NCBI GenBank assembly: GCA_030448025.1
Contig: JAUJNQ010000002.1
Coordinates: 57,564 to 91,451 of the forward strand
Length of the DNA: 33,888 nucleotides
DNA from: Acidimicrobiales bacterium
GTDB taxonomy: Bacteria; Actinomycetota; Acidimicrobiia; Acidimicrobiales; GCA-2861595
Direction of reading: 5' to 3'
Each line of letters begins with the position of its first letter. Position 1 is the stretch's first letter. The position numbers were made by a program, and so were the translations under genes. This document shows positions 1-33,888 of the stretch, piece by piece. Under the pieces are notes generated by a model. It saw nothing but the letters and a program-made list of their open reading frames with translations. It was not told where the DNA came from and searched no databases.

Positions 1-1401
1 GCCGGGGAACACGGTGTTGACGGCCTCCAGGAGGTCGGCGGGGCGGGCCACGCGGTAGGCGGTGCGGGCCACGTACAGCCGTAGGGCGCAGTCCACCCGC
101 TCGGATGACCCCAGGGCGGCCAGCGCCTTGACCGGCTGCACGTACACGCTGCGGTAGTACGCCGACTTCCGGCTCTCCCAGAACGCCATGGGCTCGGCGG
201 CCCGTCCCTGCCCGTCGGCGGGGACCGTCTTCTCCACGAAGTCACCGAGCGTCCCTGTGACCTGTGCCTCGGCCCAACTGGCCAGGCCCTCGTCCAACCA
301 CGGGTCGCGGCCCTGGTTGTTGCCGACGAGGGCGTAGAACCACATGTGCCCCACCTCGTGCGCCGTCGTCCGCCCGTCCGTTCCGGGGCCCTGGAGGACG
401 TGCATGGGGTACTCGATGCCTCCGTCCAGCTCGGGGGTCACGGCCAGGCTGAAAGATGACCACGGGTAGGGCCCGTACCGCCGGGACAGATCCTCGAGAG
501 CGCGGGTGACTTGCGAGAGGTAGTCCGACGGCGCGTCGGCCAGACCGGCGTGCACGCCTACCGTCACCGCTACGCGGTGGGGAACGTCAACCGTGGCCGA
601 CGTCACCGAGAAATGGCCCACGGAGAGGGCGAAGTCGGGCACCGCCGGCGCCTTCCACCGGCCGGGCCCGTCGGGGACGCCGGTGGCCAGGACGTCGAAG
701 CCGGGCGGGACGGTGACGGTGGCGGAGAAGTCGGCGGTGGACGCGGTGGAGGCCTCGGCGAAACCCGAGGTCGGCGCCTCGGTGACCCAGCCCACCCCCG
801 GCTCCCAGGCCAGGATGGGGAAGAAGGACCCGAGGCGGATGGCGTCGCCGCTCCGGGACAAGCGGTCGTTCACCGGGCCCGGCAGGGTGAGACGCCAGTC
901 AACGGTGGCGTCTACGGGGCGGTTGACCACGAGCGCCTTCGGAGGACGGACCACCAGCGTGGTCGGGTTCTCCCGGGCAGCGGCTAGGGGGCGGCCGCCG
1001 ACCGTCACCGCTCCCACGTCCAGGCGGGCCCCGGCTCGGGCCGGGCGCGGACCGTTGGGCCAGAGCCGGAAGACCAGCCGGTCGGTGGCCAGGTCGGGGA
1101 CGAAGCGCACGGCCACGCGTCCGGTGACGGTGTTGGTCGCCGGGCTCACGTCGATCTGGAGGTCGTAGCGGGGACGGTCGGGCGCCGGCCCCAGCCGCTC
1201 GGGTACGGCTGGACAGGTGGCGTCGCCGGCCCTGGCCGGACCGGGGGCGACGGGCGCGGTCGTGCTCGGCGCCGAGGTGGGAGGCGGGGCGGTCTCGGTC
1301 CTCTGGGCCGGCGTCGGGCCCAGCACTCGGGGTCCGTCACCAGAGCAGGCGGCAAGCACCACGAAGGCCGTCGCCCCCATGCTGAGCCGTCGTCGCCACA
1401 C
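1..1401 (-). CDS. M1-family zinc aminopeptidase-like lipoprotein (3' end cut by window edge)
   Basis: The frame runs from a GTG at 1401 off the left edge (467 codons visible). It carries the gluzincin zinc site HEVGH (residues 348-352) with the third ligand E371 in WLDEG, the HEXXH-x18-E spacing of peptidase family M1. GGIEYP just upstream resembles the M1 exopeptidase motif GxMEN. The N-terminus MWRRRLSMGATAFVVLAAC is a lipoprotein signal with Cys19 as the likely lipidation site, followed by a Thr/Pro-rich linker, so the enzyme probably acts on the outer face of the membrane on peptides. The GTG start was chosen over the ATG at 1380 because it supplies the arginines expected at the head of a lipoprotein signal. 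The C-terminal helical part is outside the window. Substrate is unknown. Confidence 0.85.
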   Translation of the reverse strand, partial: MWRRRLSMGATAFVVLAACSGDGPRVLGPTPAQRTETAPPPTSAPSTTAPVAPGPARAGDATCPAVPERLGPAPDRPRYDLQIDVSPATNTVTGRVAVRFVPDLATDRLVFRLWPNGPRPARAGARLDVGAVTVGGRPLAAARENPTTLVVRPPKALVVNRPVDATVDWRLTLPGPVNDRLSRSGDAIRLGSFFPILAWEPGVGWVTEAPTSGFAEASTASTADFSATVTVPPGFDVLATGVPDGPGRWKAPAVPDFALSVGHFSVTSATVDVPHRVAVTVGVHAGLADAPSDYLSQVTRALEDLSRRYGPYPWSSFSLAVTPELDGGIEYPMHVLQGPGTDGRTTAHEVGHMWFYALVGNNQGRDPWLDEGLASWAEAQVTGTLGDFVEKTVPADGQGRAAEPMAFWESRKSAYYRSVYVQPVKALAALGSSERVDCALRLYVARTAYRVARPADLLEAVNTVFPG

Positions 1402-1436
1402 GCCGCCAATGGTCCCACGGCCCTACGCTCCGGCTG

Positions 1437-1910
1437 GTGTCACCAGCCCTCGTCCCGACCTGCGTGTGGCGAACTTCCCCCGAGTTGATCGTCGCCCTGG
1501 ACGAGCGGTTCGGGGAGCCCGTGGACGCCTACGTCAACGGGTCGCAGGTGTGGTTGGGCGACGACGGGCCCGGCGGCACGACACTCGAATGGCGCCTGCA
1601 CCCGGTGGCCGGCTTCCGCCGCCCGGCCGGCGTGGACACCTACGAGCTCTTCTCGCTGGTGGCGTTGGCCCTCGCCCACGGTGACGCGCCTCCCGCCCCG
1701 CCCCACCAGCTCTGGGACGGGCTCGAGGCCTTCGCCGCCTACGGCGACGAGACCGAGCCGTCGCTGCTGCGGACGGCCGTCGGGGAGGCGCTGGGGCTGA
1801 CGCCCGATGCCTGCGGGTTGGCCGATCACGCGGCCATCGGCGACGAGTGGGAACGCAGCGGCGGCAAGGTCTCGATCGTGGAGGCGCTCCTGTCGCAGCT
1901 CGGGACCTGA
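1437..1910 (+). CDS. Hypothetical protein, 157 aa
   Basis: I do not recognise this protein. It begins at GTG 1437, with a second GTG at 1464 (reading VWRTSPELIV) equally possible; neither has a clear Shine-Dalgarno sequence. There is no signal peptide or membrane segment. The product is acidic, has a region rich in Ala, Leu and Asp in the second half (ALALAHGDAPPAPPHQLWDG), and ends SIVEALLSQLGT. It diverges from the M1 peptidase, with 35 bases between the two starts, and is followed immediately by a decayed TetR remnant. Codon use looks normal for the window (G or C in most third positions), which supports a real gene, but function is unknown. Confidence 0.5.
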   Translation: MSPALVPTCVWRTSPELIVALDERFGEPVDAYVNGSQVWLGDDGPGGTTLEWRLHPVAGFRRPAGVDTYELFSLVALALAHGDAPPAPPHQLWDGLEAFAAYGDETEPSLLRTAVGEALGLTPDACGLADHAAIGDEWERSGGKVSIVEALLSQLGT

Positions 1911-2153
1911 GCTCAGCGCTGGAGGCGGGGTCCGAAGAGTTGTTCTCAGAGTTGCGGGCGTTCTTTGCCGAACAGATCACCGAGCAGCGAGCACAGGGGC
2001 AATTGCTTTCCTGGGTGGAACCGGAGGCCATGGCCACGCTCATCGTGGACGTGGCCAACGGGATCGTCCTCCAAGCATCTCGACGGTGTCGGACCTGATT
2101 TCACTGCCGTCGGCGGGCAGTTCGTGCAGCTGCTGCTGGCCGCCCGCGAGTAG
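1911..2153 (+). pseudogene. Remnant of a TetR/AcrR-type regulator (C-terminal part only, frameshifted)
   Basis: Frame 2 gives LFSELRAFFAEQITEQ, then RAQGQLLSWVEPEAMATLIV and DVANGIVLQAS. This is the pattern of a TetR C-terminal ligand-binding domain: a long helix, a Gly-containing turn, then PEAMATLIVDVANG. At about 2075-2082 the sense passes to frame 3, giving LDGVGPDFTAVGGQFVQLLL before a stop at 2151-2153, which is the usual final helix of these regulators. No helix-turn-helix domain is visible upstream, where the unknown ORF ends. I infer a decayed regulator that lost its DNA-binding half and gained a one-base shift. The family call rests on pattern recognition only. Confidence 0.5.
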
Positions 2154-2174
2154 CCGGTCGCGGCCCCTCTCAGT

Positions 2175-2911
2175 TCAGGGATCGGTGGGTGTGGCCTTCG
2201 TGGCACCGGGATCTCGCCACGCCGGGTCGCGCGGGGCGTCGTAGAGGACCTCCACCGCCTCGCCCCGGATGGCGGCGAAGGCACGCGGCGCCCATCGGTC
2301 GGCGCCGGCGAGTGGAACGGGGAGCGAGTCCTCGGCGAACCAGCCGACGTCGGTGCACTCCAGAGGATGGGCCTTCAGATCGCCTCCGACCACTCGACAA
2401 TGGAAGACCACCGAGTACAGCGGGACGCGTGAAGCCCAGGCGCAACCCATCGAGCACGGCCACGAGGCGTACCGGCTCGACGGCGATGCCCGTCTCCTCC
2501 CATACCTCCTTGACCGCTATCTCCGACGCCGAGTACCCGACGTCGGCCCACCCCGTGGGGTACAGCCACACGCCGGAGTCGGAGCCTGGACGAGGAGCAG
2601 CTCACCCCGGTCGTTGCCGACGACGGCCCCCACCGCCACCTTGGGCGTGACAAGCCGGAGACGCCGCCACCCACCTCCTTCATCCATTCCTCGACGAGCA
2701 GGTCGCTTGGGTGGCGATGACCGGCGGCCACCCGCATGTCCGCCGCCACCTTGAGCACCTCCTCGAAGCGCTCCCGTTCGTAGAGGTTGTCGGTGAACCC
2801 CAGCGCCGTGCGGGCAACGGCCGAGAGCGTCTCGCTCCACCGCAGCAGGTCCTGGCCAGAGACACCCCCGGTTCGGGGTTCGGGCTCGACGTCGGGCTCG
2901 GCCGGCTCCAC
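2175..2911 (-). pseudogene. NUDIX hydrolase with N-terminal helical domain, broken by about three frameshifts
   Basis: Read across three frames, the minus strand gives one recognisable protein. The start is GTG 2911 (MEPAEPDVEP). The N-terminal helical domain has DLLRWSETLSAVARTALGF and YERERFEEVLKVAADM, typical of the NUDIX_N-type domain. The NUDIX strand follows as VAVGAVVGNDRGELLLVQAP. The NUDIX box is GWADVGYSASEIAVKEVWEE, where the KE/EE residues are present and Tyr replaces the usual first Glu, as I recall is normal for this subfamily. The end is PLYSVVFHCRVVGGDLKAH onward. Shifts lie near 2660, 2582 and 2430, each fixed by one base. It follows the glnD-linked membrane protein by 11 bases. 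Functional relatives hydrolyse nucleotide-sugar-type diphosphates; this copy should be inactive unless the shifts are sequencing errors. Confidence 0.75.
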
Positions 2912-2922
2912 GAGACGCGAGG

Positions 2923-3402
2923 CTAAACCCGCGCAACGTCGCCGGGGTCTTGGCCTTGGGCCAAGCGCCGGGTCACGTCGTCCCGGAGCCGGCGGCTGGC
3001 CTTCAGGCCCACCGCTTGGAAATGGAGCTCGGTCCCGCCGTCCTCGGTCACCGCCTCCACCGTCCACGGTCGCCGGAACAGGACACGAGCGACGACACCA
3101 CCCACCAGCAAGGCGATCACCACCACCACGTCGAGCAGGACGAGAAGCAACGGCACCACCACGAACACGACGAAGGCGGCAAGGAGCAGGGTGAGCGCCA
3201 CAGCGAGCACCACAGCGAGCACGACCCGCGGCAGGCCGTCCCCGATGTCGAGGGGAACGAAGTCGACGACGGGGTCCCACCATGCGCCGTCGTCAGAGTC
3301 GCGACGCCGGCGCAGGCGCGCCCGCAACCCGCGTCCCTTCAGCCGGGGCGCCCACTGGCGGTGGACGACCCAGCGGCGGCCGTCGGGACCCTGGACCTTC
3401 AC
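2923..3402 (-). CDS. Small membrane protein downstream of glnD
   Basis: The 159-residue product starts at GTG 3402, whose GTGA overlaps the glnD stop, so it is translationally coupled to glnD. Residues 1-50 are basic and soluble (RRWVVHRQWAPRLKGRGLRA). Two closely spaced hydrophobic segments follow (about 59-80, PRVVLAVVLAVALTLLLAAF, and about 83-110), then a cytoplasmic tail with WTVEAVTEDGGTELHFQAVG. I do not recognise a named family; the layout resembles uncharacterised actinobacterial membrane proteins. The position suggests co-transcription with the nitrogen operon, but nothing in the sequence links it to nitrogen control. Confidence 0.7.
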   Translation of the reverse strand: MKVQGPDGRRWVVHRQWAPRLKGRGLRARLRRRRDSDDGAWWDPVVDFVPLDIGDGLPRVVLAVVLAVALTLLLAAFVVFVVVPLLLVLLDVVVVIALLVGGVVARVLFRRPWTVEAVTEDGGTELHFQAVGLKASRRLRDDVTRRLAQGQDPGDVARV

Positions 3403-5699
3403 CCCTCTCTATGCTCGAGCTGGCGCAGGACGGCTCTCTCGATCTGGCCAAGCTGCTCGCCGGCGGTGACCTTGTTCCCCTCGGCGTCGGTGACGTAGAA
3501 CGCGTCCACCACCTCGTGGCCGAGGGTGGACACCTTGGCCGTACGCACGTCGAGACTGCACTCGGCCAGGGCCCGAGTGATGCGGTACAAGACGCCGACA
3601 CCGTCGGGAGCCCGGACCTCGATGACCGTGGCCGTCTCCGAGGCCTCGTTGTCGAACAGAACCCGCGCCTCGGCCGGGTGGGCCGAGGCCGCCCGCTTGG
3701 CGCCCGAGTAGGCGCGTACGCGCTCCGCCAGCTTCGCTTCGAGCCAGAGCTGACCGTCCAGGGCCCTCTCGACGTCGTCGCGCAAACGGTCCGGGTGGGG
3801 CGGGGTGGCGAAGACCGGCTCGACCTCGAAGACCTCCACCGCCATGCCGTCCTGGCCGGCTGCCGCCGCCGAGCGCACGGCCAGTCCGTGGACGGCCAGC
3901 GTGCCCGCCACCCGGAAGAACAGGCCGGGGCGGTCGGGCGCCACCACTGTGAGCCCACCCTCGTGGACCTCCACGAAAACCTCCCCCCGGGCCATCAGGA
4001 CAGCGTGCTCGGGCGTGGGCAGCGTGAGCGTGTCCGGTTGGCGATGGCCACCGAGGTGGCGGGCGGTGCGGTCCACCAGGTCCCGGACCAGCCTGGCCTT
4101 CCAGTGCCCCCAGGCCGCAGGGCCCGTGGCCAGGCTGTCGGCCTCGGTGAGGGCGGCCAGGAGCTCGAGCGTCTGCTGGTCCCCCACGCTGGAGGCCACG
4201 GCTTCCACGGTGGCCGGGTCGTCGAGGTCGCGACGAGTGGCCACGTCGGGCAGGAGCAGGTGGTGACGCACCAGGTCGACCAAGATCTCCACGTCCTCCG
4301 GGCTGAAACCCATCCGTGGTGCGATGCGGCCGACCACCTCGATGCCGGCCTCGGTGTGGTCCCCGGGGAAACCCTTGCCGATGTCGTGAAGCCATGCACC
4401 GACGAGGAGGAGGTCGGGCCGGGAGACCTCTCGGGTGAGGGTGGCCGCGTTGGCGGCTGCCTCACAGAGGTGCCGGTCGACGGTGAAGCGGTGATAGGCG
4501 TTGCGCTGAGGACGACTGCTCACCGTCTCCCACTCGGGTAGGAGCCGCACCAGCAGGCCGCTCTGGTCCAGGGACTCGAGCACCGGGATGGCGCCCCGCC
4601 CGGTGCCGAGGAGGGCCACCAGGGCGTTGCGGGCAGCACGCGGCCAGGGGTCACCGGGGCCGATGGCATCGGCGCCCAACCGTTCCAGCGTGCCCCTCGC
4701 CAGCGGAGCCCCGTTCTCGGCCGCCGCCGCCGCGGCCCGGATCACGAGCGAGGCGTCGTTGCCGGGGTCTGCGTCGGCGCCGAGCACCACCTCGCCCTCC
4801 CGAAGGATCAATCCCGAGCCCACCGGGCGATCGATGCCCGAAGTCCGCCCCCTGGGCCCCGCCAGCGCCGACCTGACGCGGCGCCAACCGTCGTCGCCCC
4901 ACCAGGCGACCGTGCGTCCCGCGCCGGCCACCGCAGCCACGAGGGCATCGGCGCTCGGGTAGCCGAGCTCGCCGGCCACCCCGTCCTGCTCCTGGAGAAG
5001 CAGCCGGTCCAGGGTCTTTCCCGTACGGCGATGCAGCTCGACGCGGACCGAGAGCAGGACCTCGTTTGGCTCGGCCAGGACGTCCACGCCGCCATCGGCC
5101 CCGGGAAGACCGACCACGGGGCTGGCCAGCGCCGCCGCCTGCAGGGCATGCACGTCTCGCAGGCCTCCACGACCCTCCTTGAGCTCGGGCTCCAAGAGGA
5201 AGGCCACCTCGCCGAAGGCCTGGTGGCGGGCTTCCACCTCCTCGCACAGGGCCGCCAGCCATCGGGCCGAGCGCTTCCGCCATCGCTCCCGGACCCGGGC
5301 CACGAGCCCGGCAGCCAAGGTCGGGTCTCCGGCCACGAAGCGGCCGTCGAGCAGGCCGAGGGCCGCCTTCAGGTCGTCACCGGCCACGGCCACGGCTTCC
5401 TTCACCGTTCGCACGCTGTGGTCCAGGCCGATCCCCGCGTCCCAGATGGGGTACCAGAGGCGCTCGGCCACCGTCTTGACGTCCTTGACGCCCTGGTGGA
5501 CCAGGACCACGTCGAGGTCGCTGCCGGGGCACAGCTCCCGGCGGCCGTAGCCGCCGACGGCGACGACGGCGACCTTCTCCTGCGGGCCCAGCAGCTTCGA
5601 GAGCCACCCGTCGGCGAGGTCGGAGTAGGCCGCGCACAGGGCCGACCCCTTCAGCCCGGACCCGGCGAGCAGCCGGGCGCGCTCCTCCTTGAAGCGCAG
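3399..5699 (-). CDS. glnD: PII nucleotidyltransferase GlnD (bifunctional PII-modifying/removing enzyme)
   Basis: GlnD modifies and demodifies the PII protein in response to glutamine; in studied actinobacteria it adenylylates GlnK. All expected domains are present. With CTG 5699 as residue 1: nucleotidyltransferase motif GGYGRRELCPGSDLDVV near 48-64, the GlnD-specific KEGRGGLRDVH near 174-184, HD phosphohydrolase motif AWLHDIGKG near 435-443, and two ACT domains near 582-650 (VVAPDRPGLFFRV) and 692-760 (VRAPDGVGVLYRI). The start is a problem. The frame is open back into glnK, but no ATG, GTG or TTG precedes the nucleotidyltransferase motif; the first GTG (5510) lies inside it. I placed the start at CTG 5699 as the least bad choice. 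The gene follows glnK and overlaps the membrane-protein gene. Confidence 0.9.
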   Translation of the reverse strand: MRFKEERARLLAGSGLKGSALCAAYSDLADGWLSKLLGPQEKVAVVAVGGYGRRELCPGSDLDVVLVHQGVKDVKTVAERLWYPIWDAGIGLDHSVRTVKEAVAVAGDDLKAALGLLDGRFVAGDPTLAAGLVARVRERWRKRSARWLAALCEEVEARHQAFGEVAFLLEPELKEGRGGLRDVHALQAAALASPVVGLPGADGGVDVLAEPNEVLLSVRVELHRRTGKTLDRLLLQEQDGVAGELGYPSADALVAAVAGAGRTVAWWGDDGWRRVRSALAGPRGRTSGIDRPVGSGLILREGEVVLGADADPGNDASLVIRAAAAAAENGAPLARGTLERLGADAIGPGDPWPRAARNALVALLGTGRGAIPVLESLDQSGLLVRLLPEWETVSSRPQRNAYHRFTVDRHLCEAAANAATLTREVSRPDLLLVGAWLHDIGKGFPGDHTEAGIEVVGRIAPRMGFSPEDVEILVDLVRHHLLLPDVATRRDLDDPATVEAVASSVGDQQTLELLAALTEADSLATGPAAWGHWKARLVRDLVDRTARHLGGHRQPDTLTLPTPEHAVLMARGEVFVEVHEGGLTVVAPDRPGLFFRVAGTLAVHGLAVRSAAAAGQDGMAVEVFEVEPVFATPPHPDRLRDDVERALDGQLWLEAKLAERVRAYSGAKRAASAHPAEARVLFDNEASETATVIEVRAPDGVGVLYRITRALAECSLDVRTAKVSTLGHEVVDAFYVTDAEGNKVTAGEQLGQIERAVLRQLEHREG

Positions 5700-5730
5700 C
5701 CCGTCAGCGTGAAGCCCAGGGACCGGTCCT

Positions 5731-7358
<1,628 letters not shown>

Positions 7359-7381
7359 CCCCGGCAGCCTGACGACGGCTT

Positions 7382-7419
7382 GTTTCGGCGCCGTCACCCG
7401 ATTGTTTCACCCGTGTGAA
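7382..7419 (-). promoter_or_regulatory. Putative GlnR-type nitrogen box upstream of amt
   Basis: On the minus strand four half-sites follow at strict 11-base steps: TTCAC-N6-GAAAC-N6-GTGAC-N6-GAAAC. The published actinobacterial GlnR consensus is gTnAC-n6-GAAAC repeated twice; here only the first base of the first half-site differs. The box ends 23 bases before the amt start. It therefore probably activates amt-glnK-glnD under nitrogen limitation, with a short or absent leader. No glnR gene is in the window. Confidence 0.75.
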
Positions 7420-7436
7420 CTGTGCGGGCCGGCGGG

Positions 7437-7733
7437 TCAGGCCAGGAGCTCGCCGATGCGGGCGAAGAACTTCGAGCGCGGCAGCACCTCGTCGCAGCCC
7501 GCGGCCCGCGCCGCGGCCAGCAGCTCGTGGTCGACGTGGCTGCCGAAGCCGATGGTGCGAACACCGACCTGGCTCAGGACCTCCATAACCCCTGGTCGAG
7601 AGAGGTCCACCACCACCAGGTCGGCGGTCGCGGCCGCCAGCTCGCCGGGGGTGCTCACGAAGGTCACCTCCCCTGCCGCAGCCAGCTTGGAACGGTCCAT
7701 CAGGTCGGGAACGTAGGCGATGACTCGGGTCAC
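7437..7733 (-). CDS. Small response-regulator-receiver-like protein, 98 aa
   Basis: Residues 1-98 read as alternating beta strands and helices (MTRVIAYVPDLMDRSKL, LVVVDLSRPG, VRTIGFGSHVDHELLAAARA, DEVLPRSKFFARIGELL), the pattern of a CheY-like fold. VVVDLSRPG occupies the place of the phospho-acceptor strand, although the early acidic pair is missing, so this may be a non-phosphorylated pseudo-receiver. Its start (GTG 7733) overlaps the stop of the preceding gene by GTGA, so the two are coupled. Partners of this kind recur together in actinobacteria as far as I recall. The biochemical role is unknown. Confidence 0.65.
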   Translation of the reverse strand: MTRVIAYVPDLMDRSKLAAAGEVTFVSTPGELAAATADLVVVDLSRPGVMEVLSQVGVRTIGFGSHVDHELLAAARAAGCDEVLPRSKFFARIGELLA

Positions 7734-8260
7734 TGCGACGCTCCGTTCCGGGGCGCTGCATTCCGGGGCGCTGCATTCCGGGACACTGCATTCCGGGACA
7801 CTGCATTCCGGGGGTCACCATGGCGCTGCTTGTGGAGCCACGCCTTGGCTGCTCCCCATGCCAGACCGGCGTCGAACAGAGCCGGGTCGATGTCAGCGAA
7901 CGACGTCGGCGTGAGGTCGTAGTCGTCGTCCGGGAACCGCTCCTCGGCGAAGCGGTCCCTCCGAACCGGGGGGACGCCGGCATGGCGCAGGACCTCGGTG
8001 GGGTAGCGCACGGCTTGGCGGAGGATGCTCAACGGGTTGGTGTTCTGATCGTCGATGTCGGCTTCCAGCAGGCCCCGCACACGGATCCCCACGTCGGCCT
8101 TGGCCCGCTCCCCCGCGTCACGGGCGGCGGCCATGACGGCGGGGTCGGCGGAGCCGCAGTAGGCCACCAGCAAGTGCTCCACCGACCGCTCCACCCAGCG
8201 AGGCAGGGCGGCGTCCACGCCGTCGGCCAAGGCCCGGGCCTGCTCCTCCAGTACGACCAT
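7730..8260 (-). CDS. Conserved actinobacterial protein of unknown function with repeat tail
   Basis: The product (176 aa from ATG 8260; GTG 8290 is an in-frame alternative with AGGAGG directly abutting it) is soluble and mostly helical. Conserved-looking stretches are RVRGLLEADIDDQNTNPLSI, QAVRYPTEVLRHAGVPPV, FPDDDYDLTPTSFADIDP and AWGAAKAW. I have seen this type in actinobacterial genomes as a conserved hypothetical next to a small receiver-like protein, as here. The C-terminus is unusual: tandem RNAVS/RNAAP pentapeptides produced by a 15-base DNA repeat (7746-7820), probably a late extension that is not part of the fold. Function unknown. Confidence 0.7.
   Translation of the reverse strand: MVVLEEQARALADGVDAALPRWVERSVEHLLVAYCGSADPAVMAAARDAGERAKADVGIRVRGLLEADIDDQNTNPLSILRQAVRYPTEVLRHAGVPPVRRDRFAEERFPDDDYDLTPTSFADIDPALFDAGLAWGAAKAWLHKQRHGDPRNAVSRNAVSRNAAPRNAAPRNGASQ
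7746..7820. repeat. 15-bp tandem repeat inside the 3' end of a CDS
   Basis: The units are TTCCGGGGCGCTGCA twice (7746-7775), TTCCGGGACACTGCA twice (7776-7805) and a diverged fifth copy to 7820. The repeat is a multiple of three, so it preserves frame and encodes the pentapeptides at the C-terminus of the 7730-8260 product. The pairing of variants suggests two rounds of slippage. Copy number may vary between strains. Confidence 0.9.
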
Positions 8261-8296
8261 CGCTACCCATGTTCGCGCCCCGCACGTCACCCTCCT

Positions 8297-8346
8297 CGAA
8301 CTGGCGACGATTTCCGTCGGATCTGGCGGAAATCGTCGCCAGTTCG
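8297..8346. repeat. Perfect 20-bp palindrome with 10-nt loop, copy 1 of a family
   Basis: Arms 8297-8316 and 8327-8346 are exact reverse complements (CGAACTGGCGACGATTTCCG) around a 10-base loop. It lies between the 7730-8260 gene and the stop of the AbiEi/DUF559 pseudogene. There is no T-tract on either side, so it is not a classic terminator, although the RNA hairpin would be very stable. A relative sits at 9314-9358, on the other side of the pseudogene. Confidence 0.85.
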
Positions 8347-8348
8347 AC

Positions 8349-9267
8349 TCAGTCGGCTCGTCTCAGCGCGCCGCGCACGGCGGCGATGGCCTCCTCGGGC
8401 CGATGCACGAGCTGGTCCCACGTCAGCCGGAGCACGAACCAACCAGCGGCAAGCAGCGCTGCGTCGCGCTTGCGGTCGGCCTCGGTGTCAAGCCAACTCG
8501 AGTGGTGGCGGCGGCTGTCGGCCTCCAGCACCAGCCGAGCGTGTCGGTACACGAAGTCCACCCGGCCGATGCGGGCGGTGTCGGAACCGAGGTCGACCTG
8601 GCGGTCGGGTGACGGTAGGCCGCCGGAGCGAAGCACGCACACGAACAGGAGCTCGAGCTCGCTCTCCGGCGGGGCCTTTCCATCGTCTTGCTCGGCGAGC
8701 AGTCGCCGGAGGGCTCCTGATCCCGGCCGGCCTCTCCTGCCCGCCTCGGCCAGGACCACGTGGAGACGGGCTGGAGTGGTGAGCCTCATTGCCAAGACGT
8801 TGGCCAGTGCTCGTTCGGCTCGCTTCACGTGGACGGTGCCGCAGAGATCCAACACGGTTCGCGCCGGGCTGGTGACCGGTACGCCATCGAGCGCGGTGAC
8901 GTGGCCGGGTGGGAGGAATCGGGTCTCGTGCAACGTGCCGACTCGAGCCACCCTGCTGCGGCCCCGCAGCCGGGTGACCTCCACCGGCCCGGGGTCGAAT
9001 TCCCGGTACTCGGAACAGTGCGGCAGCGGACTGGTGGGAGGCAACCGCTCCCTGTCCTGCGGTCAGCACCGCCGCCAGCAGCGCCTGGCGCCACGTGGGC
9101 GCCGAGCCCGGGACCCGGTACACGTCCCGAGCCACGCGCTGCCACCGCTCGGCACGCACTCGTCCGTCCACCACCCCGTGGGTCATTCCGGCGGTCAGCG
9201 CCTGGTGGCGGGTGACGAGGCCGGCCTGGCGCTCAGCCAGGGAACAGAGGGGATCATCGACGCGCAT
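8349..9267 (-). pseudogene. AbiEi-like/DUF559 protein, single frameshift
   Basis: The N-terminal part from ATG 9267 (MRVDDPLCSLAERQAGLVTR and RWQRVARDVYRVPG) is the helix-turn-helix start of AbiEi-type antitoxin-like proteins. The C-terminal part ends with IGRVDFVYRHARLVLEAD, RRHHSSWLDTEADRKRDAAL and GWFVLRLTWDQL, a DUF559/Vsr-like PD-(D/E)XK nuclease fold. The junction near 8998-9006 needs removal of one A (GGAATTC to GGATTC) to give a continuous protein of about 305 aa. Many actinobacteria carry numerous copies of this two-domain family, whose true function is unsettled. The gene is bracketed by two related palindromes. As it stands the product would be truncated before the nuclease domain. 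Confidence 0.75.
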
Positions 9268-9313
9268 GGCTCCCAGACAACCACGAGGCTGTGACATCGA
9301 GCCCTGCCACCTT

Positions 9314-9358
9314 CTGGCGACGATTTCCGCCGCCACATCCGGCGGAAACCGTCGCCAG
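9314..9358. repeat. Palindrome with 19-bp arms, copy 2 of the family
   Basis: Arms 9314-9332 and 9340-9358 pair with one mismatch, which becomes a G-U pair in a minus-strand transcript. The outer sequence CTGGCGACGATTTCCG is identical to that of the copy at 8297-8346, while the loop differs. It lies between the start of the AbiEi/DUF559 pseudogene and the end of the DUF2993 gene. Confidence 0.85.
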
Positions 9359-9378
9359 TTGGGGTGGGGTTGGCGGCG

Positions 9379-10014
9379 CTACCCGTCCAGGCGGCGGCGT
9401 ACGGCGGGGGGCACGTCGTCCACCTGGCACGAGAGACGGACCCGGTCGCCCACAACCTCCGCGCTGGTTGCACTGCACGCCAGCAGGTTGCTGCGGGGCA
9501 GAGTGACCGTGAGCCGCAGGGAACCGAGCCGCAACACCAGGGCGCCGTCGCTGCCCACGGTGGGACGAGCACTCACGTTCACCGGGCCCACCCTGGACCG
9601 CACCTCGCCACCGCCCACCGTCACCTGCCTCCCCAGCGCCCGGCTGAGCGACGGTGCGTCGAGCTCGGCACTCACCGTGCCCCGCTCGATCGAGTTGACC
9701 GACACCTGGCGGGAGAACAGGGCGTCGCGGTCGACCTTCACGTCCCGGAGCTTCACGTCCACGCTGGTCAGCTGGACCGACTGTGTGGGGACCTGGTCGA
9801 GGTGGAGGTCGACGTCGCCCGCGGAGCCTGCGGTCAACAGGCGGGGGAGGAAGGGGAACGAGTCGATGTCGGCCTCGATCGAACCAGCTTCGGGCACCTC
9901 GGCCCGAGCCCGCGCCTCGATGCGGTTCTCGGCGAGATGTCGGCTCGCCACGTCGGCACCGGTGAGGAACAGCAGGAGAGCAGAGACGCCGAGCGCGGCG
10001 CGAAGGGCGCGCAC
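9379..10014 (-). CDS. DUF2993 (LmeA-like) exported protein
   Basis: The 211-residue product has a short N-terminal membrane/signal segment (RALRAALGVSALLLFLTGAD) followed by the DUF2993 pattern: ENRIEARARAEVPEAGSIEA, IDSFPFLPRLLTAGSAGDVD, VQLTSVDVKLRDVKV. It ends with repeated beta strands (VTLPRSNLLACSATSAEVV). In mycobacteria the family member LmeA is a periplasmic phospholipid-binding protein needed for lipomannan maturation; a comparable envelope lipid role here is inference. The start is GTG 10014. It lies 12 bases downstream of the NIL gene on the same strand. Confidence 0.8.
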   Translation of the reverse strand: MRALRAALGVSALLLFLTGADVASRHLAENRIEARARAEVPEAGSIEADIDSFPFLPRLLTAGSAGDVDLHLDQVPTQSVQLTSVDVKLRDVKVDRDALFSRQVSVNSIERGTVSAELDAPSLSRALGRQVTVGGGEVRSRVGPVNVSARPTVGSDGALVLRLGSLRLTVTLPRSNLLACSATSAEVVGDRVRLSCQVDDVPPAVRRRLDG

Positions 10015-10026
10015 GCGGTGCGGTGG

Positions 10027-10266
10027 TCAGCCCTCGACCACGTCACCCAGACGGTCCACCTGGACGCCGAGGTCTCCTAGCCACTCGATGGCCCGCTCCA
10101 CGGCCTCGTCGTTGCCGCCGAGCTCGCAGATCATCCACCCCACGGTCTCCTCCACGTTGGCCCGGCGGATGTTGGGCATGATGTTGAACTCTCGCACCAT
10201 GCGCGCGATCACGGGCTGCTTGATGAGGTGCTCGGGGAACGTGAGCTTCACCCGCACGTTGGTCAC
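10027..10266 (-). CDS. Stand-alone NIL-domain protein, 79 aa
   Basis: The protein is a single ferredoxin-like NIL domain: VRVKLTFPEHLIKQPVIARM, then EFNIMPNIRRANVEET, then GWMICELGGNDEAVERAIEW and LGDLGVQV. NIL domains occur at the C-terminus of methionine importer ATPases and in small proteins tied to sulfur metabolism in archaea and bacteria, where they are thought to bind a sulfur amino acid or assist sulfur transfer. Its start overlaps the larE stop by 4 bases, so the pair is coupled, which fits a sulfur-handling function. Confidence 0.85.
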   Translation of the reverse strand: MTNVRVKLTFPEHLIKQPVIARMVREFNIMPNIRRANVEETVGWMICELGGNDEAVERAIEWLGDLGVQVDRLGDVVEG

Positions 10267-11132
10267 GCCGTCACCGGGGCCGGCTCGGCGAGGGCCTGGT
10301 TGAGGTTGCCGGACCGGAAGCCCTCGAGGTCGAGGGTCACGTACGTGTAGCCCGCCCGGCGGACGGCGTTCACAACGGCCTCACGCTCCTCGAAGGCTCT
10401 GGCCAGCTCGTCGCGGTGCACCTCGAGGCGGGCGAGGGGCCCGTAGTGGCGTACCCGCAGCTGGCGGAACCCCATACTGCGCAGCCCCGACTCGGCTAGT
10501 GCCACCGACTCCAGCACTCCGAGCGTGACTGGTGTGCCGTAAGGGATCCTCGATGCCAGGCAGGCGGCTGCGGGCTTGTCCCACGTGCGTAGGCCCAGCC
10601 GCGAGGACCACGCCCGCACGTCGGCCTTGGTGAAGCCCGCCTCCACCAGAGGGAAGGCGGCTCCCCGCTCGGCGGCAGCCTGCTGGCCGGGCCGGTGATC
10701 GCCGAGGTCGTCCACGTTCACGCCGAGGATCACCGTGGCGTCCTCTCGCTCCGCCAGCGGGACCAGCGCGTCCATCAGCTCAGCCTTGCACCAGTAGCAG
10801 CGTTGGCCGTCGTTGGCCGAGTAAGCAGGGTTGGCCAGCTCGTGGGTGACCACCGGCGTCCAGCGCAGGCCCCACTCACGGGCCAGGGCCCGGCAGTCGG
10901 ACTCCTCCTCAGGCGCCAAGGACGCCGACACGGCGGTGACGGCGTGGGCGGCCTGACCCAGCGTGTCGTGCGCCACCCAGGCCAGGAAGGCGGAATCCGC
11001 CCCACCGCTGAAAGCAACCACCACGGGGGCGAGGTCGAGGAGGCGTTCGCGCAGGGGGCCGAGCTGTCGGGAGCTGGACGCCAAGGAGGCCTCCGCCGGG
11101 CCCGCCAGTGGGCGGCCATGGCGCCGTTCCAT
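10263..11132 (-). CDS. larE: ATP-dependent sulfur transferase LarE-like protein
   Basis: LarE activates its substrate with ATP and donates sulfur; in Lactobacillus it builds the nickel-pincer cofactor of lactate racemase. The sequence has a PP-loop VAFSGGADSAFLAW (SGGADS at residues 42-47), the RCYWCK motif (Cys112, Cys115) and DKPAAACLASRIPYG, with Cys191 aligned to the sulfur-donating cysteine of characterised LarE. The start ATG 11132 (289 aa) was preferred to ATG 11318, because it has AGGATGGG upstream, gives family length, and the longer start would cross the divergent promoter region. No larA, larB or larC is visible, so the sulfur acceptor is uncertain; the coupled NIL gene is the best hint. 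Confidence 0.88.
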   Translation of the reverse strand: MERRHGRPLAGPAEASLASSSRQLGPLRERLLDLAPVVVAFSGGADSAFLAWVAHDTLGQAAHAVTAVSASLAPEEESDCRALAREWGLRWTPVVTHELANPAYSANDGQRCYWCKAELMDALVPLAEREDATVILGVNVDDLGDHRPGQQAAAERGAAFPLVEAGFTKADVRAWSSRLGLRTWDKPAAACLASRIPYGTPVTLGVLESVALAESGLRSMGFRQLRVRHYGPLARLEVHRDELARAFEEREAVVNAVRRAGYTYVTLDLEGFRSGNLNQALAEPAPVTA

Positions 11133-11251
11133 GGTCCCATCCTGCCACGGCGCCCGTCCGCCAAGCTCGCCGGCGGCCCGCTCGAAGCTCGGGCATATGC
11201 TCCGGCAGGTGAACAGGAGCGGCTGACGCTTCATGCGCATCATCCCGGTGA

Positions 11252-12574
11252 ATGCCAGCGGGCGTGACCGGCGTGCTCGTCGCTGTGGTCCTCCTCGCCG
11301 CGTCGTGCGGTGGTGCAAGCGAGCGCGGCCTCAAGGGCAAGCGGGAGGTTGCCATCGCTTTCGTGGGCGCCAAGACCGGCGGCAGCGCCTCCTACGGGAT
11401 CAACTTCCGGGACGGGGTCCGCCTGGCCATCGAGGAGGAGAACGAGAGGGGGAACGGCGATCTCACCATCAGGCTCCGGGAGTTCGACACCGCCGGTGAC
11501 GTGAACCAGGCGCGCTCGGTCACCAACCAGTTCATCAGCGATCCGAGCGTGGTGGGCATCGTCGGACCGGTCGTCACAGGAGAGACCAACCGCCTGGTCC
11601 CCGACTTCCAGCGGGCCGGGCTGGTGATGATCGGTGCGTCGGCCGTGGACCGGGACCTTCCCTCGGCGCCCGCCAGCCGCACCGTGTTCCACCGCGTCGT
11701 CGGCGACGACGACCTCCAGTCGAGCGGCATCGCCGAGTACCTGTCCTCGGCGGAGCGGGCCACGGCCGTGGCCTACGTGCACGACGGCTCGGACTACGGC
11801 AGGCAACTCGCCGTGAACACGGAGAGGAAGGCTTCGGCCAAAGGGGTGCGCTCGGCGGCCATGGAGGCCATCGATCCCAAGTCCGGGGACTTCTCGGCCG
11901 CCATCGCCAAGATCAGAGCCTCGGGGGCGGGTGCGGTGTTCTTCGGCGGGCTGTTCACCGAGGCGGCACTGCTCAAGCGAAGGCTCGTGGAGCAAGGAGC
12001 GAACGTGAGGTTCATCAGCGGCGAGGGGGCACTGGACAAGGGCTTCGTGGACGCTGCCTCCTCGGTCAACGCCGAGGGGGCGCGGCTCACGTGCGCCTGC
12101 AACTTTCCGCTGGAGACCTCCACTGGCGCGCTCAGGGACTTCTTCAACGACTACAAGCAGAAGGTGGGGAAGGACCCGGGGCTGTACTCGGCGGAGGGGT
12201 ACGACGCGGCCAAGATCCTGATCAGGGGCATCAAGGCCGGCAACGAGAATCGGGAGACGCTGCTCCGCTTCGTGGAGGAGCAGCTGGGCAGGTACGAGGG
12301 CATCTCGAAGAGCATCGAGTTCGAGCCCGACGGGAACCTCAAGGCCAGGACCTTCACGATCTACGAGGTGAGAAGCGGGAGGATCACCACCCTCCAGACC
12401 CTGACGCTCGGGCCCAGCACCGGCACCACGAGCACGACTCGTGCGGGCTCGACAACGTCCACCTCCCGACGCCCCCCAACCACGAGAAGACCAACGACGA
12501 CCATCACCACCGTGCCCACCACGAGCTTCACGGTGCCCACCAGTACCCCGATGACCACCACTACGGCACCCTGA
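11252..12574 (+). CDS. Branched-chain-amino-acid-type ABC transporter substrate-binding lipoprotein
   Basis: The 440-residue product begins with a lipoprotein signal (MPAGVTGVLVAVVLLAASCG, Cys19). It then has the type-1 periplasmic binding fold of LivK-like proteins: VAIAFVGAKTGGSASYGINF, DGVRLAIEEEN, VGIVGPVVTGETNRLVPDFQ, VFHRVVGDDDLQSSGIAEYL, AYVHDGSDYGRQLA, GAVFFGGLFTEAALLKRRL, YSAEGYDAAKILIRGI. A Ser/Thr/Pro-rich tail from about residue 385 to the end (for example TTSTTRAGSTTSTSRRPPTT) is unlike ordinary binding proteins and may span or bind the cell wall. No permease or ATPase genes are adjacent, so it either works with a distant transporter or is a sensor. GTG 11264 is an alternative start. 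Confidence 0.88.
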   Translation: MPAGVTGVLVAVVLLAASCGGASERGLKGKREVAIAFVGAKTGGSASYGINFRDGVRLAIEEENERGNGDLTIRLREFDTAGDVNQARSVTNQFISDPSVVGIVGPVVTGETNRLVPDFQRAGLVMIGASAVDRDLPSAPASRTVFHRVVGDDDLQSSGIAEYLSSAERATAVAYVHDGSDYGRQLAVNTERKASAKGVRSAAMEAIDPKSGDFSAAIAKIRASGAGAVFFGGLFTEAALLKRRLVEQGANVRFISGEGALDKGFVDAASSVNAEGARLTCACNFPLETSTGALRDFFNDYKQKVGKDPGLYSAEGYDAAKILIRGIKAGNENRETLLRFVEEQLGRYEGISKSIEFEPDGNLKARTFTIYEVRSGRITTLQTLTLGPSTGTTSTTRAGSTTSTSRRPPTTRRPTTTITTVPTTSFTVPTSTPMTTTTAP

Positions 12575-12709
12575 GCGGGTGGGAGGTCAGTGACGGCTAC
12601 TGTCCCTGCCCTGATGCAGGGCCTACGCATGGCGCCCGAGGTCAAACGGGGTCAAGCTTGGTGGCCGAGCCGCGGGCCTCGACGAGAGGCGGGAACCGGG
12701 CCGCCGCCC

Positions 12710-13122
12710 GTGAGGGTGTGGTGGTTGGCCGCCTCCGCTCTCCTGCTCCTGGTGGGATGCTCGACCGGTGAGTCCAACCAGTCCGGCCGTCAACGACCAT
12801 CCTCGGCGAGAACATGGAGAAACGAGTCGAGCCCTTTGCCGAGGCGACAGGAGCCCGTACCCCTCCCGACGGCTCCGGTCCAAGCAGCGCCGAGTGGGAC
12901 GCTATGAGCGCGAAGGAGAAGTACCGCCTGAACGATGGAATGCTGCGGGCGCGCATCCGAGAGGGTGACGATTTCGCTACATCGGCTTGGACAACCGACC
13001 GGATTCAGTGCGGACCGAGTTCGATCTCTCGCGTTCTGAGCTCCCTCCGGCTCGACGAACGCGGAGTCTCCTACGAGACCGTCTCCCAGGATGAGGTGCT
13101 AAAGACCATTGGGAGACGTTGA
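12710..13122 (+). pseudogene. Lipoprotein leader joined to a polymorphic-toxin-like C-terminal domain, frameshifted
   Basis: GTG 12710 opens MRVWWLAASALLLLVGCSTG, a clear lipoprotein signal with Cys17. Between about 12770 and 12800 the sense shifts to the frame of TILGENMEKRVEPFAEATGA, a motif I associate with the start of C-terminal domains in RHS/polymorphic toxins. The domain continues AEWDAMSAKEKYRLNDGML, shifts near 12972 to FRYIGLDNRPDSVRTEFDLS, and shifts back near 13044 (an extra C in CTCCCTCC) to LRLDERGVSYETVSQDEVLK, stopping at 13122. Corrected, the product would be about 137 aa. The stop overlaps the next ATG as TGATG, as in toxin-immunity pairs. The toxin label is inference; no catalytic residues are recognised. 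Confidence 0.5.
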
Positions 13123-13334
13123 TGGTCACCTCCGCTCGACTGTCGTTCTTTCCCGACGTCACTGAAGAGGTCGCCGGCCCGCACATGGCTCGGTATGGCT
13201 TCGCGCCCATCTCCAAGGCTGCGAGTGAGGTGACCTTCGCTCGGGACGATCAGCGTGTCTCCTTCGCCTACTACGCCGAGGACGTGCCTTCGCCCGGGAT
13301 AGCAATCGACATCGGGGCGCAACCGGGCCTATGA
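13122..13334 (+). CDS. Immunity-like small protein, possibly 3'-truncated
   Basis: ATG 13122 overlaps the stop of the toxin-like frame. The 70-residue product reads VTSARLSFFPDVTEEVAGPH, then ARYGFAPISKAASEVTFARD, then QRVSFAYYAEDVPSPGIAID. The alternating strand pattern resembles small immunity or SMI1-like acidic proteins, but I cannot assign a family. It ends abruptly at DIGAQPGL, exactly where an RHS core fragment begins in another frame (13315), so the natural C-terminus has probably been lost by recombination. Base composition is less G/C-biased at third positions than in neighbours, which suggests transferred DNA. Confidence 0.45.
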   Translation: MVTSARLSFFPDVTEEVAGPHMARYGFAPISKAASEVTFARDDQRVSFAYYAEDVPSPGIAIDIGAQPGL

Positions 13335-13413
13335 CCCTTCCACGCGGGCCTTCCTCTCCCCCGACCCTCTCCCGCATGTGGCCGCAGCTCCGTGGGCGGC
13401 CAGCGATTGCATC
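13315..13413 (+). pseudogene. Fragment of an RHS core (C-terminal hallmark motif)
   Basis: In the frame starting at 13315 the translation is GRNRAYDPSTRAFLSPDPLP followed by HVAAAPWAAS. This matches the conserved end of RHS cores, typically R-x-YDP-x-x-GRFLSxDPL followed by a WAANPYxYA stretch. After 13413 the sense is lost (DCIPTPCGSPL). Upstream of 13315 the frame has no RHS sequence. The fragment overlaps the end of the immunity-like ORF, so the junction between them is a recombination scar. At 13606-13650 a second possible scrap, TTSFDYDGAGRPH, resembles a YD repeat. Confidence 0.5.
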
Positions 13414-13571
13414 CCCACACCTTGCGGTTCACCCCTGCGGGCCTCACCGACGACCAAGCCGGCCAGCTGGTGGGGGCGGAGGTCGCGGAGGCAACGCGAC
13501 GTTCAGTTCGGGACGCGGGTGGGCGCTTGAATGGAGCGCTCATCGACCGACCAGACCACCTACTCCCGTGA
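13392..13571 (+). CDS. Possible 59-aa ORF inside the RHS debris
   Basis: GTG 13392 opens a 59-codon frame with sensible composition: LRFTPAGLTDDQAGQLVGAE, VAEATRRSVRDAGGRLNGAL, IDRPDHLLP. It has helix-like periodicity but no start signal that I trust and no recognisable family. It may be a piece of a larger protein lost on both sides, like its neighbours. I list it because it is the only frame here that reads as protein between 13415 and 13571. Confidence 0.25.
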   Translation: MGGQRLHPHTLRFTPAGLTDDQAGQLVGAEVAEATRRSVRDAGGRLNGALIDRPDHLLP

Positions 13572-13728
13572 CGCCGCCGTACAGCTCAGCGAGCGTCAGG
13601 CTCCACAAGGAACAACCAGCTTCGACTACGACGGCGCCGGGCGCCCGCACCAAGAGGTTGCCCGTCGGCTAGTACGTGAGCGGGATCTGTTGACAAGCCG
13701 AACGGGTCCTTCAGGTTGGACGCGGTTG

Positions 13729-14442
13729 TCAGGCGAGTCCAGCGGAGCGAAGCACATCCTCCAGGTCGGCGACCATGCCGGTGAAGAAGGGACCGAACTC
13801 GGCGTACCGGGCCGAGGCCTCGTCGAAGCGCAGGGTGTACACCACGTCCTTCAGGTCGTCGGGCCCGACGCCGAAGAGGGTGACGCCCCACTCGTAGTCG
13901 TCGAGGCCGGTGGAGCCGGTGACGAGCTGAAGCACCCGGCCGCGGAAAGCCCGGCCCGACTTGCCGTGGCCGTACATGAGACGCTCCCGCTCCTCGTAGG
14001 CCAGCTCGTACCAGTTCTGCCCCGGGTCCCGTCGTTTGGACATGGGATAGAAGCAGACGGCGCGCATGCCCTCAGGGGGAAGCTGCGGGTGCAGGCGCGG
14101 GTTCAACATCTCGGCGGGCATGCCCTTGGCGTACTCCGACACCTCGGTGAGGGACACGTAGGAGCTCACCACTTCCAACCCCGCGACCTGGACGCCGGTC
14201 TGCAGGGACCGGAGGCGCCACAGGTCGGGGCCCAGGGCCAGCAGGCCGAGGTCGGCCTTGTGGCCGAGGATCGAGAAGGCGATCACCTGGTGATCCTCAC
14301 CCTCTGCCGTTCCGCCCTCTGCTGTCGAGCTCCGGGCCGCCTTGACGGCGGCGATCACCGCCTCCGCGTCGGCACCCGGACGGGCCCTGCAGAAGAGATG
14401 GAGCACACCCCATCCGGTGCCGGGAGAGAGAGCTTGGGGCAT
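13729..14442 (-). CDS. hemQ: Coproheme decarboxylase HemQ (chlorite dismutase family)
   Basis: HemQ converts iron-coproporphyrin III to heme b, the last step of the coproporphyrin-dependent heme pathway of Gram-positive bacteria. The sequence shows GWGVLHLFCRARPGADAEAV, FSILGHKADLGLLALGPDLW, AVCFYPMSKRRDPGQNWYEL (Tyr132, Lys136) and ERLMYGHGKSGRAF with the proximal heme ligand candidate His159, then GLDDYEWGVTLFGVGPDDLK. Length (237 aa) fits the family. ATG 14442 follows the FtsH-like stop by 5 bases with a short GGA upstream. A longer frame to 14514 would overlap the protease gene and is not needed. No other heme genes are nearby. Confidence 0.95.
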   Translation of the reverse strand: MPQALSPGTGWGVLHLFCRARPGADAEAVIAAVKAARSSTAEGGTAEGEDHQVIAFSILGHKADLGLLALGPDLWRLRSLQTGVQVAGLEVVSSYVSLTEVSEYAKGMPAEMLNPRLHPQLPPEGMRAVCFYPMSKRRDPGQNWYELAYEERERLMYGHGKSGRAFRGRVLQLVTGSTGLDDYEWGVTLFGVGPDDLKDVVYTLRFDEASARYAEFGPFFTGMVADLEDVLRSAGLA

Positions 14443-14447
14443 GATTC

Positions 14448-16868
14448 CTAGTCTTCCGCCTTCGGTTTCTCGATGACCGGCTCGAGCTGCAGCGCCTGTC
14501 CGTCCGTGGCCCACACCGGAAGGGGGAGCTCGACCTTCGAGTGACCCTCGTGGGCGGCGACGGCCCGCTCGTGGTACTCCTCGGCAAGGGCTATGAACTC
14601 CGGCTGATGGTAGGGCCGACCGTCGATCAGCGGTCCGCGCTCGCCTTCGATGATGGCCACCACGTCCTCACCGCTCACCGTCCGGTGCGTCTCGAGGGCA
14701 TGGGTCACGGCCAGCACCTCGAAGCGGTTGTCTTCGAGCAACCCCCATGTTCGGTCGTAGAGCTGGGCCAGGTTGGCCTCCACGCGCCGGCCGAAGTCGG
14801 TGTCCATGACGCTGCGGTCCGCCCCGTCCTCGACGGCCATCTGCGAGCCCGTGATCCCGGCCAGGGTGATCGCCCGCGAGGCGAGTGTGGAGCCCATCCC
14901 GGCGAAGCCCTCCATGCGCATGGCGAGGAAGGTGGCGCCCCGCAGGTCGCCGCCCACACCCTCGGAGTTGTCCCCCCCGAAGAACAGGCGCTCGCCCGCC
15001 AGCGAGGCGAGGAACACCATGACGTCGGTCTCCCGCTCCGACTTCCACCCCACGAACTGGTCCTCGGGTGGTATGGAGGACACGAAGCCGCCCACGTCGC
15101 CCCGGCGCTCGATGGTGGCCATGTCGATGACCATGTGCTTTCGCAACCGATGCGCCACCACCGCGTGGCACGCCTCGTGGAGGGCGACGGCGTGGCGCTC
15201 GCGCTCGATGTACTCGAACTCGTCGGGCAGGCCGTGCTCCTTCAACTGCTTGGCCTTCAAGATGTCGGCCCAGGTGATGGCTTCCCGCCCGGCCCGAATG
15301 GCGACCACCAGCGCCTCGTTGACGGTGTCCTTGATGGTGGCGCCTGTGGCATAGGGCGTCATGACGGCCAGCTTGTCGATCTGGTCGTCGTTCAGCTCGT
15401 GGCTCACCTTGTCCAGGTAGCCGACGTAGGTGCGCTTGCGACCCTCCTTGGACGGGTAGCCGACCTTGTAGATGCGGTCGATGCGGCCCGGGCGCAGCAG
15501 GGCCTCGTCGAGGGCCTGGGGCATGTTGGTGGCCATCATCACGAGGATCCGGTACTTGGGCGGGGGCTTGGGCCGCATGCCGAGGACCCGCCGCAGCACC
15601 CGGTTGGTGAAGCCTCGGGGCTTCTTGAGGCCGGACAGCTCAGCCAGAAGGGCCTGGAGGGTGCCCATTCCCCCACCACCCATGCCCGCGCCCATGATGA
15701 AGCGAGCCACCAATGGCGGTCGGCCGCCCTGGGTGCTGCTCGGCTGCTCGGCCCGCAACACGGAGCTGGCCGCCGGTGGCGAGGCATACCCGAGGCCGTT
15801 GCAGGCGGTGAGCGCCTCCCAGGAATCGGGAGCGCCAACCAGAGGGGCATGGGCTCCCCCGTTCCACCCACCGCCGGCCAGCGCCCCCCGGCTGCCCAGA
15901 GAGTCGGCCTCGTCGAAGAAGACGATGACCCCGCCGTAGCGCACGGCGAGCTTCCGGAGCTTCCTGAAGAGGGACTTGACCTTGAGGATGCCGACTCCCA
16001 TGAACATGTTGGTGAACGCTCCGGGGTCGACGAAGACGTAGGGCTTGCCCGTCTCGCCGGCGACGGCCTCGGCCATGAGCGTCTTGCCCGTTCCCGGCGG
16101 TCCCCAGAGCAGGAGCCCGCCCGGCACGTACCCTCCCTTCTCCTCGATCGACTCGGGGTTCTCCAGGAAGACGATGTTCTCCTTCACCCGTTCCACCACG
16201 GCGTCCTGGCCCCACACGTCCCTGAAGCGGGTCTTGATGTCGTCGGGGAAGTAGACGTCGACGCCGCCCTTGGAGAGGAACCAGAAGATGGCGACGAACT
16301 GGAGGACCACGGCCGCCATCAGGAAGAGGACTTGGAGCAACAGAGGCAGGGCCTGCCACACGGCGCTGGGCAGCCGGAACAGGCCCTGCAGCGGGGAGAC
16401 GCCGTAGACCCGGCCCATCAGGACCGCCAGGAGGGACACAAGCAGAACGCCCTTGACGGCACGGGCCAGCCGGAAGCGGTTCCAGTCGTTCAGACGGCCG
16501 GTGCGGCGCTCGATCCCCCCGAACACCGTCTGGGACCAGAACTGGTGGTAGCCGGCCAAGCGCTCGCTGACGACGTAGTGCAACTGGCGCACGCCCTCCA
16601 GGACCAGGAGCACGAGCAGCCATCCCGACGAACGCGAGTGGATGCGCACCGCGTCGGGGAAGGACAGGTTGGGGTCGTCGGCCATGGCGGCCCACACCAC
16701 GACCAGCCACGCTCCGGACAGCAGGATCAGGAACTTCGTCCGGTCCCAGAATGCCAGGGGCTTGCGAGTCACCCCCTCTTCACGCCGGGCCGGATCACTC
16801 TCTGGCGGCGGGGTCGGCCCGCTGTCGTGGTCGGGCCAGGCCAACGACTCAACTCGATGTGCTCCCAT
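14448..16868 (-). CDS. FtsH-like membrane AAA+ zinc metalloprotease with enlarged AAA domain
   Basis: The 806-residue product has hydrophobic segments near 45-63, 82-91, 138-153 and 172-198. The AAA module follows: Walker A GPPGTGKT (256-263), Walker B VIVFFDE (314-320), sensor ATNMP (446-450) and RPGRIDR (459-465). The M41-type protease domain has zinc motif HEACH (564-568), where canonical FtsH has HEAGH, and a likely third ligand Asp641 in GVGGDLRGATFLAM. About 75 residues rich in Gly, Ala and Pro (about 326-402) are inserted between Walker B and the sensor; ordinary FtsH lacks this. The N-terminal membrane part is also longer than in FtsH. It is transcribed with an upstream lipoprotein and hemQ, so it may degrade or sort membrane proteins, perhaps linked to heme; that link is inference. 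Confidence 0.88.
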   Translation of the reverse strand: MGAHRVESLAWPDHDSGPTPPPESDPARREEGVTRKPLAFWDRTKFLILLSGAWLVVVWAAMADDPNLSFPDAVRIHSRSSGWLLVLLVLEGVRQLHYVVSERLAGYHQFWSQTVFGGIERRTGRLNDWNRFRLARAVKGVLLVSLLAVLMGRVYGVSPLQGLFRLPSAVWQALPLLLQVLFLMAAVVLQFVAIFWFLSKGGVDVYFPDDIKTRFRDVWGQDAVVERVKENIVFLENPESIEEKGGYVPGGLLLWGPPGTGKTLMAEAVAGETGKPYVFVDPGAFTNMFMGVGILKVKSLFRKLRKLAVRYGGVIVFFDEADSLGSRGALAGGGWNGGAHAPLVGAPDSWEALTACNGLGYASPPAASSVLRAEQPSSTQGGRPPLVARFIMGAGMGGGGMGTLQALLAELSGLKKPRGFTNRVLRRVLGMRPKPPPKYRILVMMATNMPQALDEALLRPGRIDRIYKVGYPSKEGRKRTYVGYLDKVSHELNDDQIDKLAVMTPYATGATIKDTVNEALVVAIRAGREAITWADILKAKQLKEHGLPDEFEYIERERHAVALHEACHAVVAHRLRKHMVIDMATIERRGDVGGFVSSIPPEDQFVGWKSERETDVMVFLASLAGERLFFGGDNSEGVGGDLRGATFLAMRMEGFAGMGSTLASRAITLAGITGSQMAVEDGADRSVMDTDFGRRVEANLAQLYDRTWGLLEDNRFEVLAVTHALETHRTVSGEDVVAIIEGERGPLIDGRPYHQPEFIALAEEYHERAVAAHEGHSKVELPLPVWATDGQALQLEPVIEKPKAED

Positions 16869-16869
16869 G

Positions 16870-17529
16870 TCAGCGCTCCTTGACCTGCCACGAGGAGATC
16901 ACCTGGTCGATGACCTTCTCGTTGGCTGCGTAGCAGTCGTCCTCACAGCTGATGGCGAGGACGTGGACCTTGCGAACAGCGCTGTCGACCAGCGCGATCT
17001 GGCGCCACTTCACCCGCGTGCCCTCACTGGTCCTCAGGTTGACGACGAACTCGTTCCCGTGGAGCCCGCCGGGTCGGTCCACGTCCCGGCTGCCCAGGAC
17101 CTCGATCCCGGGCGCCTGGCTGTCGCCGAGCGGATCGAACTCGAGCAGGAGGGACCGCAGGTTCGACAAGGAGAACCCGTCCCGTTCCTCAGGGCTCAGG
17201 GTCCTCACTTGGACCAGACCCGTAGGGTGATCCGCGCTGGGTGACAGGATGTGCTCGAGGGAGGGGCTGGGCGCGGCGTCGAACGCCACCGACCAGGCCA
17301 GACGGTTGTAGGCGTCCTTGGCCTCGCGGGACTGGTCCAGGCCCTTGGTGATTGCCTCCTCGTCGAACAGGGCCCACTCCTGAGGCACCTTCACATAGGT
17401 ACCTTCCGAGGAGTTCTTCACGTAGTGGTACCTCGGGGACCCGCACGCCGCCAAAGTCACCAAAGCGGAGGCAACGGCCAGTGTGGCGGCCCGGCCGAGG
17501 AGACGTGGCAGCGATGGCCCCCTACCCAT
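16870..17529 (-). CDS. Uncharacterised lipoprotein upstream of the FtsH-like protease
   Basis: The 219-residue product opens MGRGPSLPRLLGRAATLAVA and then SALVTLAACGS, a lipoprotein signal with the likely lipid-bearing Cys29. The mature part has no recognised domain; stretches include YVKVPQEWALFDEEAITKGL, VQVRTLSPEERDGFSLSNLR and RVKWRQIALVDSAVRKVHVL. Two cysteines in ISCEDDCYAA may form a disulfide. It resembles the PsbP/LpqN type of small actinobacterial lipoproteins in its strand order and its ending (VIDQVISSWQV), but that is a guess. The stop lies one base before the ATG of the protease gene, which makes co-translation likely. Confidence 0.75.
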   Translation of the reverse strand: MGRGPSLPRLLGRAATLAVASALVTLAACGSPRYHYVKNSSEGTYVKVPQEWALFDEEAITKGLDQSREAKDAYNRLAWSVAFDAAPSPSLEHILSPSADHPTGLVQVRTLSPEERDGFSLSNLRSLLLEFDPLGDSQAPGIEVLGSRDVDRPGGLHGNEFVVNLRTSEGTRVKWRQIALVDSAVRKVHVLAISCEDDCYAANEKVIDQVISSWQVKER

Positions 17530-17584
17530 GGAACAAGGCTACTTGCGGTTCGGCGACCCGCTCATGGAAGGGCAACCAGCCCTG

Positions 17585-17776
17585 CTAGAAGGCGAGCACC
17601 GCCGTGTCCCACAGGAAGGGGAACACGAACAGGAGCAGGCCTAGCGGCTCCAACGCCAGTCGAGGCGCCACGCCGGCTCGACCACTCCTCCCGAACTGCC
17701 ACCCCGAGCCGACCGCGGCCAGCCCGAAGCAGATCACCGAACCCAGGAAGAAGACGAACTTCAGCTTGGCGTCCAT
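17585..17776 (-). CDS. Small two-helix membrane protein, 63 aa
   Basis: ATG 17776 is preceded by AAGGAGGG at good spacing, the best ribosome site in this part of the window, and opens MDAKLKFVFFLGSVICFGLA. The product has two hydrophobic segments (about 6-25 and 43-62, PLGLLLFVFPFLWDTAV) joined by a basic loop. I do not know its function; similar short proteins are found in many actinobacteria. It sits between the groEL terminator and the lipoprotein-protease-hemQ operon, 55 bases upstream of the latter, so it may share that transcript. Confidence 0.7.
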   Translation of the reverse strand: MDAKLKFVFFLGSVICFGLAAVGSGWQFGRSGRAGVAPRLALEPLGLLLFVFPFLWDTAVLAF

Positions 17777-17824
17777 CCATACCCTCCTTCGTGAAGCGAC
17801 GAGAGCCCCAGGTTCCCACGAACG

Positions 17825-17854
17825 CAGAAGGGGCGCCCAAAGGCGCCCCTTCTG
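17825..17854 (-). terminator. Hairpin terminator downstream of groEL
   Basis: A perfect 13-bp stem (17825-17837 with 17842-17854, CAGAAGGGGCGCC) closes a 4-base loop, 35 bases beyond the groEL stop. The following minus-strand sequence is only weakly T-rich (TTCTGCGTTCGT), which is common in high-GC actinobacteria. It should separate groEL from the small membrane-protein gene. Confidence 0.8.
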
Positions 17855-17889
17855 TAGCACAAGCTGACCCTTCGGGGCCGCCGTGTGGC

Positions 17890-19542
<1,653 letters not shown>

Positions 19543-19569
19543 TTAGCACTCTGCTTGTTCGAGTGCTAA
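19543..19569 (-). promoter_or_regulatory. CIRCE element (HrcA operator) of groEL
   Basis: TTAGCACTC, nine bases, GAGTGCTAA: both nine-base arms match the CIRCE consensus exactly. It lies 30 bases before the groEL start and just downstream of the -10 box, where bound HrcA would block transcription. In the transcript it also forms a 5' hairpin. Confidence 0.97.
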
Positions 19570-19598
19570 CGATACCCATCGGCTGTCACTCGACGCAA
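19569..19598 (-). promoter_or_regulatory. Probable groEL promoter
   Basis: On the minus strand TTGCGT (19598-19593) and TATCGT (19574-19569) are 18 bases apart, acceptable as -35 and -10 boxes of a vegetative sigma factor. The -10 touches the CIRCE element downstream and the -35 lies inside a second CIRCE-like repeat. The transcription start is predicted only. Confidence 0.6.
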
Positions 19599-19609
19599 GC
19601 GAGTGCCAG
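19583..19609 (-). promoter_or_regulatory. Degenerate second CIRCE-like repeat
   Basis: Minus strand CTGGCACTC, nine bases, GAGTGACAG. The arm spacing equals CIRCE, with 7 of 9 and 6 of 9 bases matching the consensus arms. It covers the proposed -35 box. Paired CIRCE elements are known at some actinobacterial groE promoters, so this may be a weaker HrcA site or a relic. Confidence 0.45.
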
Positions 19610-19622
19610 CCACGGCTTGCGG

Positions 19623-19898
19623 CTACCCCCCGGCTACGGCGGGGACGATCGAGATGGTCTGGCCCTCCTGCACGACCGTGTCCAGACCCTGTTGGAAGCG
19701 AACGTCCTCGTCGGCCACGAAGACGTTCACGAATCGCCGCAGCCCGCCGGACTCGTCGAAGATTCGCTCTCCCACGCCGGGGTGGGCGGCGTCGAGGGCC
19801 TTCAACGCCTCGCCCACGGTGGCCGCTTCGACGGAGATCTGACCCTCGCCGCCCGTGAGATTGCGGAGCTGCGTGGGGACACGGACGGAGACGCTCAT
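19623..19898 (-). CDS. cysO: CysO-like ubiquitin-fold sulfur carrier protein
   Basis: The 91-residue protein has a beta-grasp fold and the terminal AVAGG, whose last glycine becomes a thiocarboxylate after activation by a MoeB-type enzyme. VRVPTQLRNLTGGEG, ERIFDESGGLRRFVNVFVAD, EDVRFQQGLDTVVQEG and ISIVPAVAGG follow Mycobacterium CysO closely from memory, more than MoaD or ThiS. CysO supplies sulfur to CysM for cysteine synthesis; here the partner gene encodes a different fold-II PLP enzyme. The ATG (19898) overlaps the stop of that gene as ATGA, so the two are made together. Since a SAM-I riboswitch heads the transcript, a role in homocysteine synthesis should be considered. Confidence 0.9.
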   Translation of the reverse strand: MSVSVRVPTQLRNLTGGEGQISVEAATVGEALKALDAAHPGVGERIFDESGGLRRFVNVFVADEDVRFQQGLDTVVQEGQTISIVPAVAGG

Positions 19899-21193
19899 GA
19901 GTCGACCTCGGCGGCCTGGTTGAAGGCCTCGATGGTCGGAGCGATCGTGGCCGTGGGTCCCACGTGGGGGCTCACGGCATCGATGGTCTTTAGCCCGAGC
20001 CCGGTGATGTACGCCACCACGCGCTCGTCGGCTCGAACCACGCCCTGCCGCGCCAGGTTGGCCAACGTGGCGATGGTCACCCCACCCGCGGTCTCGGCGA
20101 AGATCCCCTCCGTCCGGGCCAGCAGGCGGATTCCCTCCACGATCTCGTCGTCGGTTACCGAACCCACGGCCCCGCCGGTGGAGCGCACCACGTCGAGGGC
20201 GTACCAACCGTCGGCGGGGTTGCCGATGGCGAGGGACTTGGCGATGGTCCGCGGCTTCTGCGGCCTCACGTGGTCGGTGCCCTCGGCGAACGCAGTGGCA
20301 ACCGGGGAGCAACCGGTGGCCTGAGCGCCGGAGATCCGCACCTGTGGCTCCTCGGCGAGCAAGCCGACCCGGTGAAGCTCGGCAAAGCCCTTCTGTACCT
20401 TGACGAGCTGGCTGCCCGACGCGACGGGCACCACCACGTGGTCGGGCACCTCCCAGCCGAGCTGCTCGGCCACCTCGTAGGCCAACGTCTTGGAGCCCTC
20501 GGAGTAGTAGGGGCGCACGTTGACGTTCACGAAGGCCCAGGTGGGGTGGTCGGCGGTGAGCTCCGAACACAGGCGATTGACGTCGTCATAGGTGCCGTCG
20601 ACGGCGATGAGCTTGCCGCCGTAGACGGCGGTGGTGACCACCTTGGCCGGCTCGAGGTCGTGGGGGATGAAGACGACCGAGTCCATCCCCGCCCGTGCGG
20701 CATGGGCGGCGACGGAGTTGGCCAGGTTGCCCGTGGACGCACAGGCGGCCAGCTTGAAGCCCAGCTCCCTGGCCCTCGTGAGGGCCACCGATACCACGCG
20801 GTCCTTGAACGAGCCGGTGGGGTTGAGGGTGTCGTTCTTCAGCCACAGCTCGCCGAGGCCGAGCTCCGAGGCCAGGCGGTCGGCGCGGACCAGCGGCGTG
20901 AACCCGGCACCGAGGTCGACGGGGGCCCCCGGCGCGCTCGCCCCCCCGGACGAAGTCACCGCCCCGGGCGAGCCGGCGGGAAGGAGATCCGCGTAGCGCC
21001 AGATCGTGGGAGGGCCGGCGGCGATCTTCTCCCTGCTGATGGCGGCCGTGATGGCCTCGTAGTCATAGTCGACCTCGAGGGGACCGAAGCAGAACTCGCA
21101 GACGTGCAATGCCTCGGCCGGGTACCCACGGCCGCACTCCCGGCAGCGAAGGCCGATGATGTGCGGGCCCGCGGGGGCTGATGTGGGCGACAA
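19895..21193 (-). CDS. thrC: Threonine-synthase-family PLP enzyme (ThrC-like; possibly a MetM-type homocysteine synthase)
   Basis: The 432-residue enzyme has an N-terminal zinc ribbon (C17/C20/C32/C35), the PLP-lysine motif NDTLNPTGSFKDR (Lys130), ASTGNLANSVAAHAARAG and NVRPYYSEGSKTLAYEVAEQ, and ends with AETAGGVTIATLANLARQG and ITGLGLKTIDAV. Family members act on O-phosphohomoserine. This subtype (RPYYSEGSKT, zinc ribbon, adjacent sulfur carrier) differs from the ThrC of hom-thrC-thrB operons, which has NPYRIEGQKT. I recall a Streptomyces report that such a pair (MetM with carrier MetO) makes homocysteine; this needs checking. A SAM-I riboswitch upstream supports that reading. The start is TTG 21193, with GAGGAGG 4 bases before it. 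Neither hom nor thrB is nearby. An 11-residue Ser/Gly/Ala-rich stretch (about 80-91) is odd. Confidence 0.85.
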   Translation of the reverse strand: MSPTSAPAGPHIIGLRCRECGRGYPAEALHVCEFCFGPLEVDYDYEAITAAISREKIAAGPPTIWRYADLLPAGSPGAVTSSGGASAPGAPVDLGAGFTPLVRADRLASELGLGELWLKNDTLNPTGSFKDRVVSVALTRARELGFKLAACASTGNLANSVAAHAARAGMDSVVFIPHDLEPAKVVTTAVYGGKLIAVDGTYDDVNRLCSELTADHPTWAFVNVNVRPYYSEGSKTLAYEVAEQLGWEVPDHVVVPVASGSQLVKVQKGFAELHRVGLLAEEPQVRISGAQATGCSPVATAFAEGTDHVRPQKPRTIAKSLAIGNPADGWYALDVVRSTGGAVGSVTDDEIVEGIRLLARTEGIFAETAGGVTIATLANLARQGVVRADERVVAYITGLGLKTIDAVSPHVGPTATIAPTIEAFNQAAEVDS

Positions 21194-21201
21194 CGTTCCT
21201 C

Positions 21202-21319
21202 CTCATCGCTCCGGGCATTGGCACCTGGTTGCGCCCCGATGCCGCCGTAAGGAGGCTCCTCGTGGTGAACTGGTTGCCGCGGAATCGTCGGGCCCGGACC
21301 CTCAACCGCTCTGGATAAG
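21202..21319 (-). ncRNA. SAM-I (S-box) riboswitch in the leader of the threonine-synthase-like gene
   Basis: The minus strand carries the S-box landmarks in order. P1 is CTTATC (21319-21314) pairing with GATGAG (21207-21202). P2 is GCGG pairing with CCGC. Between them lies TTGAGGGTCCGGGCCCGA, matching the consensus GAGGG-N3-GGCCCGA. GGCAACC follows at 21278-21272. GGTGCCAATGCCC (21225-21213) matches the GGUGC-x-AAUUCC block, and GGCA/TGCC can close P4. The P1 3' strand runs straight into the GAGGAGG ribosome site of the TTG start, so SAM binding would most simply block translation. No terminator stem follows. The family assignment is by eye; a covariance-model scan was not possible. Confidence 0.85.
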
Positions 21320-21337
21320 TGCCCTCATCGTACCTCC

Positions 21338-21386
21338 AGGGAAGGGCGACGAACTACCTGCACGAGTCGAAAGCATTATTTCCCTG
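21338..21386. repeat. Hairpin-forming element related to the large palindrome at 27416-27505
   Basis: CAGGGAA (21338-21344) and TTCCCTG (21380-21386) pair around a loop that contains GGCGACGAACTACCTGCACG. The same 20 bases with one change (T for C) occur at 27423-27442 in the much larger palindrome. It lies between the AI-2E transporter gene and the SAM riboswitch. It could act as a terminator for the transporter gene, although there is no T-tract. Confidence 0.65.
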
Positions 21387-21478
21387 AGGGCCGGCCCCTC
21401 ACCGGGAGCGCGCCGGACGGAGGGACGTGCTGAGCCACGTGGCCTTCTTTTGCGGCTACGGGGTCGACATCGCCTTGC

Positions 21479-22660
21479 TCATCGAGCCGGCGCGGCCACC
21501 GGCTCCTCCTTCTTCTCCTTCTTCTCCTTCTCCTCCTCGTCGGCCTCCAGCACGCGCTCGACCAAGCCCGGCCCACGTTCGCCGTCCTCGCCGGGCGACG
21601 CATCGGTAAGCGGTTCTCCGAGGACGTGGACCCTCCAAATGTGCCCGAGGACGATCTTCAGCGCCGCGGTCAGGGGCACGGCGAACAGCAGACCCAGGAA
21701 GCCGCCGAGGTGGCCACCCGCCACGAGGGCCAGGACCACCGCCGCCGGGTGCAGCTGGATGACCCGGTGCATCACCTGGGGCGTGATGAAGTGGTTGTCG
21801 ACCTGCTGGACACCCACCATGACCACCAACACGCCCAGCGCCTGGAGGGGGCTGCCGGTGGTGAGGGCGATGGCCACGCCGGGCAGGCCGCCGACCCAGG
21901 GACCGATGAGGGGAATGATGTTGAAGAGCCCGGCGATCATCCCCACGAGGAACCAGAACTTCAACCCGATGGCGGCCAGCCCGAGGGAGCACAGGACGCC
22001 CACGATGGCGGCGATCATGAGCTGACCCCGGAAGAACCCGCCAACGGCGCGGTTGAGCCGATGAGCCACGTGCATGACCTCGTCCTTGGCTCCGGCGGGG
22101 ATGAGTGACTCCGAGACTCGACGGACGTGGGGGAGGTCCACCAGTAGGTAGAAGGCGATGATTGGCGCCAGCACCAGGATCAACAGGACGTTGAAGACGG
22201 CGACGCCCAACCTGAAGGCACGGTCGAGCTGCTGACGGACCGACAGCTGGCTGCTGCTGAGGGCATCACTGAGCTCCTTGCGGTCGAACTCCCAGGACTT
22301 CCCTTTGGACGCCTCGGCCCGGGCGTCGACCCAGCGCTCGACGTTGGCCTGGATCTGCGGCCACTCCCGGGAGAGGTCCCGGGCCTGGGCGCCGGCCAGT
22401 GGGACCACGAGGAACCCGGCCAGGACAACCGCCCCGATGACCGTCAGGTAGGTGATGCCCGCGCCGGCGGCCCGCGGGACGTGGTGGCGTTGAAGACGAG
22501 TCACCACGGGGTTGAGCAGGAACACGATGGTGCCGGCGAGGATCAGCGGGGCCAGGACCACTCGAACGGTCCACACCACGAGCGCCACGATGGCCAGCAG
22601 CGCGACGACGCCCACTACGGACCACGAGACCTGGCCCGCCCTGCGGAGGCGCTCGGTCAT
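21479..22660 (-). CDS. AI-2E family transporter (TerC/PerM-type membrane protein)
   Basis: The 393-residue product has about eight hydrophobic segments in the AI-2E/PerM order: SWSVVGVVALLAIVALVVWT, LAPLILAGTIVFLLNPVV, a soluble domain with DLSREWPQIQANVERWV, and then VFNVLLILVLAPIIAFYLLV. The family motif region is GLFNIIPLIGPWVGGLPGVA and VDNHFITPQVMHRVIQLHP. The tail is rich in Glu and Lys (EADEEEKEKKEKKEEP). The substrate is unknown; the family name comes from one E. coli member, and others are linked to sodium/proton exchange. ATG 22660. The next gene downstream on the strand is the riboswitch-controlled operon, from which it is separated by about 280 bases. Confidence 0.92.
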   Translation of the reverse strand: MTERLRRAGQVSWSVVGVVALLAIVALVVWTVRVVLAPLILAGTIVFLLNPVVTRLQRHHVPRAAGAGITYLTVIGAVVLAGFLVVPLAGAQARDLSREWPQIQANVERWVDARAEASKGKSWEFDRKELSDALSSSQLSVRQQLDRAFRLGVAVFNVLLILVLAPIIAFYLLVDLPHVRRVSESLIPAGAKDEVMHVAHRLNRAVGGFFRGQLMIAAIVGVLCSLGLAAIGLKFWFLVGMIAGLFNIIPLIGPWVGGLPGVAIALTTGSPLQALGVLVVMVGVQQVDNHFITPQVMHRVIQLHPAAVVLALVAGGHLGGFLGLLFAVPLTAALKIVLGHIWRVHVLGEPLTDASPGEDGERGPGLVERVLEADEEEKEKKEKKEEPVAAPAR

Positions 22661-22705
22661 GGCGTCACGTTACCGGCCGGGCTTCGCAGGCAGGCACTCG
22701 GCGAG

Positions 22706-23698
22706 TCAATTGAAAGCGCTCACTCCGGCCAAGTGGGCCGCCACCGCCTCTTCCACGCACTCGACGGTGGCGTTCAAGGCTCGGTCCCGACCGAAGCGCT
22801 CGGCCAGGTCGATGACGGGATGGGCATGCTCGCCGTACAGCTCGACCACCAGGGTCACCACCGGCACGCTCACCTCCCGGCACAGCCCGATGACGCCGCC
22901 CACGGCCCCACCCTCGAACGAGTGCTCGTCCAGGAAGCACTCACCCGTCACCACCAGCGCGGCCTCTTCGATCCGCTGGACGAGATCGATGGAGTCGGCG
23001 ACCAGCTCGAAGCCAGGAACGAGCTTCGCTCCGAGGGCCGCCAGCCCGCCGGCCAGACCTCCCCCCGCGCCCGAGCCGGGCAGGTCCCGAACGTCGACCC
23101 TGTGCTCCTCCTCGTAAACCTGGGCCAGCCGTTCCAGGCGCCGGGTGAGGAGCGCCACCTGGGAAGGCGTGGCTCCCTTCTGCGAGGCGAACTGGTTGGC
23201 AGCGTCCACGAAGGTCGTGGCGACGTCGTAGGCCACCACGACCTCGACACCGCGCAGTCCCCGGGCCCCGAGCGCCCTCACGCACCCGAGGCCCCCGTCG
23301 GTGGAGGCCGACCCCCCGACCCCCATCACGATCCGGGTGGCTCCGGCGGCGGCGGCGGTGATGATGAGGTCGGCCACACCGGCGGTGGACGCCCGCATCG
23401 GGTCGTTCCACTCCGGACCGCCTACGAGGCCGAGCCCGGCGACTTGAGCCATCTCCAGGACGGCCGTCGATCCCTCCATGCGCCATTCGGCGGTGATGGC
23501 GTCGCTCAGCGGTCCCCTGGCCTGCGTCCTGCGCACGGCGCCACCCAGGGCATCCAGGATGCCGACGCCACCGTCGGCGACAGGTGCCTCGTCACAGGTC
23601 CAGCCCGCGGTCTTGGCGGCCCGGCCCACGGCGGCGGCGACTTGGCGCGCCGAAGCCGTCGCTCCAAACCTGTCCGGGGCGGCCACGACTTGGGGCAT
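22706..23698 (-). CDS. Divergent glycerate kinase family protein
   Basis: The 330-residue product fits the GlxK/GarK glycerate kinase family: VVAAPDRFGATASARQVAAA at the start, VADGGVGILDALGGA, LIITAAAAGATRIVMGVGGS followed by ASTDGGLG, LPGSGAGGGLAGGLAAL, and near the end VVTGECFLDEHSFEGGAVGG. Active relatives usually read APDSFKGSLSA, ADGGEGT and TGEGRLDxQT; here Lys, the acidic Glu and the Arg are replaced. It is also about 40 residues shorter than usual. The substrate or activity may therefore differ. ATG 23698 is only 20 bases from the start of the divergent otsA, so the two promoters must overlap each other or the coding regions. Confidence 0.75.
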   Translation of the reverse strand: MPQVVAAPDRFGATASARQVAAAVGRAAKTAGWTCDEAPVADGGVGILDALGGAVRRTQARGPLSDAITAEWRMEGSTAVLEMAQVAGLGLVGGPEWNDPMRASTAGVADLIITAAAAGATRIVMGVGGSASTDGGLGCVRALGARGLRGVEVVVAYDVATTFVDAANQFASQKGATPSQVALLTRRLERLAQVYEEEHRVDVRDLPGSGAGGGLAGGLAALGAKLVPGFELVADSIDLVQRIEEAALVVTGECFLDEHSFEGGAVGGVIGLCREVSVPVVTLVVELYGEHAHPVIDLAERFGRDRALNATVECVEEAVAAHLAGVSAFN

Positions 23699-23718
23699 GG
23701 GAGTATCGTGCCACCGAG

Positions 23719-25104
23719 ATGGGCCACACTGACCTGGTCATCGTCTCCAACCGAGGCCCCCTCTCCTTCAACAAGGACGACGACGGCAACCTCGCCGCCT
23801 CGCGTGGGGCGGGCGGGCTGGTTTCCTGCCTGGGCCCGGCGGTGGCCGGCGCTGGCGCTACGTGGGTCGCCGGGGCCATCTCCGAGGAGGACCGGGAGGC
23901 GGCGGCTCAGGGCGTCGTCGAGGCCGAGGGCTTCCGGCTGCGCTCGTTGGTCATCGAGCCGGACGACTACCGCCAGTTCTACGACGTGGTGGCCAACTCC
24001 ACCCTCTGGTTCCTGCACCACAACCTGTTCGACCTCCCCCGCCGTCCTCGCATCGACCGACGCTGGCGAGAGGCGTGGTCCACGTTCGCGGACGTGAACC
24101 GCCAGTTCGCCGAGGCCGTGGCCGAGGAAGCCCCCGACGGGGGCGTGGTCCTCGTGCACGACTACCAGCTGTGCCTGGTAGGGACCACGCTGGCCAAGAT
24201 CCGGCCCGACCTGCGCACGGCGCACTTCAACCACACGCCCTTCTGCGAGCCCACGGCGCTGCGGATGCTCCCCGACGAAGCGGCCACCGAGATCATGGAG
24301 GGCCTGGCCGGCAACGGCGCCTGTGGGTTCCACGCCAAGCGCTGGGCTCGTGCCTTCCAGAGCTGCTGCGAGGCCACCCTGGGCTCGGTCCCGCCCACCT
24401 TCGTGGCTCCCGCCGCCATAGACACCGACGACCTGGCACAGGTAGCCGGCTCGGACGAGAGCAAGGAGGAGCTCGCCAAGCTCGACGAGCAGATCGGCGA
24501 CCGCCACTTCATCGTCCGCATCGACCGCATCGAGCTCTCCAAGAACATCCTGCGCGGGTTCCTGGCCTTCGAGGAACTGCTGCGCACCAGGCCCGAGTGG
24601 CGCGAGCGTGTCATCTTCGGCGCCTTCGTCTACCCCTCGCGAGACAGCATCCCCGACTACATGGCGTACCGCAGCGAGGTCGAGTCCATGGTGGAGCGCA
24701 TCAACAACACCTGGGCCACCCCGTCGTGGACACCGGTGCTGGCCTACATGGAGGACTTCTTCCCGAGGTCGGTCGCCGCCCACCGGCGTTACGACGTGTT
24801 GCTCGTCAACCCGATCCGGGACGGCCTCAACCTGGTCGCCAAGGAAGGCCCCACCCTCAACGAGCGCGATGGCGTGCTGGTGCTGAGCCGGGAGTCGGGC
24901 GTGTGGGACGAGATGGGCGACGGCGCCGTGGGCGTCAACCCCTTCGACATCACGGGCACGGCCGACGCCCTCGCCCAAGCCCTGAGCATGGGGCGGGGGG
25001 AACGGGCCGAACGGGCTTCGCGCCTCCGCGCCATCAGCGAAGGCCGCTCGCCGCAGGACTGGCTCGAGGACCAGCTCGACGCGGCGCGCCCCCCGTCGAA
25101 CTGA
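23719..25104 (+). CDS. otsA: GT20 glycosyltransferase, trehalose-6-phosphate synthase-like (OtsA)
   Basis: OtsA joins UDP-glucose and glucose-6-phosphate to trehalose-6-phosphate in the cytosol. The 461-residue product starts at ATG 23719 with DLVIVSNRGPLSF and shows RGAGGLVSCL, TLWFLHHNLFD, VLVHDYQLCLVGTTLAKI, HFNHTPFCEP, IDRIELSKNILRGF (Arg270, Lys275) and NPIRDGLNLVAKEG (Asp368, Glu376). Several canonical motifs are altered: HDYHL is HDYQL, VDRxDYxKG is IDRIELSKN, and GFQT is GFHA. It is a divergent subtype whose acceptor may not be glucose-6-phosphate. A phosphatase of the OtsB family lies convergently one gene away, which supports the trehalose role. Confidence 0.85.
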   Translation: MGHTDLVIVSNRGPLSFNKDDDGNLAASRGAGGLVSCLGPAVAGAGATWVAGAISEEDREAAAQGVVEAEGFRLRSLVIEPDDYRQFYDVVANSTLWFLHHNLFDLPRRPRIDRRWREAWSTFADVNRQFAEAVAEEAPDGGVVLVHDYQLCLVGTTLAKIRPDLRTAHFNHTPFCEPTALRMLPDEAATEIMEGLAGNGACGFHAKRWARAFQSCCEATLGSVPPTFVAPAAIDTDDLAQVAGSDESKEELAKLDEQIGDRHFIVRIDRIELSKNILRGFLAFEELLRTRPEWRERVIFGAFVYPSRDSIPDYMAYRSEVESMVERINNTWATPSWTPVLAYMEDFFPRSVAAHRRYDVLLVNPIRDGLNLVAKEGPTLNERDGVLVLSRESGVWDEMGDGAVGVNPFDITGTADALAQALSMGRGERAERASRLRAISEGRSPQDWLEDQLDAARPPSN

Positions 25105-25134
25105 CCGAGCCTGACTGCGGCGTAGAGTCTCGAC

Positions 25135-25683
25135 ATGGCGGTCGCGGCGGTCGACAGGAAGGCCCGGACCTTCACGTACGCCGACCTGGAGAGCCTTCCC
25201 GAGGACGACGACAATTGGTATGAGCTCAGCTTCGGCACCCTGGTCGTGACCCCTGCGCCCAACACGCGACACCAGGCGGTGGCGTCAGCTGTCGTGGTGT
25301 TCCTGGGTTCCCGCAAGCTGTCATCGCTTCGCGTTCTCCACGAAGCCGAGCTGCTCATCCGGCCCGACGTGCTGAAGCGACCGGACGTCCAGGTGGTGGA
25401 CGAGAGTCTCGTGGGCGGGCAGTACGTGGCCGGCATTCCGGCGCTCGTGGTCGAGGTCCACTCCCCGTCGACCAAGGCTCTGGACCTCACCGAGAAGCGG
25501 TTGGTGTACGCCCAGGCCCGGATCCCGGCCTACTGGCTCGTCGATCCTGACACCCAGACGGTGACCATCCTGGAGCTGAGGGATGACGCCTACGAGGAGG
25601 TGGCCGTTGTCGACGCCGAAGGCTCGTTCGAAGTCTCCGTGCCGTTCACCATGACCGTCGAAGGACCAGCGATCTTCGAGTAA
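25135..25683 (+). CDS. Uma2 family (DUF820) putative endonuclease
   Basis: The 182-residue product has the PD-(D/E)XK layout of Uma2 proteins: NWYELSFGTLVVTPAPNTRH, QAVASAVVVFLG, LIRPDVLKRPDVQVVDESLV, ALVVEVHSPSTKALDLTEKR and IPAYWLVDPDTQTVTILEL. The predicted metal-binding Asp lies in RPDVQV and the E-x-K pair in VEVHSPST...DLTEKR. The usual YELIDGE is YELSFGT here, so one early acidic residue is missing. These genes are common in cyanobacteria and actinobacteria, often as solitary copies without a known target. It starts at ATG 25135, 30 bases after otsA on the same strand, and converges on otsB. Confidence 0.88.
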   Translation: MAVAAVDRKARTFTYADLESLPEDDDNWYELSFGTLVVTPAPNTRHQAVASAVVVFLGSRKLSSLRVLHEAELLIRPDVLKRPDVQVVDESLVGGQYVAGIPALVVEVHSPSTKALDLTEKRLVYAQARIPAYWLVDPDTQTVTILELRDDAYEEVAVVDAEGSFEVSVPFTMTVEGPAIFE

Positions 25684-25698
25684 GCCCGCCGGCGGTGG

Positions 25699-26550
25699 CT
25701 AGAGCAGGGCCTTGAAGAGCTCCACCATGCCTTCGGGGCCGTCCACCTCCACGTCTGCCCGCTCCAGCAGCTCCGACGGCGATTCGTCGCTGCGGACGGC
25801 CACCTTCACCACGGTCATGTCCTCGTCCCTGGCCAGCCGATCCAACGCCTCGAAGGCAGGGAGGTCACCGCTGTCGTCCCCGGCGAAGCAGGCGATGCTC
25901 AGACCATGCACCAACTCGGTCAACGCGCTTCCCTTGTCGGACTCGATGGGGAGCCGCAGCTCGTAGGACATCCGAGCCGGATGCGGAGCCAGGCCGCTGT
26001 CCCGGGCGCGCTCCTCCGCCCACTCCCTCACCCAGCCCTCGTGCTCTCGGGCGGCGCGGTAGTGGAGCGTGACCGACAGGCCCTTGTGCTCCACGACCAC
26101 GCCCTCGGGCGCTTCCTCCTCCGCAGCCGCCACCACCTCGTCGACCACCTCTCGCCATCCCTCGGCGTCGGGATGGGGCGTTATCTGATCGCCTTCGGCC
26201 TTTTCCAGGCCGTACAGCCCCGACACCATGAGACCGTTGCACTGGCCGGCTTCATCGCGCTGGCCGAACTCCTCGCACTCGCCCAAGCGCAGGTGCTCAG
26301 CGATGAAGGCCGCCGGCCGGCCTGACACGACGCCCACTCGGGCGTAGCGATGCGACAGGAGATGGAGGACCTCGACGGCGCCGGGAAGGGGCCGCGACTC
26401 GCTCGGATCATCGACGATGGGAGCCAGGGTGCCGTCGAAGTCGGTGACGATGGCGGCTCGCTGCGGGTCGTCGAGGAAGGGCGCCCACAGGGATGACTCC
26501 GGGGCTTCGTGCTCCACAGCGCGAACGCTAGTGGCCGGGGCGCCGGCCAA
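25699..26550 (-). CDS. otsB: Trehalose-6-phosphate phosphatase (OtsB)
   Basis: This HAD-fold phosphatase removes phosphate from trehalose-6-phosphate. The 283-residue product has motif I AAIVTDFDGTLAPIVDDP (nucleophile Asp37, Asp39), motif II VGVVSGRPAAFI, GLMVSGLYGLEK, the substrate region VVVEHKGLSVTLHYR, motif III ELRLPIESDKGSAL and motif IV CFAGDDSGDLPAFEAL. The start is TTG 26550, with GAGG 6 bases upstream; GTG 26517 is the alternative. It is convergent with the Uma2 gene and diverges from the lipoprotein at 26568, with only 17 bases between starts. Together with the GT20 enzyme it can complete trehalose synthesis. Confidence 0.93.
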   Translation of the reverse strand: MAGAPATSVRAVEHEAPESSLWAPFLDDPQRAAIVTDFDGTLAPIVDDPSESRPLPGAVEVLHLLSHRYARVGVVSGRPAAFIAEHLRLGECEEFGQRDEAGQCNGLMVSGLYGLEKAEGDQITPHPDAEGWREVVDEVVAAAEEEAPEGVVVEHKGLSVTLHYRAAREHEGWVREWAEERARDSGLAPHPARMSYELRLPIESDKGSALTELVHGLSIACFAGDDSGDLPAFEALDRLARDEDMTVVKVAVRSDESPSELLERADVEVDGPEGMVELFKALL

Positions 26551-26567
26551 AGTAGCCTCGTTTGCTC

Positions 26568-27368
26568 ATGCGCCCGCCGCTCCGCCGTGGTCTGGTGGTC
26601 GCCGTCGCCTTGGCCCTGATCGGGACTGGGTGCCGGGAGGACACCGTCCGCCTGTCGTTCCAGCCCCGCCCCGGCGATCGCTACTCCTACCGGGTCGAGG
26701 TGGACGCCGAAGCCGTGGCCACGGTGGGCGACGAGGCACCCCGCCGGACGGAGACCTCGAACGTGTTCGAGGCCGAGCAGTCGGTCATCGACGCCGATAC
26801 CTCCGGCACCCGCGTGCAGGTACGCCTCAGCGAGCTCGGCGGCTTGCCCCGCAGCTTCGTCGTCCGCCTCGATCGTGCTGCTCAGTTGGCCGAGGTGCAG
26901 AGCATCGAAGGGCTACCGGCCAGCGCACTGGGAGGCCTCGGCCTGTCCGAGATCTTCCCTGCCGCTGCCGGCGCCCCGCCCGATCGGCCCCTCTCGCCCG
27001 GCTCCCGCTGGGTGATCGACGAGCCCGTCCAGTTGGCCTCGCCGGAACTGTCCCGTCTGGTCGGCCAGGGCCGCCTGGCCAAGCTGGGCGTCAGAGACGG
27101 CCGAGAGGTCGCCACCGTGGTGAGCAACTACCGGCTGCCCGTCAAGCGCACCGCCCAGGAACGGCGCAGCAAGCTCGAGCTGTCGGGCTCTCAGGACACG
27201 AACGCCTCCACCACCTATGACCTGAAGGACGGCTCCGTCGTCTCGGTGGACGCCCGGACCAGCGGGACCTATGGCGTCATGCTGCTGCCGCCCGACGGCA
27301 CGCCGGGGACGCCCATCCCGGGCACCCTGACGGTCGAGGTCCGCTCGGTCACCCGCCGGGTTGGCTGA
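26568..27368 (+). CDS. Uncharacterised lipoprotein (DUF6263-like)
   Basis: ATG 26568 opens RPPLRRGLVVAVALALIGTG with the likely lipidation Cys22. The mature 240 residues begin VRLSFQPRPGDRYSYRVEVD and continue with long beta strands: FVVRLDRAAQLAEVQSIEGL, LSPGSRWVIDEPVQL, VATVVSNYRLPVKRTAQE and TYDLKDGSVVSVDARTSGTY. This matches my memory of DUF6263 proteins, which are exported beta-rich proteins of unknown role. A TTG two codons upstream is also possible. It diverges from otsB and is followed by a large palindrome that probably ends transcription from both sides. Confidence 0.75.
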   Translation: MRPPLRRGLVVAVALALIGTGCREDTVRLSFQPRPGDRYSYRVEVDAEAVATVGDEAPRRTETSNVFEAEQSVIDADTSGTRVQVRLSELGGLPRSFVVRLDRAAQLAEVQSIEGLPASALGGLGLSEIFPAAAGAPPDRPLSPGSRWVIDEPVQLASPELSRLVGQGRLAKLGVRDGREVATVVSNYRLPVKRTAQERRSKLELSGSQDTNASTTYDLKDGSVVSVDARTSGTYGVMLLPPDGTPGTPIPGTLTVEVRSVTRRVG

Positions 27369-27415
27369 AACCTGACCGAGGGCCTGAAGCCAGGACCTGA
27401 CCGGAGGGGCGCCTA

Positions 27416-27505
27416 AGGGAAAGGCGACGAACTACTTGCACGATTAGGAGGCATCATGCCTGGTGAACTGCACGAACCTATGCAAGTAGTTCGTCGCCGT
27501 TCCCT
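27416..27505. repeat. 90-bp imperfect palindrome between convergent genes
   Basis: Arms 27416-27440 and 27481-27505 are reverse complements with one mismatch in 25. The 40-base interior contains a smaller palindrome AGGCATCATGCCT and a diverged repeat of the arm end (GAACTGCACGAAC). The right arm overlaps the stop codon of the LytR_C gene. It can fold into a long hairpin in either transcript, and a single arm-like copy lies at 21338-21386. Confidence 0.9.
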
Positions 27506-28142
27506 ACCCCGCCTTGGCGGTGGTGGACGTGGTGGACGTCGGTTTCTTGGCCGTGGTGGTCGTCTTCCTGGCAGTTGTGGTGGTGCTCGAGGCCCCGCCC
27601 TGCCTGCCCCGATCAGGACCTACCACGGCAACGACGTTGGCCCCCCGCAGGTCGGAGACAGGCAGCGCGTCGGCGGCGGGAAGCGGCTGCACCGAGGTGG
27701 GCGGCAGCTTAAGCGCCTGGGCTACGGCCTGGGCCTCCCGGTCGAACCCAGGGGCGAAGAACACCACGCTCGTCTCCACCGGCCGCTTGGTCTCGATCGG
27801 AGACAAGACGTTGTAACCCAATGCCTTCAGTTCGTCCCGTGCCTTTGCGGCTGCCCCGTTCACCTTGGTCCCGTTGGCGGAGAGCACCTTGACCTCACCC
27901 GGGGGCCGGGGGGGCAGGGTCGTGGGCACGGGCTCTGGCACCGTGGTCGTGGTCTCCTCCGTGCCGTTTTCCCCGTCCCCGGCCGAGACCTGGCGCCCCG
28001 GCGGGTCGTCGACCTTGTTGAGCAGGAGGATCCCGATGACCACCGCGACGACCAGCACCGCCGCCGCCCGGCCCGCGGCCATCCCGGCCGAACGCCCGAA
28101 CGAACCGTCCTCGGCGGCGTGACGGCCGGGCTTCAACGGCAC
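27504..28142 (-). CDS. LytR C-terminal-domain protein, membrane anchored
   Basis: The 212-residue product has one N-terminal membrane segment (AAAVLVVAVVIGILLLNKVD), a Thr/Pro linker (ETTTTVPEPVPTTLPPRPPG), then a LytR_C domain: VKVLSANGTKVNGAAAKARD, LKALGYNVLSP, VVFFAPGFDREAQAVAQAL and GANVVAVVGPDR. The tail is rich in Thr, Lys and Ala (TTTTARKTTTTAKKPTSTTS). LytR_C domains are found alone or at the end of LytR-CpsA-Psr cell-wall ligases, and this protein probably sits outside the membrane near the wall. Start GTG 28142. The gene lies 61 bases downstream of the DUF3263 gene on the same strand. Confidence 0.88.
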   Translation of the reverse strand: MPLKPGRHAAEDGSFGRSAGMAAGRAAAVLVVAVVIGILLLNKVDDPPGRQVSAGDGENGTEETTTTVPEPVPTTLPPRPPGEVKVLSANGTKVNGAAAKARDELKALGYNVLSPIETKRPVETSVVFFAPGFDREAQAVAQALKLPPTSVQPLPAADALPVSDLRGANVVAVVGPDRGRQGGASSTTTTARKTTTTAKKPTSTTSTTAKAG

Positions 28143-28203
28143 GCCATCACGTCGCCGTTGACCGAGAGCTCGCTCGCCAGAAGCTCGCTCGCCGGGAGGT
28201 CGT

Positions 28204-28464
28204 TCACCGGGAGGGTGGCCCGCCGGCGGTACGGCCCTCGTAGCGGGCGCGGCGCCGGTGGTTGCGCCGGCGCCGCAGCCGATGCACCACGAGCGGGTCG
28301 TAGGCGATGGCCTCCGGCGACTCGAGCAGGCCGTTCAGCACTTGGTAGTACCGGGTGGGCGACAGGTCGAGGCGCGCTCGGATGGCGTCCTCCTTCGACC
28401 CGTCGAGCGTCCACCAGGACCGCTCCAGGTCGAGGACGGCCCGATCACGCTGGGAGAGTGGCAT
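28204..28464 (-). CDS. DUF3263 protein, 86 aa
   Basis: The product carries the DUF3263 signature almost end to end: LSQRDRAVLDLERSWWTLDG, SKEDAIRARLDLSPTRYYQV, LNGLLESPEAIAYDPLVVHR and LRRRRNHRRRARYEGRT. These small helical proteins, seen only in actinobacteria as far as I know, look like DNA-binding helix-turn-helix proteins with a basic tail. ATG 28464. It is commonly found beside LytR_C genes, as here; its function is unknown. Confidence 0.9.
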   Translation of the reverse strand: MPLSQRDRAVLDLERSWWTLDGSKEDAIRARLDLSPTRYYQVLNGLLESPEAIAYDPLVVHRLRRRRNHRRRARYEGRTAGGPPSR

Positions 28465-28602
28465 CTCGCCGAAGCCTGCCAGCCGGGCGCATGCACTTCA
28501 AGGATCCCCCATCGCCTCGCAAGCGGAGCTTGCTCGGCGAGGAGGCGAAGGTTCGGTCGTCTGATCACGGGGTCCGACCATCCTAGGCTGTCGGTTCCTC
28601 TT

Positions 28603-28676
28603 GCCCGAGTAGCTCAGACTGGCAGAGCAGGCGCCTTGTAAGCGTCAGGTCGCCGGTTCGAATCCGGCCTCGGGCT
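28603..28676 (+). tRNA. tRNA-Thr (anticodon TGT)
   Basis: The cloverleaf is complete: acceptor GCCCGAG/CTCGGGC, D-arm GCTC/GAGC, anticodon stem GGCGC/GCGTC with loop CTTGTAA (anticodon TGT, reading ACA), variable loop AGGTC, and T-arm GCCGG-TTCGAAT-CCGGC. The discriminator is T and CCA is not encoded. It lies between DUF3263 (divergent) and nadA (convergent). Confidence 0.95.
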
Positions 28677-28692
28677 CCTCGATGGCCTTCAT

Positions 28693-29658
28693 TCAGGAGA
28701 TGGCCACCATCCGCTCGATGGCTGTGCGGGCCCGGCTGGCCACCTCCGGGGGCACGGAGACCACGTGCTTGGTGTCCCTCAAGGAGTCGCGCACCTTCTC
28801 GAGCGTGATCATCTTCATGTAGCGGCAGACCGCGGCGGGGTCGGCCGGCTCGAAGTGCTTGCCCGGCGCCTCCTTGGTCAACCGGTGGATGATCCCCACC
28901 TCGGTGGCCACCACGAAGCGCTCCTTGGGGGACTTCTTGGCGAAGTCGACCATGCCCTCCGTGGACAGGATCCGGGTTCGCTCGTCGCCGAAGGCCATGG
29001 CCTGGCTGGCGCAGCCGCACTCCGGATGTACCAACAGCTCGGCGTCGGGCGCCTCGTCGTGCCGACGCTGGATGTCCTCGGGCCGGATCCCGGCATGCAC
29101 GTGGCACTCGCCCATCCAGATCCGAAGCTTGCGGCCGGTCACTCTCTCCAGCCACAGCCCGAGGAAGAAGTCGGGAAGGAACAGGATCTCCTGATCGGAG
29201 GAGATGGCCTCGATCACGGCCCTGGCGTTCCCCGAGGTGCAGCAGTAGTCCGACTCGGCCTTGACCTCGGCGCTGGTGTTCACGTAGCTGACCACCACTG
29301 CGCCGGGGTGCTCTGCCTTCCACTTCCGCAACTGCTCCGCCGTCACCGTGGCGGCGAGGGAGCAGCCGGCGTCGGGGTCGGGAATCAGCACGGTCTTCTG
29401 CGGCGAGAGGATGGCGGCCGTCTCTGCCATGAAGTGAACACCGCAGAACACGATGATCTCGGCGTCTGTGGCAGCGGCCTGGCGCGCCAGGCCGAGCGAG
29501 TCACCGACGAAGTGAGCGGCATCCTGGACCTCTGGGACCTGGTAGTTGTGAGCGAGGATCAAGGCCCGGCGATCGGCAGCCAGGGTCGCGACCTCTCTTT
29601 GCAGGCCGGTTCGGTCGTCTCTGGCGCCTTTGGACAGGCTCACAGGGGGCAGGGTCAC
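28693..29658 (-). CDS. nadA: Quinolinate synthase NadA
   Basis: NadA condenses iminoaspartate with dihydroxyacetone phosphate to quinolinate using a [4Fe-4S] cluster. The 321-residue protein shows ALILAHNYQVPEVQD, IIVFCGVHFMAETAAILSPQ (Cys72), WMGECHVHAGI (Cys185) and AVCRYMKMITLEKV (Cys278), the three expected cluster ligands, plus VVSYVNTSAEVKAESDYCCT and HPECGCASQA. The GTG start (29658) overlaps the nadC stop as GTGA, so it is the last gene of nadB-nadC-nadA. The order nadB-C-A with translational coupling makes balanced synthesis likely; control is presumably by the divergent NrtR. Confidence 0.97.
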   Translation of the reverse strand: MTLPPVSLSKGARDDRTGLQREVATLAADRRALILAHNYQVPEVQDAAHFVGDSLGLARQAAATDAEIIVFCGVHFMAETAAILSPQKTVLIPDPDAGCSLAATVTAEQLRKWKAEHPGAVVVSYVNTSAEVKAESDYCCTSGNARAVIEAISSDQEILFLPDFFLGLWLERVTGRKLRIWMGECHVHAGIRPEDIQRRHDEAPDAELLVHPECGCASQAMAFGDERTRILSTEGMVDFAKKSPKERFVVATEVGIIHRLTKEAPGKHFEPADPAAVCRYMKMITLEKVRDSLRDTKHVVSVPPEVASRARTAIERMVAIS

Positions 29659-30515
29659 AGGACCTCCAGGGAGACGTCGAGGGAGCGGGCGGCGTGGGTG
29701 AGGGCCCCCACCGAGATGAAGTCGACGCCGGTCCGGGCCACGGCACGGGCGTTGGCGAGGGACACGCCGCCCGAGGCCTCGAGGCTGGCCCGGGAGGCGG
29801 TGAGCGCCACGGCCCGGGCCATGGCTTCGAGGCTCATGTTGTCCAGCAGCAGTGCGTCGGCCCCCGCTTCCAGAGCGGCCTCCACCTCCTCGAGCGACTC
29901 GACCTCCACCTCCACCGGGTGACCTCCGGGGACCTGTCGCAGCGCCTCCACCACGGCGCGGACGCCACCGAGAAGGCGCAGGTGATTGTCCTTCACGAGG
30001 ATCCCGTCGTGGAGGCCCCGGCGGTGGTTGGTGGCCCCACCAACGGAGGTCGCGTACTTCTCCAGCACCCGCAGGCCGGGTGTGGTCTTGCGGGTGTCGA
30101 GGATGACGACGTCGGTGCCGGCCACGGCGTGGACGAAGGCGCTGGCCATGGTGGCCACCCCCGACAGGCGCCCGAGAAGGTTCAAGGCGGTGCGTTCACC
30201 GGTGAGCACGGCGCGCGCCGAGCCCTCCACGACGGCCACCTGGCCGGATTGGTCGAGGGGGTGGCCCTCTGCCACGACCACCTCGAAGCGAACCTCGTCA
30301 TCGAGCGCCCGGAAGACCGCCTCGGCGACCGCCAGCCCGCACACCACGCCCGGCTCCTTCACCAGGAGTCGAGCCCGGCACCGGGCCTCGGGGGGGAACA
30401 GGGCATTGGTGGTGACGTCGCCGTCGCCCACGTCCTCGGCGAGCGCGTCGTGCACCACCCTTGACACCGCCCCGTGGTCGAGGCGGGTCGGCTGCAGCGT
30501 CCGGACCCCCGTCAC
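29655..30515 (-). CDS. nadC: Nicotinate-nucleotide pyrophosphorylase NadC (quinolinate phosphoribosyltransferase)
   Basis: NadC converts quinolinate and PRPP to nicotinate mononucleotide. The 286-residue protein shows VVHDALAEDVGDGDVTTNAL, LVKEPGVVCGLAVAEAVFRA, ERTALNLLGRLSGVATMA, VILDTRKTTPGLRVLEKYAT, GGATNHRRGLHDGILVKDNH and VEVESLEEVEAALEAGADAL, all family blocks. I placed the start at GTG 30515, which overlaps the nadB stop (GTGA) and gives family length; the frame is open far upstream, but that is antisense-like sequence inside nadB. Confidence 0.96.
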   Translation of the reverse strand: MTGVRTLQPTRLDHGAVSRVVHDALAEDVGDGDVTTNALFPPEARCRARLLVKEPGVVCGLAVAEAVFRALDDEVRFEVVVAEGHPLDQSGQVAVVEGSARAVLTGERTALNLLGRLSGVATMASAFVHAVAGTDVVILDTRKTTPGLRVLEKYATSVGGATNHRRGLHDGILVKDNHLRLLGGVRAVVEALRQVPGGHPVEVEVESLEEVEAALEAGADALLLDNMSLEAMARAVALTASRASLEASGGVSLANARAVARTGVDFISVGALTHAARSLDVSLEVL

Positions 30516-31948
30516 TGCCAACGCTCCAGCACCGGAGCGTGGCCTACACGATGCACGAAATGACCGGCGAGGGCCGGGTCCTCGGTGGGGAAGTCGGCGC
30601 GGAAGTGAGCACCCCGGCTCTCCTCCCGCGCCAGGGCGGCCTCGGCGATGAGGCGGACCAACGGCACGGGTGAGCATTGGAGAGCCTCGAGGCCGGAGGC
30701 TTGGCGCACGAGCCCGGCCTCTCGCCACACGGCTCGGCGCACACCGGGCGTGAGGCACGCCGGGTCCGCAGAGGAACGGGTGGGGTCCGGGGCGGTTGGC
30801 AGGGTCCCGCTGAGAGCAGGTTCGGCGAGGGCCGCACGGGCGCCCCGATCGGCGAACACGAGGCACTCGAGGAGGGAGTTGGACGCCAGCCGGTTCGCCC
30901 CGTGGACGCCGGTGCAGGCGACCTCTCCCATGGCGTAGAGGCCGGCGATCTCGGTGCGGGCGTGGAGGTCGGTGACGACGCCGCCCATGGTGTAGTGGGC
31001 CGCAGGTGCCACCGGCACCGGGCTCACCCCCGGGTCGTACCCCGCGCCCTCGATCGTGGCCATGAGGCCCGGGAAGCGGCTCCGGTCCACGGGACGCAGA
31101 TCGAGCAGCGCCGTCCCCCGCGCGCCTATGGCCCTGGCCACCTCGTCGCGGGGAGCGAGCTCGTCGGTGAAGCGCCTTCCCTCACCGTCTACGAGGAGGG
31201 CACCGTCACCGCGGAGCGCCTCGGAGAGGAGCAGCTTGGTGCCGGCCAGGGCCGTGGGGTGGAACTGCACGAGCTCGAGGTCGGCAACGGCCGCCCCGGC
31301 CCGGTAGGCCATGAGGATGCCGTCGCCGGTGGCGCCCGGAGGGTTGGTGGTCCGCTCCCAGAGTGCGGCCGCGCCCCCCGTGGCCAGGAGCGTGGCCGGC
31401 GCGCTCAGCGACCGCCGATCGGTGACGACGCCAACGCAGCGGCCACCGGCGCACCACAGCTCGAGGGCCCGCTCGTCCCGGCTCACGTCGATGCTCGGGT
31501 GGTCGGCCACTCGGGCCCCCAGGGCCGCGGCCACCCTGGCTCCGGTACCGGCCCCGTCGACGGAGAGGACCCGGCGGCGGGAGTGGCCGCCTTCGAGACC
31601 GAGGACCTCGTCGAACTTCACACCCAGCCCCGCGAGGTCGGCTATCCGCTCCGGCGCCTCTCGGACGAGGACGTCCACCGCGCTCGGACGACACAGGCCC
31701 CGGCCGGCCCGCTCGGTGTCGGCGGCGTGAAGGGCGGGAGCGTCGTCGGCGCCGAGGGCGGCGGCGATGCCACCTTGAGCCCGATGGGTGGCGGTGGCCC
31801 TCGGACCGCCCTTGGCCACGATCAGGATCCGAGCCCCATGGCGGGCCGCTCCGAGGGCAGCGTACAAACCCGCCACGCCGCTGCCGAGCACCACCGCGTC
31901 GTAGCGGGGGGCGCGTGAGCCGGCGTTGGCGTTCGAGTCCTGGATCAC
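30512..31948 (-). CDS. nadB: L-aspartate oxidase NadB
   Basis: This FAD enzyme oxidises L-aspartate to iminoaspartate, the first step of NAD synthesis. The FAD-binding fold is YDAVVLGSGVAGLYAALGAA, followed by RATATHRAQGGIAAAL, ARVAAALGARVADHP, LLATGGAAALWERTTNPPG, ATGDGILMAYRAGA, LELVQFHPTALAG, APAAHYTMGGVVTDLHA and GEVACTGVHGANRLASNSLL. The C-terminal helical part is shorter than in E. coli. I set the start at GTG 31948, 16 codons before the FAD motif; longer starts (TTG 32032) would run over the operator-like palindrome and into nrtR. It heads the nadB-nadC-nadA operon. Confidence 0.95.
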   Translation of the reverse strand: MIQDSNANAGSRAPRYDAVVLGSGVAGLYAALGAARHGARILIVAKGGPRATATHRAQGGIAAALGADDAPALHAADTERAGRGLCRPSAVDVLVREAPERIADLAGLGVKFDEVLGLEGGHSRRRVLSVDGAGTGARVAAALGARVADHPSIDVSRDERALELWCAGGRCVGVVTDRRSLSAPATLLATGGAAALWERTTNPPGATGDGILMAYRAGAAVADLELVQFHPTALAGTKLLLSEALRGDGALLVDGEGRRFTDELAPRDEVARAIGARGTALLDLRPVDRSRFPGLMATIEGAGYDPGVSPVPVAPAAHYTMGGVVTDLHARTEIAGLYAMGEVACTGVHGANRLASNSLLECLVFADRGARAALAEPALSGTLPTAPDPTRSSADPACLTPGVRRAVWREAGLVRQASGLEALQCSPVPLVRLIAEAALAREESRGAHFRADFPTEDPALAGHFVHRVGHAPVLERWQ

Positions 31949-31995
31949 CGTGAGGGAAGCATGCGAATCTCGGCCCGATCGGAGGGGTGGGGTTT

Positions 31996-32010
31996 TCGAC
32001 CTAGAGTCGA
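31996..32010. promoter_or_regulatory. Palindromic operator candidate between nadB and nrtR
   Basis: TCGAC-CTAGA-GTCGA is a perfect 5+5 inverted repeat in the 67-base gap between the divergent starts, 6 bases before the NrtR start. NrtR proteins usually bind a palindrome in just this place and regulate both NAD synthesis genes and themselves. The site probably serves as the NrtR operator. Confidence 0.6.
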
Positions 32011-32015
32011 TAACT

Positions 32016-32708
32016 GTGGCCAACACTAGCACCCGCCTTCATCCGACCCACGTGGTGCTCGCCGTGGTCCTCCAGGTCCGGGGCGGCCGGCTGGAGGCGT
32101 TGCTCTGGGAGCGGCGGCAGGACCCCTTCGCCGGCTACTGGGCGCTGCCCGGGGGCTACCTGGACGGCGGTGGGACCCTCGAGACGTCGATCCGGCGCCA
32201 TTTGGCGGCCAAGGTCGACGTGCGGGAGCTGGCTCACCTGGAGCAGCTGGAGACCCGGAGCGACCCGGCCCGGGCTCCTCACGAATGGCAGCTGGCCACG
32301 GCCTACCTGGGCCTGGTGCCCACCGACGTCAACCCCAGCCTCCCCGAGGACACCACGTGGCACCCCGTGGACAAGCTGCCGGCGCTGTCGTTCGACCACG
32401 AGCCCATCACCCTGGCCGGGCGGGAACGGCTACGGGCCAAGCTCTCCTACACCAACGTCGGCTTCGCGCTGGCACCGTCGACCTTCACCATGTCAGAGCT
32501 CCGGGACGTCTACGTGGCCGCTCTGGGCCACGAGGTCTCGGCAACCAACCTGCAGCGGGTGTTGGTCCGCCGCCGGGTCCTGCAACCGACCGGTGAGCGC
32601 CGAGCCCCCGGGCGGGCCGGCGGGCGGCCGGGAGCGGTGTTCCGGTTCCGGTCCCGCAACCTCGCCATCACCGACCAGTTCGCCGTGCTCCGGCCTCCGC
32701 CTCGCTGA
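32016..32708 (+). CDS. nrtR: NrtR-type NUDIX-related transcriptional regulator of NAD metabolism
   Basis: The 230-residue protein joins an N-terminal NUDIX domain (HVVLAVVLQVRGGRLEALLW, GYWALPGGYLDGGGTLETSI) to a C-terminal winged-helix domain (TMSELRDVYVAALGHEVSAT, NLQRVLVRRRVLQPTGERR). The catalytic REUxEE part of the NUDIX box is degenerate (RRHLAAKVDV), as in NrtR proteins that sense ADP-ribose or NAD-like ligands instead of cleaving them. GTG 32016 directly follows the palindrome. Divergence from nadB-nadC-nadA supports the assignment strongly; the family normally represses such operons when NAD is sufficient. Confidence 0.9.
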   Translation: MANTSTRLHPTHVVLAVVLQVRGGRLEALLWERRQDPFAGYWALPGGYLDGGGTLETSIRRHLAAKVDVRELAHLEQLETRSDPARAPHEWQLATAYLGLVPTDVNPSLPEDTTWHPVDKLPALSFDHEPITLAGRERLRAKLSYTNVGFALAPSTFTMSELRDVYVAALGHEVSATNLQRVLVRRRVLQPTGERRAPGRAGGRPGAVFRFRSRNLAITDQFAVLRPPPR

Positions 32709-33063
32709 GCGGCCGCGCCTTCTCCTACGTGGGGTCAGCCACTGCCGCCCTTGCCTCCCCCGGCGGACCGAGGTCGCCTTCTCGGTGCCAACGAGGTCAC
32801 TGTCCTGGCCGAAGAGGAAGCCGCCAGCACGTTCGGCGACCTCCCCGCCCTTGCGACTGGTCGAAGTCAGGTCGTCGGCGCTGACGCGACGGGCGGCCGT
32901 GTAGACGACGGCCAACAACGAGATGGCGATCCTGCGGGCCGACGTCAGCCCAACTTCCCAATGACAAGGGTTGTCACAATCAGCGGCAGGGCGACACCCC
33001 GACCCCTGCCGACCGGGAGTCACCACATCGGGTGAGACGGCCAGAACCGGTGCTACCGGGCGC
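32709..33063. other. 355-nt intergenic stretch without a convincing gene
   Basis: Open frames exist on both strands (for example minus-strand 32493-33026 and plus-strand 32751-33035), but neither has a start signal or a recognisable domain, and the minus one runs into nrtR antisense. The only structured element is the palindrome at 32962-32976. Confidence 0.5.
32962..32976. promoter_or_regulatory. Operator-like palindrome TGACAA-GGG-TTGTCA
   Basis: A perfect 6+3+6 inverted repeat in AT-richer sequence stands out in an otherwise plain GC-rich gap. It could be a binding site for a dimeric regulator. There is no clear gene start nearby, so its target is unknown; it is about 88 bases beyond the rlmB stop. 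Confidence 0.3.
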
Positions 33064-33888
33064 TCATCCGCTGCGGCGACGGGCGATCTCGAAGCAGGCC
33101 ACGGCTCCGGCGGCGGCGACGTTCAGCGACTCCAGTGCCCCGTGCCGCGGGATGGCCACCACCACGTCGCAGCGCTCCAGCGCCAGGCGCGAGACGCCCA
33201 TTCCCTCCGAGCCCAGCACCAGGGCGACCGGTTCGGTCCCGACAGCCAGCTCGGCCAGGCTCCCTCCGGCGTCGGCGTCGAGGCCCACCGTCCACACGCC
33301 GGCTCGGCCCAGTCGGGTGAGGGCGCTCGGGATGCTCGATGCCACCGCCACAGGCAGGTGCTCGATGGCGCCGGCGGCGACCTTGGCCACCGTCGGCGTG
33401 ACGAGGGCGGCCCGGTGGCTGGGCACCACCACACCGGTGGCCCCGGCACACTCGGCCGTGCGCAACAGGGCGCCGAAGTTGTGCGGATCGGTGATGCCGT
33501 CGAGGACGAGCAGGAAGGGCGGGGTGCCGCCGGCGCCGGGACGGGCCAGGTCGTCGAGCTCGACCTCGGGCAGCGGGTCGGCGTGGGCCAAGACGCCCTG
33601 GGGAGCGCTGGTCTGGGCCGCGGCGTCGAGACGCTCCTTGGTCACGGTCCTCACCGGGACACGCTGCTCGGCTGCCAGGTCGGTGATCTCGGCCAGGAGC
33701 GGTGAGGCGTCGAGGCCCTGGCTGAGCCACACGTCCCGCGTCCGGCGTCGGCGGGCGACGAGCAGCTCGCGCACTGCCCTCCGGCCTTCCACCTGCTCGC
33801 CGCCCTGTTGCGTACGGCCCAGCGTGGGGGTCTCCTCACCAGGGCGGCGATCGGGGCCACCCCTTGCCGGCCGGCGGCCATGACCCTG
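33064..33888 (-). CDS. rlmB: 23S rRNA 2'-O-ribose methyltransferase RlmB/TrmH family (5' end probably outside the window)
   Basis: This SPOUT-fold enzyme methylates a ribose of 23S rRNA, normally G2251, with S-adenosylmethionine. QVEGRRAVRELLVARRRRTR is the usual N-terminal substrate-binding part. The knot motifs are FLLVLDGITDPHNFGALLRT (motif 1), PVALVLGSEGMGVSRLALE (motif 2) and IPRHGALESLNVAAAGAVAC (motif 3). The frame is open to the right edge with a basic Gly/Arg/Pro-rich stretch (HGRRPARGGPDRRPGEETPT) typical of the disordered N-terminus of actinobacterial RlmB. I therefore think the true start lies beyond 33888; the internal GTG 33792 is the alternative (242 aa). Confidence 0.92.
   Translation of the reverse strand, partial: QGHGRRPARGGPDRRPGEETPTLGRTQQGGEQVEGRRAVRELLVARRRRTRDVWLSQGLDASPLLAEITDLAAEQRVPVRTVTKERLDAAAQTSAPQGVLAHADPLPEVELDDLARPGAGGTPPFLLVLDGITDPHNFGALLRTAECAGATGVVVPSHRAALVTPTVAKVAAGAIEHLPVAVASSIPSALTRLGRAGVWTVGLDADAGGSLAELAVGTEPVALVLGSEGMGVSRLALERCDVVVAIPRHGALESLNVAAAGAVACFEIARRRSG

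Follow-up and report, generated by a model that had tools for sequence, protein, structure and literature searches.

A GlnR-type box of 38 bp precedes the ammonium transporter gene in the window (the whole 33,888-nucleotide stretch of Acidimicrobiales DNA that was analysed), and very probably serves as a GlnR-bound activator site from which the amt-glnK-glnD operon would be transcribed with a leader of one nucleotide or none. The box occupies the 78-nt gap separating a 98-aa upstream open reading frame (ORF) from amt-glnK-glnD and, as GlnR boxes usually do, stands on the coding strand before a nitrogen-assimilation operon. From the sequence, we infer binding by GlnR, activation rather than repression, the exact start site and co-transcription of the operon. 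The original prediction, which combined the box, the choice of start codon and a probably leaderless mRNA, largely holds in the light of these sequence comparisons.

The features concerned, in window coordinates, are:

3399..5723, minus strand: glnD, P-II uridylyltransferase, open frame; NF002895 906.9 bits (cut-off 631); first listed start GTG 5510
5731..6069, minus strand: glnK, P-II signal protein; PF00543; 4-nt overlap with the amt stop
6066..7358, minus strand: amt, ammonium transporter, 430 aa, ATG start; TIGR00836 449.7 bits (cut-off 343.3), PF00909
7358..7359, minus strand: predicted transcription start, either G 7359 or the A of the ATG (7358), from the hexamer position
7366..7371, minus strand: predicted -10 hexamer CAGGCT, beginning 10 nt past the box and followed by 7 nt to the ATG
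7382..7419, minus strand: predicted GlnR box, all four half-sites present, conserved in genomes G001 and G002; half-sites a1 TTCAC (7419-7415), b1 GAAAC (7408-7404), a2 GTGAC (7397-7393) and b2 GAAAC (7386-7382)
7437..7733, minus strand: upstream ORF, 98 aa, without family match, stopping 78 nt short of the amt ATG

A single near-perfect box and the amt start codon

Read on the minus strand from 7419 to 7382, the four half-sites are separated by the linkers ACGGGT, AATCGG and GGCGCC, letter for letter as first reported. The box matches 17 of the 18 informative positions of the GlnR consensus gTnAc-6-GaAAc-6-GtnAC-6-GAAAc, taken from the consulted portion of a review (PMC10704036), and has the top score among 81 loci. 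Scanning the window with KTNAC-6-GAAAC-6-GTNAC-6-GAAAC at up to three mismatches returned the amt box as the only match, while 100 dinucleotide shuffles of the window returned none. At the same tolerance, the pattern TTCAC-N6-GAAAC-N6-GTGAC-N6-GAAAC has a single match in the entire genome (2,702,819 bases; reversed control, zero), which confirms the near-perfect four-half-site box and its uniqueness within three mismatches. Looser patterns over the assembly yielded only two extra sites with fitting spacing, and contig C13 (4 kb) carries both. Compared with its congener, the window genome shows no change in the 20 half-site bases or the six hexamer bases, and 12 of 35 linker bases differ (hand count).

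The mechanically called ORF of amt opens at GTG 7397, a codon formed by the first three bases of the third half-site, so the overlap between box and annotatable GTG noted originally is real. We place the start instead at ATG 7358, 23 bases past the box, because Amt similarity begins there (relatives start at the same residue) and because this ATG lies downstream of any plausible transcription start; GTG 7397 is rejected because it falls inside the box. This choice agrees with the start first proposed. The best named relatives of the transporter are from Acidimicrobiia (65%) and Acidimicrobiaceae (64%); the more similar of these (L014, 65% identical) shows no box in the 1500 bases examined, which counts against the proposed GlnR control. 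Immediately before the 98-aa ORF, a 15-base unit is repeated in tandem in about 4.5 copies (7737-7813). Farther along, two related long hairpins (CTGGCGACGATTTCCG...; 8296-8347 and 9314-9358) flank one ORF and resemble a repeated palindromic element.

A fixed distance between box and -10 hexamer

We scored 119 amt loci (80 named, plus 30 and 9 more) on the four half-sites alone within 300 bases, and 32 of them reached at least 17 of 20, a score that at least one of 50 shuffles likewise reached in 8 of the 119 loci. Among these 32 box-bearing promoters, 28 carry the hexamer NANNNT (A at position 2, T at position 6) at an offset of exactly 10 nt, whereas at any other offset from 0 to 30 it appears in at most 3. 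The window hexamer, CAGGCT, fits this arrangement but begins with C rather than T, which counts against the proposed reading. In congener G001, CAGGCT is likewise followed by 7 nt, and G002 has CATGCT and 8 nt, then GTG. Since the hexamer ends only 7 nt from the ATG, the amt transcript is predicted to be leaderless or to have a 1-nt leader; the very short or leaderless transcript anticipated earlier is thus supported by the constant spacing, its 5′ end being deduced from the hexamer. A rule of this kind (last half-site, 10 nt, -10 hexamer) is sharp and testable, and would predict start sites from sequence alone.

Among the 28, leaderless spacing is restricted to the family of the window genome, where it occurs in that genome, in the congener and in a single further genus; three amt promoters of the family show it (L095, L096, L098). 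The remaining hexamer-bearing amt promoters have at least 15 nt between hexamer and listed start candidates, and several of these longer-spaced promoters show a purine-rich, Shine-Dalgarno-like run. One named Acidimicrobiaceae genome (L015) scores just under the cut at 16.8 and has TAGGTT and 10 nt, then ATG. The leaderless or 1-nt-leader amt mRNA therefore apparently represents a change within the family of the window genome. Client genes without leaders could be used to study why some mRNAs made under nitrogen starvation lack a ribosome-binding site.

The strongest competing explanation is that the main promoter of amt lies farther upstream and also serves the 98-aa ORF, giving the mRNA a normal leader, so that the box would act as a roadblock or mark a minor start. 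That ORF is on the same strand as amt, and its stop lies only 78 nt before the ATG. Against this, many families of the order keep the box and the hexamer a constant distance apart in front of amt, and by eye the 78-nt gap lacks a Shine-Dalgarno-like run at the spacing from the ATG where one would normally be expected; we regard this explanation as unlikely and favour transcription from the box-associated hexamer.

A GlnR homologue beside two glnA genes

Absence of a GlnR homologue had been named beforehand as the main finding that would speak against the prediction; a search of the genome recovered a homologue beside two glnA genes, so that objection falls away. The GlnR-like protein, one of seven OmpR-type winged-helix matches in the genome, is encoded at C7:181934-182611, on the same contig as the window and about 91 kb from its edge, where a glutamine synthetase gene immediately precedes its gene and a second glnA is transcribed divergently. 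Its first PDB matches are 8hih, 8hig and 8hml. The former two we take to be GlnR entries, in line with the review PMC10704036; the PDB match list describes them only as regulatory proteins. The DNA-binding domain (PF00486, 98.8 bits) is 61% identical to 8hml over 90 aa, compared with 35-48% for the five other full-length OmpR-type proteins and 34% for a small winged-helix protein encoded on contig C13. As in GlnR of Mycobacterium, Amycolatopsis and Streptomyces, the recognition helix RTVDVHVRRLRAKLG is present, identical to that of the solved protein.

Unlike those proteins, this one has a receiver domain without Asp-50, and the GlnR N-terminal domain PF21695 reaches 23.0 bits against a cut-off of 27. 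At the Asp-50 position (column from the PDB alignment), Asp occurs in none of 30 GlnR loci (L125-L154) and Cys in 17, including the window genome. D-50 of GlnR is described as a possible phosphorylation site in the available text of PMC10704036. Because Asp-50 is absent, we call the protein GlnR-like and probably orthologous to GlnR. With the homologue in place, and with half-sites and hexamer retained in the congener, the proposed GlnR-type nitrogen control of this lineage gains support at the level of sequence. It would mean that a system characterised in Streptomyces and mycobacteria also operates in a deep actinobacterial lineage whose members are mostly uncultured; a literature search, mostly outside subscription journals, found nothing on GlnR in Acidimicrobiales among the matches listed.

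Another OmpR-type protein, MtrA-like or of the small kind found on C13, might be the main reader of a genuine box, with GlnR secondary. The MtrA and GlnR DNA-binding domains are said in the consulted part of PMC6277429 to be nearly identical and likely to recognise similar motifs, MtrA is reported to bind GlnR boxes in Streptomyces, and the window genome itself encodes five other full-length OmpR-type proteins. None of these five passes the MtrA model NF040689, however (best 253.0 bits, cut-off 300), the GlnR homologue has the DNA-binding domain most like that of solved GlnR, and the amt box is present in genomes without a full match to the small protein, such as G009 and G027. We therefore consider a different principal reader improbable, and GlnR the better candidate.

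Clear GlnR matches were found in 53 of 59 related genomes, and 28 of 30 GlnR loci have a same-strand glnA upstream. Co-occurrence of box and GlnR was considered as a test and set aside as not discriminating; among these relatives the presence of the box follows that of GlnR only imperfectly, which counts against the proposed reading. The six without a clear match comprise three with no amt box (G019, G037, G055), one that has the box (G041, 63% complete), one not among the box-bearing amt loci (G040) and one with a distant amt only (G054). In 17 of the 30 GlnR loci, a box scoring at least 16.5 faces the divergent glnA. This box, upstream of glnA-glnR (L131-L154), is of an a-a-b-b type (TTCAC TTCAC GCAAC GAAAC) and is degenerate in the window genome, where two half-sites are left (TTCAC-6-TTCAC); the expectation of a further box before glnA was thus not borne out there, as none comparable to the amt box was present.

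Proposed mechanism and comparison with known systems

When nitrogen is short, two GlnR dimers would bind the 38-bp box, with four DNA-binding domains placed one per half-site, following the four-site GlnR complex summarised in the consulted part of PMC10704036. A start at 7359 would put the last two half-sites at about -38 to -23, in the place of a -35 element, and GlnR bound there would thereby hold RNA polymerase on the weak hexamer CAGGCT. The polymerase would begin at G 7359 or A 7358, and the resulting mRNA, leaderless or with a 1-nt leader, would need no Shine-Dalgarno sequence; glnK and glnD would share the amt transcript.

For Streptomyces coelicolor it is established that GlnR activates amtB by way of such boxes, according to the available text of PMC5826061, which also describes the same operon order (amtB-glnK-glnD) and a and b half-sites with 6-nt linkers. 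The S. coelicolor promoter differs in having three boxes with an atypical a2, whereas the window has one uninterrupted a-b-a-b run in which all four half-sites are good. Among Streptomyces amt promoters scoring 14-15, GAAAC is followed after 10 nt by CAATCT or CAACCT in seven and by GAATCT in three, but the box-to-start distance in Streptomyces amt loci is 75-125 nt, compared with 23 in the window. Leaderless GlnR-dependent transcripts have been reported in Mycobacterium smegmatis, where, in the portion of PMC6277429 consulted, GlnR/NnaR transcripts resemble the window in having a GlnR motif upstream of the transcription start and features of leaderless mRNA. Those cases differ in that they are part of the nitrate/nitrite regulon of NnaR and carry an NnaR motif as well, whereas the window has amt and a GlnR box alone.

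Repression of amt from the box is very improbable: GlnR is able to repress, and for M. tuberculosis the consulted part of PMC4950008 could not tie GlnR site, start site and direction of control together by an obvious rule, nor tell activation from repression by an obvious pattern, but the window box stops 10 nt before the hexamer, in the place of a -35 element and with the start uncovered, and GlnR activates amtB with such boxes in S. coelicolor (PMC5826061, as far as consulted).

A family of small winged-helix regulators

The amt box is a known type of site with a lineage-specific twist, and the more novel lead is a family of small regulators to which the two additional sites led. Contig C13 (4073 bases) has two GlnR-type pattern matches, one before a 167-aa winged-helix protein and one before a second P-II gene.

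C13, 3908-3405, minus strand: mini-regulator (L172, G000:C13), 167 aa; PF00486 only

This protein is 78% identical to its counterpart in a genome of another family (L224, G601), compared with 53% for the match in congener G001, and the assembly's listed contamination is 3.21%. On sequence grounds, C13 may be a contaminant or a transfer. Because of these identities and the listed contamination, we left the C13 sites out of the regulon of the window genome, and the mini-regulator result therefore concerns the order rather than the window genome.

Relatives of the C13 protein scoring at least 116 bits are present in 23 of the 59 genomes; out of 396 genomes of the phylum, 11 contain one with an E value no higher than 1e-25, and 4 of these 11 do not belong to the order. 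We collected 26 mini-regulator loci, 25 with enough upstream sequence (G016 was too short), and in 22 of the 25 the promoter has three half-sites with a NANNNT hexamer 10 nt beyond them, and each of these 22 hexamers is followed 6-9 nt later by an in-frame ATG or GTG. This spacing supports the transcription start predicted for amt. Upon inspection of the three misses, G032 and G051 were real, and G004 had been scored one repeat out of register and has the same layout by eye. A blind search of 397 genomes of the order with the DNA pattern returned 23 matches (reversed control, zero), and in 22 of the 23 the start codon begins a gene of the mini-regulator family, the other (L230) leading into an unrelated 32-codon frame. 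Many of these loci, though not all, have an amt or P-II gene on the same strand no more than 1.5 kb away.

We think it somewhat probable that Acidimicrobiales possess a GlnR-controlled and seemingly undescribed module in which a leaderless mini-regulator acts as a secondary nitrogen regulator below GlnR, and that the amt layout of the window arose in a small clade. In such a module, the promoter would consist of the box, 10 nt and TANNNT, with the start codon 6-9 nt past the hexamer giving a leaderless mRNA. The product would be an orphan winged-helix protein of about 165 aa whose front part is a reduced, receiver-like segment; its gene often neighbours amt or P-II genes. The amt gene of the window would have come to the same leaderless layout within a single small clade, its promoter being of a kind that in other genomes leaves space for a leader. 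The linked mini-regulators offer specific candidates for a second layer of nitrogen control.

Loci of the orphan family of about 165 aa, with GlnR-box and apparently leaderless promoters, are L172, L175-L199 and L204-L238. Scanning the named loci L014-L093 with a relaxed motif gave no match, L068 being missed because the rule for the second half-site was too narrow for it; by eye, L068 (Acidimicrobiaceae fen_730) has a similar promoter before a 114-aa winged-helix-like ORF that adjoins amt.

Follow-up and report, generated by a model that had tools for sequence, protein, structure and literature searches.

Homocysteine, the precursor of methionine, can be made by a recently described route in which the enzyme MetM reportedly uses O-phospho-L-homoserine and a thiocarboxylated sulfur carrier, MetO. 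Classical SAM-I riboswitches possess a P4 helix, and with it a four-way junction, as a typical but peripheral element. In one described SAM-I mechanism the ribosome-binding site is built directly into the 3' side of P1 (PMC2258182), and the related SAM-IV class is without P4 and has P5, a pseudoknot PK-1 and PK-2 (PMC6890682). MetM was identified as a homocysteine synthase in Streptomyces, and metO as the sulfur-carrier gene, by Hasebe et al. (2024) according to PMC12172450; the same paper mentions a SAM riboswitch upstream of metM in S. albulus and, for a Microcystis homolog, threonine synthase and deaminase activity together with its authors' doubts that it has full MetM function. Here we describe a window of 33,888 nucleotides (the whole stretch of DNA analysed) from an Acidimicrobiales bacterium. 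As reported for S. albulus, a SAM riboswitch here stands before a ThrC-like gene, and a gene for a GG-ending sulfur carrier comes after it; the window belongs to another class of Actinomycetota. The pairing of a PLP enzyme with a sulfur carrier also recalls CysM/CysO/Mec of Mycobacterium tuberculosis, a cluster present in this genome too, but that system makes cysteine, whereas the PLP enzyme of the window is ThrC-like and apparently SAM-controlled. We consider it highly probable that the locus is a SAM-I translational OFF switch governing a metM-metO operon that makes homocysteine.

A cmscan search of the window against all of Rfam 15 returned SAM-I (RF00162) on the minus strand with 53.8 bits (window-wide E 6.9e-10), above the 44.4-bit gathering threshold, spanning the full model (1-108) and outscoring the other members of its clan; our own model, R1, gives the leader 90.2 bits. 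A whole-genome search found this SAM-I copy and no other in the 2.7 Mb. The sole other Rfam match in the window is a tRNA gene at 28603-28676, apparently Thr, with a UGU anticodon read by eye. The first-pass annotation had placed a SAM-I element at 21202-21319; its class and locus are borne out, with the limits moved to 21200-21321. The landmarks it listed (GAGGG...GGCCCGA, GGCAACC and GGTGCCAAT) are all there, although GAGGG and GGCCCGA lie four bases apart and not three, and its P1 and P2 pairings are those of Table 1. The GGCA/TGCC helix that it called P4 is P3 in SAM-I nomenclature, the real P4 being absent, and it had passed over the pseudoknot, the k-turn G-A pairs visible in the RF00162 alignment, the metO gene and the identity of metM.

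Table 1. Features of the metM-metO locus, in window coordinates
Feature	Position	Strand	Basis or remark
SAM-I (S-box) aptamer without P4	21200-21321	-	RF00162, model R1, pair counts
P1	21321-21314/21207-21200	-	about 6 good pairs; CTTATC/GATGAG
P2a	21309-21306/21282-21279	-	P2 pairing GCGG/CCGC
P2b	21301-21299/21292-21290	-	
Pseudoknot	21296-21293/21215-21212	-	CGGG (P2 loop) with CCCG (after P3)
P3	21278-21272/21225-21220	-	GGCA/TGCC
Shine-Dalgarno GAGGAGG	21198-21204	-	overlaps P1 3' strand; read from sequence
metM-like gene, 432 aa, PLP enzyme of threonine-synthase family	19895-21193	-	PALP 3.9e-75; TIGR00260
metO-like gene for a ThiS/MoaD sulfur carrier (91 aa, C-terminus PAVAGG)	19623-19898	-	PF02597 2.3e-15

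The leader travels with its gene. Scanning genome contigs with the downstream protein yielded 80 related loci, which with few exceptions bear the label Acidimicrobiia or Actinomycetota; Rfam places SAM-I directly upstream in 17 of the 17 tested, and a leader model built from 17 of the loci and the window (18 leaders, the remaining loci being independent of the model) detects the element directly before metM in 80/80 as well as in Nonomuraea. Among whole genomes of relatives, every one of 39 close metM copies has SAM-I upstream. Across the 18 metM leaders 91% of cells are paired and seven pairs have changed on both sides, with a covariation score reached by 0 of 500 shuffles; among 13 leaders drawn more widely, from before various target genes, 11 pairs are doubly changed, the pseudoknot included. 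Compensatory changes, which the first-pass annotation had proposed looking for in orthologous leaders, were found in P1, P2a, P2b, P3 and, in the wider set, the P2-loop pseudoknot. A chance match is contradicted by these covarying pairs and by the recurrence of the element before the same gene. Single-sequence thermodynamic folding of the window leader did not recover the SAM-I fold and did no better than shuffles, a failure that is not unusual for pseudoknotted aptamers. The positions that we take to be SAM contacts (U7, G11, C46, A47, A48, U99 and G100 in leader numbering) are unchanged across the 18 leaders. By sequence and covariation the metM leader is a SAM-I class aptamer, and it is predicted to bind SAM.

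The two genes are intimately joined, the stop codon of metM overlapping the start of metO (ATGA), and metO lies downstream of metM in 79/80 loci, the remaining locus being at a contig end. The metM-like protein has zinc-ribbon-like cysteines at its N-terminus. Nonomuraea MetM is 53.7% identical to it, and the order there (SAM-I, metM, metO, groEL) is that of the window, which suggests an old actinobacterial arrangement; groEL lies downstream within the retrieved stretch in 62/80 related loci. In the window a CIRCE-like inverted repeat, TTAGCACTC-N9-GAGTGCTAA, is found at 19543-19569, between metO and groEL. Three distant metM-metO pairs (L148, L149 and L150; 45-47% identical) keep the same gene order and have neither SAM-I nor any other Rfam riboswitch. 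Among 80 MetO carriers (79 loci and Nonomuraea), 19, those of L041, L045, L047 and L058 included, extend past the C-terminal GG by one or two residues and would need trimming; this suggests proteolytic maturation of MetO, perhaps by a JAMM protease. The genome encodes such a protease as the mec of its cysM-cysO-mec cluster, along with a MoeZ-like E1 with rhodanese.

The genome appears to lack the classical homocysteine synthases. The Cys_Met_Meta_PP family, to which MetB, MetY, MetZ and MetC belong, has no member above cut-off in the genome (14 of 14 control genomes are positive), and HcyBio, of the aspartate-semialdehyde route, has no match, for which reason that route was ruled out as the homocysteine source. 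MetX is represented in the genome by an 18.8-bit fragment, a result to be read beside the fact that no control genome passed the cut-off of the MetX model either, and a homoserine-kinase-like gene, with 167.7 bits, misses its cut-off by half a bit. As the genome is 98% complete, the absences could reflect a gap. A literature search on HcyS/HcyD yielded nothing useful, returning mainly clinical work on homocysteine.

A survey of 79 genomes, the window's own and its order-level relatives, bears on the same question: 38 have a close metM, in 39 copies, and 15 of the 16 genomes without a strong MetB/MetY-family match are among them (Fisher p 3.5e-5, phylogeny ignored). A MetB/MetY-family enzyme is also present in 23 of the 38 metM genomes. 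Where a close metM is wanting, SAM-I stands directly before metY in G006 and a weak, sub-threshold SAM-I match precedes metX in G046 (the L126/L133 pair of loci), so that different homocysteine-route genes are found under the same kind of switch.

The most durable of the alternatives is that metM does encode a second, genuine threonine synthase or a bifunctional enzyme, with SAM balancing the threonine and methionine branches. MetM does score 286.4 bits with the threonine synthase model TIGR00260 (cut-off 167.1), and a Microcystis homolog has threonine synthase activity according to PMC12172450. But metO-linked homologs pass that cut-off too, so the model cannot separate MetM from ThrC. The genome, moreover, has a separate ThrC, 39% identical to MetM, beside hom (homoserine dehydrogenase) on contig C12, and in the tree the metO-linked clade (100/99) stands apart from the ThrC clade (100/100), a topology that carries long-branch warnings. 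With metO overlapping the end of metM, no other homocysteine synthase detectable and no obvious logic in SAM repressing threonine synthesis, we regard a second threonine synthase as improbable. A sulfur carrier next door, a hom-thrC locus elsewhere in the genome and the lack of detectable classical homocysteine synthases together suggest that the genes are metM and metO, and the suspicion of the first-pass annotation that the threonine synthase label was wrong is well supported.

On this identification, metM-metO most likely make homocysteine by the recently described route. By analogy we infer the following chemistry for this organism, including any part played by the JAMM protease: MetO would be thiocarboxylated at its C-terminal GG by the MoeZ-type E1; MetM, a paralog of threonine synthase, would bind O-phosphohomoserine and accept the sulfur donated by MetO to give homocysteine; and homocysteine would be converted to methionine and thence to SAM, closing a feedback loop upon the leader.

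The geometry of the leader indicates how that loop may act. The start codon of metM, a TTG at 21193, lies 6 nt past the aptamer, too little space for a terminator to fit, and in 80/81 leaders an SD-like motif lies within or beside the 3' strand of P1. For want of space, and because the minus strand yielded no terminator, transcription termination was discarded as a platform, and a promoter scan gave no match. Control of metM is predicted to be translational, as the first-pass annotation had also thought, and its direction, we infer, is OFF: when abundant, SAM would bind the P1/P3 core and stabilise P1, and as the Shine-Dalgarno is in the 3' strand of that helix, both metM and metO, which overlaps it, would be translated less. 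It might instead be that MetM and MetO are rightly named and that the switch works by another platform or in the other direction, transcriptional or ON, since MFE folding of the window leader gives other structures, among them one with an anti-SD in the P3 loop. This loop pairing is not conserved (5 of 83 loops, with 4.2 expected), the 6 nt leave no room for a terminator, and SAM-I switches that hold the Shine-Dalgarno inside P1 have been described (PMC2258182), all of which renders this second alternative very unlikely.

In its architecture the leader differs from classical SAM-I riboswitches. P4 is absent in 81/81 leaders, in which 7-8 nt separate GGTGCCAAT from the 3' strand of P1, whereas in Nonomuraea the alignment of the leader that stands before these genes runs through P4. 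With SAM-I (RF00162) the window leader shares P1, P2a, the k-turn, P2b, the P2-loop pseudoknot, P3 and the core motifs, and with the known direct-translation members a ribosome-binding site in the 3' strand of P1; it and its relatives differ in being without P4. With SAM-IV it shares the core of the SAM clan, the lack of P4 and the pseudoknot PK-1, but its k-turn G-A pairs are of SAM-I type and RF00162 scores best. A P5 or a PK-2 partner is excluded because the start codon follows P1 by 6 nt, and the pairing of the P3 loop with the Shine-Dalgarno, taken from the MFE fold as a candidate SAM-IV-like PK-2, was rejected on the counts given above. Owing to the missing P4 we place the leader in the SAM-I/SAM-IV clan as a P4-less form, with SAM-I as its nearest class; an incomplete literature search found no description of P4-less SAM-I aptamers. 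We suggest, tentatively and with some doubt, that Acidimicrobiia use a distinct P4-less SAM-I/SAM-IV subclass, with a SAM-I k-turn and pseudoknot, a three-way core and the ribosome-binding site directly in P1, adopted also by genes outside known methionine metabolism. That the leader is a variant sensing some other ligand, such as SAH or homocysteine, might be argued from the absence of P4 in all Acidimicrobiia leaders and from similar leaders before unrelated genes, but with the presumed SAM-contact positions invariant in 18 metM leaders, methionine genes as targets and RF00162 the best of its clan, it is the least probable reading of all.

Such similar leaders, P4-less and SAM-I-like, occur at ten loci in the genomes of relatives (L127-L132 and L134-L137), where the ORF that follows is in most cases unrelated and not a methionine gene (unknown, GNAT, LRV-like). 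They are mostly 75-82% identical to one another, over about 85-120 nt only, and in those of L135 and L137 a C replaces a core A. A simple attC search revealed no integron pattern around them. One relative with an orphan SAM-I leader also has an Rfam match to PYLIS_3 (mttB) at L162:910-1009 on the minus strand, a possible pyrrolysine or mttB locus.

In the light of the published Streptomyces MetM/MetO and the SAM riboswitch reported for S. albulus metM, the window is a further case of a regulatory and metabolic unit already known, here with a P4-less aptamer. It illustrates that a riboswitch can correct the annotation of an enzyme: many 'threonine synthases' with SAM-I before them and a ThiS/MoaD gene after them are probably homocysteine synthases. 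Furthermore, a conserved minimal SAM aptamer offers a system for probing the function of P4. Finally, the MetM/MetO route would be extended to the Acidimicrobiia, where it often appears to be the only route to methionine.
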